Shown here: piece by piece, positions 1 to 59,144 of the stretch
Position numbering within the stretch: position 1 is the first letter of the stretch
How the letters are laid out: each line of letters begins with the position of its first letter
DNA from: Spirochaetae bacterium HGW-Spirochaetae-5
GTDB taxonomy: Bacteria > Spirochaetota > UBA4802 > UBA5550
Direction of reading: 5' to 3'
DNA: 59,144 bases
Assembly: GCA_002839285.1 (NCBI GenBank)
Contig: PGXT01000023.1
Coordinates: forward strand, 1-59,144
Translations under genes and position numbers: made by a program
Notes under the pieces: model-generated
The model's database searches: none
What the model was told of the DNA's origin: nothing
The model's input: only the letters and a program-made list of their open reading frames with translations

Positions 1-1
1 T

Positions 2-142
2 CAAAAACAGGAAATCATGGAAAACATTAAATCTGAACCATATAGAGATGAAAATTTCAGTCTTTCCAGAGAGATAATTCTTGAGAATCGATTAAACAAA
101 ATCAAAGAAATTAAAGACAGGATTAAAGATAAGGCTAAATGA
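2..142 (+). CDS. C-terminal end of an unidentified protein (partial)
   Basis: The frame is open from the first complete codon at base 2 to a TGA at 140-142, giving about 46 residues of the C-terminus. The residues are strongly charged and helical in character, with many Lys, Glu and Ile, and end in KDRIKDKAK-like sequence. The start lies outside the window. It converges on, and overlaps by a few bases, the stop of the minus-strand gene at 135-1880. I do not recognise the family. Compact convergent packing and an intact frame support a real gene end. Confidence 0.5.
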   Translation, partial: QKQEIMENIKSEPYRDENFSLSREIILENRLNKIKEIKDRIKDKAK

Positions 143-1880
143 TATCATCAAGTTCATCGAAAATTGAACCTTCGGTTTTTACAGTTTTAGGTTCACCTGA
201 ATCTCTATTTTCCGGCTGTTTTTCGTTTTCATCGAATTCAAGTTTACCGGAAAGATCCCCTTCAGAACTTATTCTATGAGACAATGCCGATGCATAATTG
301 TATATGATTTCAATTGCTTCATAAATTTTCTTATTCTTTAGTTTTTTTTCACCCTCTATTTCATAGCTGAACTCAAGTATATCCTGAGGATTAGAAATAA
401 ATTTCATCCTTCCATTCATATCATCAATTAACACTTCAAATTCAGCCGCCAGATTATCCATTAAGGATTTTATTACCATTCTGGACATTGAACCGGCCTG
501 CTTTTTCTTCTTTGCTATTTCATCGAGACGCTTGGAATAAGCAATATACTGATTATTATTCATAGGTTTCTGATTGAATATCTTATTATATTCAATGAAT
601 GTATCATAATATGATCTGAACGCATCCTGACATTTTTTCAGCTGATTGAAGATATCCTGCATTTTGATTCTATAATCGATCTTTACATTTGTAGAAAAAT
701 CAATATTATACTTAATCTTGTTTGTGGTTAATATAAATGAATACTCTTTTTCAAATTCAAGGAAAAGCAGGTAGGCAAGCAGTACTTTATCTGTATTATT
801 CAGAAGCTCGAACTCACCTTTTTTATCGTAAATGGATCTTAATGAATTGATGTCCAGTCTGTACATCAGTTTCAGACCCTCTTTAACCGAGTCATTTTCA
901 ATTACTTTCTCATCGGGCTGCTCTGAATCTATCTGAAGATCAGGTTCTTCGGCGTAATCAACCTGCACTGATCTGCTGTCATCACGTCTTACACGATTAC
1001 CCGGTTTTTCAGACTGATAAATTGAAAGAATTTCTTCAATTACCTTATCAGTTTCTGTAAATAAAATACCGTGATAATGGCAGAATATTGTATGAAGCCG
1101 CGGATAAAGTTTATCGAACACAACAAACAAAGCATTTTTCAGATCTTTCTTTCTGATATTTTTATCTTTTTTTCCTTCACTATAAGAAATACTCATATCT
1201 ATTGCTTTTTCAAATGAGTTTAAAATTGAATTTTCATAAGATTTCAGGATAAAAAGTGGACGGAATAGTTCGTTAATTGAATCTCTCAATTCTGAAAGTG
1301 GCTGTGGAATGTCTGGAAAATTACGGTATGAATCGAGAATCTGATCAATTAAAATGGGCTGATAAAGATCACCGGCATTTTCACACAATTCATAATATAT
1401 AGGAGAAATTCTATCAAGGGAGCGGATAATTCTGTTCCCGGTTTTAGGATCTTTTTTGTAAAGAGAAAGAAAAATCATTTGAATCTCAATCAGAGATGGT
1501 TTATAATAATCATTAAATTTCTGAAAAAAAGAATTTTTAAAGAAAACAGTATTGAATCCGGTTACACCTAGAATTCTTAATCTCATTCTAATCCTGAATC
1601 TGTCAAAGGCGGATGAGGAACGTACCGGCATTGCAGATGAGATTTTTTTTTGAGAAACAACCCGTTGATTAGAGGGTACTCTTTTATTACTGTAATGCTC
1701 ATCCAGCCGCTGCTGATGCTGTTTCTGTTTATCTCTATCTATAACAAGACTTCTCCTGGCATCTCTGTCCGATATAACCTGTCCGCCGGCATCTTTGAAT
1801 TTATTAAACAGATCTTTACGCTGACTGTCATCTATTTCGTTTACTCTTAGATTCTGCTTTGTTTTATCAATTTCTTTCAT
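135..1880 (-). CDS. Hypothetical 581-aa charged, largely helical protein
   Basis: I do not recognise this protein. There is no signal peptide and no clear membrane segment, so it is probably cytoplasmic. Residues 1-90 are highly charged and rich in Arg, Asp, Lys and Gln, and look disordered. Residues 100-560 alternate hydrophobic and charged positions, as in an all-helical domain. The last 30 residues are acidic and end in FDELDDII. It stands alone and diverges from the dehydrogenase-fusion gene at 2052. The intervening 170 bases are AT-rich and probably hold both promoters. The long intact frame and normal amino-acid composition make it a real gene. A lineage-specific cytoplasmic protein is the best description. 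Confidence 0.75.
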   Translation of the reverse strand: MKEIDKTKQNLRVNEIDDSQRKDLFNKFKDAGGQVISDRDARRSLVIDRDKQKQHQQRLDEHYSNKRVPSNQRVVSQKKISSAMPVRSSSAFDRFRIRMRLRILGVTGFNTVFFKNSFFQKFNDYYKPSLIEIQMIFLSLYKKDPKTGNRIIRSLDRISPIYYELCENAGDLYQPILIDQILDSYRNFPDIPQPLSELRDSINELFRPLFILKSYENSILNSFEKAIDMSISYSEGKKDKNIRKKDLKNALFVVFDKLYPRLHTIFCHYHGILFTETDKVIEEILSIYQSEKPGNRVRRDDSRSVQVDYAEEPDLQIDSEQPDEKVIENDSVKEGLKLMYRLDINSLRSIYDKKGEFELLNNTDKVLLAYLLFLEFEKEYSFILTTNKIKYNIDFSTNVKIDYRIKMQDIFNQLKKCQDAFRSYYDTFIEYNKIFNQKPMNNNQYIAYSKRLDEIAKKKKQAGSMSRMVIKSLMDNLAAEFEVLIDDMNGRMKFISNPQDILEFSYEIEGEKKLKNKKIYEAIEIIYNYASALSHRISSEGDLSGKLEFDENEKQPENRDSGEPKTVKTEGSIFDELDDII

Positions 1881-2051
1881 TATAAGCCTGTTTAGTTTTT
1901 ATATAAGAGAATCTTAAAATTCTGTCTGAAATATAAAGTAATTCCTTCATAAAATTATGTAAAAAATATTAGCATAAGTCAATTATTTTATTGTTGATAA
2001 ATTACTGTTAAACTATATTGTTCTAATAGAATATTAAGCGGAGACCAGTTT

Positions 2052-3602
2052 ATGAAAAACATCGGAATAATCGGCGCAGGTATAATGGGTACTGATCTTG
2101 CACACATCACTGCAGAAGCCGGTTATCAGGTTAAAATTTTTGATAATAATACAAAAATAGCAGAGAATGCTATCAATCTCATACATGAGAGACTTGATAA
2201 ATATGTCAAAAAGGAACGTATAACAGAATCTGACAGAAAAAAAATTGAGAATCACATAAAGATTGCGTTCAACATGGAGGAATTATCTGATTCTGATATA
2301 CTTCTTGAAGCTGTAAGTGAAGATCTGCATGTAAAAAAAGTTATTTTTTCGCATCTAAATGAGATATGTTCGGCAGGGAGTATCCTTGCTTCTTTAACTT
2401 CATCTATATCAATTACTGATATTGCATCGGCAACAACACGCCCCGAATCTGTTATCGGGCTTCATTTTCTTAATCCGGCAAGAGTACTTAAACTGGTGGA
2501 AATTGTTCCGGGATTTTCCACAACCCGGGAAACAGTTGAAATGGCGAAATCTTTTCTTAAAAAGCTTGGCAAGGATTATATTGAAGCAAAAGACTATCCG
2601 GGATTCTATCTTAATAGAATTTTATATCCCATGATCAATGAGGCAATTTTTCTTCTCTATGAAGGGGGAACAAAACCTGAAATTATAGACAAGGCTATGA
2701 AAAAAGGGCTTAACCTTCCAATGGGGCCGCTTGAAATTGCTGATATGGTAGGACTTGATGTAATTCTCGGTATCGGAGAAGAGATGCTCAGAGGTTATTC
2801 AGATCATAAGTACAGACCCTGCCCTCTTCTGAGAAGATATGTAGCATCGGGTTACCTTGGTAAAAAGACAGGGAGAGGTTTTTACCTTTACTTAATTGCA
2901 TCGCAGTTCGAAGAGCTTGATAAACCACCTGAAGGCGCCCATGAAGGTCAGATCTTTTTTGGCGGTTTTGTGTCTATTGGTCTTCCATCTGGAGATCTGA
3001 TAACTGAAGAGGAAAATTTTGTAAAAGGTAATGTTTATACATTTGACGAAAGTGAAATAACAAAAGAACTGCTTGTAACACATCTGTCCTATGACTTCGG
3101 TCTATCCTTTGAATATATGCCCATCGACTATGTCGGAATTAAAACAAAACTCAAGAGAACGATAATAGTTCAAAGGACAATTTTCGGGGCGGATTTCCAG
3201 AACTGGAGCGAGACTCTTTACAGCAACTATTCAATACTTCTGGGACCTGCTTTTCACCTTACAAACAGAAAACAGTGGGATATAACCTTAACCCCGATGA
3301 TCGGATACGCATATGCAAAATATGCAGCAACCCCCATTGCCGCTGATCTTGTCAGCGGGTACAGCGGAGACAGAAAACGTGATGTAAACGGCATGACTTA
3401 CGGAGCGGAACTTAACCTGACAATCTATTTCAGCGGAGGACTTTATATATCCATAGGTACAGACTGGAATAAATATCCCCTCAGCTTCAGTCCGTCTTAC
3501 TCACTAGCACAGGGTGGAAAAACTTTTATGAATGGAAAAAGTTCAGGGAATATCCAGACTATTAATCTTGCCATATCTGCAGGTTACGCATTTGCAAATT
3601 AA
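2052..3602 (+). CDS. 3-hydroxyacyl-CoA dehydrogenase fused to an outer-membrane beta-barrel domain
   Basis: Residues 1-280 are a complete short 3-hydroxyacyl-CoA (3-hydroxybutyryl-CoA) dehydrogenase. It has the NAD-binding motif IGIIGAGIMG at the start, the catalytic HFLNP segment, the GFYLNRI and LPMGPLEIADMVGLD segments, and the terminal GKKTGRGFY where such enzymes normally stop. Instead of a stop codon the frame continues (LIASQFEEL) into about 232 residues with alternating aromatic and glycine-rich beta strands, ending in AISAGYAFAN like an outer-membrane barrel. No signal peptide precedes the barrel part, although LIASQ at the join resembles the tail of one. The dehydrogenase is cytoplasmic and the barrel needs Sec export, so the fusion makes no obvious sense as one product. 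A deletion or an assembly join is likely. The start ATG has GGAGA about 8 bases upstream. Confidence 0.8.
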   Translation: MKNIGIIGAGIMGTDLAHITAEAGYQVKIFDNNTKIAENAINLIHERLDKYVKKERITESDRKKIENHIKIAFNMEELSDSDILLEAVSEDLHVKKVIFSHLNEICSAGSILASLTSSISITDIASATTRPESVIGLHFLNPARVLKLVEIVPGFSTTRETVEMAKSFLKKLGKDYIEAKDYPGFYLNRILYPMINEAIFLLYEGGTKPEIIDKAMKKGLNLPMGPLEIADMVGLDVILGIGEEMLRGYSDHKYRPCPLLRRYVASGYLGKKTGRGFYLYLIASQFEELDKPPEGAHEGQIFFGGFVSIGLPSGDLITEEENFVKGNVYTFDESEITKELLVTHLSYDFGLSFEYMPIDYVGIKTKLKRTIIVQRTIFGADFQNWSETLYSNYSILLGPAFHLTNRKQWDITLTPMIGYAYAKYAATPIAADLVSGYSGDRKRDVNGMTYGAELNLTIYFSGGLYISIGTDWNKYPLSFSPSYSLAQGGKTFMNGKSSGNIQTINLAISAGYAFAN

Positions 3603-4588
3603 TTCTCTCTGTTCAGTATGTTATTTATAAATTTCACCGCATTTAAAGTTACCCATCTGCTTCTTCCTTTTTTTTCCTTTATCATTCCCTGAAGAGTATT
3701 TTCACAATCCCAGGAACCGTCTATGTTCTGTCTTTTTATAACATAATTAAACAATTCACCGGATATTGATTTTACACCATTACCGGTTTCAGAGACTAAT
3801 ACAAGCCCGGAAAGATAATCGTATTGCGACATGATGGGATAACCGGCTTTATTAAAAATAATATTATTCCCGCAAAGGAGTTTAACTCCGGAGTTAATAA
3901 AAAAATTATTTCTTATAAAAAAATCTGAACCTTTTTTTATTTCATCATCATGGCTATTATTGCCGGCCTGGATTAATGCTTTTAAACAGGAATATGAAGC
4001 TGCTGGACAACTTGTTACTTTATTATCATTTTCGTATTTCAAACCATTACCGGAACCGTTCAAAAATATAAGTTTCATTACATCGCAGAATCCTGCAACG
4101 GGGCAATGAAGCCATCCTCCGTCACTTCTCTGATTTTCTACAATCCAATTCAATCCTGAAGAAGTACGGGAATCTGTTACTCCGCTTTTTAACAAAGAAT
4201 AGACCATATTACCGGTTCGACACCCCACTGCATCGACTAATTTAAAACCGAAACGGAATCCTCCGTTATCAAGCTGGGTTCTGCTGCAGAGATAATCAGC
4301 AGTGGTATTAATAAATTCAGATGTGTTTTTATAACCGCAAGCAGCGGCATAAAGATAAAACCAGACCGATCCGCGGTAGTAAAGATCGGGATGATTTGTA
4401 TCTCCGAGAATACCATTAAATGTATTTTTTTTGAAATATTGTGTTAACTCTGATTCTGCAAGTTCATCATAAATTTTATCTACTTCAATTACTTTTAAAA
4501 CTTCACTCTTAACAAGATATGAAACAGCCGGATTTTCACCATCAGTAAGCCATGGAACAGGATCCATCTTCATGTATTTATTTAACAT
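3599..4588 (-). CDS. Alpha-alpha toroid (prenyltransferase/squalene-oxidase-repeat-like) protein
   Basis: This 329-residue soluble protein has repeated Q..DGG(F/W) motifs: QLDNGGFRF, QRSDGGW and QNIDGSW. These are typical of the alpha-alpha toroid shared by terpene cyclases, protein prenyltransferases and related proteins. It is much shorter than squalene-hopene cyclase (about 630 residues), and I see no DXDD cyclase motif, so catalysis is uncertain. Several Cys and His residues (for example WLHCPVAGFCD) could bind metal. The start overlaps the end of ispD by 7 bases, so the two are translated together. That neighbour hints at an isoprenoid substrate, but this is inference. Its 3' end overlaps the tail of the fusion gene at 3602. 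Confidence 0.65.
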   Translation of the reverse strand: MLNKYMKMDPVPWLTDGENPAVSYLVKSEVLKVIEVDKIYDELAESELTQYFKKNTFNGILGDTNHPDLYYRGSVWFYLYAAACGYKNTSEFINTTADYLCSRTQLDNGGFRFGFKLVDAVGCRTGNMVYSLLKSGVTDSRTSSGLNWIVENQRSDGGWLHCPVAGFCDVMKLIFLNGSGNGLKYENDNKVTSCPAASYSCLKALIQAGNNSHDDEIKKGSDFFIRNNFFINSGVKLLCGNNIIFNKAGYPIMSQYDYLSGLVLVSETGNGVKSISGELFNYVIKRQNIDGSWDCENTLQGMIKEKKGRSRWVTLNAVKFINNILNREN

Positions 4589-5274
4589 TCAGTGCCATCT
4601 TTAATTAAAAATTCTGCGAATCTGAAATCGAGTTCAGTTGTAATCTTTATATTTTTAATAGAACCATCAATTGCATTAATAGCATGCCCCATATTAAATA
4701 CAAGAGAGATATCATCGGTTACCGCCCTACTCCTGTTCTGTCTCTGCAGATCATGAGCCTGCCTGATTAATTTATAACGGAATCCCTGAGGTGTCTGTGC
4801 GGAGTAGACAGTTTTCCTTTCAGGAATTCTTTCAACTATTGAATTCTGTATTAATGCAACTGTATCTGCAGATGGAATATATGTACCGCATGCTCCTGAA
4901 ATTTTTACATTATTAATTATTTCAATTATAATTTTTCCAGTTACAAAGGGACGGGCCGCATCATGAAATAGAAAAATATCATCTTCATTGAATACAGATG
5001 AAATCAGCGCATTATATGAAGAATCAGATCTCTCCTCCCCCCCCTCAATAAATGACTGAATTTTAGGATAATCCGACGCTGGGAACAGATTCTTTATTTC
5101 ATCAATGAGACTCTTTTCTGAAACTATTATTATTTTATCTATCATGTCGATTTTATGAAAAGTATCAACGGACCATGATATTACAGGTTTATTCCCAAGA
5201 ATCAGCATCTGCTTCGGTTTTGTACCACCAAGGCGCAATCCCTTTCCGCCGGCAAGTATAACGGCAATATTCAT
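4582..5274 (-). CDS. ispD: 2-C-methyl-D-erythritol 4-phosphate cytidylyltransferase (IspD)
   Basis: IspD transfers CMP from CTP to MEP, the third step of the non-mevalonate isoprenoid pathway. The protein is 230 residues, the usual length. It has the nucleotide-binding start ILAGGKGLRLGG followed by KPKQ, the HDAARPF motif, QTPQGFR, and TDDISLV near the C-terminus. The related TarI family (ribitol-phosphate cytidylyltransferase) shares these motifs. TarI would be expected beside teichoic-acid genes, and none are here, so IspD is preferred. It is the first gene of a two-gene minus-strand unit with the toroid protein. The gap to the divergent mogA gene is about 90 bases. Confidence 0.85.
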   Translation of the reverse strand: MNIAVILAGGKGLRLGGTKPKQMLILGNKPVISWSVDTFHKIDMIDKIIIVSEKSLIDEIKNLFPASDYPKIQSFIEGGEERSDSSYNALISSVFNEDDIFLFHDAARPFVTGKIIIEIINNVKISGACGTYIPSADTVALIQNSIVERIPERKTVYSAQTPQGFRYKLIRQAHDLQRQNRSRAVTDDISLVFNMGHAINAIDGSIKNIKITTELDFRFAEFLIKDGTEC

Positions 5275-5362
5275 TAATTATTATTCTCCGTGGGAATAAA
5301 TTTTCGTTGATGTATAATCACTATTCTTTTAATATATTTCAATTAGAAAAAGTGTGGTTTAT

Positions 5363-5875
5363 ATGAATAATACAAAAATTGGTATAATAACAGTGAGCGA
5401 CAGATCATCCAGAGGTGAAAGAGATGATTTATCCGGTCCGGAAATAAAAAAGTGGAGTGAAAAAATGAACTTCACAGTTGTAGAAGAGGTTATTATCCCG
5501 GATGAAGCTGATGTTATAAAAAAGACCCTCATTGAATTATCCGACAAGGGAATTGATCTTATACTCACTACAGGAGGAACAGGTTTTGCTCCCAGGGATG
5601 TTACTCCGGAAGCTACAAGAGCAGTTATAGAGAGAGAAGCTCCCGGTTTCGCAGAGGTTATGCGAATGAGATCACTTCAGATAACACCACATGCTATGCT
5701 TTCACGCGCCGTATCCGGTATAAGAAAAAATACTCTGATAATAAATCTCCCCGGCAGTCCTAAGGGTGCCCGTGAGAATCTGGAATTTATCGAAAGTGCA
5801 ATCCCTCATGCTGTAAAACTTCTTAAGAATGAAGTTAAAGATTGTGCGGAAGAGATGAAGAAAACTCATGCTTAG
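5363..5875 (+). CDS. mogA: Molybdopterin adenylyltransferase (MogA/MoaB family)
   Basis: MogA adenylates molybdopterin before molybdenum insertion during molybdenum cofactor synthesis in the cytoplasm. This 170-residue protein has the family landmarks: TVSDRSSRGERDDLSGP near the start, the substrate loop TTGGTGFAPRDVTPEAT, SRAVSGIR, and LPGSPKGARENLEFI. An in-frame GTG lies three codons upstream at 5354, but neither start has a strong ribosome-binding site. ATG 5363 fits the family start better. It is the first gene of an overlapping trio with a macrodomain gene and pyrF. The partner enzyme MoeA is encoded separately at 17170. MoaB from other bacteria is very similar, so the exact name is less sure than the family. 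Confidence 0.85.
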   Translation: MNNTKIGIITVSDRSSRGERDDLSGPEIKKWSEKMNFTVVEEVIIPDEADVIKKTLIELSDKGIDLILTTGGTGFAPRDVTPEATRAVIEREAPGFAEVMRMRSLQITPHAMLSRAVSGIRKNTLIINLPGSPKGARENLEFIESAIPHAVKLLKNEVKDCAEEMKKTHA

Positions 5876-6410
5876 AAAAGATATTTTTTCATGTATTACC
5901 ATAAAAAAAGGTGATATAACTACAGAGACTTCCGATGCAATTGTTAATGCCGCCAATACTTCACTCCTTGGCGGAGGCGGAGTAGACGGGGCAATCCATA
6001 AAGCTGCCGGACCGGGACTTCTGGAAGAGTGCAGAAAATTCAACGGATGCAGACCGGGTGAAGCGAGAATTACTGCAGGTTATAACCTTAAGGCAAAATT
6101 TGTTATTCACACTCCGGGACCGATATACAAGGATGGTAAGAGCAGCGAGCCTGAAATACTCCGAAGCTCCTACTGGAATTCATTGATGCTTGTAAAAGAG
6201 AATAATCTTAAATCAGTATCCTTTCCGGCAATATCAACAGGTGTTTACAGATATCCGAAAGATGCTGCAGCTGAAATTGCAATTGAAACTGCTGTCAGTT
6301 TTATTGAAAAAGAAGAGTATCCCGTTGATATCTCTTTCATTCTTTTTGATAATGACAATTACGAAATATATATAAAAACTCTGGAAGATAAAAAGAATGA
6401 ACTACATTGA
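5868..6410 (+). CDS. Macrodomain protein, O-acetyl-ADP-ribose deacetylase-like (YmdB type)
   Basis: A single macrodomain of 180 residues. It has the N-terminal GDITTETSDAIVNAANTSLLGGGGVDGAIH segment that holds the ADP-ribose and the catalytic Asn/Asp residues. It also has the FPAISTGVYRYP loop that grips the diphosphate. Members of this class remove acetyl or ADP-ribose groups from small molecules or proteins. The start ATG overlaps the end of mogA by 8 bases, and the end overlaps pyrF by 14 bases, so the three are translationally coupled. The operon gives no direct clue to the substrate. Family assignment is firm; the exact substrate is not. Confidence 0.9.
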   Translation: MLRKDIFSCITIKKGDITTETSDAIVNAANTSLLGGGGVDGAIHKAAGPGLLEECRKFNGCRPGEARITAGYNLKAKFVIHTPGPIYKDGKSSEPEILRSSYWNSLMLVKENNLKSVSFPAISTGVYRYPKDAAAEIAIETAVSFIEKEEYPVDISFILFDNDNYEIYIKTLEDKKNELH

Positions 6411-7239
6411 TCTGCTGAAAAACAGCGCTGAAAAATACTCAAGTATTGTATGTATGGGTCTTGATCCTGTAATTGAAGATATCCCGGAAGATGCAGGAAC
6501 CCACGGCGAGAGGATATTCAGATTTTATGAAAATATTCTGAATAAACACATTCAGAAAAATATCTTCCCCGGAGCAGTAAAACCTAATTATGCATTTTAT
6601 GCCCAATATGGAATAGATGGAATTTCCGCTCTGGAAAAGATTATGAAAATTTATAAAGCAGCAGGCATACCTGTTATTCTCGATTATAAAAGAGGAGACA
6701 TTGGTAAAACTGCAAAGGCATACGCAAAGGAGGCGTTTGACTTTTTCGATGCTGATTCTGTTACACTATCTCCATTTCTCGGATACGATTCTATTGAGCC
6801 ATATATCAAAGAGTACCCGGATAAAGGCTATTATATATTGACTAAAACCTCCAACAGCAGTTCAGGTGAGATTCAGGATATTAAATCTGATAATAAAGAG
6901 ATTTTTATTCACGTTGCTGAACTGATTTTAAAATGGTATCATCCCGGAATCGGCTCTGTAGCAGGTGCTACTTATCCTGAACAGCTTGAAAAAATTTCCA
7001 ATATCTTTATCGGCTCAGGTAAAGAAATTCCATTTCTTATTCCCGGCGCAGGTACTCAGGGCGGGAGTATTGAAGAGGTAATAAAAGTTATTAAAAGATC
7101 TTCTGATATCAGAATACACAGGATAAACGCTTCGAGTTCACTGAATTATGCCTATAAAACATTTAAAGATTTAAAATATGACGATGCATCTGTTGAAGCA
7201 CTGAAAAAGATGAACGACGAGATTAACGGATTGAGTTAA
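6397..7239 (+). CDS. pyrF: Orotidine 5'-phosphate decarboxylase, type 2 (PyrF)
   Basis: PyrF decarboxylates OMP to UMP, the last step of pyrimidine synthesis. The protein is 280 residues, the length of the longer 'type 2' family rather than the roughly 235-residue E. coli type. It carries the catalytic Lys-Asp tetrad segment DYKRGDIGKTAKAYA, the opening MGLDPVIEDIP, the substrate-binding VKPNYAFY, and PGAGTQGG near the C-terminus. It overlaps the macrodomain gene by 14 bases and is the last gene of the mogA-macrodomain-pyrF unit. It converges on the radical SAM gene, whose stop is only a few bases away. Confidence 0.92.
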   Translation: MNYIDLLKNSAEKYSSIVCMGLDPVIEDIPEDAGTHGERIFRFYENILNKHIQKNIFPGAVKPNYAFYAQYGIDGISALEKIMKIYKAAGIPVILDYKRGDIGKTAKAYAKEAFDFFDADSVTLSPFLGYDSIEPYIKEYPDKGYYILTKTSNSSSGEIQDIKSDNKEIFIHVAELILKWYHPGIGSVAGATYPEQLEKISNIFIGSGKEIPFLIPGAGTQGGSIEEVIKVIKRSSDIRIHRINASSSLNYAYKTFKDLKYDDASVEALKKMNDEINGLS

Positions 7240-7242
7240 AAA

Positions 7243-9120
7243 CTAAATCTGTTTCAAACCGAAATTAAAAGGAAATTTTACTGCATCTAACCCGAGATCA
7301 TTGTAAAACGCCTCCATCTCATTCTCATTTTTAAATGCGACATACTCAGGGTTTTCATTATATGCAGAAAGCAGGAACTCTTTAATTTCAGGATACATAC
7401 CATTTTCAATCAGTAACGGTATGTCATTAAAATCATTTTTTAGAATTTCATTAAGAGTCGAATTATTAACTTTTAAAACAGGATTGATGAAACTGTATTT
7501 TTTTACAGTATCGAGATATTTCGTCATACTTTCAGTTATATGAAAAAAGTGAAAAATTGCACCTTCAGAAAATGAATTAAAAACATTTAATCTTCTGTAG
7601 AAATTGTCTTTTTCATAATCTTTCACAATCTTAATTATAGAAGCATCATCCAGTAAATCACCTGTATATAAAACTATATTATACAGTCTCCCCTGATCAG
7701 CTCCCTCAATAAATTGATTCAATTGACTGTAAAAACTTTCAGCATCATTAACTGTAATATGTAGATCTGTAACTATGGTATCTACTTCGCTGGAGATTTT
7801 GTTCACCGGCCATGTAGAGGTATCACTGTTAAAAACAAGTCCCCGGGTAAATAATGAATCCGAGGGATTGGTAAAATCTGGAAGATAAAAAACCTTCGCC
7901 GACATACCGGTTTTCTTCTCCATATGTAATGACAACTGTTTTATATTTTCAGCCTTAAAGTTCCACCCCTCAATAAAATAATATGGAGGTTTATTCTGGA
8001 ATGAAATTTTATCCTTTTCACTCTTCTCTCTTATTGCTGTTCCCGGAAGTATCATCAATGGATATAATTCAATAAAATCGCCGAATCCTCTATCGCATAA
8101 AACATCTATTGTTTTAATAAAACTTTTTAAATCATCTCCCGGCAGTCCCGGTATAATGCCGATTTTCAAATCGATTCCCGCCTCAGCAAGATTTTCAATT
8201 CCATCAAGCTCTTTTTCCGGATCTGTATCCCGCTGTACACTTCCAAGAGCTTTTTTGTTCATTGACTGGAGGCCCACTTCAAGACTGCGGAAACCGGCAT
8301 CGTACATCAACTCTGCAATTTCTGGTGTAATCCGGTCCGTTCTGATCTCAGTATGAAGATTTACCTGATGATTCATACTTTTTAAAGTTTTTAAATTGGA
8401 TATAAAATCCTTTGAGCGGTCAAAAGTGGGGCTTAATATATAAATTTCTTTTATCTCTTTTCTATTTTTGATAACATCCGTTAAAATAGTAAAAGGGAGC
8501 TCCCTTACCTTCTGCTGATTTTTTGAATAAAAACAGTAGCTGCACTTATATGGACAGCCGCGGGTCAGCTCTATAAAAACAGAACCGTCAACAAGAGTGT
8601 TAAGACGATTTGCAGAGAGAGGCTCTACAATATTCTCTTCGCTTACAAGTTCCTGCCCCGACTGAACCGCAACTGAATTGTTCTCTACATTAATATACCG
8701 GATATCACGCCCGGATAAAAAAGATTCAAAGAACCACTCCCCTTCCCCTGAGATAAAAATGTCAACTTCAGGATGATGAGATGACAAAGCTATACTCCCC
8801 TCTGATATCTCCGGACCACCAAAAAGAATTAATACAGAGTCAAGGCTGTCGCGAATCATTCCCGACAGACGGAGATTACGCTCAACATTCCACAGATATG
8901 AAGTAAAACAGATAACATCGGGTGATTCTGAAACTGCATATTTTGTAATCATTTCGTCGGAGCAGAAGTTTGACAGTACCGATGGAAGAGTCCGGCATAT
9001 AACATCATTAAAATTCTTTTTAATATATGATGATATTACTGCAGAAGCATAGTCGATGTTCCCGTTTACATAGCCGTAAGAATGATCGATAAGAGGTAAT
9101 TGAATAAATAGTATTTTCAT
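7243..9120 (-). CDS. B12-binding-domain radical SAM protein
   Basis: The 625-residue protein starts with a cobalamin-binding-like Rossmann domain (residues 1-150: ILFIQLPL, then VICFTSYLWN and LFGGPEIS). The radical SAM core follows, with the canonical CX3CX2C cluster motif in TRGCPYKCSYCFYS near residue 190 and the SAM-binding segments GLQSMNKKALG and IIPGLPGD. About 220 further residues form a C-terminal region I cannot match. The layout resembles the large B12-radical SAM class whose members include methyltransferases, methylthiotransferases and BchE-like enzymes. The substrate cannot be read from sequence. It stands alone, convergent with pyrF. The 290 bases upstream hold palindromic repeats. 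Confidence 0.85.
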   Translation of the reverse strand: MKILFIQLPLIDHSYGYVNGNIDYASAVISSYIKKNFNDVICRTLPSVLSNFCSDEMITKYAVSESPDVICFTSYLWNVERNLRLSGMIRDSLDSVLILFGGPEISEGSIALSSHHPEVDIFISGEGEWFFESFLSGRDIRYINVENNSVAVQSGQELVSEENIVEPLSANRLNTLVDGSVFIELTRGCPYKCSYCFYSKNQQKVRELPFTILTDVIKNRKEIKEIYILSPTFDRSKDFISNLKTLKSMNHQVNLHTEIRTDRITPEIAELMYDAGFRSLEVGLQSMNKKALGSVQRDTDPEKELDGIENLAEAGIDLKIGIIPGLPGDDLKSFIKTIDVLCDRGFGDFIELYPLMILPGTAIREKSEKDKISFQNKPPYYFIEGWNFKAENIKQLSLHMEKKTGMSAKVFYLPDFTNPSDSLFTRGLVFNSDTSTWPVNKISSEVDTIVTDLHITVNDAESFYSQLNQFIEGADQGRLYNIVLYTGDLLDDASIIKIVKDYEKDNFYRRLNVFNSFSEGAIFHFFHITESMTKYLDTVKKYSFINPVLKVNNSTLNEILKNDFNDIPLLIENGMYPEIKEFLLSAYNENPEYVAFKNENEMEAFYNDLGLDAVKFPFNFGLKQI

Positions 9121-9201
9121 AAATTCCTAAAAACAGTCTTGTAATTATTAATTGAATAATGTATAATGTAACTTCTTATAATTTACCAAAGCAAACTTTA
9201 C

Positions 9202-9289
9202 GTAACTGCTCAAAAACCTGTGGTATTCATCTCTGCCGCGCCGGTGGCGCGGCAGAGATCAGTTTCACCACCGATTTACGAGCAGTAAC
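9202..9289. repeat. Palindromic intergenic element, family C copy 1
   Basis: An imperfect palindrome of about 88 bases with matching ends (GTAACTGCT and AGCAGTAAC). Its core is a perfect 14-bp GC-rich stem with a 3-base loop at 9229-9259. The right arm (AGTTTCACCACC followed by GATTTACGAGC) reappears beside the core hairpin near 53805-53830 as AGTTTCACCACCAGTTTATAA. It lies between two genes and contains no open frame. The high G+C of the core contrasts sharply with the surrounding DNA. It fits a REP/MITE-like element or a structured RNA hairpin. Confidence 0.7.
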
Positions 9290-9290
9290 A

Positions 9291-9334
9291 GACCCCGTCG
9301 CTACTGGCGTCGGGGGAAATAATTAACAAATAAG
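9291..9334. repeat. Intergenic repeat, family B copy (reverse orientation)
   Basis: Read on the minus strand it begins CTTATTTGTTAATTATTTCC and continues into a GC-rich hairpin ending CGACGGGGTC. The same opening is seen at 11138 and, with a short deletion, at 12363. It directly abuts the family C palindrome at 9202-9289, so the two may be one composite element. No coding potential. Confidence 0.6.
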
Positions 9335-9411
9335 AGTTGAACGTAATAAAATCACGCAACTTACTTAAGAGTTACAATTTTACTAATAATATAAAAGTAT
9401 AATAATAGACA

Positions 9412-10531
9412 ATGATAAAAAAAGAAAATAATAAAAAGTATGAAATACTCTGTATTGATGACAGCAGATTAAACAGGGTATTTATAAATAAAATCCTGAG
9501 TCCGCTTAATATTACAGTTTACGAAGCTGAGAATGGATTAAAAGGACTGGAAATGCTCAGCGAAAAAGATTACGATCTTATCCTTCTCGATATAATTATG
9601 CCCGAAATGGATGGATTCGGATTTCTGAAAGAGTTTCAAAAGAGGGACAAAGAAGAATTTATCCCGATAATTCTTATGACCGGTCTTGATGATCTTAATT
9701 CTAAAATTAAAGGATTGAATATCGGAGCTGATGATTATCTCCTCAAACCCCTTAATGAAGAGGAGTTGATAGCACGGGTTTTTTCACTTCTAAGACTTAA
9801 AAGAGTTAATTCCGAGGGAACTAGAAGCAGCCAAAAAAATCCAGCAGTTTATTATTCCGGATAATTTTGATTTTATTGACTATCCGAAAATCAGCGGAAT
9901 TTATCTCCCTATTGAGGACATAGGGGGGGATTTTTTTGACTGCTATAAACTCGATAAAAACCGGTCGGCCTTCCTGATTGCAGATGTTACGGGACATGGA
10001 ATTCCGGCTGCCCTTACAATGACTATGTCCAAAATGCTATTCAGTATTTATGCCGAAAAATTCAGCAATGCCGCAGATCTTATGAGTGAAATCAACAGAC
10101 AGCTCAGAGGAACACTGCTTGATATGCAGTATATTACAGCTTTCTATCTGATATATAATCAATCTGATAAAACATTATCTTACTCCAATGCCGGACATAC
10201 GCGTCCATTGTATTACAAATCATCAAAAAATCAGATAGTTGCATTGGATTCTTTCGGATGGTTTATCGGAATATCCGATGATACGGATTATGAAGAGAAA
10301 AAGATAAATGTCGCAGAAGGGGACAGACTTTTTTTATATACAGATGGTATTACAGAAGCAAAAAACAGAGAGGGTGAGGATTTCGGAGAGATTAGACTTG
10401 CCCGGTTTTTAAAAGAAAATCTTGATCTTCATGGTAAAGACTTCTGCGATAAGCTTCTTGAAACTGTTAATAATTATGCCGATGGCACTGAAATAAATGA
10501 TGATATCGCATTTCTTAATATTGAATTTTAA
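9412..10531 (+). pseudogene. Response regulator with PP2C/SpoIIE phosphatase domain, broken by a frameshift
   Basis: Residues 1-130 are a response-regulator receiver domain: acidic pair IDD, phospho-acceptor Asp in LILLDIIMPEMDG, conserved Thr in LMTGLDD, and Lys in YLLKPLNEEE. From 9819 the next frame encodes the rest: an amphipathic linker (ELEAAKKIQQFIIPDNF), then IEDIGGDFFDCY, IADVTGHGIPAAL and LFLYTDGITEAKN. This is a PP2C/SpoIIE phosphatase of the RsbU type. The two frames differ by one base. Removing one G from the GGG at 9816-9818 joins them into a protein of about 372 residues. As written, translation ends at 9864 after a meaningless tail. Such proteins dephosphorylate anti-sigma antagonists of the STAS type; one is encoded at 14448. 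Real mutation and sequence error are both possible. Confidence 0.8.
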
Positions 10532-10558
10532 ATATCATCATTTATTTTATCTGTAAAT

Positions 10559-10894
10559 TTACTCCTTGTCTTCAGTCTCCTCTTCTTCCTGGTCTGGAAT
10601 TCCTTCAGAGTAATCTGCTTTATTAACCGGTGCCGGCTGTTCCGGAACAGTTCCAGAAGTTTTATCTTTAATATAAGCTTCAAGTTTATCAATGCCGTCT
10701 TTCAATTCAGAAAACTCGGAAAGATTTAGAGCCACACCCTTTTGAGTCGGTTTATAAATATCTGTTCCATCCATATCTCTCCCTGCCACGTACCATATGC
10801 GGAGATTTATCAGTTCCTTCCCTTTAAATTCAGAGACTTCGATCCTGATTATTTCATTATTATTTCTTTGAATATCTTTTATTAATACTGCCAT
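10559..10894 (-). CDS. PC4/p15-family ssDNA-binding protein
   Basis: The first 70 residues match the bacterial PC4 (transcriptional coactivator p15) fold, for example ISEFKGKELINLRIWY-like strands followed by PTQKGVALNLSEFSELKDGIDKL. The fold is a small beta-sheet plus helix dimer that binds single-stranded DNA. The C-terminal 40 residues are Pro- then Glu/Asp-rich and end DQEEEETEDKE, an acidic tail like those on many ssDNA-binding proteins. It is 111 residues and monocistronic, with a purine-rich GGAGATAAT upstream of the ATG. Bacterial members may affect transcription or DNA repair; no function is proven from sequence. Confidence 0.8.
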   Translation of the reverse strand: MAVLIKDIQRNNNEIIRIEVSEFKGKELINLRIWYVAGRDMDGTDIYKPTQKGVALNLSEFSELKDGIDKLEAYIKDKTSGTVPEQPAPVNKADYSEGIPDQEEEETEDKE

Positions 10895-11037
10895 GATTAT
10901 CTCCTTCAGGATAAAATAGAAAAACTAAATTATAATACGGTCCACTGTGGTCAATAAAATCTATAAAAATGATATTATTTTTAACATATATCATAAATTT
11001 ATCGCATAATTTTTATTAAAATTAGCACTTATTTGTG

Positions 11038-11136
11038 GTAGCAATTCATTTTGGGGGCACAGAGTTAAGCGCTGCTCCCGTTAACCACCATTTCTGTTAA
11101 TGCGAATCATACTTACTCCATCAAATAATTCGCTAC
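11038..11136. repeat. Degenerate palindromic element, family A copy
   Basis: It starts GTAGCAATTCATTTTGGGGG and ends AAATAATTCGCTAC, so the ends are inverted copies. Inside are AAGCGCT and ACCACCATTTC remnants that match better-preserved family A copies at 35856, 41913 and 46401. It lies in the 480-base gap between the PC4 gene and the GT2-like gene. I see no gene in that gap. Confidence 0.5.
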
Positions 11137-11137
11137 A

Positions 11138-11185
11138 CTTATTTGTTAATTATTTCCACGCCGCTTCCGGTGGCGAGGATAATTG
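11138..11185. repeat. Intergenic repeat, family B copy
   Basis: It begins CTTATTTGTTAATTATTTCC, identical to the start of the copy at 9291-9334 read in reverse. A small GC-rich hairpin (CGCCGCTTCCGGTGGCG) follows. It abuts the degenerate family A element, just as the 9291 copy abuts a family C palindrome. Confidence 0.55.
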
Positions 11186-11439
11186 CGTTTTTCTATTATA
11201 AACAAATATCAAAAACACAAAGAATTCCGAAATTACCTAAAACTATTGGAAAAACAGGGTTTTTGCTCATACTTAATAATATTATATTGATTAGATAAGT
11301 AAACTTTATATCATGGTATTTATATATCAACCAGTATATCGGTGGAAAAATAGCACTCCCCCGTGTCAACGGTACGATGGAGACTAAATACCGCAGGTTT
11401 TTAAAATTATTGTATTTATTAACAGATTCAGGGATAAAA

Positions 11440-12141
11440 ATGGAAAAAAGTATTTTAACAGCAATTATTTCAAATAACAATCTGGAATTCATTAAAAGCG
11501 CTATTCTTGAAATACAAAACTTTGATAATATCGATCTTCTGATTATCGATGACGGTTCAGATTATGATATTCTTGATGAAATAAAAGAATTTAAATTTGT
11601 AAAAAGTATTATTCACGATGAAGGTTTAGGCTATGGAGCCTGTCTGACATCTGCGGTTGTATTTGCACGTGATTTCGATTATAACTACTTAATTACATTA
11701 AATCCTGAAGAGCCGGGTTTTGTGAAAGATCTTCCGGAGATTATCAACAATCTGGAGTATGGTTATGATATAGTAACATGCAGCAGAATTCTTGAAAATT
11801 CAGATTATAGTAAAATTGACGATGGTGTACTGCAATTTTTTGAAGATCTTACAGGATATTTAAACAAGGTTACCGAATTAAGTCTGACCGATCCGCTGTC
11901 TGAAATTAAGGGATATAATATTGATTCCACAAAAGATATTGATTTAACAGTGGAAGATCACGGAGTTCTATTACAGCTTTTTATTCAGAGTTCATATTTC
12001 GGTTACAACGTAATAGAACTTCCATCAGATTCGGGATCATCTTTCGGAAAAGAGCTGGAATTATATGAAAATCCTCTTGAATCATTTATTGCAGTAATTG
12101 AAACCGAAAAATACTTATACAATAAAGGTTCTATTAATTAA
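11440..12141 (+). CDS. Glycosyltransferase family 2-like protein, probably degenerate active site
   Basis: The N-terminus folds like a GT-A (family 2) glycosyltransferase: AIISNNN, then LLIIDDGSDYDILDEI, and GLGYGACLTSAVVFARDFDYNYLITLNPEE. In dolichyl-phosphate-mannose-synthase-like enzymes the last segment reads D-x-D; here it is N-P-E, so the metal-binding motif is lost or altered. The C-terminal half (EIKGYNIDST, GYNVIELPSD) is less typical. The protein is 233 residues and has no membrane segments. An in-frame ATG 63 bases upstream exists, but the ATG at 11440 sits after AGGGAT and fits the family start. It is monocistronic and flanked by repeats. Nucleotide-sugar binding without catalysis is possible. 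Confidence 0.65.
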   Translation: MEKSILTAIISNNNLEFIKSAILEIQNFDNIDLLIIDDGSDYDILDEIKEFKFVKSIIHDEGLGYGACLTSAVVFARDFDYNYLITLNPEEPGFVKDLPEIINNLEYGYDIVTCSRILENSDYSKIDDGVLQFFEDLTGYLNKVTELSLTDPLSEIKGYNIDSTKDIDLTVEDHGVLLQLFIQSSYFGYNVIELPSDSGSSFGKELELYENPLESFIAVIETEKYLYNKGSIN

Positions 12142-12324
12142 CACAATTTCTTCTTCTTAAATACTGTTTTCAAACTTAAAGTGTTAAATGATTCTACACT
12201 TGAAAATCATTCGGAAAGAACCGCTGCTATGGACTTATCAGCAGCAATTCAGATCTTCAGAATATTGAAGAACAAATTCGAACACTATACTTTTTTATAT
12301 TGACAAACAACTTTTTCAGTACTC

Positions 12325-12368
12325 ATAAGTAAGTCGCTTAATTTTACTAAATTTAGCGACTTACTTAT
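12325..12368. repeat. 14-bp perfect inverted repeat
   Basis: ATAAGTAAGTCGCT at 12325-12338 is mirrored exactly at 12355-12368 around a 16-base AT-rich loop. It lies 70 bases before the helicase start, in the gap from 12142 to 12440 that otherwise has no gene. The gap's one short open stretch (to 12291) has no recognisable product. It could be an operator, a weak terminator or part of the family B repeat that overlaps its right arm. Confidence 0.6.
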
Positions 12369-12407
12369 TAATTATTTCCCGCCGCCAGGGGCGCCGGGGT
12401 CTATGAC
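12363..12407. repeat. Intergenic repeat, family B copy
   Basis: It opens TTATTAATTATTTCCCGCCG and continues through CGCCAGGGGCGCCGGGGTC, nearly the same as the reverse complement of the copy at 9291-9334. It ends about 35 bases before the helicase start and may shape the 5' leader of that mRNA. Confidence 0.55.
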
Positions 12408-12440
12408 TATTAAAATAAATCTTTTAAATGCGATGAAAAA

Positions 12441-14120
12441 ATGACAAGACCCGTTATAGTACAAAGTGACAATACACTGCTTGTAGAGGTTGATAATCCA
12501 GCCTTTGAAGATGCACGTAATTTAATTTCACAATTTTCGGAACTGGAAAAAAGTCCCGAACATATTCATACGTATCGTATAACTCCGCTGTCTCTATGGA
12601 ATGCCGCAGCATCGGGGCTAAGAGTAAAGGGGATTCTGGAGAACCTTGAATTATACTCCAAATACGAAATTCCGGACACAGTTTACACAACAATTAATGA
12701 GCAGATGAAGAGGTATGGTCTGCTGAAGCTGGTCATGGCCGGAGAAGATCTTGTTTTATCATCTACAGACCCTAACCTCATAAATGAAATTCTATACAAT
12801 AAAAAGCTTCAGAATTATATTTATGAACGAATCGATTTAAACAATATAAAAGTAAAAAAATTATTCCGCGGACACATCAAACAGGCTCTTATTAAAATGG
12901 GTTTTCCTGTTGAAGATCTTGCCGGCTATGATGAAGGTGATCCATGTGAAATTAATATTCGTCCCCTTGAAGAGGATGGCAGCGGACTGTCATTCAGAGA
13001 TTATCAGAATGATTCAATTAATGCTTTCTATAAAGGTGGCGGCCCCGAGGGGGGAAGCGGAGTTGTAGTACTTCCATGCGGTGCAGGTAAAACTGTTATC
13101 GGAATTGGTGCAATGATTACAATCAAATCGGAAACCCTTATACTGGTAACAAATACAATTGCGCTTAGACAGTGGAAAGATGAACTTTTAAGCAAGACTA
13201 TGGTTACAGAGGATATGATTGGTGAATACTCCGGTGATAAAAAAGAGATTAAATCTATAACTATCGCTACATATAATATTTTAACTTACCGTAAGAACAA
13301 GAAAGAGGGTTTTCTCCATTTTGATCTTTTCAATTCTAAAAACTGGGGTCTGATTATTTATGATGAAGTTCATCTTCTTCCTGCTCCTGTTTTCAGAATG
13401 ACATCTGAAATTCAGAGTAAAAGAAGACTCGGTCTTACAGCTACTCTTATCCGGGAAGATGGGCTTGAATCTGATGTGTTCAGTCTCATCGGACCGAAAA
13501 AATATGATATGCCCTGGAAGATACTTGAAAAAGCGAACTGGATTGCAACAGCTCTCTGCACCGAAGTGAGAATAGAACTCCCTGAAGACAAGAGGGTTCA
13601 ATACTCTCTTTCAAAAGATAGAGAAAAATTCCGCATAGCATCGGAGAACCCGAAAAAGATAGATTTTGTGAAAAGAATTCTTAAGCATCATGAAGATTCA
13701 AATATTCTGATCATAGGGCAGTATATTTCACAGCTGGAAGAGTATAAAAGAGTTCTCGGATTTCCAATGATTACAGGGAGCACGCCGCTTAATGAGCGAG
13801 AAGATCTGTATAAAAAATTCCGGTATGGCGAGATAAAGAATCTTATTGTATCAAAAGTTGCAAACTTCTCCATCGACCTTCCTGATGCGAATGTTGCAAT
13901 TCAGATATCAGGTACATTCGGATCAAGACAGGAGGAGGCACAAAGGCTCGGACGTGTTTTAAGACCTAAAAAAAATGATAATTTTGCATTTTTTTATACT
14001 GTCATCACATCCAACTCGGTTGAGGAGAAATTTTCTCATAACAGACAACTCTTCCTTACTGAGCAGGGCTATACCTATTCCATTATGAACGAAGAGATGT
14101 TTAATAAAAAATTCGATTAG
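12441..14120 (+). CDS. XPB/Rad25-family DNA helicase
   Basis: A superfamily 2 helicase of 559 residues. The N-terminal 180 residues are the XPB-type helicase-associated region. The first RecA domain has Walker A PCGAGKT, the DEVH box in IIYDEVHLLP, and GLTATLIREDG, which includes the RED motif special to XPB. The second has ILIIGQY, MITGSTPLNERE and motif VI QEEAQRLGRVLRPK. In archaea and some bacteria XPB works with the nuclease Bax1 in repair; no Bax1-like gene is adjacent here. The ATG at 12441 has no strong ribosome-binding site. It is monocistronic, followed by a 327-base gap. Bacterial XPB is patchily distributed, which suggests old transfer, but base composition matches the neighbours. 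Confidence 0.9.
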   Translation: MTRPVIVQSDNTLLVEVDNPAFEDARNLISQFSELEKSPEHIHTYRITPLSLWNAAASGLRVKGILENLELYSKYEIPDTVYTTINEQMKRYGLLKLVMAGEDLVLSSTDPNLINEILYNKKLQNYIYERIDLNNIKVKKLFRGHIKQALIKMGFPVEDLAGYDEGDPCEINIRPLEEDGSGLSFRDYQNDSINAFYKGGGPEGGSGVVVLPCGAGKTVIGIGAMITIKSETLILVTNTIALRQWKDELLSKTMVTEDMIGEYSGDKKEIKSITIATYNILTYRKNKKEGFLHFDLFNSKNWGLIIYDEVHLLPAPVFRMTSEIQSKRRLGLTATLIREDGLESDVFSLIGPKKYDMPWKILEKANWIATALCTEVRIELPEDKRVQYSLSKDREKFRIASENPKKIDFVKRILKHHEDSNILIIGQYISQLEEYKRVLGFPMITGSTPLNEREDLYKKFRYGEIKNLIVSKVANFSIDLPDANVAIQISGTFGSRQEEAQRLGRVLRPKKNDNFAFFYTVITSNSVEEKFSHNRQLFLTEQGYTYSIMNEEMFNKKFD

Positions 14121-14447
14121 ATAAAACCTAGTAAGTATTTAAAATCAGTAAAAATATCTTCTGCAGCTGCCTTATGAAATATGATATTTTCGGAATGTAT
14201 TTTTACACTAAAAAATGCATTCTGAAATTAAATCCACACTAATTAATAAAACAATTTTGTATTTTTTTTATTAAAGAGACCTCGAACAACATTTACTATA
14301 AATTTTAATTGATTTTTTTTTAAGAGCTGAACTATCGTTTAATATTAAGATATATATCGCTATAATAATGAAGAGCTTTGTAAATGATGGAATTTTAATA
14401 TTTTCAGCTCCATATTCAGTTTTTCATAAAGGAATAAGAACATCGAA
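14121..14447. other. Gene-free AT-rich stretch with one imperfect hairpin
   Basis: No open frame of note. An imperfect inverted repeat at about 14191-14224 (GGAATGTATTTTTA against AAAAAATGCATTCT) follows the helicase gene and may end its transcript. The remaining sequence is very AT-rich and probably holds the promoter of the STAS-kinase pair. I see nothing else. Confidence 0.4.
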
Positions 14448-14804
14448 ATGAGCGCATTCAGCATCAACTGGAAAATTACAAAAGATTTTCCCATAATAAC
14501 TCTCGAGGGTGACATCACCTCAGAAGCTGATCAGTTATTGGAAGAAGCATATTATGAAATCAGAAACCACATAAAAGAAAAAATATATATATTCGACTTC
14601 AGAAAAGCGAGTTATATTAATTCATCGGGCATTTCATCATTTATTAAAATAATACATATCCATAAAGAAGAGAATGGAGACTTTATTTTTACCGGACTTT
14701 CGGAACATCTTAAAAAAGTAATGGATATAGTAGGCTTAACAGATTATGTTAAAATTTTTGATACAATTGAGAATGCCATCAGCAACAGTAAAAGCGAACT
14801 GTAA
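14448..14804 (+). CDS. STAS-domain anti-sigma factor antagonist
   Basis: A single STAS domain of 118 residues. It has the SpoIIAA/RsbV hallmark: strand FDFRKASYINSSGISSF, in which the Ser of the SSG segment is the usual phosphorylation site. In this class a kinase/anti-sigma factor phosphorylates the Ser and a PP2C phosphatase reverses it, releasing the sigma factor or another effector. A matching phosphatase, though frameshifted, is at 9412-10531. No anti-sigma kinase is visible here. It lies 14 bases upstream of the FGGY kinase and probably shares its mRNA, but a functional link is not clear. Confidence 0.85.
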   Translation: MSAFSINWKITKDFPIITLEGDITSEADQLLEEAYYEIRNHIKEKIYIFDFRKASYINSSGISSFIKIIHIHKEENGDFIFTGLSEHLKKVMDIVGLTDYVKIFDTIENAISNSKSEL

Positions 14805-14818
14805 CAGGAGGATCATGG

Positions 14819-16408
14819 ATGGCTTCTAAAAAACAGTCCATAGATTGTGTACTTTCAATAGATGCAGGAACTCAATCAATTAGAATAGCTCTTATAGATT
14901 TTAAAGGGAACTTTCTTAAAATCTGCAAAACTGAAATTGAACCTTATTTTTCCACCAATCCCGGATGGGCAGAGCAGAACCCTGAATACTTCTGGAAAAC
15001 GTTATCAGCTACATGTAAAAAAGTTTTTTCCGATCTTCCTGTTACAAAGGAATCGATCAAAGGTGTAACGCTGACAACTCAGCGCAATACAATGGTCAAT
15101 CTCGATAAAAACGGTGTCCCTTTACGTCCTGCGATTATCTGGCTCGATAGAAGAAAAGCAAAAAAACCGGAATGGCCGCCGTTCTATCTAAAAGCCCCTC
15201 TTAAAGCATTAAATCTGTATGATGCAATAGTTTATACAATGATGGAATGTGAAGCTTCATGGATTTATCAGAATGAACCTGAAATCTGGGGCAAAACAGA
15301 TAAATTTCTGTTTTTATCCGGTTACTTTACATATATGCTCACGGGCGAATTTACAGATTCTACCGGTAATCAGGTGGGCTATGTACCATTCGATTATAAA
15401 AAACACCAGTGGGCAGGAGATAACGATCTCAAATGGAAAATGTTTCCTTATATAGATAGAAACCAGCTGCCGAAACTGGTAAAACCTTCCGAGATACTAG
15501 GTTATATAACAAAAGGTGCATCATTTAAAACTGGTATACCGGCTGGAATTCCTGTTTTTGCGGCTGCAGCAGATAAAGCATGTGAGGTTTTAGGTTCAGG
15601 GTGTATGTCTCCTGATATTGCCTGCCTGAGCTTCGGTACCACTGCAACAATTGAAACCACTAACGAGAAATATACAGAAATTGTTCCATTTATGCCACCA
15701 TATCCAAGCGCTATACCAGGATCTTATAACACGGAAGTTATGATTTATAGAGGTTTCTGGATGGTAAGCTGGTTTAAAAATGAATTTGCACACAGTGAAG
15801 TATTACTGGCGAAAAAGAAGAATATTGCCCCGGAAATTATACTCGATCAGATGGCCGGGAGTATTCCTCCTGGATCGATGGGGTTGATGCTTCAGCCCTT
15901 CTGGTCTCCCGGCGTTAAAGTCCCCGGACCGGAAGCAAAGGGGTCAATTATAGGATTTGGAGATGTTCATACTAAAGCTCATGTATACAGAGCAATTCTT
16001 GAAGGATTATCGTATGCATTAAGAGAGGGTGCGGATAGAACTGAAAAGAAGAATAAAGTAGAAATTCAGAAACTACGTATTTCCGGCGGCGGTTCACAGA
16101 GCAAAACAGCGATGCAGCTAACTGCTGACATTTTTAATCTCGTTGCAGAACAGCCTCATACTTACGAAACTTCTGCTCTTGGTGCAGCTATAGACGCAGC
16201 TGTGGGACTAAAAGCATTCAGCGGATTTAAAGAAGCAGTAAATTCTATGACGCGAATAAGCAAAACATACGAACCAGATCGGGAAAACAGTAAAATTTAT
16301 AATGAATTATTTGAAAAAGTATATATGAAAATGTACAAAAAAATGAAACCGCTTTATGAGGATATTCGAAGCATAATCAATTATCCTTCAATTTATAAAC
16401 AGGATTAA
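14819..16408 (+). CDS. FGGY-family carbohydrate kinase
   Basis: It phosphorylates a sugar or polyol with ATP. The 529-residue protein has the N-terminal phosphate-1 motif SIDAGTQSIRIALID, PGWAEQNPEYFW, TTQRNTMVNLD and WLDRR. It also has the ATP-binding segment SFGTTATIETTN and the C-terminal FGGY signature-like segment LRISGGGSQSKTAMQLTADIFN. The layout matches xylulose/glycerol-kinase relatives; the substrate cannot be fixed. The ATG at 14819 follows a strong AGGAGG with 7 bases spacing. A strong terminator follows at 16410. Confidence 0.85.
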   Translation: MASKKQSIDCVLSIDAGTQSIRIALIDFKGNFLKICKTEIEPYFSTNPGWAEQNPEYFWKTLSATCKKVFSDLPVTKESIKGVTLTTQRNTMVNLDKNGVPLRPAIIWLDRRKAKKPEWPPFYLKAPLKALNLYDAIVYTMMECEASWIYQNEPEIWGKTDKFLFLSGYFTYMLTGEFTDSTGNQVGYVPFDYKKHQWAGDNDLKWKMFPYIDRNQLPKLVKPSEILGYITKGASFKTGIPAGIPVFAAAADKACEVLGSGCMSPDIACLSFGTTATIETTNEKYTEIVPFMPPYPSAIPGSYNTEVMIYRGFWMVSWFKNEFAHSEVLLAKKKNIAPEIILDQMAGSIPPGSMGLMLQPFWSPGVKVPGPEAKGSIIGFGDVHTKAHVYRAILEGLSYALREGADRTEKKNKVEIQKLRISGGGSQSKTAMQLTADIFNLVAEQPHTYETSALGAAIDAAVGLKAFSGFKEAVNSMTRISKTYEPDRENSKIYNELFEKVYMKMYKKMKPLYEDIRSIINYPSIYKQD

Positions 16409-16409
16409 T

Positions 16410-16440
16410 AAAAAAAGGGGCTTTAAAGCCCCTTTTTTAT
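16410..16440. terminator. Rho-independent terminator after the FGGY kinase
   Basis: AAGGGGCTTTAAAGCCCCTT hairpin flanked by A- and T-runs. It is symmetric, so it can stop both the kinase mRNA and the convergent XRE regulator mRNA. Confidence 0.9.
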
Positions 16441-16872
16441 TTAGTTTATGATTTTGCTAATCATTTTTACAATTACATCAATATCTTCAGCTGAACCTTT
16501 ATCAAGCAGCTTTTTGAAAGTTACTAATTCCTTTCCGTAGGTATTTTCATCAGCAACAACAAACTTTTCACCAACTCCATATAAGAGCCAGTCTACTGAA
16601 ATTTTATGTCGGATTGAAACACTTCTCAAAAATTTGAATGACGGATTTTGTGAACCGCACTCAACTTTAGCAACATATCTTCTATCAATCCCTGCTGATT
16701 CACCGAATTCTCTCTGTGTGATCTTAAGATCTTTTCTGATCTCTTTTAAACGAAGTCTTATGTTTTTGAAAAATTCAGCTTCTTTTTCATCATCGAGTAC
16801 GCTTTCAGAAAGAAATTCATGTTCATTATATCTCTCCCTGTACTTACTCTGGTTACCAGTTGTTGTATTCAT
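16441..16872 (-). CDS. XRE-family helix-turn-helix regulator
   Basis: A 143-residue cytoplasmic protein with a cro/C1-type HTH in the middle (LKITQREFGESAGIDRRYVAKVECGSQNPS). IRHKISVDWLLYGVGE follows, as in many phage-repressor-like and housekeeping regulators. The first 45 residues are acidic and polar, and the C-terminus is a short helical tail. A longer in-frame start at 16938 exists, but the ATG at 16872 follows AGAGGGA at good spacing and drops a Cys/Lys-rich leader. It diverges from moeA, 300 bases away, so it may regulate that operon or itself. The target is not known. Confidence 0.85.
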   Translation of the reverse strand: MNTTTGNQSKYRERYNEHEFLSESVLDDEKEAEFFKNIRLRLKEIRKDLKITQREFGESAGIDRRYVAKVECGSQNPSFKFLRSVSIRHKISVDWLLYGVGEKFVVADENTYGKELVTFKKLLDKGSAEDIDVIVKMISKIIN

Positions 16873-17169
16873 ATTCCCTCTATATATATTTTTTTTAATT
16901 GAGAAAACACACTTTAATACACCACATTTTTTTTTCAAGAAAAATACTCATATAAACACAAATGTATGAAAACTAACACTAAATATTTGTTACAATCTTA
17001 AAAAAAACTCTGACATTTCTCTCATCCGGTAATCCGGGTGCAGGAAAAGACATTTTACTATAAATTTATAATTACGTGCCAAAGGTAAAACAATAAGTAA
17101 TAAATTTTACTTTACACTTTATTATATAATACTCAAATTCATAATGAAATACAAATTCTGGATAAAAAA
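16873..17169. promoter_or_regulatory. Divergent intergenic region between XRE regulator and moeA
   Basis: An AT-rich gap of about 300 bases. It probably contains both promoters and, if the regulator acts locally, its operator. A small GC-richer hairpin-like stretch (CATCCGGTAATCCGGGTG) is near 17023. I do not see the conserved pattern of a molybdenum-cofactor riboswitch, but cannot exclude one by eye. Confidence 0.4.
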
Positions 17170-18390
17170 ATGATTACCGTTGAAAAAGCTCTGGAAATAA
17201 TAATATCTGATACTTCAGTTACAGAAAAATCTGAAAAAATAGATCTTTTTAACTCTTATGGACGTACTCTCTTTAAAGATGCCATTGCTGAATCTAATGT
17301 TCCGCCGTCAAACAATTCCGCTATGGATGGATACGCAGTCTTTACTGAAGATTTGGCTGCTGCTGAAAAAAACACACCTGCTTTATTGAAGATAATTGAT
17401 GAAGTACAGGCCGGTTATGAATTCAAAGGGGACTCGCTTAAAAGCGGAACTGCTGTAAGAATTATGACAGGAGCTCCTATCCCTGAAGGTGCCGATAGCG
17501 TTATACCTTTTGAAGAGACTGAAGAATCTGGTGATATTGTAAAAGTATTCAAAAAAACATCTATTCATGAGAATATCCGTTTTGCCGGTGAAGATATAAA
17601 GAAAGGTAATATTGTATTAAAAGCAGGAACCAGAATAGACTCTGCAGAGATAGGTCTTCTTTCATCTATAAATATGAAGGAGATTGAAGTCTACAAAAAA
17701 CCTAAGGTTGGTATAATCTCTACGGGGGATGAACTGGCTGAGCCGGGTTTAAATAATTCAGGGAAGATAATTAACAGTAATGCATATGTTTTATATTCAG
17801 AGGTACAAAAATACGGGGGAAACCCTGTCTATGCCGGTATTGTAAAAGACAATTATGAAGATGTTAAAAACTGCTTTTTAAGAATGATGGATAACGATAT
17901 AATTATCTCCTCAGGCGGAGTATCCATGGGGAGATACGACTTTATACCTGATGTTCTTAAAGAACTGGGAATAGATATTAAAATTGAAAAAGTTATGATG
18001 AAGCCGGGAAAACCTATAATATTCGGTACAACAGGTAAAAAAATATTTTTCGGACTGCCGGGTAATCCTGTTTCAGTTATGGTTTCGTTTATGCAGTTCG
18101 TAAGACCGGCAATTCTTAAAATGACAGGTAATTATAAAATCAGTAAACCGGTATTAAAAGCTATAACAACAGAAGTAATAACAAAAAAAGCTGGGAGAAA
18201 ACATTTTATCAGAGGTGTATTTCATATTAAAGACGGAAAATTATTTGTAAGTACAACCGGTCCTCAAGGTTCTGGAATACTTACATCTATGAGCAGTGCA
18301 AATTGTCTGATAATAGTACCTGAAGAGATTGAATTAATAAAAATCGGTGAATCAGTTGATATCCAGCTTACAGGGCATAGTGAAATATGA
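17170..18390 (+). CDS. moeA: Molybdopterin molybdenumtransferase (MoeA)
   Basis: MoeA inserts molybdate into adenylated molybdopterin to finish the cofactor. The protein is 406 residues, the normal length. It has the N-terminal NNSAMDGYAV, GAPIPEGADSVIPFEE, the MPT-binding core STGDELAEPG and SSGGVSMGRYDF, FFGLPGNPVSVMVSF, and a C-terminal beta domain. It overlaps the next gene by 4 bases and starts a three-gene unit with a PP-loop protein and purN. Together with mogA at 5363 this shows the organism makes molybdoenzymes. Confidence 0.93.
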   Translation: MITVEKALEIIISDTSVTEKSEKIDLFNSYGRTLFKDAIAESNVPPSNNSAMDGYAVFTEDLAAAEKNTPALLKIIDEVQAGYEFKGDSLKSGTAVRIMTGAPIPEGADSVIPFEETEESGDIVKVFKKTSIHENIRFAGEDIKKGNIVLKAGTRIDSAEIGLLSSINMKEIEVYKKPKVGIISTGDELAEPGLNNSGKIINSNAYVLYSEVQKYGGNPVYAGIVKDNYEDVKNCFLRMMDNDIIISSGGVSMGRYDFIPDVLKELGIDIKIEKVMMKPGKPIIFGTTGKKIFFGLPGNPVSVMVSFMQFVRPAILKMTGNYKISKPVLKAITTEVITKKAGRKHFIRGVFHIKDGKLFVSTTGPQGSGILTSMSSANCLIIVPEEIELIKIGESVDIQLTGHSEI

Positions 18391-19385
18391 TGAAGAAAGG
18401 TAAATGTATACTTCTATACTCCGGAGGACTGGATAGTCTTATTGCAGGAAAAATTCTCATTGATCAGGGACTTGAAGTTATAGGTCTTCATTGTATTCTC
18501 CCTTATTTCCCGCCAGATATGGATCCGGATCAGCTGAAAGAGTCTGTTAACGCAAAACAGATTGGACTTAATTTAGTTCACTACAGATGCGGTGAAGAAT
18601 ATATTTCCATGCTGAAAAATCCTCTCCATGGTTATGGAAAACAGATTAATCCCTGTATTGACTGTAAAATATTTTTCATAAATAAAGCAGCAGAGATGAT
18701 GCTTGAAACCGGTGCCGATTTTGTAGCGACAGGTGAAGTTGTGGGACAAAGACCCATGTCTCAACATAAAAATACTCTAATTCATATAGAAAACAGCACA
18801 TTGAAAGGGAGACTTCTCCGTCCTCTATCGGCTAAACTTCTTAACCCGACAATACCTGAAATTGAAGGTATTGTCGATAGAGAAAATCTTTATGATATCA
18901 GCGGACGGGGAAGAACAAGACAGATAGCGCTTGCTGCATCACTGGGAATTAAAGATTTTTCATCTCCTGCCGGCGGATGTCTTTTTACAGATGCATTCAT
19001 AGCTGCAAGAATAAAAGATCTTATGAAATACAATCCTGACTTTAAACAAAGAGATCTTTATCTTTTAAAAACCGGAAGACATTTCAGAATTAACCCTGAT
19101 TTAAAGATAATAGTCACAAAAAATCAGAATGAAAGTCTTGAACTGGATAAATATGAAAGGGATTCCGATTTCTTCTTCAGACCCGGTTTCAGCGGTCCAT
19201 CAGTGTTAGTTAAGGGAGTATTGAAAGAAGAAGATATCAATCTCATTAATTCAATAATGTGCAGATACGGAAAACCAACATCAGAAGAGAATAATATAAC
19301 AATTTACAAAAATAATAACATTCACCGCGAGTTAAAATGTATTGAACCTATTTCAGATGCTGAATTGGATAAGTATAGAATATGA
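18387..19385 (+). CDS. PP-loop ATPase, tRNA thiolation enzyme-like (MnmA/ThiI-related)
   Basis: The 332-residue protein starts with the PP-loop SGGLDS (residues 12-17), which binds ATP for adenylation of an RNA base. NPCIDCK then places two cysteines where MnmA-like and iron-sulfur-dependent thiolases have their catalytic or cluster-binding residues. PAGGCLFTD in the second half contributes a third cysteine. The C-terminal 110 residues resemble the domain seen after the PP-loop in a group often labelled tRNA thiouridylase-like. The likely reaction is sulfur transfer to a tRNA uridine, possibly with an Fe-S cluster; this is inference. It overlaps moeA and purN by 4 bases each, so all three are translated together. 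Confidence 0.75.
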   Translation: MMKKGKCILLYSGGLDSLIAGKILIDQGLEVIGLHCILPYFPPDMDPDQLKESVNAKQIGLNLVHYRCGEEYISMLKNPLHGYGKQINPCIDCKIFFINKAAEMMLETGADFVATGEVVGQRPMSQHKNTLIHIENSTLKGRLLRPLSAKLLNPTIPEIEGIVDRENLYDISGRGRTRQIALAASLGIKDFSSPAGGCLFTDAFIAARIKDLMKYNPDFKQRDLYLLKTGRHFRINPDLKIIVTKNQNESLELDKYERDSDFFFRPGFSGPSVLVKGVLKEEDINLINSIMCRYGKPTSEENNITIYKNNNIHRELKCIEPISDAELDKYRI

Positions 19386-20008
19386 TTTTTATTAAAAAGA
19401 AAAAGAAAGTAATATCATTTCTTGTATCGGGGAATGGATCAAATTTCAAAGCCGTAGCAGAAAAGATTAAAAACGGATACATAAACGGAAAAACCGGTAT
19501 AGTCATATCAACTTCACAGGATGCTCCTGCATTAAAAAAATCTGAAGAACTTGGTATTCCATCAGTTATTATTGATCATAAACATTTTGCCTCAAAAAAA
19601 GATTATGAAGCAGAAATGATAAAAATCCTGAAAGATTTTAAAACAGATCTTATTATTACCGCAGGTTATATGCGTATTTTATCACCGGATTTTATTATGC
19701 ATTTTCAAAACAGAATAATAAATATACACCCATCTCTTCTCCCGTCTTTTCCGGGAAAATCAGCACAACAGCAGGCGCTTGATTATGGTGTTAAAATAAC
19801 AGGATGCACTAGTCACTTTATAGACGAAGGTACAGATACAGGACCTGTAATAATGCAGGCACCGGTTTCTGTTGACTACGAAGATAACATCAATACACTA
19901 TCTGCTAAAATATTGAGTGAAGAACATAGAATTCTGGCAGATAGTGTTAAACTTTTTTGTGAAGACAGATTAATAATAAAAAATAGAAGAGTTAAAATAA
20001 AAAAGTAA
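19382..20008 (+). CDS. purN: Phosphoribosylglycinamide formyltransferase (PurN)
   Basis: PurN transfers a formyl group from 10-formyl-THF to GAR in purine synthesis. The 208-residue protein carries VSGNGSNF for phosphate binding and the catalytic Asn-His segment IINIHPSLLPSFPG. It also has the Asp loop HFIDEGTDTGPVI. The usual His of the HAQ segment after FPG is replaced (KSAQQQA). This residue is not one of the catalytic three. The start overlaps the thiolase-like gene by 4 bases. It is last in the moeA operon and converges on a lipoprotein gene. Confidence 0.92.
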   Translation: MIFIKKKKKVISFLVSGNGSNFKAVAEKIKNGYINGKTGIVISTSQDAPALKKSEELGIPSVIIDHKHFASKKDYEAEMIKILKDFKTDLIITAGYMRILSPDFIMHFQNRIINIHPSLLPSFPGKSAQQQALDYGVKITGCTSHFIDEGTDTGPVIMQAPVSVDYEDNINTLSAKILSEEHRILADSVKLFCEDRLIIKNRRVKIKK

Positions 20009-20413
20009 TTACTTTTTTTCAAATTTCTCTTTTAATCCAACATCCTGAATCTGATAATATATTTCTATCCCGTTTTCAACTCTCTTTTCAGAAATAACTT
20101 TTCCGTTTTTCATAGGTTTATCAAATTCTGAATTGATTTTTGAGATATCCGTAAATCGGCTTTCATTCATCATTCTGACTTTTACAATATCCTGAATTAT
20201 CTTATGTCTTGCCTTTTCTTTAGCTTTTTCAAGATTATCAGATACAACCATCACCGTATATGTATCTTTATCACTCCAGCCGACACTTACATTTTCAGAG
20301 TTGACAACGGTTTCTTTTACCGGTTCCTTTATAATAGTTTCTTTTTTTAACTCTTTCTGAGAACAACTTGTAATAGATAGGATAAAAATTATCAAAAAGA
20401 AATAAAGTTTCAT
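20009..20413 (-). CDS. Small lipoprotein, LPP20-like
   Basis: It has a lipoprotein signal peptide of 17 residues ending in the lipobox SITSC, so the mature protein is lipidated and envelope-bound. After a charged linker comes WSDKDTYTVMVVSDNLEKAKEKARHKIIQDIV. This is the same pattern (W.D.DTY followed by an A-rich helix) as the lipoprotein at 21224 and, more distantly, the one at 40462. The protein is 134 residues. Function is unknown; family members are common small envelope lipoproteins. It converges on purN with no gap. Confidence 0.75.
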   Translation of the reverse strand: MKLYFFLIIFILSITSCSQKELKKETIIKEPVKETVVNSENVSVGWSDKDTYTVMVVSDNLEKAKEKARHKIIQDIVKVRMMNESRFTDISKINSEFDKPMKNGKVISEKRVENGIEIYYQIQDVGLKEKFEKK

Positions 20414-20512
20414 AATTTACCGTCCTTTTTTTATAGATTTTTTTAAGCAGATAATTATATTGAACTAATTCTATTATAATGAATAATATAAATTCAGGAG
20501 TATATACAATTT

Positions 20513-21040
20513 ATGCAAATACTTATTACTTTTATAATAATTTCAATCATTTGTTTAATTCTTACATATTATTTTAATCTGTTTATTTCCAAGAGTGTTT
20601 ACACCAGAAGTGAACTTAGCAATATACTACCGCAGCTTGGCAGTATGATTAATACTATTTATTACAGATATTCAATAATTTATCTTGCTGGATTTTATTT
20701 GTTATCCGGTTTAATGGGTATTCTTCTGTTATCATTATTTGAAAACTGGATTATTAATTCTGCCCTAATCCCGGTTATTTTGTTTTATTCTGCCCCAAAG
20801 CTTGCTGTTTATTTCGAACAGACAAGAGTAACTATATCTGAAAATTATAAAGATATTGCTGAAGCCCTTTACTCAAAATACTATAATTACATCTTAAGCG
20901 GTTTTTCAGCAGGTTATGCATCAAAACTTATAGAGAACTGTTTCACCAACAGTTTTATCAGTTTTACATGGTTCATCATAAATTTTTTAATTATAATTGC
21001 AATAGCAGTTTTAGCTTTAAGAAATGATATTTTTGAATAA
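20513..21040 (+). CDS. Hypothetical inner-membrane protein, about four membrane segments
   Basis: Not recognised. The 175-residue protein has hydrophobic stretches at about 1-25, 55-75, 80-95 and 150-170, separated by short polar loops. The loop at about 100-135 is charged and Tyr-rich. The ATG at 20513 follows CAGGAG. It lies between two related small lipoprotein genes, which may hint at a shared envelope role; this is weak. Confidence 0.6.
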   Translation: MQILITFIIISIICLILTYYFNLFISKSVYTRSELSNILPQLGSMINTIYYRYSIIYLAGFYLLSGLMGILLLSLFENWIINSALIPVILFYSAPKLAVYFEQTRVTISENYKDIAEALYSKYYNYILSGFSAGYASKLIENCFTNSFISFTWFIINFLIIIAIAVLALRNDIFE

Positions 21041-21118
21041 AAACCGGAATTAATTAAACATTTTATAATATTTTGTATATATAAACAGAGCAACTAATAA
21101 AATAGTTTTAATTTTATG

Positions 21119-21150
21119 TTGACTTGCATCAAAATATTTTTTATTGTATT
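21119..21150 (+). promoter_or_regulatory. Possible sigma-70 promoter of the lipoprotein gene at 21224
   Basis: TTGACT at 21119 followed 17 bases later by TATTGT at 21142. The gap to the start codon is about 75 bases. The match to the -10 consensus is moderate. Confidence 0.35.
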
Positions 21151-21223
21151 AACATCTTTAACTCATGAATATAAGTGCATGAGTAATAAAATTTTTCTAA
21201 CATTTACCAGGAGGTTCTTCAAT

Positions 21224-21679
21224 ATGAAGAAATTATTCGTAATGGCTCTTGTTCTTTCAATGGGTCTTGTCTTCACCTTTACATCATGCGGCGGAAAAAA
21301 AATAGGCGGCAACGTTCAGGGAGAGACATTTAAAAATGAGAGTTGGGTTGATGATAATACTTACAGACTAGCAGCTGCCGGTGTTGCTAATTCTAAACTC
21401 AAAAACAAAGTAGCAAGAAGAGAGAGTGCAAAAAGAGCTGCTATTCTTAACGCACAGTATCAGGTTCTTGAAAAATTCAAAGGTTCTAAGATAGAAGGAG
21501 CTGCTGGTATGTCTGATTTTGAAAATACCGGTATAGCTATAGCACAGGAGATTCAGGGAGTTGTTAAAGGCGGATCAGTTATGAGTGCAACTTATGATGA
21601 GGAAGACAACTGCGAAATAATCTATGAAGTAAAAGCAAAAGGTCTTAAGAATAAAGTTGCTCATGCAGACTGGCAGTAA
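21224..21679 (+). CDS. Small lipoprotein, LPP20-like
   Basis: The 151-residue protein begins with a classic signal peptide and lipobox (FTSC, followed by GGKK). WVDDNTYRLAAAGVANSKLKNKVARRESAKRAAILNAQYQVLEKF matches the pattern of the lipoprotein at 20009. A longer frame starts at 21116, but AGGAGG at 21209 precedes the ATG at 21224 with 9 bases spacing, and the lipobox requires this start. It ends just before a strong terminator. Function is unknown; the family is envelope-associated. Confidence 0.82.
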   Translation: MKKLFVMALVLSMGLVFTFTSCGGKKIGGNVQGETFKNESWVDDNTYRLAAAGVANSKLKNKVARRESAKRAAILNAQYQVLEKFKGSKIEGAAGMSDFENTGIAIAQEIQGVVKGGSVMSATYDEEDNCEIIYEVKAKGLKNKVAHADWQ

Positions 21680-21701
21680 TTTTTTTTACAGATTAAAATT
21701 T

Positions 21702-21731
21702 AAAAAAGCTGTCATATGACAGCTTTTTTTT
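21702..21731. terminator. Rho-independent terminator after the lipoprotein gene
   Basis: AAGCTGTCATATGACAGCTT hairpin followed by a T-run. Confidence 0.9.
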
Positions 21732-21743
21732 AGCATTATATAT

Positions 21744-21777
21744 AAAAAAAGACATCTTATTCAGATGTCTTTTTTTA
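21744..21777. terminator. Rho-independent terminator facing the 5S-like sequence
   Basis: AGACATCT-TATTC-AGATGTCT hairpin with A- and T-runs on both sides. It sits 9 bases past the 3' end of the minus-strand 5S-like RNA and can work in either direction. Confidence 0.85.
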
Positions 21778-21785
21778 TATTTTAA

Positions 21786-21872
21786 CCCGGCAGCGTCCTA
21801 CTCTCCCACACAGCTACCCATGCAGTACCATCGGCGATAAGAGGCTTAACTTCTGTGTTCGGAATGGGTTCG
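21786..21872 (-). rRNA. rrf: 5S rRNA, 3' portion only (5' part not recognisable)
   Basis: On the minus strand the sequence from 21872 down to 21786 matches the 3' three-quarters of bacterial 5S rRNA: CCGAACACAGAAGTTAAG, CGCCGATGGTACTGCATGGG, GGGAGAGTAGGACGCTGCCG. Its 3' end should pair with a 5' CCCGGCAG-type strand (helix I). No such sequence lies within 60 bases upstream. In its place is an AT-rich stretch whose only structure is a GATAG...CTATC hairpin. No 23S gene is adjacent; gyrA ends about 180 bases upstream on the same strand. A terminator follows immediately. It could be a decayed 5S copy, a truncated duplicate, or a 5S with a replaced 5' arm. Confidence 0.7.
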
Positions 21873-21946
21873 ATAGATTACTTATATTTTTTTATGCTAT
21901 CTGAGTCAATTAAAAAAAAATAGAATTTAAATTTTTTGTAATATCT

Positions 21947-22019
21947 ACTTATAAACCGATTGTGAAATTGCTCTCCGTGCAACCATGGTGCACCGGAGAT
22001 AATATACCGCTGGTTTCTA
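21947..22019. repeat. Palindromic intergenic element, family C-like, between gyrA and the 5S fragment
   Basis: It opens TATAAACCGATTGTGAAATT, like other family C arms. A hairpin follows (CTCCGTGC ... GCACCGGAG, one bulge), and the end TACCGCTGGTTTCTA is a loose inverse of the start. It lies 30 bases beyond the gyrA stop and may end or stabilise that mRNA. Confidence 0.5.
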
Positions 22020-22052
22020 GGTAGTTACTTTTTATAAAAATTCCATACCTTT

Positions 22053-24509
22053 TTATTCTGTTTCAGAAAGTACAGCAAAATCTGAAACAAAATCATTATC
22101 ATTTAATTCAAGTAATTTGATCCCCACGGTTGCACGGCCCTGAGTTGAAATATCCTTTGCTAAAAGTCTTATGGTCATACCTGATAAGGAAGTTATAATA
22201 ATCTCGTCAGTTGCTAATACCGAACGTATACCTGCAGCAGATCCGTTTTTATCGGTGATCTTAAGATAGGTCATCCCTTTACCGCCACGTCCCTTATTAA
22301 CAAAATTATTATAGGTAATTCTCTTTCCAAAACCTTTATCAGAAATTGCAAACAATGTAGAACCCTCTTTAACAATATCCATACCAATAATATAATCTTC
22401 GCCATCGAGCCGCATACCGATTATTCCGGCTGCAGTACGTCCCATTGATCTCATTTTTTGAAGATTAGTACGGAGAAGAGAACCATTTTTAGATGCTATG
22501 ACAAGATCACTCTCTTTTTCAACAACCTTAACATCAACAAGTTCATCATCTTTTTTGAGATTTATACAAATAATCCCCCCTTTTTTGGCATTGGCAAACT
22601 CTTTAATTTCGGTCTTTTTTAGAATACCGTATTTTGTTGCCATACACAGGAAATCATCAGTTTCAAAATTTTTAATAGCGCATATTGCTGTTACATTTTC
22701 ACCCTGAGCAAGATTTATCAGACCTCTGAGAGATTTACCTCTGCTTGTTTTTGTTGCAGGTGGAATTTCGTAAGTTTTGAGCGCAAAGATTTTTCCTTTG
22801 TTTGAAAAAAGATAAATTGTGTCATGATTAGTTGCAACTGTCATCATTCTCACAAAATCTTCTCTCTTGGAAGACATCCCTATTACACCTTTTCCTCCGC
22901 GCCCCTGCTTTTTAAAAGTATCAATGGGCATTCTTCGGATGAAAGCATCATTTGTAATCGACACAACTACACTTTCATCAGCTATAAGATCTTCAATATC
23001 AAAATCAGTTGAAGACTCACCGCCGAGTACTATCTCTGTTCTTCTTTTATCATTGTATTTTTCTTTGACTTCTGCAAGCTCGGTTTTTATAAGATTATTA
23101 ACTTTAACTTCACTTTTGAGAATTGCATTAAGTTCAGCTATAAGCTTAATAAGTTCTTTCAGTTCATCAACAATCTTCTTTATTTCAAGACTGGTCAATC
23201 TCTGAAGTCTCATATCAAGAATTGCCTTTGCCTGAATCTCTGACAGATTAAATCTCTTTATAAGTTTTGTTCCTGCTTCTTCAGGTGTTTTTGAAGCCTT
23301 AATAACTGCAATTACTTCATCGATATTTTCAAGAGCTATTTTTAATCCTTCGAGTATATGTGCTCTCTCTTCGGCCTTCTTCAGATCATATTTTGTTCTT
23401 CTTATAACAACTTCACGTTTATGTGTAATATAATGAGAGAGAACAGCCTTAAGATCTAAAACCTTCGGAACTCCATCAACAATAGCAAGCATTATAACAC
23501 CGAATGAAGTCTGCAGAGCCGTGTGCTTTAAAAGCTTATTAATAATTACTCCGCTGTTTGCATCTTTTTTTAATCCAATATAGATTCTCATCCCTTTTCT
23601 ATCAGATTCGTCTCTGAGTTCAGCAATACCTTCTATCTCTTTTTCGTTTACAAGTTCGGCTATTCGTGTTATCAGAGATGCTTTGTTGACCTGATAAGGG
23701 ATTTCTGTAATAATTATCTCTTCTCTCCCCTTTTTATTCTCCTCTATCTCGTACTTGCCTCTTATAATTACACTGCCGCGCCCTGTATTATAAGCTTTTA
23801 TGATACCTTCATTCCCCATGATTGAAGCGCCCGTGGGAAAGTCCGGACCTTTGATATATTTTAATAGATTTTTTACAGGGGTATCAGGATTATCAATGAG
23901 ATATATTGTTGCATCTATAACCTCCCCAAGATTATGAGGCGGAATCTTAGTTGCCATACCCACGGCAATTCCCTCAGAACCATTTACAAGAAGATTAGGA
24001 TAAGCAGATGGAAGTACCTTCGGTTCTTTTCTTGAATCATCAAAGTTGGGTAAAAAATCAACAGTCTCTTTATCAATATCTCTCAATAATTCTTCAGCAA
24101 CTTTTTCAAGACGCGCTTCAGTGTACCTGTAAGCAGCAGCGCGGTCGCCATCGACTGATCCATAGTTACCCTGACCATCAATTAGAGGTACTCTCATTGA
24201 AAAATTCTGAGCCATCCGTACCATTGTTTCATACACAGCAGTATCACCATGAGGATGATAGTTACCTATTACTTCACCGACAATTTTAGCTGATTTAACA
24301 TATGGACGGTCACTTCTCCAGGCACGTTGATCCATAGCCCAGAGGATCCGTCTGTGTACAGGTTTAAGACCATCACGGACATCGGGCAGGGCTCTGCCTA
24401 CTATTACGCTCATGGCATAATCCAGATAAGCAACATTCATCTGGTCTTCAATTTCTACTTTTATTACTTTTGGTATAAATTCTTCGTTATTATCTTTTTT
24501 TGATGGCAC
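22053..24509 (-). CDS. gyrA: DNA gyrase subunit A
   Basis: GyrA cuts and rejoins DNA as the breakage-reunion half of the A2B2 gyrase that introduces negative supercoils. The 818-residue protein has the active-site Tyr in AAAYRYTEARL (about residue 129). The C-terminal beta-pinwheel carries the GyrA-box QGRGGKG that separates gyrase from ParC. The positions matching the quinolone-contact residues Ser83 and Asp87 of E. coli are Thr90 and Glu94, common natural alternatives. The gene follows gyrB with a gap of about 45 bases and is the last protein gene of the origin cluster before the 5S fragment. Confidence 0.97.
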   Translation of the reverse strand: MPSKKDNNEEFIPKVIKVEIEDQMNVAYLDYAMSVIVGRALPDVRDGLKPVHRRILWAMDQRAWRSDRPYVKSAKIVGEVIGNYHPHGDTAVYETMVRMAQNFSMRVPLIDGQGNYGSVDGDRAAAYRYTEARLEKVAEELLRDIDKETVDFLPNFDDSRKEPKVLPSAYPNLLVNGSEGIAVGMATKIPPHNLGEVIDATIYLIDNPDTPVKNLLKYIKGPDFPTGASIMGNEGIIKAYNTGRGSVIIRGKYEIEENKKGREEIIITEIPYQVNKASLITRIAELVNEKEIEGIAELRDESDRKGMRIYIGLKKDANSGVIINKLLKHTALQTSFGVIMLAIVDGVPKVLDLKAVLSHYITHKREVVIRRTKYDLKKAEERAHILEGLKIALENIDEVIAVIKASKTPEEAGTKLIKRFNLSEIQAKAILDMRLQRLTSLEIKKIVDELKELIKLIAELNAILKSEVKVNNLIKTELAEVKEKYNDKRRTEIVLGGESSTDFDIEDLIADESVVVSITNDAFIRRMPIDTFKKQGRGGKGVIGMSSKREDFVRMMTVATNHDTIYLFSNKGKIFALKTYEIPPATKTSRGKSLRGLINLAQGENVTAICAIKNFETDDFLCMATKYGILKKTEIKEFANAKKGGIICINLKKDDELVDVKVVEKESDLVIASKNGSLLRTNLQKMRSMGRTAAGIIGMRLDGEDYIIGMDIVKEGSTLFAISDKGFGKRITYNNFVNKGRGGKGMTYLKITDKNGSAAGIRSVLATDEIIITSLSGMTIRLLAKDISTQGRATVGIKLLELNDNDFVSDFAVLSETE

Positions 24510-24554
24510 TTCATTTACTCCGGTAAAATTTTTAAATTTATTTTATTCTTAATT

Positions 24555-26710
<2,156 letters not shown>

Positions 26711-26712
26711 TA

Positions 26713-27051
26713 TTAAGTATTTCTCCATCTGCTTTTTTTTACTTCAAACTTTATAGATTTAATAAAATTTTCTCCATAATCACTTTTTATTTTTTTTAAA
26801 ATTTCAGATGTATGTATTGATAATTCACCAGCATAAGCAGAATGATCAACATTAATAAAAAGATACTTATTAAAAATTCTATCGGGGAAACTGTGTGCTG
26901 ATAGAATATTTCCCACATATGAAGGCCATTTCTGTTTTAAATCCTGTATTATAAAAGAATCTTTTATATCAAGATCCTCCATAAGATCAGAAACAATATT
27001 ACCAAAGGTAACAAGTGTATTTTTTCTATTTTCACCGAATCTGAATTTCAA
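26713..27051 (-). CDS. DUF721/DciA-family protein, probable replicative helicase loader
   Basis: The 112-residue protein has the DUF721 core: KQKWPSYVGNILSAHSFPDRIFNKYLFINVDHSAYAGELSIH and ILKKI. DciA proteins of this family help load the replicative helicase DnaB in bacteria that lack DnaC or DnaI. The position just after recF and before gyrB is conserved in Leptospira. It overlaps recF by 4 bases at its start and its stop adjoins the RemB-like start. The N-terminal 20 residues are basic. Confidence 0.8.
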   Translation of the reverse strand: MKFRFGENRKNTLVTFGNIVSDLMEDLDIKDSFIIQDLKQKWPSYVGNILSAHSFPDRIFNKYLFINVDHSAYAGELSIHTSEILKKIKSDYGENFIKSIKFEVKKSRWRNT

Positions 27052-28157
27052 TTATTCAACCCGTCTGAAACTATCCCTTTATTAACAAAAAATTGTTTTG
27101 AATTTGATAGTATATTTTTATCATAAAAATGATTTACCATTGTAAATATAATCTGACCTTCATTTTTTAATAAATCAATCATACTATTACGTCTTTTCTC
27201 GTCAAGTTCTGAAAATATATCATCAACAAGAATTATACATTTTTTGTTTTTTAATATTTTAATAATTTCAACCTCTGAAAATTTAAGACTTATACTGGCT
27301 GTTCTCTTTTGTCCTTGAGAAGCATAGTTTATAAATGCAATTTTATCAGAGTTAGTTATTATATAGTCATCTCTGTGAGGCCCGTACACTGTATTTCCGC
27401 GACGTACATCAATCCTGCTGTTATTATTAACCTCTGACAGGATACTATCAGGATCGTCTGATTTTAATGTAGTTATATAATTTAAATAAGGGGAATTATC
27501 CTCTCCGCTTATTTTCAAATAGTTTTTAATAAACAGTTTATTAAACTCAATTATAAATGATTTTCTTTTTTTTAAAATAGAAGATGCTTTATCTGAAAAC
27601 ATTTTATTCCAGACTTCAAGTAATTTTAAATCACCCCTGTTATCTTTTATTTTTTTTAATATAAGATTTCTGGAATAACATATCTCTTTATATTTATTAA
27701 GTTCATCAATATAATCAGGGTACAATTTTGAAATAACAGAATCAAAATATCTTCTTCTTAATTCCGGTGAACCGTTTATAATATTAATATCAGTTGGAAT
27801 AAAATTTACAGTTATAAGTTTTCCATAATAATCAGAAACTTTTTTAATTTCATGTGAATCTATTTTAATTTTTTTTTTTGGTTTATTATTCTGAAATGAA
27901 AAACCAACTTCAAATCTTGAGAATTCTGAATTTGAAACTTCTCCTGAACAATAATATGAATCTTTATTCCAATTTATAATATTATTATCATTTATATTCC
28001 GGAAAGATTTTAAATTGGATATTACTGATATCGCTTCTAAAATATTTGTTTTTCCTGAACCGTTATCTCCTGTTATAAAATTAATTTCAGGTGAAAAATT
28101 AATTTCAAGATTTTCATAATTCCTGAAATTAATAAGTTTAAGATTTGTTAAAATCAT
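27048..28157 (-). CDS. recF: DNA replication and repair protein RecF
   Basis: RecF is an SMC-like ATPase that helps load RecA at gaps during recombination repair. The 369-residue form starts MILTNLKLINFRNYENLEI. It has Walker A TGDNGSGKTN near residue 30, the signature INYASQGQKRTASISLKFSEV, and Walker B IILVDDIFSELD. A start 60 bases further upstream is in frame but would add a hydrophobic leader and overlap dnaN. The ATG at 28157 comes two bases after the dnaN stop. It is part of the conserved dnaN-recF-dciA unit. Confidence 0.95.
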   Translation of the reverse strand: MILTNLKLINFRNYENLEINFSPEINFITGDNGSGKTNILEAISVISNLKSFRNINDNNIINWNKDSYYCSGEVSNSEFSRFEVGFSFQNNKPKKKIKIDSHEIKKVSDYYGKLITVNFIPTDINIINGSPELRRRYFDSVISKLYPDYIDELNKYKEICYSRNLILKKIKDNRGDLKLLEVWNKMFSDKASSILKKRKSFIIEFNKLFIKNYLKISGEDNSPYLNYITTLKSDDPDSILSEVNNNSRIDVRRGNTVYGPHRDDYIITNSDKIAFINYASQGQKRTASISLKFSEVEIIKILKNKKCIILVDDIFSELDEKRRNSMIDLLKNEGQIIFTMVNHFYDKNILSNSKQFFVNKGIVSDGLNN

Positions 28158-28158
28158 A

Positions 28159-29283
28159 TTATTCAGCTGAAGTTTTAATCTGAATAGGCATAATAACAGA
28201 AATAAAATTTTTATCATCTTCAGGAATTATTGTTATTGGGCTCATCTGTCCGGTAATACCGCAGATGAATGAAAAAGAATCGATCTGCTTTAATGTATCA
28301 AACAAAAAGTGTGCGTTAATACCTAAAAATATTTTCTCTTTATTATCTGATTCAATCTGCAGTTCCTCTTCTGCCTGACCTAATTCCGGTGTATTTGCTT
28401 CAATGTGTAATATATCCTGGCTTAAGGTCATAATAATTTTATTTGCAGGTTCTCTTGTAAAAATCATAGCCCGCTTGACTGAATCGAGAATCTTTGAAGT
28501 TTCAATAATTGATTTATGACTGTATTCTTTAGGAATAATCTGTTTGTAATTTGGAAACTGACCTTCAATAACTCTTGAAACTATTTCTGTTTCATTAATT
28601 TTAAAATAACACTGTTTGCTGTCGAAGGATATTTTACAGGTTCCGGAATTTGATAATAGTTTATAAACTTCATTAATTGTTTTCAAAGGTATAATAATCC
28701 CTTCACCTATAAATGCTTCACTGTTAATTTCTCTGGTTATCATTGAAAGTCTTCTTGAATCTGTTGCTATTGCAGTAATTGTTCCAGGTTTTTCAGAGAT
28801 AATATAAATACTGTTAAAGACAGGTTTAATTGTATCAGTTGCAGCTGCATAGATAACTTTTTTAATCATCTCTTTTAAAACAGCCTGATCAATTTCAATA
28901 ATATTGTTATTACTCATTTCTGGAAGTTGAGGATATTCACTTGAGTCAGTACCGTAAAAAGTATAGCTTCCTTTAATATTTGAAGACTTAATATTTATAA
29001 TCATAGAATCATCAATTGTTAATGATATATCTTCATCCGGTAATTCTTTTATAATACCGGATAGTTTTTTTCCGTTAGCTGTAAATGAAAAATCAGAATC
29101 GGCAGATGTTTCTATTTCTGTTTTAACCGCCATTTCGTTATCTGTTGCTATAATTTCTAATCTGTTTTTGCTTATGTTAAAAAGACAATTGGATAGTATA
29201 GTATTAATATTTTTTGATGATATAACCGAGTCTGCAATATTAATAGCTTTTAGAATTGTATCTTTGTTTATTGTAAATTTCAT
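28159..29283 (-). CDS. dnaN: DNA polymerase III sliding clamp (beta)
   Basis: The clamp encircles DNA and tethers the polymerase. The 374-residue protein has the three-domain length of the family. It starts MKFTINKDTILKAINIADSVISSKN and ends with SPITIIPEDDKNFISVIMPIQI, the hydrophobic partner-binding region. It lies 258 bases from dnaA, and that gap carries DnaA-box-like sequences. It is the first gene of a co-directional run through gyrA. Confidence 0.96.
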   Translation of the reverse strand: MKFTINKDTILKAINIADSVISSKNINTILSNCLFNISKNRLEIIATDNEMAVKTEIETSADSDFSFTANGKKLSGIIKELPDEDISLTIDDSMIINIKSSNIKGSYTFYGTDSSEYPQLPEMSNNNIIEIDQAVLKEMIKKVIYAAATDTIKPVFNSIYIISEKPGTITAIATDSRRLSMITREINSEAFIGEGIIIPLKTINEVYKLLSNSGTCKISFDSKQCYFKINETEIVSRVIEGQFPNYKQIIPKEYSHKSIIETSKILDSVKRAMIFTREPANKIIMTLSQDILHIEANTPELGQAEEELQIESDNKEKIFLGINAHFLFDTLKQIDSFSFICGITGQMSPITIIPEDDKNFISVIMPIQIKTSAE

Positions 29284-29541
29284 TTAGCCTTTCTCCTATA
29301 TATTATATTAATATTTTTCTTTATTAATAGTTGTAGTAGTAGTCTCTCAAATATGTTGATAAAATCTAAAGGTCCTGATATTATCAGGGTTTTCACATTT
29401 TTTAAATTGTTTGTAATTTTGATTAACCGGAACTTTAAATAAGAGCAGGGTTAATATTCACATGTTTATCAACAAATTTTATTTATCAGTAAAAGTTATC
29501 AGTTTATGTTAACAGTTAAACTCGTTATTATTAACAATATG
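29284..29541. promoter_or_regulatory. dnaA-dnaN intergenic region with DnaA-box-like 9-mers (part of oriC?)
   Basis: It contains TGTTGATAA at 29354-29362 (minus orientation) and TTATCAACA at 29466-29474. Each differs by one base from the classical DnaA box TTATCCACA. It also holds a perfect small hairpin CCTGATATTATCAGG at about 29375 and very AT-rich flanks with repeated TTATCAGT/GTTAAC words that could unwind. It also holds the promoter of the dnaN operon. Confidence 0.6.
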
Positions 29542-30885
29542 TTAACTGCGTAATTCTATTTTTAATTCCTCAATTTGTTCTTTAAAATCAGAATTATTTT
29601 TCATATCTTCTTCGATTTTGTTAATTGCATTAACTACTGTAGAGTGATCTCTATGTCCGAATTGTTTACCTATATCTGTTGTTGTCATATCAGTTAATTT
29701 TCTTGTGAGATACATTGCAACAAATCTTGGTGTAACAATTTTACTCTGTCTGCTTTTTGATATTATATCTTCAACACTGATATTATACAGGTCGGAAATT
29801 TTTGTTATGATGTCGTTTGGCGTTACTTTACGGCTCGATTCTTCATCAAAGAGATGTTTAAGATGCTCTTTAATATGTTTCATTGTTATGGGTTCATTGT
29901 AAATATCATAAACCATTCTTAAGTTTGCCAGAGCAGATTCAAGAGCCCTTATACTTGATGTTATCCGTCTTGCTATATAATTAAAAGCTTCATCTGAAAT
30001 AATTATGTTTTCTTTTGCCGCTTTATTTCTTAAAATAGCTTCCCGTGTTTCCAGATTGGGAGTCTGTATATCTGTTATCATTCCCCATTCAAACCTTGTT
30101 CTTAACCGATCTGCAAGTGTTGCAATCTGTTTTGGCGGGCGGTCACTTGAAATAATAATCTGTTTTTTGTTTTCATATAACGTGTTGAAAGTGTGAAAAA
30201 ATTCATTTTGAGTCTCTTCTTTCTTTTCAAGAAATTGAATATCATCAATCATCAGGATATCGACATTTCTATATTTTATTTTAAAACTATGTTGAGTATT
30301 TGTCTGTATAGAGTATATAAATTCATTAATAAATTGTTCCGTAGGAATATAAAGAACCTTAAGATAGGGTCTCTCCTGTAACAGATAGTGTCCAATTGCC
30401 TGAATTAAATGGGTTTTCCCAAGACCGGTACCTCCATAAATGAAAAGAGGATTAAATTGAGTAGCCGGGGATCTTGAAACAGATTTTGCTGCAGCATGAG
30501 CCAGCTGATTATTTGGTCCTACTACAAAATTTTCAAAAGTATAATTCTGATTCAGCGGAGATTTTCTGTTATTCTCGCTTTTATCAGGCTGAATGTTATC
30601 GACAAAAGGTTCATGAATTATAGATTTTTTTAAATCTTTGAATTCTATTTCTGTAATAAACTCACATGAATATTTTTTTCCTGTGGTTGATTCAATGATT
30701 TCTTCAATATCTTTTAAATATTTGTCTTTTAAATGACGTACAGCTACATCATCTTTTACTTTAATTTGTAAGATATCGCCATTTATTGATAACGGTTCGG
30801 TGTCTTTCAGCCACATGCCGAAAGATTGTTTATTTATTTTTTTTTCGAGATCAGTTAAAACATTGTCCCATATTCGATGTGCCAA
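29542..30885 (-). CDS. dnaA: Chromosomal replication initiator protein DnaA
   Basis: DnaA binds origin 9-mers, opens the DNA and starts helicase loading. The 447-residue protein has all four domains. An N-terminal interaction domain (1-85) is followed by a short linker. The AAA+ core has Walker A GGTGLGKT at 151-158, Walker B ILMIDDIQFLE and sensor segments SSDRPP and RLRTRFEWG. The C-terminal DNA-binding domain ends with the signature GHRDHSTVVNAINKI. Its 5' flank contains a palindrome of two DnaA-box-like sites, suggesting self-regulation or origin function. Confidence 0.97.
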   Translation of the reverse strand: MAHRIWDNVLTDLEKKINKQSFGMWLKDTEPLSINGDILQIKVKDDVAVRHLKDKYLKDIEEIIESTTGKKYSCEFITEIEFKDLKKSIIHEPFVDNIQPDKSENNRKSPLNQNYTFENFVVGPNNQLAHAAAKSVSRSPATQFNPLFIYGGTGLGKTHLIQAIGHYLLQERPYLKVLYIPTEQFINEFIYSIQTNTQHSFKIKYRNVDILMIDDIQFLEKKEETQNEFFHTFNTLYENKKQIIISSDRPPKQIATLADRLRTRFEWGMITDIQTPNLETREAILRNKAAKENIIISDEAFNYIARRITSSIRALESALANLRMVYDIYNEPITMKHIKEHLKHLFDEESSRKVTPNDIITKISDLYNISVEDIISKSRQSKIVTPRFVAMYLTRKLTDMTTTDIGKQFGHRDHSTVVNAINKIEEDMKNNSDFKEQIEELKIELRS

Positions 30886-31238
30886 GAAGATACCCCTGTT
30901 TTTATCAACAATTGTTGATAAGTATGTTTATAACATACTTATTTTAAGTATTAATATTTTTATATCTATTTTACTGTAAGATTGAATTAACTCATAAGAG
31001 TAACACACTTAAAAATTTTAAGAAAATGAATCCGGGCTAGAGAGTCTTTATTTAAAAATTATGTAGTTTTAGAAATGGTTTTTGGCAACAAATTAATCTT
31101 AATTAAAATAATGTACTATAAAAAAGTGAAAATCTCTTGATAAGATATTTATAGTCTGTTTATAACACCATATTTGTGTTGATAAACTGTTAATAGTCTG
31201 TTTATTCAATGAATTTTCAGCTTAACATGGAGTTTTAG
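30886..31238. other. oriC: Probable replication origin (oriC) region upstream of dnaA
   Basis: TTATCAACAATTGTTGATAA at 30902-30921 is two DnaA-box-like 9-mers in a perfect palindrome. A second inverted repeat follows (AAGTATGT ... ACATACTT, about 30920-30941). A third copy of the 9-mer, TGTTGATAA, lies at 31177-31185. The phrase TAGTCTGTTTAT occurs twice (about 31152 and 31194). The rest is highly AT-rich with no gene, which suits a DNA-unwinding element. With the two sites in the dnaA-dnaN gap this could be a two-part origin, as known in Bacillus and Helicobacter. Confidence 0.65.
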
Positions 31239-32348
31239 ATGAATATTGATAAAAAGCTTAAAACTGAAATTTACGAACTGGAAAAAAAATATATTAAATC
31301 AAAAATAGATTATTACAGGTTTGTTATAAGAAATGAGGATAAAACGATTCTTACCCGTTTCGGCAAAATTCCTGATAATTGGGATGATTATCAACATAAG
31401 GATAATATCAATCTTACTGATGGTGTAAAATCAAGACTGAGTGATATAAAAAAGAAAAAATCTTGGGAACTGAAATTGCAGAGTCTCTATTTTTTCTTTA
31501 TTACTGATATTGAAAATAAATTAATAACAGTTTTTCAGCAGGGATATGTTGATAAGGATGATCTGGATGAGGTAATTGATTCTCTTTCAAATCTAATTCT
31601 TGAAATTGACGATGAGCTTCTGAATATTAAATATCTTCTTCTTACTCTGGCAAAAAGATCTATCAGTGACTTTTATTATCTTATTTCAGCTTACTGTAAG
31701 TTTTTTCTAAAAAGAAATTTTAATTATGAAACAGATATTAAGATTATTCTGGAAGATATTATTAAAATTTTCAGTAATTATAATATGATAGAAAATAATA
31801 TTCAGAATTTAGCAGATATTGATGAAGAGATATCATCTCTTTTTTCCAGAAGCAGTAATGAATTCGGATGGAGAATGAATGAATTTGCTGTTAAAGATTA
31901 TTTTGAAAAATCAAACCAGGCTTTAAAAATTGCCGAGTTGACTAAAAATGTTAGGACTGCATATGATTATAAAAAACTGGTTCTAAACTATTATTCATTT
32001 TTAAAATTTTATTATAATGAAAATGAAGGTAAACTTTTCAGACTGAATTTTGTTCATGAATCTTTAAAAAATAAACTTAATGAGAATAAGATTAGCGTTG
32101 ATGTTTTCGATTCATATGTTCAGATTAGAGAGAGTTTTATCAGTTACAAAAATCAATTCGAAGTTATCGGTCTGGTTGGATTCGGATCTGAAAAAATTAC
32201 ATATTATGAGCTTCTTGAATTGACATTTAAATTATGTAAAATTATTGAATTTTACTATTTAAGAAATATGAAATATGAATCTCTTCAAATATTCAGAAAT
32301 GAGATATTATACTACGTTGAAAAAGAGATGCTTACATTAAACGGTTAA
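31239..32348 (+). CDS. Hypothetical 369-aa helical protein next to oriC
   Basis: Not recognised. The protein is highly charged, rich in Lys, Asp, Glu, Asn and Tyr, with no signal peptide or membrane segment. Residues 1-90 look coiled or extended. Residues 85-360 form long amphipathic helices with regular Leu/Ile spacing. The start ATG follows CATGGAGTTTTAG, which offers a GGAG site. It is the first gene on the plus-strand side of the origin region and is monocistronic. Convergent TPR and surE genes follow. Confidence 0.7.
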   Translation: MNIDKKLKTEIYELEKKYIKSKIDYYRFVIRNEDKTILTRFGKIPDNWDDYQHKDNINLTDGVKSRLSDIKKKKSWELKLQSLYFFFITDIENKLITVFQQGYVDKDDLDEVIDSLSNLILEIDDELLNIKYLLLTLAKRSISDFYYLISAYCKFFLKRNFNYETDIKIILEDIIKIFSNYNMIENNIQNLADIDEEISSLFSRSSNEFGWRMNEFAVKDYFEKSNQALKIAELTKNVRTAYDYKKLVLNYYSFLKFYYNENEGKLFRLNFVHESLKNKLNENKISVDVFDSYVQIRESFISYKNQFEVIGLVGFGSEKITYYELLELTFKLCKIIEFYYLRNMKYESLQIFRNEILYYVEKEMLTLNG

Positions 32349-32374
32349 AGCGTAATATTAACTGCGGTTAAAAT

Positions 32375-33067
32375 TTATTTCCAGAGAGTTTTTAATTGTG
32401 CTAAATGCTGATTTATTTCCGGATTAAATGGAAGTATTTCGTGAGCCTGTTTCAGATATTTTTCAGCCTTTTCATAATTTCCAAGTTTCATGTAAACAAA
32501 TCCCACCGTATCGTTATATGCCGGATTTAATGTATCCTTTTTATAAACAAATTCTGCAATTTTTAATGCACTGTTAAGCTCAATACCAAGAGAAGCCATA
32601 AGGTAGGATGTTGAATTAAGGCTGTTCAGATTTGATTTGTCATAACGGAAAATCTCCCGATACGTTTTCAGTGCCTCCTGGAGTTTACCTTTTTTTTCGA
32701 GACAATACCCTTTCATATTCAAAGCATGAATATCTGATCTGAAATCTGTTATTACTTCATTCAGAAATTTTATCGCACCATCATATTCTTCAGTTTTAAT
32801 AAGTGAAAAAGCTATATTTTTTTTGACCACTGAAGCATTGATGAATGATGCTTCAAGACTCAGTACTTTAAGAAAATAATCGTAAGATGTTTTAAACAAT
32901 CCCTTCCGGCAATATGCTATACCGAGATTAAAAATAATTTCCGGGTTTTCACGGTCTATCATCTCTGCTCTTTTCAGATCTTCAATAGCGGAGTCGTAAT
33001 CTCCGGTGAAGAGATCATTTAAAGCTGTTTTCTTTATAGCATTTAAAATATTGTTTATATCATCCAT
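32375..33067 (-). CDS. Tetratricopeptide-repeat protein
   Basis: The 230 residues hold about five to six TPR units, for example DYDSAIEDLKRAEMIDRENPEIIFNLGIAY, GKLQEALKTYREIFRYD and GNYEKAEKYLKQAHEILPFNPEI. TPRs form a superhelical protein-protein interaction scaffold. There is no signal peptide, so it is probably cytoplasmic. It lies 4 bases downstream of surE and is co-transcribed with it. The partner is unknown. Confidence 0.85.
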   Translation of the reverse strand: MDDINNILNAIKKTALNDLFTGDYDSAIEDLKRAEMIDRENPEIIFNLGIAYCRKGLFKTSYDYFLKVLSLEASFINASVVKKNIAFSLIKTEEYDGAIKFLNEVITDFRSDIHALNMKGYCLEKKGKLQEALKTYREIFRYDKSNLNSLNSTSYLMASLGIELNSALKIAEFVYKKDTLNPAYNDTVGFVYMKLGNYEKAEKYLKQAHEILPFNPEINQHLAQLKTLWK

Positions 33068-33071
33068 AATA

Positions 33072-33803
33072 TTACTGTGTCTGTAATTTTTTTAACAGAT
33101 TATAATCTGTTGAATCAATCGACATTGGTGTAATTGAAATATAGGCATTTTCAAGGGCAAAACTATCGTTCCAGGCAGAGCTTTCAGTCTCAATTATGCC
33201 GTATAGTTTCATTTTAAATTGATCAGGATCATCTGTCGTCGTCATCTGATATTTATCTTTATATATTCTTTTGGATAAGCTGGTATATTTTACACCCTTA
33301 ATATCTGCAGCCGTTAAATTGGGATAATTAATGTTAAAATAAGCATCAGCAGGAATAGTTTCTGTTTTAATAAATTTACTGATAAAACGGGATGTTTCAA
33401 TCAGAAATGGAGAAGCAGCATGAAAACTGTCGATAGAGACTGCAAGTGAGGGTTTACCGAAAATAAAAGATGTCCGGGCTCCGGCTACGGTTCCGGAAAA
33501 ATGGATGTCATCACCAAGATTTGGGCCATGATTTATTCCCGATATAACCAGATCAATATCCGGGATTATATCTGAATGAAGACCCAGACTGACACAATCG
33601 GCAGGGTATCCTGATATTGAATAAGAATACTCATTACGTCTGTTTACATGGAGTTCATCTCTCATTGTAAAGATGTTAGAACATGCGCTTCTTTCCTGAT
33701 CAGGAGCTATGATGTAGACATCATTCTCTTCGGATAATACTTTATAAAGGATTTGCAAGCCTTCAGCTTCAATTCCGTCATCATTTGTTAATAATATTTT
33801 CAT
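33072..33803 (-). CDS. surE: 5'/3'-nucleotidase SurE
   Basis: SurE is a metal-dependent phosphatase of nucleoside monophosphates and short polyphosphate. The 243-residue protein starts MKILLTNDDGIEAEGL, with the metal-binding Asp pair. It continues with the conserved SGYPADCVSLG, ISGINHGPNLGDDIHFSGTVAGA and GKPSLAVS. It begins a two-gene minus-strand unit with the TPR protein. Confidence 0.94.
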   Translation of the reverse strand: MKILLTNDDGIEAEGLQILYKVLSEENDVYIIAPDQERSACSNIFTMRDELHVNRRNEYSYSISGYPADCVSLGLHSDIIPDIDLVISGINHGPNLGDDIHFSGTVAGARTSFIFGKPSLAVSIDSFHAASPFLIETSRFISKFIKTETIPADAYFNINYPNLTAADIKGVKYTSLSKRIYKDKYQMTTTDDPDQFKMKLYGIIETESSAWNDSFALENAYISITPMSIDSTDYNLLKKLQTQ

Positions 33804-33887
33804 TTTTCACTCAAAATTTTTTATTAATTTAAAATTTATCTTATTATAATGTCAAGTACTGATTTTAAATTTAAAGTGAGAGTTTAG

Positions 33888-34000
33888 TATCTGCTCATAA
33901 ACCGGTAGTGAATACTAATTTCATTCGAGCAAGCCCCCGCATTCCCGGAGGGGGCAGTGAATTTGCTTTGCTCCCTTCGGGGGTGTCTGGGCTTATGTGG
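33888..34000. repeat. Palindrome-rich intergenic element, family C-like
   Basis: It starts TGCTCATAAACCGGTAGTGAA, like the prefix of other family C and A elements, and ends GGGCTTATG, a loose inverse. Inside are two GC-rich hairpins: CCCCCGCATTCCCGGAGGGGG and CTCCCTTCGGGGGTG. The remaining part of the 33804-34171 gap is AT-rich and probably carries the promoter of the barrel-protein gene. Confidence 0.5.
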
Positions 34001-34171
34001 TATGAATATAATTATCGTTACTAAAAAATGACCAGTTACATGTTAAATTGCTATTTAAGTTGACTCTTTTATTGAAAAAATTAGTTTGATTTTTTCAGCT
34101 TTGTATATAGATTAGAAATAAGGATTATTCTTTTTAAGAATAGTTATTAAAATTTTTTTTGGAGGTCTGTT

Positions 34172-34699
34172 GTGAAGAATATTTTTAAAGTTTTTATAAT
34201 GACTGCAGGGCTGATAGTATCTTTTAATGTTAACAGTTTTGCCCTTGTTGATGGTGCTGTCTGGGGCGGTTACGTATTTAACGGTGAGGTTGAAAACAGT
34301 ACTGATGAACCTACAGGTGCTAATTATGGAGCAAAAGCTCACTATAATACTTCTCTTATCCCTTTAATCGAATTGGGACTTGGAGGATATTATCAGATAT
34401 CAAAGTATAAATTTGATATTATGGACGATACTTTACAAAGACAGTCTATAGGGCTTGATGTAAACCTGATTTTATCTCTCCCGATTATTCATCCTTATGT
34501 TAGAGGGACTTATGCTTTCTGGGACAAGTATGAAGATGATGTTGAGAGATTTAAAGCTTATGGGGTTGGTGCAGGTCTGGAGCTTACAGTATTTCCGTTT
34601 ATCAGAATATTTGGTGAATATATGTATGAGAATACAGAACATTATAGTTCTTATTTGAGAACAAATTCGGTAAATTTTGGTTTAAAAGCTGATATCTAA
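34172..34699 (+). CDS. Small outer-membrane beta-barrel protein
   Basis: The 175-residue protein starts with GTG after a strong GGAGG. A signal peptide of about 24 residues ends NSFA, then LVDGAVWGG begins. The mature part alternates hydrophobic and polar residues with many Tyr and Gly, in eight or so strands, ending VNFGLKADI, like small OmpA/OmpW-type barrels. The function cannot be read. A terminator follows at 34729. Confidence 0.75.
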   Translation: MKNIFKVFIMTAGLIVSFNVNSFALVDGAVWGGYVFNGEVENSTDEPTGANYGAKAHYNTSLIPLIELGLGGYYQISKYKFDIMDDTLQRQSIGLDVNLILSLPIIHPYVRGTYAFWDKYEDDVERFKAYGVGAGLELTVFPFIRIFGEYMYENTEHYSSYLRTNSVNFGLKADI

Positions 34700-34728
34700 A
34701 TTATTATAAAACAGTAAATAGATTGTTA

Positions 34729-34768
34729 AAAAACCGGATATGACTTTTTAAGTGTATCCGGTTTTTTA
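34729..34768. terminator. Terminator after the barrel-protein gene
   Basis: AAACCGGATA and TATCCGGTTT arms around a loop of about 14 bases, followed by a T-run. Confidence 0.8.
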
Positions 34769-34798
34769 ATTTTATAGCAGAAAAGGTTTTTTATATTG

Positions 34799-35404
34799 TT
34801 AAATAAATCTGTAGATCAGCGTAATAATAAACGGAACAAGTATTGTCAGAACGACACCGCTGAAAACGGAGATTACGGCATACTCTTTACCGGAATATTT
34901 TGCTATTACAGGAAGAGTTGTATCCATTGATGTGGCGCCGCCGGATGCTATTGGTGCAAGTTTACCGAAATATTTTACAAGAAGAGGAGCTGCCAGCAGT
35001 GTAAAAATCTCCCGTGAAATATTTGCAAGAAGTGCCATTACTCCAAGAGTCTCATTTCTTATTTTTGATATTATTATACTTGAAAGACTGTAGTAGCCGA
35101 ACCCCGATCCGATTGCCATGGAATCAAGGGCACCTATATCTTTAAGAAAAAATGAACAGATATATGTACCGGAGAGTGTTCCGGCGATTACAGTAAAGGG
35201 GACAAGGAGTATTTTAAAATTCATTTTCTTTAGAACATTCCATACATTAGAGTCGGAACCGATCCCTATACCGACGAGAAACATAAGCAGGTAGAGTGCA
35301 TATATACTGGGGTCGCCGATGTTTAAAAAGTTTAATGAAAATCCGCTGATGCCTGCGAAAACCCCCGCAGCAAAAAATAGAATAATAATTATGCTCCCGA
35401 TCAT
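34799..35404 (-). CDS. LysO-family exporter, C-terminal subunit
   Basis: The 201-residue membrane protein matches the C-terminal two-thirds of the LysO lysine exporter (DUF340). Segments include GIGIGSD, IGSGFGYYSLSSIIISKIRNETLGVMALLANISREIFTLL and ASGGATSMDTTLPV. It has about six membrane helices. The start overlaps the preceding gene by 4 bases. That gene encodes the N-terminal third. In E. coli one 300-residue protein carries both parts; split forms are known in other phyla. Confidence 0.8.
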   Translation of the reverse strand: MIGSIIIILFFAAGVFAGISGFSLNFLNIGDPSIYALYLLMFLVGIGIGSDSNVWNVLKKMNFKILLVPFTVIAGTLSGTYICSFFLKDIGALDSMAIGSGFGYYSLSSIIISKIRNETLGVMALLANISREIFTLLAAPLLVKYFGKLAPIASGGATSMDTTLPVIAKYSGKEYAVISVFSGVVLTILVPFIITLIYRFI

Positions 35405-35682
35405 AAATCCTCATCGCTCATGAAAAAGAATTTATATGCAAGATAAGAAAAAAATATGCTCCCGGTAATTCCCGATAGTGTAAGAATTATTGAGGTAAAT
35501 CCGATCCTGGCAAAATTATTTATGATTATTTCATTGTTGCCAATTGATAACCCGAGAAGAAAAAGAAGAAGATAAATCGAGAAACCAGCAAGTTTATCTG
35601 CGGCATTTATCAGGGATCTCTTTTTTTTGAACAGGAAACCGATAAAAATACCGGTCAGCATTATTATAAGAATTTCAGTCAT
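35401..35682 (-). CDS. LysO-family exporter, N-terminal subunit
   Basis: The 93-residue membrane protein begins MTEILIIMLTGIFIGFLFKK and contains LLLFLLGLSIGNN, the opening part of LysO-type exporters. It has three membrane helices. A longer frame starts at 35742, but the ATG at 35682 follows AAGGA at a good distance and avoids a charged leader. It is translationally coupled to the C-terminal half by a 4-base overlap. The product likely exports lysine or a related amino acid; the substrate is inferred from family only. Confidence 0.78.
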   Translation of the reverse strand: MTEILIIMLTGIFIGFLFKKKRSLINAADKLAGFSIYLLLFLLGLSIGNNEIIINNFARIGFTSIILTLSGITGSIFFSYLAYKFFFMSDEDL

Positions 35683-35855
35683 AATTTTTCCTTTTTTAAA
35701 GAATGGTTCTTTTTCAGAATTATTTCTAATATTGTGTATCAATTACTTCATTAAGAGTTGAATTACTGAAGTCAACATATTATCAATTAATAGCAGGAAT
35801 ATTGAAAATCAGAGGTTAAGACTGTTAAAATAATTTACTTCCGGTTTTTGGGGTA

Positions 35856-35981
35856 AAAAATTATTTTCAGGAGTGTGCATGCTCCGCATAAGCCGGGAGC
35901 GGGGGATTATGGAGGCGCTGCACTCGTAACCACCCATTTCAGGCACAGCGCGAAGCGCTGTGCCTCCAAAAATAAACCGCT
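35856..35981. repeat. Palindromic element, family A copy
   Basis: Start AAAAATTATTTTCAGGAGTG and end CCTCCAAAAATAAACCGC are inverse copies. Inside are the hairpin TGTGCATGCTCCGCATAAGC and a second hairpin AGGCACAGCGCGAAGCGCTG ending TGCCT. It shares more than half its bases with the copies at 41913 and 46401. Confidence 0.75.
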
Positions 35982-36151
35982 TCCGGATTTCAGTTAGCTA
36001 TTTATTTTAAAAATGATTTTACTTTTTATCTTTGTTTAATAGAATAACCTTTGTAGTCTTTATTTTAAGTTCAGGAAGGCATTTTTTAATTGTTTTTTAA
36101 TAGAAAAAGATTCAACGGATATTATATAAATAATAATGGGGAAATTAAAAA

Positions 36152-36322
36152 GTGAAACATAATTCATCACATAAGATTTTTGATACAATTATGCTGCTGA
36201 GAGATATGAAACTATATAAATGGATATACAGACATCCTCATATTTCAATGATGATACTGATTCTGATTGCTGTTGTTATTCTGTATGTTTTTATAAGTTT
36301 TGTATTTAATTTTATAATATAG
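36152..36322 (+). CDS. Possible small single-span membrane protein (56 aa)
   Basis: A GTG start, open for 57 codons to TAG. The first 30 residues are basic and polar (KHNSSHKIFDTIMLLRDMKLYKWIYRHPH), followed by a 23-residue hydrophobic helix (MMILILIAVVILYVFISFVF). A GGGGAA lies about 10 bases upstream. It ends 31 bases before the metallopeptidase-like gene and may share its mRNA. Composition supports coding, but the small size leaves doubt. Confidence 0.45.
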   Translation: MKHNSSHKIFDTIMLLRDMKLYKWIYRHPHISMMILILIAVVILYVFISFVFNFII

Positions 36323-36353
36323 TTTTTTAAGATATTAAGGGTATGTGTAAAAA

Positions 36354-37469
36354 ATGAGTGCTCAAATTTTATTAAAAACGATATTTGTTTCTATTCTGGT
36401 TGCCGCTCAATTTTTTGTCCCCTTGAGATCTCATGCAGATATTTTTCATAATGAGTTCCCGCTGGAATATAAATACAGGTATAGCGGAGTCAGTATCAAG
36501 ACCGTTAACGGTAAGTTTTATGCCTATATCGTACTTCTATTTAATGAGAATCCCCACTTTGTTAATCTGATTCAGAAAGGGACTATATCTCTCAAGGAGA
36601 TAGGTATTGAGGGTTTTCATATTAAAGCTTTCAGAAGTTATCTTTCAACAGTACAGGATAACAAGCTTTTAGAAGAGTGTGAATTAATACTTAAATTATT
36701 TCTTGAACCGGATCATTATAAAGACAATCAGCTTCGCCAGATAGAAAGCAGTTTAGCAAAAAGAAATATTATTTTAAAATTCTATAGAGAGGGAATTTTT
36801 AAGGGGGCACAGATAACTCTTGATTATTGCATCTTTGGAGAAAAAATAAAAATAGATATTAAACATCCGCTTTTTGAATCCAGTGAAGAGATGTATTATA
36901 TAAAACCGTATATTTATTACGATGAGTTTTCAACAAGCAATTCAACTTTCTACTACGATATGGTTTATATTAATCCCGATGAAGTCAACAATGACTATTT
37001 AATTGCAAAAAATATTATCAGCGGTAAAGATGTAAAATCGATGTTTTTTGTCGGTTCAAAAGTCAGTGAAGATATCAGACAGTGTATTTTACTGGCATTT
37101 AAGAACAGCTCTTCAATCAGAAGTGAAATCTGGAAAATGTTTGTTGTACATGAACTTACACACAAAATTATGAACAATCAGTTTAATAATTATGATCAGA
37201 TTACCGGAGAGGAGATCTCTCTTTCAAGCACAATATACTCAAATCCCTATCTCGGATTGTCAGTAATGTACAGTTATTTAAATTACGGGAAAATGAATCC
37301 CCATAGAATGGCTGCGATGAATTATATTACTTATATTTCAGAGGTTTCAGGAATGAAGGATTTAATTAATAATCCGGGGAATGTTAAAAATATTCCTATA
37401 GATAGATTGAAGGAATATACTAAAAATCATTTTTATTACTGCGTTGGAAAATTGAAATTGAATAGATAA
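36354..37469 (+). CDS. Exported zinc-metallopeptidase-like protein (HELTH motif)
   Basis: A signal peptide of about 28 residues ends SHA. The mature protein of 340 residues is otherwise unrecognised. It holds HELTH at residues 266-270, an HEXXH zinc motif on a helix. A Gly-Glu-Glu about 16 residues later (GEEISL) could give the third zinc ligand as in gluzincins. Upstream are beta-rich segments (YYIKPYIYYDEF, FYYDMVYINPDE). The probable location is periplasm or outer surface. It follows a small membrane ORF and ends before a hairpin. Family membership beyond the zinc motif is not established. Confidence 0.6.
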   Translation: MSAQILLKTIFVSILVAAQFFVPLRSHADIFHNEFPLEYKYRYSGVSIKTVNGKFYAYIVLLFNENPHFVNLIQKGTISLKEIGIEGFHIKAFRSYLSTVQDNKLLEECELILKLFLEPDHYKDNQLRQIESSLAKRNIILKFYREGIFKGAQITLDYCIFGEKIKIDIKHPLFESSEEMYYIKPYIYYDEFSTSNSTFYYDMVYINPDEVNNDYLIAKNIISGKDVKSMFFVGSKVSEDIRQCILLAFKNSSSIRSEIWKMFVVHELTHKIMNNQFNNYDQITGEEISLSSTIYSNPYLGLSVMYSYLNYGKMNPHRMAAMNYITYISEVSGMKDLINNPGNVKNIPIDRLKEYTKNHFYYCVGKLKLNR

Positions 37470-37485
37470 GAGATTGCGGAAGTTC

Positions 37486-37511
37486 CATAAGAGGCTTTCC
37501 AGCCTCTTATG
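37486..37511. terminator. Hairpin between convergent metallopeptidase-like and lysS genes
   Basis: CATAAGAGGCT and AGCCTCTTATG form a perfect 11-bp stem with a 4-base loop. No long T-run follows, so it may protect 3' ends or act as a weak terminator. Confidence 0.6.
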
Positions 37512-37537
37512 AATTGATGTATTGATATTACCTGTAA

Positions 37538-39019
37538 TTATTCCGGTTTCATTGTCGGGAAGAGGAGTACATCTCTTATCGATATCTCTCCTGTTAGAAG
37601 CATGACAAGTCTGTCTATCCCTATTCCCATACCGCCTGTGGGGGGCATTCCGGCTTCAATAGCCTGAACAAAGTTTTCATCCATGGGAGGGGCTTCCTCA
37701 TCGATATCTCTGCGCAGAGACTGGTTATAAAGAGTTTTTCTCTGAAATACAGGGTCGTTTGATTCGCTATATGCATTTGCAAATTCTGTTCCATTAATAA
37801 ATAATTCAAATCTCTGGAGAAATCTGTCATCTTCTATATCTGGTTTACATAAAGGGGTTGTTTCAAGAGGCTGATGTGTTATGAATGTGGGCTGTATAAG
37901 TTTATGTTCAACAAGAAGCTGAAAAAGTTCATCAATTGCAAGTCCGCGTATGTAATCCCCTTTAATATCACCGCCATGTTTTTTAACTTCTGCTTTAAGT
38001 TCATCATCACTCATAGACATAACATCGAGCCCCGAGTATTCCTTTATAGCATCGGTCATTTTCATCTTTTTCCAGGGTGTCTTAAGATCTATCTGTTTTC
38101 CGTCAAATGACAGTTCAGTTGTCCCATTTACCTGCATTGCCGTATCTACTATAAGTTCTTCGGCCAGGCTCATCATATCGTTATAATCACCATATGCCTG
38201 ATACAGTTCAAGCATTGTAAATTCAGGATTGTGAGTCCGATCTATCCCTTCGTTTCTGAAACATTTGCCTATTTCGTAAACTCTGTCGAATCCTCCCACT
38301 ATTAATCTTTTGAGATAAGGTTCAAGAGATATTCTGAGGAAAAGATTTATGTCAAGGGCATTGTGGTGTGATGTAAATGGCGCCGCAGCCGCACCGCCGT
38401 AAACGGGCTGGAGCACTGGAGTTTCAACTTCGAAAAAGTCCTTACTATCAAGAATTTTTTTTATGTTTCTAATAATACTGATCCGTTTTTTAAATGTTTC
38501 TTTAACTCCGGGGGTAACTATCAGGTCTATCTGTCTGTTACGGTATCTCAGTTCCTTGTCTGCAAAGAGGTCGAACATTTCACCATCTTTCTCTTTGACT
38601 ACCGGCAGAGGGCGGATGTTTTTTGTAAGGAGTGTAAGTTCGTCAATATAAACGGTTATCTCTCCTACTTTTGTTTTTTTGACCGTTCCTTTAACTCCGA
38701 TTATATCACCGAGGTCGAGTTTTTTAAACATATTATAATGAAGTTCTCCGATATTTGCATCGGCGATATACAGCTGGATTTTTCCCTCTTTATCCTGAAT
38801 TGTACAAAAACTTGCCTTACCCATTATCCGTACAGCCATTATACGGCCGGCTATTGATACTCTCTCCTGATTTTCAAAATACCTGTCGAAGCCATCGATT
38901 ATTTCATTTGAGTAGTGTGTAACATCATATTTATAGGGGAAAGGATTTATTCCGAAATTGTCTCTGATTTCATTGATTTTATCGATTCTTATCTGTATAA
39001 GACTGTTTGTATCTTCCAT
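37538..39019 (-). CDS. lysS: Lysyl-tRNA synthetase, class II
   Basis: It charges tRNA-Lys. The 493-residue protein has the N-terminal OB-fold anticodon-binding domain (RVSIAGRIMAVRIMGKASFCTIQD), motif 2 FRNEGIDRTHNPEFTMLELYQAYGDY, and motif 3 GMGIGIDRLVMLLTGEISIRDVLLFPTMK. Length and domain order are standard. It is monocistronic and divergent from the radical SAM gene at 39282. Confidence 0.96.
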   Translation of the reverse strand: MEDTNSLIQIRIDKINEIRDNFGINPFPYKYDVTHYSNEIIDGFDRYFENQERVSIAGRIMAVRIMGKASFCTIQDKEGKIQLYIADANIGELHYNMFKKLDLGDIIGVKGTVKKTKVGEITVYIDELTLLTKNIRPLPVVKEKDGEMFDLFADKELRYRNRQIDLIVTPGVKETFKKRISIIRNIKKILDSKDFFEVETPVLQPVYGGAAAAPFTSHHNALDINLFLRISLEPYLKRLIVGGFDRVYEIGKCFRNEGIDRTHNPEFTMLELYQAYGDYNDMMSLAEELIVDTAMQVNGTTELSFDGKQIDLKTPWKKMKMTDAIKEYSGLDVMSMSDDELKAEVKKHGGDIKGDYIRGLAIDELFQLLVEHKLIQPTFITHQPLETTPLCKPDIEDDRFLQRFELFINGTEFANAYSESNDPVFQRKTLYNQSLRRDIDEEAPPMDENFVQAIEAGMPPTGGMGIGIDRLVMLLTGEISIRDVLLFPTMKPE

Positions 39020-39281
39020 TTTTTTATCCTGAAGTTTTTTATAAATCCGGTAATTATAATTTCTGAACAGTTTTTAAAGATGAAAACATATGTCCAGAGA
39101 TTGTTTAATCATCACAGTATATTGACTTTTTTTCATTATGCTGTGTCAAATTATTTTTTTAAATTGAAGTTAATTGAAGCATTTTATAAAATATTATTCT
39201 GCTTTATTTTAAAAAAGTGTAACTATTGAATATACCGGTACTCCGTGAATGGTGGAGTATTACAGTTAAAAGGTGGTAATT

Positions 39282-40412
39282 ATGTATGAATTTGAACTCG
39301 GTCCCATTAGACCGCCAAGTGAAGCTTATAGTATTCTTTTAAGAATCACAAGAAATTGTCCCTGGAATAAATGTGCCTTCTGTCCTGTATATAAAAATGA
39401 AAAATTTTCACTCAGGTCAGTTGAAGAGATTAAAAATGATATAGATTCAATGTTTCAGATATATTCGAAAATACAGGCGAAAGTAAATCTGGAAACCGGC
39501 GGCTATATGAGTGATGAAATTATTTCATCTCTTATAAATGATGATAAAATTCCGCATCAGTATCTTCAGCAGATGCTCTTCTGGATGCATTATGGGTTGA
39601 AGAGTCTTTTTCTGCAGGATGCCGATTCCATGGTTGTAAAGTCATCTGATATGATTGAGATTTTAAATTATACTAAGTCAAAATTTCCCATGATTGACCG
39701 TATTACATGTTATAGCAGGTCGAAAACACTGGTTGTGAAAACTATAGATGAATTAAAAAATATTCGTGCAGCAGGACTCAGCCGGATACATATAGGTATG
39801 GAGTCGGGATCCGATGATGTTTTAAAGCTGATTCGAAAAGGGGTTACCGGAGCTGAGCATATTACAGCCGGTAAAAAAGTAGTAGAGGCCGGATTTGAAC
39901 TCTCTGAATATTTTATGCCGGGACTTGGCGGGAGAAAGTTTACTTCTGAGAATGCCAGAGAGACTGCAAAAGTTCTTAATGCTGTTAATCCTTCATTTAT
40001 AAGAGTAAGAACTACAACACCTGTCCCTGGAACTGATCTTTTTACAATGATGGAGAAGGGTGAGTGGGAGCCCCTGACTGAAACAGAAAAAGTGGAAGAA
40101 CTGAGGAATATGATTGAACAGCTGGACGGGATTACCTCTTTTGTTCAGAGTGATCATATGATGAATTTGATTGAAGATTCCAATGGAAAACTTCCCGAGG
40201 AAAAAGATAAGATACTTGCTCCTTTGAATAAATTTTTACAGATGAGTCTCGATGATCAGGAATGCTTTATTGTGGGAAGAAGAACCGGACGTTTAAGATT
40301 TCTTTCTGATTATTCAAGAAATAAAGATCTGATAGAATTGAGAGATAAAGTAAAAGAAAAATTCGGATCTATAGATAATGCTGCTGCGGCTTTATCTATA
40401 AGTTCACTTTAA
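39282..40412 (+). CDS. Radical SAM protein with CX4CX2C cluster motif
   Basis: A 376-residue protein with the radical SAM barrel. Its cluster cysteines are in NCPWNKCAFCPVYK, that is CX4CX2C (Cys 26, 31, 34), rather than the usual CX3CX2C. Further motifs are GLSRIHIGMESGSDDVLKLIRKG (SAM contact), YFMPGLGGRKF and IRVRTTTPVPGTDLF. The C-terminal 100 residues include VGRRTGRLRF. A GTG three codons upstream is in frame, but ATG 39282 follows AAAGGTGG. The substrate is unknown; no partner gene is adjacent. Confidence 0.8.
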   Translation: MYEFELGPIRPPSEAYSILLRITRNCPWNKCAFCPVYKNEKFSLRSVEEIKNDIDSMFQIYSKIQAKVNLETGGYMSDEIISSLINDDKIPHQYLQQMLFWMHYGLKSLFLQDADSMVVKSSDMIEILNYTKSKFPMIDRITCYSRSKTLVVKTIDELKNIRAAGLSRIHIGMESGSDDVLKLIRKGVTGAEHITAGKKVVEAGFELSEYFMPGLGGRKFTSENARETAKVLNAVNPSFIRVRTTTPVPGTDLFTMMEKGEWEPLTETEKVEELRNMIEQLDGITSFVQSDHMMNLIEDSNGKLPEEKDKILAPLNKFLQMSLDDQECFIVGRRTGRLRFLSDYSRNKDLIELRDKVKEKFGSIDNAAAALSISSL

Positions 40413-40447
40413 ACAGCAAAGCCGCCCAATGGGCGGTTTTGCTGTTT
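40411..40447. terminator. Terminator after the radical SAM gene
   Basis: AAACAGCAAAGCCGCCC and GGGCGGTTTTGCTGTTT pair almost perfectly around AAT, with U-rich sequence in the 3' arm. It lies between convergent genes and is probably bidirectional. Confidence 0.85.
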
Positions 40448-40461
40448 AAGTATTTATAAAT

Positions 40462-41703
40462 TTAATTAGTTTTTTTTGCCGTCATTATAAGTTTATTAGG
40501 TCTTGATGATGTTACATCAATTTCATAGCCCATGTTTGCAGCTTTTGCTGAAAGTTCATCTTCAAAATCATTGGTTTTTCCTGCAAATATAACTTCAAGT
40601 CTTGCAGCTCGACCATCTCTTCCCTTTTCTATTACCTGCTTTACGCCTCTTACTCTGTTTGAAATCTGATCTTTGAAATCTTTAAGTTCAGCTGCTGAAA
40701 GTCCTGAAATAAGAATTTTTATCTCTCTGCCGTTAGCGGCTTTTACAAACTTTCTAATGATTGTATCCATAAACTGGGCAGGCTGAAATTTTCCATTTTC
40801 ATCCTGTTTTCCAAGAATTTGCTTGAGAGCTGATTCAATTGCTTTTTTTGAAGCTGTTTCATCTTCAATGTGAAGTCCCGGCGCCTGTTTACTAGTTGAA
40901 GCAAGAATATCTCCGGTATAAACATCAATAGCTTTTATTCTTATAATTGCAGATCTGGATTTCATTTCAGTTGCACCGAGATTTTTTAACGTTTCTGAAC
41001 CCTGAGCTTTTGTTTCAGCAGTTCCGACAATAATTACCTCTGCGCCTGCATCTGAAAGGAGAAGATCCTGAACATCTTCGGAAACGTTTCCTGTTACGGC
41101 TTTCTGCATTTTAGCTTTCTCTTTTTTCATCAACTCCTGTGTCATGGCCGCATCAACAAACTGGAAGCCTGTATTACCCATAATCTCCTGAACAAGCATT
41201 TCGGTTTCTGTAAATCCGGGAAGGTTCTCTTTGCCGTTAAATGTCTCTTTAACAAGAACCATAAATTTGGGTCTTCCGTATCTGTTTAAGGCGTCTTCAA
41301 CAGCATCCTCAACAACCGAAGCTTCCACAGTACCTTCGATAGTTACAAAATACTCTGTCCCCTCCTGCCATTTTTTTATAATGCTGACATTTTTTACAAG
41401 ACCATATGATTTAGCTTCAACAATATTAGAAACAAGTTCGTAATTCTCCATGAGGCTTGTTCCGGAGATTGTTTCGCCGAGTATTTTTAAAACAAGTTTT
41501 GACTTGGCATCATCTGTTGCTCTGTCTCTTGCAAGTGCGGTATCATCATCGAATATTGTTGCGTACCCGGTTTCCTGACCTCTATTGGCATTGGTTTGTT
41601 TTGATGCAGATTTTGTATCATCCTTAACACTTTTTCCGCCGCCGCAGGATACAAACACTGTGAGCAGAATAAACGATAAAGTAATTATCAGTCCTTTTTT
41701 CAT
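40462..41703 (-). CDS. Lipoprotein of LPP20/FlgT-like type
   Basis: It has a signal peptide and lipobox (VFVSC, then GGGK), so it is lipidated and envelope-bound. Residues 45-150 (GYATIFDDDTALARDRATDDAKSKLVL... TISGTSLMENYELV... EYFVTIEGTV) resemble the N-terminal domain of FlgT/LPP20 proteins. Residues 150-300 (FMVLVKETFNG, AEVIIVGTAETK, IDVYTGDILAST) look like a CsgG/TolB-N type alpha-beta domain. The C-terminus (ILISGLSAAELKDFKDQI, RLEVIFAGKT) repeats a similar fold. It is 413 residues and monocistronic. A role in outer-membrane assembly or a flagellar basal-body structure is possible, not shown. Confidence 0.7.
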   Translation of the reverse strand: MKKGLIITLSFILLTVFVSCGGGKSVKDDTKSASKQTNANRGQETGYATIFDDDTALARDRATDDAKSKLVLKILGETISGTSLMENYELVSNIVEAKSYGLVKNVSIIKKWQEGTEYFVTIEGTVEASVVEDAVEDALNRYGRPKFMVLVKETFNGKENLPGFTETEMLVQEIMGNTGFQFVDAAMTQELMKKEKAKMQKAVTGNVSEDVQDLLLSDAGAEVIIVGTAETKAQGSETLKNLGATEMKSRSAIIRIKAIDVYTGDILASTSKQAPGLHIEDETASKKAIESALKQILGKQDENGKFQPAQFMDTIIRKFVKAANGREIKILISGLSAAELKDFKDQISNRVRGVKQVIEKGRDGRAARLEVIFAGKTNDFEDELSAKAANMGYEIDVTSSRPNKLIMTAKKTN

Positions 41704-41912
41704 TATGAAACTCCTTGATTAATTTTTAGAAATATCAGAAAATCAAGACTTAAAAAAGGAGAGGTCTTAAATGACTTATAAGATTTCTCTCGGATGAAGA
41801 TTAAGCGATTTTTAATGATATTTCTTAAACGTTAAATTTATTAAACGAATTTAATATAAAACTGTTAATATAGTCAAATTTTTTTTATATTATGGATGAT
41901 AATTATTCGGGT

Positions 41913-42040
41913 AGCAAATTATTTTCGGGGGTGTGTATGCTCCGCATACGCTGGGAGTGGGGGATTACGTGGGCGCTGCCCACGTAATCCCCCATTTCAG
42001 GCGCAGCGCTAAGCTGCTATGCCCCCAAAAATAAACCGCT
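41913..42040. repeat. Palindromic element, family A copy
   Basis: AGCAAATTATTTTCGGGGGT at the start is answered by CCCCCAAAAATAAACCGCT at the end. Between are three hairpins: TGTATGCTCCGCATACGCT; GATTACGTGGGCGCTGCCCA continuing to CGTAATCC; and GGCGCAGCGCTAAGCTGCTA. The fold is a long terminal stem with three arms. The rest of the 41704-42149 gap is AT-rich without a gene. Confidence 0.8.
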
Positions 42041-42149
42041 ATCATTATTCTTAAGTGCTCATTGATTATTAAATAAAATCATAAGTGCTTGATTTAATTA
42101 TTGAGAGAATTTAGTATTAACATAATAATAATATGGCAGGTATCCGATT

Positions 42150-45100
42150 TTGAGCGATGATAAGAATTTTCTGCAGTCAATTAAACTGGAGATAAGTAGA
42201 AATTTCAAACTTGATCCATATGAAAGAATAGCTTTTCATAAGGTGCTTGCATGCGCAAAATCTAATGCCGGAAAGGATGTTCTAATACGCGAAATTGAAA
42301 AAGGGGGCGATGTCAGAACAAGTGCAATGAATGCTCTTGGTGAATTTACAGATCCTTCTGTCATTCCGGTTTTCATGTCTATCTTAAATTCAGCTCCTTC
42401 CAGGGCGGAGATTTTTATTATACTCGATTTTTTATACAATAACGGGTCTGCAGGTGAAGTTGAGCCAATCATTAGACTTATCGAACAGAAAAAAGGGAAT
42501 CCTGACAATGATTATATTATTAAACGCTCATTTAATCTTTTAAAGAAAATCGGAGAGAGGGACTCTTCTTTTCATGAATATCTCATATCTGTTATAAATA
42601 ATCCTGAATCAAATAGTGTAATTCTTGAGAGTGCAATTAATGCTGCGTCGGTATTGAGAAGACCTGATATTTATGAAGAACTGATTAAAAGGAACAATGA
42701 CCGTATTTCATATTTTGTATTTTTATCTATATATAACCTTAATCTTGTTCTGATTAAAAATGATGTTGTAGAAAAAGAGGAATATACTCCGCCGGTTCTT
42801 GTTGAAGAGAGCAGCATGAGTGAAGAGGATGAACTCCTTCTGAATATTAAAGTTCTTCTCGGTAAGATAACATCAAAATATGAAGATTTTTCTGTAGATA
42901 CTAAAAATGCTTATATCAATGCAATGCTTTCATGTAATCACCGCGAGTCTGTTATTTATGCCATGAAGGCACTGGAATCAAGAAATAACGAATTGATCAG
43001 AAAAACTTTTTTTTCGATTTATAATAATATTACCCGACTCCGTTTTCCTGAAAAACTTCTTCGCAGTCTTATATCAATGAGTATTGAAACTGAGGATAAC
43101 AACAGTCTTATTGTGGATATCTTTACTAAATATTTTTCCGAGAAAAAAACAAGCAGATCGGATATCCTTTTTAAAGATAAACTTTTCGGAAATATAACTT
43201 CCACTCTGGAAAGTTATTTTGAAACATACAGACGTGAATTTATGATACCTGATGTTTCTGAAAGTTCGCTGCCTGAAAATTATAAAAAAGTCAGAGCCTG
43301 CATATTAAAAAATCTTAATCATGAAAACAAGAGAAAACTGATAGCGGATATGGTGTCAGATGAAAAGGATATTCCAAAGAAAATTCTTTCCAGTTTATCC
43401 GGTTGGATTAATTATATTGATGAAGAGGACCAGGAGGCCATATCTATTCTGCTCGATCTGATAATTGATGAAGATAAAGTATCGAGAGAAAACACTGCCT
43501 CACGGATCGATTCGGTAAATTTTGAAAAGAGATATCTTCAGTCGCGGATAGTCCGGTTGTGTAATATTATAAATGTGCTGAATATTGACGGCGCGGCAAA
43601 ATCACTTGTTTATATTTACAACTATTTAAAAAAATTCCCTGATAAAGAGATTTTTGATTCCGCCGTCTGTGCCCTATGCAGAATAAATTATTCTTATATG
43701 CTGAGTGAAGTTGAGATTATGCTTACGGCAGGAAGCCCTGAAGATCAGGCAAGGGCTGTATCTCTTCTGCCGCTCTTTACTGAAAAAAGACTTATAAATA
43801 TTCTGGTTGAATATCTTAAAGTGAATTATTCATCGGCAAATGAAGTAACTCTCGGTATAGTATCAATTCTATCTGAACAGGATATTAAATCAAATATTAA
43901 TGCCATTGCGGTTTTTAAACTGGTTATTGAAAACAATCAGGATCCGGCCATAAGAAGACTTGCCATTACAGGGGTGGGGAACTGCTGTATTACTGAAGAT
44001 GTGGAATATCTTAATGAACTCTTTTCAAAAGTTAAGGAGCAGCACCTTAAAGAGGCCGTTGTAAAAGCCATATCTTCAATAATTGCATATAAGACCGATT
44101 ATAATAAGCAGCAGATTATCAGATTTGTTCAGGAGTATCTTAAAGATCCCGATATTAAAGTGAGAATTTTTTCCTGTATGATTCTTATTCGTCTGGGGAA
44201 CAAAGATGCCTTCCGTTCAATAAGAGAGATGCTTATTATTAAGAATAAATTAATTCAGCGGGAAATTCTGGCCATTCTCCGGGATATCCGGACCCCCGAT
44301 TTTTACTTTTTTCTGGTTTCTTTATTAAAAGAGGAATTTGGAATTAGTGAAGATATTATTTATCTCATTAAAAAACTCCCCGTTGATGAATTAAAAGAGA
44401 TAGAAACTTTTATAATTAATATTTTCAGAAAGTTTGAAATACCCTCGATCGGTCCAGGTGCTGTATCTAAAGAGAGTTATAAAATTGAAAATGCAGTTCG
44501 TCAGGAATTGACAATATTGTATCTTAATATTGAAAATTTTGAGATCCTTACCGGCAGTATGAATTTTTATGAATTGATTGAATTTTATCTGAAAATTGAT
44601 TCAATCATTTTAAAACCGGTTATTGATAATTCAGGGGTAATTTCAGATAAGGATAACAGCAGTTTAAAAGCATGGTTTAATGATCCTGCAGATTCAATTA
44701 AAGCAGTGAATGAGATAAATAAAAGATTAAAAGATATAAACAATACAATTATTTATAAAAAAAATATTAATATAAAAATTCTTATATTATGTGATAATTT
44801 TTCAATGATCGGTGATGAGATTTTTGATTACTCACATGAAAAGTTTAAAATAAATAAGAACATCCCTCTTATTAATAAAATAGTACTCGATGAAGAGACT
44901 GCAAAAAAAATCAGCGGAGATTTTTATTCTGCTGCTATTCCGGAAATTTTATACTCTGGTGAAATATCTGATAGAAATCATTCTGAATTAATGACCAGAG
45001 TGAATTTTAAAAAGATTACCGATCCCGGGAACAGGTCAATGACATCAATTGCTATTGCCGGTGAACTTGAAAATATCGGCGTAAAGCTCAGGGAGCAGCT

Positions 45101-45227
45101 TGAAGAGATTGAAAGGTATGTGAACAAACGGTCTACAGATCGCGATCTTAATAAAAATGTCCGTCAGATGCTTAATAATGCCTATAATCTTTATAGAGTG
45201 GAGATTTCAAAGCTGACTATTAAATAA
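42150..45227 (+). CDS. Giant HEAT-repeat protein with degenerate class III cyclase-like C-terminus
   Basis: 1025 residues, no signal peptide. Residues 1-760 are a solenoid of HEAT-type helix pairs, for example DVRTSAMNALGEFTDPSVIPVFMSIL, EDQARAVSLLPLFTEKRLINILVEYL and DIKVRIFSCMILIRLGNKDAFRSI. Residues 785-960 follow the order of a class III nucleotide cyclase: LTILYLNIENFEILT (cf. LFADIRGFT), FYELIEFYLKIDSIIL, ADSIKAVNEINKRL and INKIVLDEETAKKI. The catalytic Asp pair and the GD motif are replaced by Asn, Asp and Asn, so activity is unlikely. The last 60 residues are coiled. The start codon is TTG with GCAGG upstream; no better in-frame start is near. The function is unknown; a scaffold or nucleotide sensor would fit. 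Confidence 0.7.
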   Translation: MSDDKNFLQSIKLEISRNFKLDPYERIAFHKVLACAKSNAGKDVLIREIEKGGDVRTSAMNALGEFTDPSVIPVFMSILNSAPSRAEIFIILDFLYNNGSAGEVEPIIRLIEQKKGNPDNDYIIKRSFNLLKKIGERDSSFHEYLISVINNPESNSVILESAINAASVLRRPDIYEELIKRNNDRISYFVFLSIYNLNLVLIKNDVVEKEEYTPPVLVEESSMSEEDELLLNIKVLLGKITSKYEDFSVDTKNAYINAMLSCNHRESVIYAMKALESRNNELIRKTFFSIYNNITRLRFPEKLLRSLISMSIETEDNNSLIVDIFTKYFSEKKTSRSDILFKDKLFGNITSTLESYFETYRREFMIPDVSESSLPENYKKVRACILKNLNHENKRKLIADMVSDEKDIPKKILSSLSGWINYIDEEDQEAISILLDLIIDEDKVSRENTASRIDSVNFEKRYLQSRIVRLCNIINVLNIDGAAKSLVYIYNYLKKFPDKEIFDSAVCALCRINYSYMLSEVEIMLTAGSPEDQARAVSLLPLFTEKRLINILVEYLKVNYSSANEVTLGIVSILSEQDIKSNINAIAVFKLVIENNQDPAIRRLAITGVGNCCITEDVEYLNELFSKVKEQHLKEAVVKAISSIIAYKTDYNKQQIIRFVQEYLKDPDIKVRIFSCMILIRLGNKDAFRSIREMLIIKNKLIQREILAILRDIRTPDFYFFLVSLLKEEFGISEDIIYLIKKLPVDELKEIETFIINIFRKFEIPSIGPGAVSKESYKIENAVRQELTILYLNIENFEILTGSMNFYELIEFYLKIDSIILKPVIDNSGVISDKDNSSLKAWFNDPADSIKAVNEINKRLKDINNTIIYKKNINIKILILCDNFSMIGDEIFDYSHEKFKINKNIPLINKIVLDEETAKKISGDFYSAAIPEILYSGEISDRNHSELMTRVNFKKITDPGNRSMTSIAIAGELENIGVKLREQLEEIERYVNKRSTDRDLNKNVRQMLNNAYNLYRVEISKLTIK

Positions 45228-45260
45228 TTCACAAGTGCTTAGTCCTGATGATTTTTCATT

Positions 45261-45419
45261 AAAACTTTTTTCACTCCCCCCCGCGCCCATCTCTTTGATG
45301 AAAAAAAGAGGGGCTTCATAAAACAAAATAATCCCCTGAAATACACAATAAAGTTCCTGTATTAAACCCCTCTCTCTTTCTTTTCAAAGAGAGGGGCCGG
45401 GGGTGAGTCCGGAAAGTTT
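45261..45419. repeat. Inverted-repeat intergenic element, family D copy 1
   Basis: AAAACTTTTTTCACTCCCCC at the start pairs with GGGGGTGAGTCCGGAAAGTTT at the end. Inside is CCCCTCTCTCTTTC...CAAAGAGAGGGG. The same ends occur at 48201-48287. The gap from 45228 to 45523 has no gene. Confidence 0.7.
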
Positions 45420-45523
45420 GCAGCTTTTTATAGCAATTTTTAATTAATATTTAAATCGTCACGGCACTAGTAAGGTTTTACTTAGCTAACTCAAACTTTA
45501 CTTACGATTTATAGTGATAGTTA

Positions 45524-46266
45524 TCACTCGGTAAATCTTTTTGAGAGTTCCAGTTTGTGTGTAATGAGAAACAATGAATTTACCAGAAAAAATTTATCAT
45601 TTCTATACTTTAACAGGGTTTCATATTGTTCTACTGCTGTTTTATAATCTCCGGTTTTAAATGACGATTCCGCAAAGTAGTAGTGATATGATTTATCATA
45701 ATCCACGGAAGTATCAATCGACTTTAAAAGTACTATTGCTTTAACATACTCTTCATTTTTGAAATGAATTTTTGCAAGGCCAAGCAGTCCGTTTGGAAAA
45801 GAATGCTGAAGGGTAATTGTTGTTTCATAATACTTTTTCGCAGTTCTCAGCTGATTTCTGTTAAAATAGATATCCCCTATGAGTATATAAGTATTAAGTT
45901 CCTTCGGATTTTTTTTTAGTCCTATACGGAACTGTTCCAGGGCTTCAAAAGTGTACATATTCCGGCATTATATAAAAAAGGGAAGAAGAGCGGCGCACGG
46001 GTGAGTGCTTCTTCGAGAATCGTTAATGCCTCAGGAAAATTTCCTGCAGTCATAAGTTCAGCGGCTTTATTGTTTGCAGTTCCTGCAGGATCATCCCCGG
46101 CACAGAAGAGGATATCATTTTTTGAATATATCTGATATTTCCCTGTTTGAACCGGTTTTTGATCAACATGATGAACCCATGAATAATCGCTCCCTTTTGC
46201 AGCATTCACTATAATGATGATTAAAGCAGCTGATAGTATTGATTTAATATACAATTTATTACCCAT
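45524..46266 (-). pseudogene. Exported TPR protein broken by a frameshift
   Basis: The first frame (from 46266) encodes a signal peptide (SILSAALIIIIVNAAKGSD) and a first TPR (GNFPEALTILEEALTRAPLFFPFLYNAG). It then goes out of frame, ending at 45922. The second frame (from 45958) continues with YTFEALEQFRIGLKKNPKELNTYILIGDIYF, ARTAKKYYETTITL-like repeats and AVEQYETLLKYRND. The two join in register if one base is added near 45958, giving roughly 245 residues. TPR repeats indicate a protein-protein interaction role in the periplasm. Translational restart at the ATG at 45958 is possible but would leave the second half without a signal peptide. Confidence 0.7.
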
Positions 46267-46400
46267 GGAAATTATTACCGGTTAATAGTAAATTCAAGAA
46301 TACGGCTGTATCCGAGAATATTGTATTCATCTGATACAAGAAAAATAAAGGATTATTTATTATCCCGTTAGAAAAATTATATCTACTCATAAACCGACGT

Positions 46401-46526
46401 AGCAAATTATTTTCGGGGGTGCGTATGCTCCGCATACGCTGAAAAGAGGGATTACGGGGGCGCAGCCCCCGTAATCCCCCATTTCAGGCGCAGCGCGAAG
46501 CGCTGTGCCCCCGAAAATAAACTGCT
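46401..46526. repeat. Palindromic element, family A copy (best preserved)
   Basis: AGCAAATTATTTTCGGGGGT at the left end pairs with CCCCCGAAAATAAACTGCT at the right end. Three internal hairpins are nearly perfect: TGCGTATGCTCCGCATACGC; GGATTACGGGGGCGCAGCCC with CCGTAATCC; and GGCGCAGCGCGAAGCGCTGT followed by GCC. A CTCATAAACCG prefix precedes it at 46387, as at 33894. The rest of the 46267-46663 gap shows no gene. Confidence 0.85.
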
Positions 46527-46663
46527 GTTATAAACTGGTGATGTCATTAATTTAAAAAATTCTTGAAAAGGTATCTATCCGTATTCAAATGACGTAGCCG
46601 GGGAAAAAATAGTGGCAATTCCTGTTAAGTTTCATAATGAATATAATTTGCGGTGACGGATAA

Positions 46664-47617
46664 ATGGAAAAGTCTGATTTGAAAATATATAATGATATTC
46701 CTGAGAATAACGGATCGTTTTCCAATCCTGTTGTGACTATCGGAAATTTCGATGGTGTGCATACCGGTCACAGAAAAATTATCAGCAAACTGATCGCAAG
46801 TGCGGAGGAACATAATGGTGTTCCCATTGTCATAACTTTCAGGAATCACCCACGTACACTTTTTCACCCTGAATCTGTATGCAGGATGATAACAACAATT
46901 GAAGAGAAGCAGCGGGCTCTTCATGATCTTGGAATTAACAATATAATTATGCTTAATTTTACGAAGGAATTTGCAGGTCTTACGGCAGATCAATTTTATA
47001 ATGAGCTCCTCGTCGGGAAGCTTAAAATAAAGGAGATTGTAATCGGATATGATCATGCATTCGGTAAAGACCGTCAGGGGAATATTGATTATCTGCTGAA
47101 GCTTTCGGAGAAAACAGGAATTATTGTCAATCGTGTTGACGAGGAGGTGTGTGATGATGAGGTAATATCCTCCACATTTCTCCGTGATGAGATAGACAAA
47201 GGGAATATGAAAATGGTTACACGTCTTCTGGGGAGGCGATATACCCTGTCAGGGAGAGTTGTGAAGGGGGCAGGGAGAGGCAGGGGTCTTGGATATCCCA
47301 CTGCGAATATTCTTCCTGATCATGCTGATAAAATAGTTCCGGGAAACGGAATTTATGCGGCATCTATAACTTTCAAAGATAATTCGGTTTTTAATGGAAT
47401 GCTGAATATAGGGTATAATCCAACTTTTAACGGAAAAGAGAAGAGTATTGAAATAAATATTTTAGATTTCAATAAAGATATATATGATGAAATTGTAACA
47501 TTGGAATTTTACGAGAAGATCAGAGAGGAGATTAAGTTTGACTCAGCCGATTCTTTGATAAGTAAGATTAGAATGGATGAAATTCAGATTCGGGGAATTT
47601 TTGGAAATGCCGGATAA
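46664..47617 (+). CDS. ribF: Bifunctional riboflavin kinase/FAD synthetase (RibF)
   Basis: It makes FMN and then FAD from riboflavin. The 317-residue protein has the N-terminal adenylyltransferase part (VVTIGNFDGVHTGHRKII with the HTGH nucleotide motif, TFRNHP, SSTFLR) and the C-terminal kinase part (GRVVKGAGRGRGLGYPTANI, YNPTFNG, EINILDFNKDIY). Both halves are intact. The 3' end overlaps ogt by 11 bases. Confidence 0.95.
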   Translation: MEKSDLKIYNDIPENNGSFSNPVVTIGNFDGVHTGHRKIISKLIASAEEHNGVPIVITFRNHPRTLFHPESVCRMITTIEEKQRALHDLGINNIIMLNFTKEFAGLTADQFYNELLVGKLKIKEIVIGYDHAFGKDRQGNIDYLLKLSEKTGIIVNRVDEEVCDDEVISSTFLRDEIDKGNMKMVTRLLGRRYTLSGRVVKGAGRGRGLGYPTANILPDHADKIVPGNGIYAASITFKDNSVFNGMLNIGYNPTFNGKEKSIEINILDFNKDIYDEIVTLEFYEKIREEIKFDSADSLISKIRMDEIQIRGIFGNAG

Positions 47618-48152
47618 TGGAATTAAAAAACTGTTTTTTTTCAGCGCCCGATTTTCAGAGTTGATGATTGAACTGATTTCTGATGAAACTTCATTATTGA
47701 AAATTGATTTTGTTAACGGGAATAAAATTAAATTGAATACTGAAATTTCTGAACCGGTAAAACGGGCTCTTACTTTTTTTGATGATTATTTCAGCGGAAG
47801 AAGAAGCTCCATCGATATCTGTCTGGATAAATCCGGAGATGGTATTTTTAAAAACGATTCCGGTAAACTTTATCTGAATATGTCGGATTATACAGATAAG
47901 GAGATTGAAATTTACAGGAATTTGTTAAATGTTAAACCGGGTAAAACTTTATCATATAGCGAGCTTGCATCTGTAAGCGGAATAACCGGCGGAGCGAGAT
48001 TTGCAGGGAACTGTATGGCACGAAACAGATTTCCGGTTATAATTCCCTGTCATAGAGTGGTAAAAAAAGATGGCTCCATGGGGAATTATACCGGCGGTGT
48101 ATGGATTAAGGAATTATTATTGAAACATGAGCTGAATTACAAGTGGTGCTGA
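47607..48152 (+). CDS. ogt: Methylated-DNA--protein-cysteine methyltransferase (Ogt)
   Basis: It repairs O6-methylguanine by moving the alkyl group to its own cysteine. The 181-residue protein has the helix-turn-helix segment KPGKTLSYSELASVSG and GNCMARNRFPVIIPCHRVVKKDGS; the Cys of PCHRV is the acceptor. The N-terminal 80 residues are the variable domain. A longer start at 47577 overlaps ribF more; ATG 47607 fits the family start. It is coupled to ribF. Confidence 0.92.
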   Translation: MPDNGIKKLFFFSARFSELMIELISDETSLLKIDFVNGNKIKLNTEISEPVKRALTFFDDYFSGRRSSIDICLDKSGDGIFKNDSGKLYLNMSDYTDKEIEIYRNLLNVKPGKTLSYSELASVSGITGGARFAGNCMARNRFPVIIPCHRVVKKDGSMGNYTGGVWIKELLLKHELNYKWC

Positions 48153-48200
48153 TCAGTTGATAAGCATTTAATTAGTGGTTAGACCGGATTATTTCTCATT

Positions 48201-48287
48201 AAAACTTTTTACACTCACCCCCGGCTACTGCCGCGCCCCCTATCTTTCTTTCCAAAGAGAGGGGCCGGCGGTGAGTTCGGAAAGTTT
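48201..48287. repeat. Inverted-repeat intergenic element, family D copy 2
   Basis: AAAACTTTTTACACTCACCC opens it and GGTGAGTTCGGAAAGTTTT closes it, as in the 45261 copy. The middle is CGCCCCCTATCTTTC...AAAGAGAGGGGCCGG. The element lies between the ends of the convergent ogt and ccmF genes and could end both mRNAs. Confidence 0.7.
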
Positions 48288-48293
48288 TCCGCG

Positions 48294-50456
48294 TTATTTC
48301 TCCTCTTTTCTTAACCTGACCATTGACAGACAAAACGCTGCGGCAATAATTATAGTTCCAAGCCAGACCACCCAGATCAGACTTTTGTGAGATATTTCAA
48401 GTATGGCAGAATCAGGGGGAATTACATCGTTTTTATCAGGTGTAATAAACAGCCTTATAGTTCTGTTTTTTGCATCAAGACTCTCCAGTGCAATAACCTT
48501 ATCTGTTCCTGAAATTTTCTGATCGAGTTTTTCTGTTTCTCCGTTGTGAGTAACCCGGATCCCCGGGAAATATTTTTTCCCGTCTATGAGCAGATTGGTT
48601 TTTATAACCATATCCTGAGATCCCATATTGTCCGAGATAAAACCATGGAAGCTTACTTTATGACCGCTAATAATTTTTTCTTCATTTTCATGGAGAATTG
48701 CAGAGCTGTAATTCAAAGATGCAAAATTATACTGCTGAGGTGTAATGTAAAGATCCCCTGTTAGTTCTGTAATGATATACGGTTCTCTGTATAATGATTC
48801 TGTTTTTGAATCGATGTAGTATGCCATCTTAGCAACGCGAGGCTGTCCGTTTTCAGTTATAGTTATCTGAATATCAGATTTTTCATGATCATGAAAACCA
48901 TCGAGGGTAATTGATCTTTTCCCTACCTGTATGGTTTCCCCCACTGAGATCTCTTTCTGTTCGCTCCAGGAGTGAAGATTGGATGATATTACTCCAAGAA
49001 TAAAAATGGCTATTCCAAGATGGGCAATTCTTGAAGAGAGATTAATTCCGCTTCTGTTTTTTCTGAGGTCAACAAAAATCATTGAAGACAGAAAAAATGA
49101 GAGTATTGAAAATAGAATCGCTGCCGGATTTTTAGTGAAAAATATATTAAACAGCACTCCGGAAGTAATGGAGAAAATGGCTGCAATGATGACCTCACGT
49201 TTAAGATATTTTCTTGAGGTGAACATTGAAAGTATAATAAAAGACAGAATCATTAAACCGAATGGTATGGAGATGTTATTGTAGAACTTTTCCGTTACAT
49301 TCGAAGGCTGATTAAAAAAACCGGTAAATATAGGCATCGTAGTTCCCGCGAAAACAACAAATGAAAAAAGCAGCAGAACAATGATTCCGTAAACGGTCAT
49401 CCCTTCGAAGGTGAAAATTTCAGTACTGAAAGGTTTTGATTCAATCTTTTTAATTCTTTTTATAAAAAGAGATGCAGATACGGCGAGAAAGAAAATTATA
49501 ATAGCCAGTAGAAAATAGAGTACATTAGATTTACCGAATGAGTGAACCGAAAAATCTGACAGCACACCGCTTCGGGTAAGAAATGTACTGAAGAATACAA
49601 GAATGAAATAGGAGAGAGCCATTATAATATTAGTTTTTTTCAAAACACCTTTTCTTGACTGAAGCATCAGCCCGTGTATAAGGGCGACTGAGACAATCCA
49701 TGGAATTAGTGATGAGTTTTCAACCGGATCCCATCCCCAGTATCCCCCCCAGCCGAGAACCTTGTACGCCCAGTAGCCCCCCATGAAAATTCCGATTCCC
49801 AGAGTCAGTACACTGAATATCAGCCATGTATAGGTTTTTTTTATCCAGCTGTCAAAATCGCCTTTGATCAGTGCCGCAATTGCGTAACCGAATGGAATTG
49901 TCGATGATGCATAACCGAGAAACAGTATAGGGGGATGTGCAATCATCCATGGATCCATAAGAAGAGAATTCATACCTGTTCCGTCACCGGGGATCTCTCC
50001 TATTTTAAACTCATTCGGATAGAAGTCCCAGATGTTTGCGAAGGGGCTTTTAACAAGAAGTATAAGAAGAATAAATATCTGTGTTACTGCTACTGTTGTG
50101 AGAAGTATTGGAGTATAATCATCTTTTTTTCTTACTGCAAATATCCCGCAGATATTTAAGATAACAAGCCATATGAGAAAACTCCCCTCGTTACCTGCCC
50201 ACATTGCCGCGATTTTATATGCAGGGTGCATGGTTTTTGCAGAGTTATTGAAAACATAGGCATATTGAAATTCGTTATTTATGAATGAATTTAATAATAG
50301 TAAAACAGCAAAGAAAATCAGAATTCCGGTAAAGTAAAAAATCTTCTGTCCGGCAACGAAAGCTTTTGCATCACCTCTGATATTTTTTACCATTAAATAA
50401 ATGGATGCCAGTGAGAGTATCAGAGCTGTTCCGAGTATTATATTCCCGATGTTCAT
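48294..50456 (-). CDS. ccmF: Cytochrome c haem lyase subunit CcmF
   Basis: CcmF is the membrane core of the system I haem lyase that joins haem to apocytochrome c. The 720-residue protein has about fifteen membrane segments, the WWD domain WGGYWGWDPVENSSLIPW and the N-terminal WAGNEGSFLIW. Between its last two membrane spans is a large periplasmic beta-rich domain. Its start overlaps the ccmE stop by 4 bases. It ends the operon; no ccmG or ccmH follows. Confidence 0.95.
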   Translation of the reverse strand: MNIGNIILGTALILSLASIYLMVKNIRGDAKAFVAGQKIFYFTGILIFFAVLLLLNSFINNEFQYAYVFNNSAKTMHPAYKIAAMWAGNEGSFLIWLVILNICGIFAVRKKDDYTPILLTTVAVTQIFILLILLVKSPFANIWDFYPNEFKIGEIPGDGTGMNSLLMDPWMIAHPPILFLGYASSTIPFGYAIAALIKGDFDSWIKKTYTWLIFSVLTLGIGIFMGGYWAYKVLGWGGYWGWDPVENSSLIPWIVSVALIHGLMLQSRKGVLKKTNIIMALSYFILVFFSTFLTRSGVLSDFSVHSFGKSNVLYFLLAIIIFFLAVSASLFIKRIKKIESKPFSTEIFTFEGMTVYGIIVLLLFSFVVFAGTTMPIFTGFFNQPSNVTEKFYNNISIPFGLMILSFIILSMFTSRKYLKREVIIAAIFSITSGVLFNIFFTKNPAAILFSILSFFLSSMIFVDLRKNRSGINLSSRIAHLGIAIFILGVISSNLHSWSEQKEISVGETIQVGKRSITLDGFHDHEKSDIQITITENGQPRVAKMAYYIDSKTESLYREPYIITELTGDLYITPQQYNFASLNYSSAILHENEEKIISGHKVSFHGFISDNMGSQDMVIKTNLLIDGKKYFPGIRVTHNGETEKLDQKISGTDKVIALESLDAKNRTIRLFITPDKNDVIPPDSAILEISHKSLIWVVWLGTIIIAAAFCLSMVRLRKEEK

Positions 50457-50830
50457 TTGTTCTCCTTTTCATATTTTGATGGGCACTTCACAAGGACTTT
50501 GTCCGCTTCAAATATCTGTTTATCCGCTGAGTATTTTCCCAGAGCGACAATCTGCTCTGTATGTTCAAAATTCTGCGGTTTTACACCGTTATGAAAAGCC
50601 TTTAATCTGCTGCCGGCTTCATCAATCATAGTAAAGCTGAATCCTGCTGAAGTATGTATAACTTCAGAGTCAGCTGCCCGTTTGCCTATAACCTGAACGT
50701 ATTTTCCCGGATGCTTTTCTGCATATTCGAATGAAACATATGGCGAGAAGAGATCATCACTAAGGGACAAAATTGCAGCTATAAGAAGTATAAGACCGAC
50801 GATAAATACCAGAATTTTTTTATTTATCAC
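50453..50830 (-). CDS. ccmE: Haem chaperone CcmE, CxxxY variant
   Basis: CcmE carries haem from CcmC to CcmF across the periplasm. The 125-residue protein has an N-terminal membrane anchor (ILVFIVGLILLIAAILSL) and the OB-fold domain (KYVQVIGKRAAD, FTMIDEAG, VALGKYSADKQIFEADKVLVKCPSKYEK). Classical CcmE binds haem through a His in HxxxY. Here the position is Cys116 in C-P-S-K-Y, the CxxxY type known from Desulfovibrio and some archaea. It starts with GTG inside the ccmD stop region behind GAGGAGG. Confidence 0.93.
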   Translation of the reverse strand: MINKKILVFIVGLILLIAAILSLSDDLFSPYVSFEYAEKHPGKYVQVIGKRAADSEVIHTSAGFSFTMIDEAGSRLKAFHNGVKPQNFEHTEQIVALGKYSADKQIFEADKVLVKCPSKYEKENK

Positions 50831-50933
50831 CCGAATCCTCCTCGAGCTTTTTTACTTTTCTATCGAGTCTGTAAATAAACAGGGCTATCCCTAACCATAT
50901 TATCAGTATTGTTGCTGTTACTTCAATTGTCAT
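50820..50933 (-). CDS. ccmD: CcmD-like small membrane protein (37 aa)
   Basis: A 37-residue frame with one hydrophobic helix (ATILIIWLGIALFIYRL) followed by a basic then acidic tail (DRKVKKLEEDSGDK), typical of CcmD, which helps release haem-loaded CcmE from CcmABC. It overlaps the end of ccmC by 11 bases and the start of ccmE by 11. Its place in the operon supports the call. It is too short for routine gene finding. Confidence 0.8.
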   Translation of the reverse strand: MTIEVTATILIIWLGIALFIYRLDRKVKKLEEDSGDK

Positions 50934-51606
50934 TTCTTTTCTCCTGCTGTGTGAACTCAAGTGAACTTATACGATTCATCAGTTTATAAATGTATCCGTA
51001 GAAAATGGTGAAAACCCCTATGGATGTGAAAAGAGTCAGTTTCATTGCGGCTTCGAGGTGTATTTTTTTATCTGCATTGATTATAGTATCCGGGTGAAGT
51101 GATGGATAAATTCTCGGTATTATAAATACAAAGAAGGGCATGGTGATCATTGCTATAATCAGATAGACTGAACTTATCCCCATTCTGTTAACATTATCCT
51201 TCAGCGCTGAATATAGGCTGAAATAGGAAATATATATAAGCATTAGTATTACTATCGACGTTTCTCTCGGGTCCCAGTTCCAGTAGGATCCCCAGCTTAT
51301 TTTTGCCCAGATCGATCCGGTTACTACAGTAAGTATTGTAAAAATTATTCCAATATAAGCAGCATTATATGCCTTGTATTCCCTTTCATCTCTCTCTTTT
51401 TCTGAGATAAGTATCATGATGGAGTGATAACCGGCAGTTACAAATGAAATTACCGAAATCCAGGCAACAGGAACGTGGAAGTAGAGTATTCTGCTGGACT
51501 CACCGAGAAATTCTGCAGCTGGTGTCCATATCAATGCCCGGAGAAATACACCGGGCATTACTGCAAATATGAGAAAGTAAAATATAAGGCGGCTATATGA
51601 TTTCAT
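50923..51606 (-). CDS. ccmC: Haem-handling membrane protein CcmC
   Basis: CcmC loads haem on CcmE. The 227-residue protein has six membrane helices and the WWD motif WGSYWNWDPRETSI, with flanking conserved His (ILYFHVPVAW). The ATG follows the ccmB stop by one base. Confidence 0.95.
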   Translation of the reverse strand: MKSYSRLIFYFLIFAVMPGVFLRALIWTPAAEFLGESSRILYFHVPVAWISVISFVTAGYHSIMILISEKERDEREYKAYNAAYIGIIFTILTVVTGSIWAKISWGSYWNWDPRETSIVILMLIYISYFSLYSALKDNVNRMGISSVYLIIAMITMPFFVFIIPRIYPSLHPDTIINADKKIHLEAAMKLTLFTSIGVFTIFYGYIYKLMNRISSLEFTQQEKRNDN

Positions 51607-51607
51607 T

Positions 51608-52270
51608 TTAGAATTCCGTCCATATGAATTTGAATGTGAGATAAGAAACTGATATGATCACACCGGAGAAAGCAAGTAAAAAAACTATGTTTCTGTACTC
51701 CTGAACTCCGGATCCATCGATAGAAACAGATGTGAGACGTATGGCTGTCCATAAAACAGGGAGAAGTATCGGAAACGAGATTACAGTAAAGAGTGAGCTT
51801 CCGCTTCCTGCTTTGGAAACAATTGCACCGAGTATTGTTGTAATTGAGGCTATTGCAAAACATCCCGATATTACGGTAAGTATAAAAAGCAGAGGATATA
51901 CGGGAAATACCTGCAGAAAGAAAAGATAAAGGGCAGTAACGATAACTGATATAGAAAGAAAGAGAATGATATTGAAAATCAGTTTTGAAAGATAGATCTC
52001 CTCTGGTGAATAATAGAGTGAAAGGAAGAGTGAGTTTTTCTCCTCCTCCTCGCGGATAAAGATATGAGCAAGACCGCTCATTGCGCTGAAGAAAAGTATA
52101 ATCCAGAATATAATAGCGTGAACCACCGGGGTAAATGGAGCGCCTCCGGCGGCAAGACTTACTGAAAGAGTTGTAATTCCCGCAAAGGCGAAACTGATAT
52201 TTACAGCTGACCTGTTCCGGATCTCAATGAGAAAATCCTTTTTTATATTGTTCAGAATTCTACTGTTCAA
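51608..52270 (-). CDS. ccmB: Cytochrome c maturation ABC permease CcmB
   Basis: The 220-residue protein has six membrane helices and the family start (FLIEIRNRSAVNISFAFAGITTLSVSLA) with FSAMSGLAHIFIREEEEKNSLFLS. It pairs with CcmA to release the CcmC-haem-CcmE complex. It overlaps ccmA by 11 bases. Confidence 0.92.
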   Translation of the reverse strand: MNSRILNNIKKDFLIEIRNRSAVNISFAFAGITTLSVSLAAGGAPFTPVVHAIIFWIILFFSAMSGLAHIFIREEEEKNSLFLSLYYSPEEIYLSKLIFNIILFLSISVIVTALYLFFLQVFPVYPLLFILTVISGCFAIASITTILGAIVSKAGSGSSLFTVISFPILLPVLWTAIRLTSVSIDGSGVQEYRNIVFLLAFSGVIISVSYLTFKFIWTEF

Positions 52271-52868
52271 GATTGATTCCCTTTGAGCATAGATTTATAT
52301 CTTCAGATTCATTGGTTGCTATTATAATTATTTTATCTTTCTTTAATGTGTCGAGAACACCGTATAGAATATCACGTCCTTTAGTATCGAGATTGCTGCA
52401 GGGCTCATCGAGCATGACAATTTCCGGATTATTGATAAGTGCGTGTATCAGGCGGAGTCTCTGTTTCATACCGGAAGAGTAATATTTAACCGCTTTTGTT
52501 CTGTGTCTGTAGAGATCAAATTTTTCGAGGTACTCAATTATTCTGTTTTCACCTGCAGATTCAGATGCTGTGAATTTAAGATTTTCAATTGAAGTAAGCA
52601 TATCGTAGGGATTTATCTGAGGCCCGGTAAATCCGAAATAGTTTTTATAGTATTCTTTCTCTATAATAGAATTATCTGATTTATAGATAACCGACCCTGA
52701 GGTTGGATTCTGAATTCCTGCAAGAATCTGCAATAGCGTGGATTTCCCTGAACCATTCGGTCCAGTAATATAAAATGAATCGTTCTTTGTCAGATTAAAA
52801 TTTATATCTTTGAAAAGAGATGTTTTTCCGAATTTTTTACCGATTTTATCCGCTTCAATATTTATCAA
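52260..52868 (-). CDS. ccmA: Cytochrome c maturation ATP-binding protein CcmA
   Basis: The 202-residue ABC ATPase has Walker A ITGPNGSGKSTLLQIL, signature YSSGMKQRLRL and Walker B IVMLDEPCSNLD. It provides ATP hydrolysis for the CcmAB complex. The CDGSH gene ends 18 bases upstream and is likely co-transcribed. Confidence 0.93.
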   Translation of the reverse strand: MINIEADKIGKKFGKTSLFKDINFNLTKNDSFYITGPNGSGKSTLLQILAGIQNPTSGSVIYKSDNSIIEKEYYKNYFGFTGPQINPYDMLTSIENLKFTASESAGENRIIEYLEKFDLYRHRTKAVKYYSSGMKQRLRLIHALINNPEIVMLDEPCSNLDTKGRDILYGVLDTLKKDKIIIIATNESEDINLCSKGINLEQ

Positions 52869-52886
52869 TTTGTTACCTGTTATTTA

Positions 52887-53519
52887 TCAGCTTGAAAATT
52901 TGTGTTTAAGATGTTTTCCGTCACAGAAGGGCTTGTTCTTTGAATGTCCGCATCTGCATAAAGTATAATGATCATAGGTTTCAGGTTTTGAATTCTGATC
53001 ATCTTTCAGTATAATTCCTCCGTAGAATTCCAGAGGTCCCTTTCTTGCTATTCGTATTTTCGGTTTACCATTATAATAATCAATTTTTTTTTGGCCGTTT
53101 ACAGTATAACTTAAAGCTCCTGAAGGGCAATGTCTAATAGCATTGATGATTTTATCTGTGTCGCCATTGTCAGGCGTAATCCATGGCCTGCAGTTTATAT
53201 TAAAAACTCCCGGAAGCATTTTTACGCAGGAACCATCGTGTGAACAGACTCCGAGATTGTAATGGACTGTAATTTCTTTCCCGCGGTAGTCTTTCCATTT
53301 ATATGGGTCTCTGTCCGGTTGTTTCTCTCCGTCAATCCCCTTTGCTGAATGAGTGCCGTCACAGAAGGGCTTATTTTTAGATTCACCGCATCTGCATAAA
53401 GATGTTACAGTTTCGACTTTAATCAAATCACCATTGAAGTTTTCAATTGTGTCTGCATCGATAATCATATAAGGAGTGTATCTGGTAAATGCTATTACAG
53501 GTTTTTTATCGCCGCTCAT
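52887..53519 (-). CDS. Protein with two CDGSH iron-sulfur domains and a 4Fe-4S-like domain
   Basis: Two CDGSH motifs are complete: SLCRCGESKNKPFCDGTH (about residues 35-52) and TLCRCGHSKNKPFCDGKH (about 185-202). Each binds a 2Fe-2S cluster with three Cys and one His. Between them is a divergent 4Fe-4S-type domain (GVCSHDGSCVKMLPGVFNINCRPW ... IRHCPSGALSY). About 210 residues, no signal peptide, so cytoplasmic. The ATG at 53519 is preferred over one 15 bases upstream. It is the first gene before ccmABCDEF. A role in electron supply or in iron-sulfur or haem handling is possible, but this is inference. Confidence 0.88.
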   Translation of the reverse strand: MSGDKKPVIAFTRYTPYMIIDADTIENFNGDLIKVETVTSLCRCGESKNKPFCDGTHSAKGIDGEKQPDRDPYKWKDYRGKEITVHYNLGVCSHDGSCVKMLPGVFNINCRPWITPDNGDTDKIINAIRHCPSGALSYTVNGQKKIDYYNGKPKIRIARKGPLEFYGGIILKDDQNSKPETYDHYTLCRCGHSKNKPFCDGKHLKHKFSS

Positions 53520-53590
53520 GATTAAAGCTCTCAAATATTATAATGATTTATTGTGAATATTCAGTTACAAATAAATGTAGAAAACTAATT

Positions 53591-53637
53591 GAAGTATATA
53601 TCTCCCCCCGCCTTCGGCGGGGGGAGATATATACTTC
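53591..53637. repeat. Perfect 22-bp stem palindrome upstream of the CDGSH-ccm operon
   Basis: Each arm is 22 bases (start GAAGTATATATCTCCCCCCG) with a TTC loop; the arms match exactly. It lies about 72 bases upstream of the CDGSH start codon. An RNA of either strand would fold into a very stable hairpin. It may be a transcription end or a mobile palindromic repeat. Confidence 0.8.
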
Positions 53638-53778
53638 CGTTGATTATCAACCATAATTTGAAATACAACTAAATGGTTACGATTCATCAAAGTAAATAAA
53701 GCTCAATTTGTTTTCAAGAATTTAATTTAATTATAAACTGCTTTTTCAGCATTTGTTCATAATCTGATGATATTTTAT

Positions 53779-53830
53779 CCACGCCGCGCCATTGGCGCGG
53801 CGTGGAGCAGTTTCACCACCAGTTTATAAA
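53779..53830. repeat. Palindromic element, family C copy
   Basis: CCACGCCGCGCC-ATT-GGCGCGGCGTGG at 53779-53805 is a perfect 12-bp stem. AGCAGTTTCACCACCAGTTTATAA follows, matching the arm at 9260-9280. Two short phrases on either side (CAGCATTTGTTCATAATC at about 53746 and CAGTATTTGTTCATAATC at about 53844) are near duplicates. The rest of the 53535-54071 gap has no gene. Confidence 0.75.
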
Positions 53831-54071
53831 TAAATACCTTTTTCAGTATTTGTTCATAATCCTGAGGATTTAAAAACTGATAATTATCAGGTTTTAAATA
53901 TTGTTTTTTGTTTCCGGATAAATTAATAATCTAAAATTATCTTCAAATAATTGGTTATTTTCTTCATGTTTTATTAAAATAATTTATAAGAAATCAGCAT
54001 TGCAGATCTGTTTAACGGTGCTGTTAATTTATGAGACTGTCAGAGATGTTTATTATTGAAAGAGGATGAAA

Positions 54072-56843
54072 ATGGGTCTTTCCAGAAAAACAGTAATAGC
54101 AATGGTTGTTATAATGATTGTTTCTGCTACGACAATTTCTCTTTTTCTGTGGATATATATATCTTCTCAGTTCAAGAAAACCGAACTGACTGAATCGGCT
54201 CTTAATATGGAACGCTTTATCGGAGTTATAAACAGGGAGGTCGATTCAGTAGATTCTTTCTGCAGGGATTATGCATATTGGAAAGATACTTATAATTTCA
54301 TGGCTGCACCGACTCAGCAGTATATAAACAGCAATTTTAATGCACCCTATCTCAAAACTCAGAATATTCAGTTTGTATGTCATATTAATCTCCGGGGGCA
54401 GGTAATATATTCTGTTTTTTATGACAGTAATAATGACTCGTACAAACCGCTTGAATTTAATGATTTTGAAAATGTGAAATCAGATTTATCGAAACTGACT
54501 GAATCGGTAAAATCCGGTATTTTTAAAGAGAAGGGGATTGTAAAAACAACACAGGGACTACTGTTTATTGCCGCACATCCTGTAAGTGATGATTACATGA
54601 AGGCGGCACCTCGTGGTAAAATAGTAATGGGGAGAATGATAAATGACAGAGAGATCTCTGCCATGTGTTCTCTTTTGAAGGTAGAAGGGGGGATAAAGTC
54701 AATTGCAGATTGCAATTCCGATTCAGAATCCGCCGTTAAAGAGAGTCTGCTGAACAATAATGGAGAATTTATTTTTAGTATTAAAGATGACCATATTGAA
54801 ACTTACGGAGTTCTTAAGAGTGCTTATAAAGAACCTGTTGCTCTTTTGTCCCTGAATTATCCGAGGGATATAAAACAGATAGGGATTCAGACAGTTCAGA
54901 TAAGTGCTGCAATAATAGTTGTCTGCGGATTGATGATTCTGTTTACAGTTTTTACATTTTTGAAAAAATACATTCTCACTCCCATAGAAGTATTAACCAA
55001 CCGTGCTGTTCTTATCGAGTATAACAGTGATTTTAATTCAAGGCTCCCTGTAAAGACTAAAGATGAGATCTCCACTCTTGCATGGGCTTTTAACGCTCTT
55101 CTTGATCATCTGGCTGAAGTGAATTATTCTCTTGAACAGAAAGTGACTGAACGTACTAAAGATCTTCTCACTGCTAATCAGGAACTGATGCTTATGCAGC
55201 AGGTTTTTGATCATTCCCTTGAAGGTATTACAATTACAGACAAAGATGCAAAGATACTCAAAGTTAATCCGGCATTTACAACTATTACAGGATATGAGGC
55301 GAATGAGGTTACCGGAAAAAATCCAAGACTGCTTAAATCGGATCATCATGATGAGGATTTTTACAGAGAAATGTGGGGGAGTCTGACAGGTTCCGGACAG
55401 TGGACGAATGAGATATGGAACAGGCATAAGGACGGGAAGGCCTATCCCGAATGGATATCCATAAGTGCAATCCGGAATACCGTCGGGGACATTACACATT
55501 ATGTAGGTATTTTTCATGATATAAGTGATATGAAGCGGCAGGAGGCATTTATCAGGCATCAGGCATTTCATGATTCACTGACGGGACTTCCAAACAGGCC
55601 TCTGCTCAGGAACAGGATTGATAAGGCAATAGCCCGTGCGAGCAGGGAGCAGCAGAGATTTGGTGTAATATTTCTTGATCTGGATAATTTTAAGAATGTA
55701 AATGACAGCCTTGGTCATGCCATCGGGGATATTCTTTTAAAAGAGGCAGCTGAAAGATTAAGACATATTGCAAGGAATTCTGATACTGTTGCACGGCTTG
55801 GCGGGGATGAGTTTATAATTCTTGTGGAAGAGATGAGTGACGAAAAACCGGCTGCAGCTCTCGCACGGAGAATACTTGATTCATTTAAAAAACCCTTTAT
55901 GATTAAAGATAACACTCTTCATGTGGGAACCAGTATAGGGATTGCAATTTTTCCGGAAGATGGTGAGGATACAGATCTGCTGATAAGAAATGCCGATACC
56001 GCAATGTATAAATCAAAGGAGAAAGGCCGTGAGAATTTTACCATGTTTACAGCGTCGCTGAATGAAACTGTTGCTAAGCGGCTGAAGCTTGAAAATGAAC
56101 TTAGAAGAGCTATAGAATTGGCTGAATTTGAAGTTCATTATCAGCCGAAGATGGAGATAAAGACCGGGTCAATTACCGGGATGGAGGGGCTGGTGAGATG
56201 GAGGCATGAGGGTATTCTTATCAGCCCTGATGATTTTATTCCACTTGCGGAAGAGACGGGACTTATAATTGAAATGGATAAAATTGTAATGGATATTGCC
56301 TTTAGTGAAATTGGAAAACTTATCAATTCGAGTATGCTTTCATTAAAGCTTGCACTGAATTGTTCTGCAAGGGCGCTGCACATGAAAGAGCTCCCCGAAA
56401 TGATTTCAGATGCACTTGTAAAGCATGATATAAAACCTGAGTGGTTTGAACTTGAGATTACAGAAACATCTCTGATGAAAAATTATGATGAGAGTATAGC
56501 AATTCTTTACCGTTTGCTGGAAATCGGTATATCGATCTCTCTTGATGATTTCGGTACAGGATACTCATCTCTCGCCCAGCTGAAAAATCTTCCTATAAGC
56601 AGTCTAAAAATAGACAGGAGTTTTATATGGGAGATGGAGAAGAGCAGGAGCGATATTCATATTACAGAATCGATTATTGCAATGTCAAAAAAAGTCGGGG
56701 TTGAAGTTATTGCCGAAGGTGTAGAGAAAAAGGAGCATCTGAATATATTGGAAAAAGCAGGATGTGATCTTGCTCAGGGATATTTTATAAGTAAACCGCT
56801 GTCATTTCCCGATCTGAAAAATTATCTTCAATCTTATCATTAA
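54072..56843 (+). CDS. Membrane c-di-GMP enzyme: CHASE4-like, HAMP, PAS, GGDEF, EAL
   Basis: The 923-residue protein has a membrane helix at 8-30 and a periplasmic sensor domain at 35-270 (WKDTYNFM, like CHASE4). A second membrane helix lies at 275-300, with HAMP (LTPIEVLTNRAVLIEY) after it. A PAS domain (QQVFDHSLEGITITDKDAKILKVNPAFTTITGYE) precedes GGDEF (ARLGGDEFIILVEE, about residue 577) and EAL. The GGDEF motif is intact. EAL reads EGL (MEGLVRW), while ELEITETSL, SLDDFGTGYSSL and AQGYFISKP are intact, so phosphodiesterase activity is possible. The ATG at 54072 is preferred because GAGG lies 6 bases ahead; an ATG at 54066 is in frame. It probably senses an external cue and alters c-di-GMP. 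Confidence 0.92.
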   Translation: MGLSRKTVIAMVVIMIVSATTISLFLWIYISSQFKKTELTESALNMERFIGVINREVDSVDSFCRDYAYWKDTYNFMAAPTQQYINSNFNAPYLKTQNIQFVCHINLRGQVIYSVFYDSNNDSYKPLEFNDFENVKSDLSKLTESVKSGIFKEKGIVKTTQGLLFIAAHPVSDDYMKAAPRGKIVMGRMINDREISAMCSLLKVEGGIKSIADCNSDSESAVKESLLNNNGEFIFSIKDDHIETYGVLKSAYKEPVALLSLNYPRDIKQIGIQTVQISAAIIVVCGLMILFTVFTFLKKYILTPIEVLTNRAVLIEYNSDFNSRLPVKTKDEISTLAWAFNALLDHLAEVNYSLEQKVTERTKDLLTANQELMLMQQVFDHSLEGITITDKDAKILKVNPAFTTITGYEANEVTGKNPRLLKSDHHDEDFYREMWGSLTGSGQWTNEIWNRHKDGKAYPEWISISAIRNTVGDITHYVGIFHDISDMKRQEAFIRHQAFHDSLTGLPNRPLLRNRIDKAIARASREQQRFGVIFLDLDNFKNVNDSLGHAIGDILLKEAAERLRHIARNSDTVARLGGDEFIILVEEMSDEKPAAALARRILDSFKKPFMIKDNTLHVGTSIGIAIFPEDGEDTDLLIRNADTAMYKSKEKGRENFTMFTASLNETVAKRLKLENELRRAIELAEFEVHYQPKMEIKTGSITGMEGLVRWRHEGILISPDDFIPLAEETGLIIEMDKIVMDIAFSEIGKLINSSMLSLKLALNCSARALHMKELPEMISDALVKHDIKPEWFELEITETSLMKNYDESIAILYRLLEIGISISLDDFGTGYSSLAQLKNLPISSLKIDRSFIWEMEKSRSDIHITESIIAMSKKVGVEVIAEGVEKKEHLNILEKAGCDLAQGYFISKPLSFPDLKNYLQSYH

Positions 56844-57313
56844 TGTTTTGATGATGTGATAAATGATTTATCAGCCATAAACCTGAAATCCCCCCGTTTC
56901 GCTTTGCTCAACATCCCCCTTTAATAAAGGGGGTTATGAAATCCCGTAAGTCTAAACCCTCTTTATCAAAGAGGGTAACCATAGGCCGGGAGATTTTTCG
57001 GTTTTATATAGAGAGATATTTAATGAGAAATCATCCGGTCGAAGCACCATGTGCAGAAATTACAACAATCTTAAAATCTGCACAAAATATTGACCTGTTT
57101 TGTAAATATCTTGACTGTACTTTCCCATATTGTTTAATAAATCCTGGATCATTTCAATGTCTTCTTCTATTAAGATTTAAGGAGAGTCATAACGCTCCCT
57201 GTTGTGGCTGCGGATTTATTTCCGTGTGTTGTTTAAAGAGTTTTAATCTCCTGTAATCTTTCTGGAATCTGTATCATATATATTTAATAAATTATCAATT
57301 TAAGGAGTGTATT
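56844..57313. other. Gene-free stretch with family D-like repeat and permease leader
   Basis: 56888-56990 holds GC-rich palindromic words (CCCCCTTTAATAAAGGGGG; CCCTCTTTATCAAAGAGGG) related to family D. A 106-codon plus-strand frame at 56936 runs through this repeat and looks accidental. From 57000 to 57313 the leader of the permease gene contains no clear gene. I do not see a purine or other known riboswitch pattern. TAAGGAG lies just before the permease ATG. Confidence 0.5.
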
Positions 57314-58594
57314 ATGCCACGAAGAATTATTCAGGTAGAGGAGAAGGTGAGCCTTCTGGTCGGTTTCCCTCTCAGTCTGCAGCATCTTTTTGCAATGTTC
57401 GGCGCTTCAGTTCTAGTACCGACACTTTTCGGTATCGATCCCGCTGTTGTTCTTTTAATGAATGGAGTCGGAACTCTTATTTATCTCGTTATCTGTAAAG
57501 GAAAGGCTCCGGCTTTTCTCGGTTCGAGTTTTGCTTTTCTGTCCCCTGTATTTATAGTTCTTGGCGCTGACAGGGCTTTATGGAATGCAAATTACGGTTA
57601 TGCTCTTGGCGGCTTTATTGCGGCTGGTATGGTTTTTATAACTGTTGCCGTAATTATCGGATTTTTCGGTCCGGGATGGATTAAGGTTGTTCTGCCTCCG
57701 GCTACAATGGGCCCCATTGTTGCTCTTATCGGTCTGGAACTTGCACATGTGGCGGCATCTATGGCGGGAATAATTCCCGATGCAAACGGCGCGTTTAATA
57801 TTAAAGCTGTAATAGTCTCTCTTATTACTCTTGCTGCGGCGGTTTTCGGTTCGGTATTGCTCAGAGGCTTTATGGCGGTTATTCCAGTTCTTCTTGCAAT
57901 AGTCGTCGGTTATGTTGCCGCTTATTTTATGGGTATAGTCGATTTTACCGCATACAATCAGTCTAATATTCTTGCAGTTCCTCAGTTCTATTTCCCTAAG
58001 TTTGACATCAATGCGATAATTATAATTCTTCCTGCGTCACTTGTTGTTGTATCTGAACATATAGGGCATCTTATTGTAACGGGTAATATTGTAGGGAAGG
58101 ATCTTACAGTAGATCCCGGTCTTCACCGTTCACTTTTAAGTGACGGTATTTCAACAGTAATTTCAGGATTCACAGGTTCTGTTCCAACCACAACATATGG
58201 TGAAAATATCGGTGTAATGGCTATAACAAGAGTGTATTCAGTGTGGATTATAGGTGGGGCTGCAGTAATATCTATTGTACTTGCATTCATCGGTAAACTT
58301 TCAGGACTCATTCAGTCAATGCCTGTTCCTGTTATGGGGGGAATAAGCCTTCTTCTTTTTGGTGTAATTGCAGCGTCAGGTGTAAGAATGCTCGTTGAGG
58401 AGAAGGTCGATTACAGCAAGGCGTCTAATCTTATTCTTACATCGGTTGTTCTTATCGTAGGTATCAGCGGCGCGTTTCTTAAAATAGGACATGTACAGCT
58501 TAAAGGTATGGCCCTTGCAACTGTTGTGGGTATGCTTTTAAGTATTATTTTTCACTTTCTTGAGAAGTTTAAACTTACAAATGATCTGAAGTAG
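57314..58594 (+). CDS. Uracil-xanthine permease family transporter (UraA-like, NCS2)
   Basis: The 426-residue protein has about 12 to 14 membrane segments. It has the NCS2 features FPLSLQHLFAMFGASVLVPTLFG near the start, the substrate-site segment VVSEHIGH and the signature SVPTTTYGENIGVMAITR. Uracil uptake by proton symport is the usual function of this subgroup (UraA), but xanthine or other bases are possible. The ATG follows TAAGGAG. A strong terminator follows. Confidence 0.9.
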   Translation: MPRRIIQVEEKVSLLVGFPLSLQHLFAMFGASVLVPTLFGIDPAVVLLMNGVGTLIYLVICKGKAPAFLGSSFAFLSPVFIVLGADRALWNANYGYALGGFIAAGMVFITVAVIIGFFGPGWIKVVLPPATMGPIVALIGLELAHVAASMAGIIPDANGAFNIKAVIVSLITLAAAVFGSVLLRGFMAVIPVLLAIVVGYVAAYFMGIVDFTAYNQSNILAVPQFYFPKFDINAIIIILPASLVVVSEHIGHLIVTGNIVGKDLTVDPGLHRSLLSDGISTVISGFTGSVPTTTYGENIGVMAITRVYSVWIIGGAAVISIVLAFIGKLSGLIQSMPVPVMGGISLLLFGVIAASGVRMLVEEKVDYSKASNLILTSVVLIVGISGAFLKIGHVQLKGMALATVVGMLLSIIFHFLEKFKLTNDLK

Positions 58595-58617
58595 AAAGCA
58601 GATATATCGGGTTGAAT

Positions 58618-58645
58618 AAAAAGCAGGGCGAAAGCCCTGCTTTTT
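58618..58645. terminator. Terminator after the permease gene
   Basis: AAAGCAGGGC-GAAA-GCCCTGCTTT hairpin followed by T-rich sequence. Confidence 0.92.
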
Positions 58646-58748
58646 AATTTGCTGAATTTTCATTGACCGATTTTAATTTTTTGAGTATTATAATTGAATT
58701 ATATGAAAATATTCAATGCAGCTCACTCTCCCCATGAGGATAGCAGTT

Positions 58749-59144
58749 ATGAAAAAAGATGAGTTAACCAAAGAGCTTTCTCTGATAAACAAAACAACCC
58801 TGTTTGATAATCCCATTCTGCGGCACTACCTGAAAAAAAACAAGCTGAGCGATACCGATGCTGTTGTTCTGGGGATTCTTCTTGAGCTTACGGGTCAGGG
58901 TAAAATTGAGATTCGCACTCATTATAACATTCTTGCCGAGTATGCAGAGCTCACTGCAATGGAAGTGTATCAAAGCATAAATTCTCTTCACAGATACCGT
59001 ATAATTGAATATAAACCAGCCGGAAATTTTGTTCACATTTCATTCAATAAAATTGATGAAAAAATCGAGGAGATTGCCCTTGCATATATCAATGCCGGGA
59101 AGATAAAGCATCTGGAAAAAGATGTTGAGTTTATGAAAAAGATG
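58749..59144 (+). CDS. Winged-helix-like protein, N-terminal part (cut by window end)
   Basis: The frame is open from the ATG at 58749 to the last base, 132 codons. The ATG follows GAGGA. Residues 25-100 (NPILRHYLKKNKLSDTDAVVLGILLELTGQGKIEIRTHYNILAEYAELTAMEVYQSINSLHRYRIIEYK) look like a winged-helix DNA-binding domain. The C-terminal part is charged and coiled (IEEIALAYINAGKIKHLEKDVEFMKKM). An in-frame ATG lies five codons upstream. I cannot name the family. Confidence 0.65.
   Translation, partial: MKKDELTKELSLINKTTLFDNPILRHYLKKNKLSDTDAVVLGILLELTGQGKIEIRTHYNILAEYAELTAMEVYQSINSLHRYRIIEYKPAGNFVHISFNKIDEKIEEIALAYINAGKIKHLEKDVEFMKKM

Follow-up and report, generated by a model that had tools for sequence, protein, structure and literature searches.

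A single open reading frame of 516 amino acids (positions 2052–3602, plus strand, ATG to TAA, no internal stops) joins a complete 3-hydroxyacyl-CoA dehydrogenase (residues 1–280) directly to a mature outer-membrane β-barrel (residues 283–516) in the window, the whole 59,144-nucleotide stretch of Spirochaetae bacterium HGW-Spirochaetae-5 DNA analysed here. The join was probably produced by a natural deletion of roughly 55–70 bp, which would have fused two adjacent operon genes and stranded the barrel. The fusion is probably an ordinary lineage-specific mutation that disables the barrel, and not a new kind of protein. The in-frame fusion claimed by the original prediction is borne out by the open frame together with homologue matches on both halves, as residues 1–282 share 77% identity with the dehydrogenase of a genome of the same genus, and residues 280–516 share 61–67% with the barrels of relatives, both far above chance. 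Aligned separately to homologues, each half corresponds to a gene of its own: in the five nearest relatives with both genes adjacent (G001 from the same genus; G009, G010, G014 and G016 from the same family), the enzyme and the barrel are separate open reading frames in a conserved gene order. The window is one entire contig of the source assembly, a 4.71 Mb draft of an uncultured spirochaete in 309 contigs that is 95% complete. The region contains the following features:

135–1880, minus strand: divergent gene of 581 aa upstream of the dehydrogenase, syntenic, with a counterpart of about 585 aa in G001, G009, G014 and G010
2052–2891, plus strand: complete 3-hydroxyacyl/3-hydroxybutyryl-CoA dehydrogenase with NAD-binding and C-terminal domains (Pfam, relatives)
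2775–2786, plus strand: in-frame internal ATG (M245, ATG at 2784) with GGAG 5 nt upstream, located by script, a candidate start only
2892–2903, plus strand: junction TTA ATT GCA TCG (LIAS), the leftover end of a signal peptide abutting the last codon of the enzyme (alignment to relatives)
2904–3602, plus strand: mature eight-stranded outer-membrane β-barrel of OmpW/OprG/OmpA-like fold, beginning QFEELDKPPEGAHEGQ and ending at its own TAA stop (relatives, AlphaFold2, Foldseek)
3599–4588, minus strand: convergent cyclase-like gene, a syntenic neighbour that adjoins the barrel also in G001, G009 and G014

The dehydrogenase half has the make-up of a 3-hydroxyacyl-CoA dehydrogenase, as the Pfam domains 3HCDH_N (residues 3–181; 1.5e-53, 181.8 bits against a cut-off of 22) and 3HCDH (residues 184–280; 1.4e-32, 112.5 bits against a cut-off of 22.1, with the model end reached at 97/97) are both complete and exceed their curated cut-offs. 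It is 74–78% identical to the separate genes of 280–282 aa in the five nearest relatives, and none of 92 otherwise invariant positions is altered. The nucleotide motif GxGxMG is present as GAGIMG (residues 8–13), and the catalytic-type residues S117, H138, E150 and N188, invariant across a 12-sequence alignment, are kept; we take these to be the Ser/His/Glu/Asn catalytic set, assigned by a spacing that follows human HAD. Among solved structures, 3-hydroxybutyryl-CoA dehydrogenases are the closest, with a match over residues 1–281 (phmmer 1.1e-75 to 4KUG). Residues 1–280 correspond to the Hbd/PaaH-type enzymes (PDB 4KUG, 4KUE and 6AA8) across their full length, with the Rossmann motif and the Ser/His/Glu/Asn set also retained, but the window enzyme has no stop after residue 280 and continues into a 236-residue tail. 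As the match to NCBIfam PRK05808 (3-hydroxybutyryl-CoA dehydrogenase; 336.2 bits) falls below the whole-protein cut-off of 408, the enzyme is named at superfamily level only. This type of dehydrogenase occurs as a single copy in the source assembly.

The barrel half shares 46–67% identity with relatives that bear signal peptides, and 0 of 43 positions invariant in all other sequences are altered. The AlphaFold2 model of residues 282–516 (235 residues) is a confident barrel of eight long strands with a mean pLDDT of 88.6, in agreement with the barrel fold that had been assigned to this part, and OprG, OmpA and OmpW are its best fold matches in Foldseek. Eight long strands are also found in the OmpW/OprG-type barrels (PDB 2X27, 2F1T and 8QXP), to which the model is related with an E-value of 1.5e-8 (OprG) and TM-scores of 0.51–0.54 (query) and 0.63–0.68 (target) for OmpW, but sequence identity to this type is just about 10–16%, and the window's barrel differs from it in the absence of a signal peptide and in belonging to a family almost confined to this spirochaete order. 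Pfam OMP_b-brl scores 22.5 bits in the C-terminal half, below the curated cut-off of 28.7, and the barrel has no match in NCBIfam and no sequence match in PDB. A model of the whole fusion was left unused because its dehydrogenase half was unreliable, with pLDDT of about 25–40 over most of residues 131–293, where just six alignment rows were present. At its mature N-terminus the barrel carries the sequence F-[ED]-ELDKPPEGAHxGQ (2904–2951, plus strand), which is nearly invariant across the order, although the first residues of the stretch have no confident structure in AlphaFold2; this region is a possible periplasmic interaction motif.

The segment absent from the window can be delimited from the relatives. 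Their dehydrogenases end in GFYIY followed by a stop, at the equivalent of Y280, and the barrel ATG follows the stop after 2 nt in G001, 6 nt in G009 and 8–9 nt in G014 and G016. All five barrels carry signal peptides about 20 residues long, which end immediately ahead of the near-invariant EELDKPPEGA, and it is with the final residues of these peptides (e.g. SVIFASQ and TSIMASE) that residues 281–284 (LIAS) align. Measured from the last tyrosine codon of the dehydrogenase to the AS/SS at the end of the signal peptide, the distance is 61–74 nt in the relatives versus 6 in the window, a net loss of 55–68 nt that covers the stop, the spacer, the barrel start and all but the last residues of the signal peptide (approximately 20 codons). 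The original prediction was thus right that the stop was lost exactly where the family usually ends and that the junction carries a signal-peptide tail; its pair of explanations, a deletion or an assembly artefact, is kept, with the geometry that it proposed for the deletion now supported by the homologues. As to the short-homology mechanism that it suggested, repeats at the junction are short and trivial only, with no long flanking repeat that could mislead an assembler. Scanning the region for promoters and terminators yielded no informative signal at the junction.

The surroundings of the fusion are otherwise conserved. In G001, G009 and G014 the gene pair is flanked, as in the window, by the divergent gene of about 585 aa and, on the other side, by the convergent cyclase-like gene and ispD, while the pair of G010 is flanked by the gene of about 585 aa and ispD; inspection of G016 covered the DNA of the two genes only. 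The genes around the window's fusion equal those of G001 in length, which argues against general indel noise. The conserved cyclase-like neighbour (about 330 aa), which adjoins ispD, resembles squalene-hopene cyclase only weakly (E 4e-4 to 2.5e-3), the match being to the C-terminal domain of that enzyme. The barrel open reading frame of G010 (4378–5211, plus strand of its locus), as listed, overlaps the dehydrogenase gene and starts within it; as no ATG, GTG or TTG lies between the enzyme stop and the signal peptide, the predicted start must be either a non-standard codon or one within the enzyme gene, in another frame and with a long overlap. In more distant members of the order, the barrel is mostly located away from this dehydrogenase, on other contigs or at distant positions, and the pairing of the two genes is thus a feature of this subclade.

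The fusion itself was found in the window only. By protein search, 37 of the order's 46 genomes contain the barrel, counting the genome of the window, and a profile search of 296 genomes of the phylum showed it to be almost confined to the order; named barrel-bearing relatives are all uncultured spirochaete metagenome-assembled genomes. Relatives with the same fused gene, which the original prediction had named as an argument against an artefact, were not found among the 36 other barrel-bearing genomes of the order (the 364-aa frame of G042 not read in detail), and a conserved clade-wide fusion is rejected, none occurring in the order's 46 genomes or in the 296 sampled from the phylum. The open frame around the window's barrel measures 533 aa from stop to stop, and those of all other members of the order 255–364 aa, with only two above 300 aa (G020 and G042, 364 aa each). 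The frame of G020 is not a fusion, as its barrel starts with a normal signal peptide and no C-terminal enzyme sequence lies upstream, and the 554-aa frame of G009 was rejected as a second fusion because a TGA separates the genes. A single place in the source assembly matches the barrel, with no second intact copy, and no barrel relatives were found in viral contigs and plasmids.

Several genomes of the family that are at least 90% complete have no barrel. In G004 (C1:639000-642500, approximately 1667–2037, plus strand) a barrel remnant in two frames with internal stops, matching the C-terminal half, lies near the usual cyclase-like gene; it is a decayed barrel pseudogene, representing an independent loss in the same family. 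As the barrel is absent from several fairly complete members of the family and frame-broken in G004, it is dispensable.

The consequences for export were assessed by hydrophobicity only, over the 45 residues ahead of the mature barrel. The best 12-residue mean is 0.72 in the window versus 2.36–3.33 in 14 relatives, and seven proteins of the contig presumed to be cytosolic gave a mean of 0.93 over 1738 windows, none of which reaches 2.36. The junction is thus unlike a signal peptide, being no more hydrophobic than cytosolic proteins, and by this test a cleavable N-terminal signal peptide is present in the 14 relatives and absent from the window. That the junction works as a signal peptide is rejected for its weak hydrophobicity; a folded dehydrogenase would in any case precede it.

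The most probable course of events is a deletion in this lineage that would have removed the dehydrogenase stop, a few intergenic bases, the barrel start and nearly all of the signal peptide, so that ribosomes would produce a dehydrogenase with a 236-residue tail. The barrel, having no N-terminal signal peptide, would not enter the Sec/BAM route and would remain in the cytoplasm, where it is probably misfolded, forms aggregates or is trimmed by proteases, while the enzyme most likely retains at least some activity. In effect the outer-membrane protein would be lost, as an early step of barrel loss. One small deletion suffices, as the two genes of G009 are already in frame with one TGA between them and the spacing elsewhere is tight. 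Fusion of bacterial genes through loss of the stop between operon neighbours is a known general kind of event, and the window likewise involves a tightly spaced co-directional pair, one deletion and an in-frame join, but unlike the usual case it unites proteins of different compartments and removes an export signal, and thereby resembles the inactivation of one partner. Genes that run in the same direction often lie a short distance apart, and this closeness is important for the coupling of their translation (PMC10666635); such junctions are thus exposed to fusion-type deletions. The reality and natural origin of the deletion are inferred, as is the fate of the fused protein, and the event is probably recent. 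Against the deletion stand the open frame and the retention of all invariant barrel residues, and a single draft assembly is the only source for the junction. That neither half has decayed (0/43 and 0/92) means that the event is recent, that the protein is still under selection or that the join is not real.

The last of these, an artefact of assembly or strain mixture in which the usual two genes exist and the consensus either wrongly omits about 60 bp or represents a deletion variant carried by a minority of the population, is unlikely but deserves weight: the source genome is a draft in many contigs, the relatives all have two genes and none is fused, both halves appear fully intact and unrelaxed, and a cytoplasmic enzyme and an outer-membrane protein in one chain are biologically awkward. 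Yet no long misleading repeat lies beside the junction, the join preserves the frame, the neighbouring genes are free of indels and the assembly holds no second version of the barrel; a real sequence is favoured because of these intact neighbours and this missing second version. It is highly improbable that the fused gene has been retained as functional, with the barrel still delivered by the fusion protein itself or by a shorter product of internal initiation whose makeshift signal would have been re-created from the C-terminus of the enzyme; nothing speaks positively for either a working fusion or a re-created signal. Rescue by internal initiation, for example at the ATG at 2784, with a shorter barrel exported through the makeshift signal KKTGRGFYLYLIAS, is itself very unlikely. 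The GGAG-5nt-ATG site is present, a basic stretch and then FYLYLIAS precede the barrel, and the barrel frame of G010 must likewise begin within the enzyme gene or use a non-standard start. The hydrophobic stretch is, however, only 7–8 residues long, with a best 8-residue mean of 1.71 versus 2.56–4.04 in relatives, no better than that of cytosolic proteins, and a product started at M245 would still be predicted to have no signal peptide. Moreover, the EEM codons at the site are mostly conserved as coding sequence in relatives, so that the likeness to a Shine-Dalgarno site is non-specific and no evidence of a start. A selected bifunctional fusion, in which the tail benefits the enzyme, for example by membrane tethering, would fit the retention of all otherwise invariant residues in both halves and the extra C-terminal domains past residue ~286 elsewhere in the dehydrogenase superfamily (PaaH and FadB models), but it is improbable in the extreme, given its occurrence in one genome with no fused relative in the order, the absence of an export signal and two functions with no known link.

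With the deletion as the preferred reading, the value of the finding beyond annotation hygiene is low. Domain-architecture databases would show a cytoplasmic enzyme and an outer-membrane barrel in one protein, and such an entry is best read with caution, as a deletion or artefact in a single genome rather than as a sign that the two functions are linked. Should reads confirm the join, the locus would provide a clean snapshot of how the tight spacing of operon genes allows one small deletion to merge two genes and, in the same step, to silence a protein that is normally exported.
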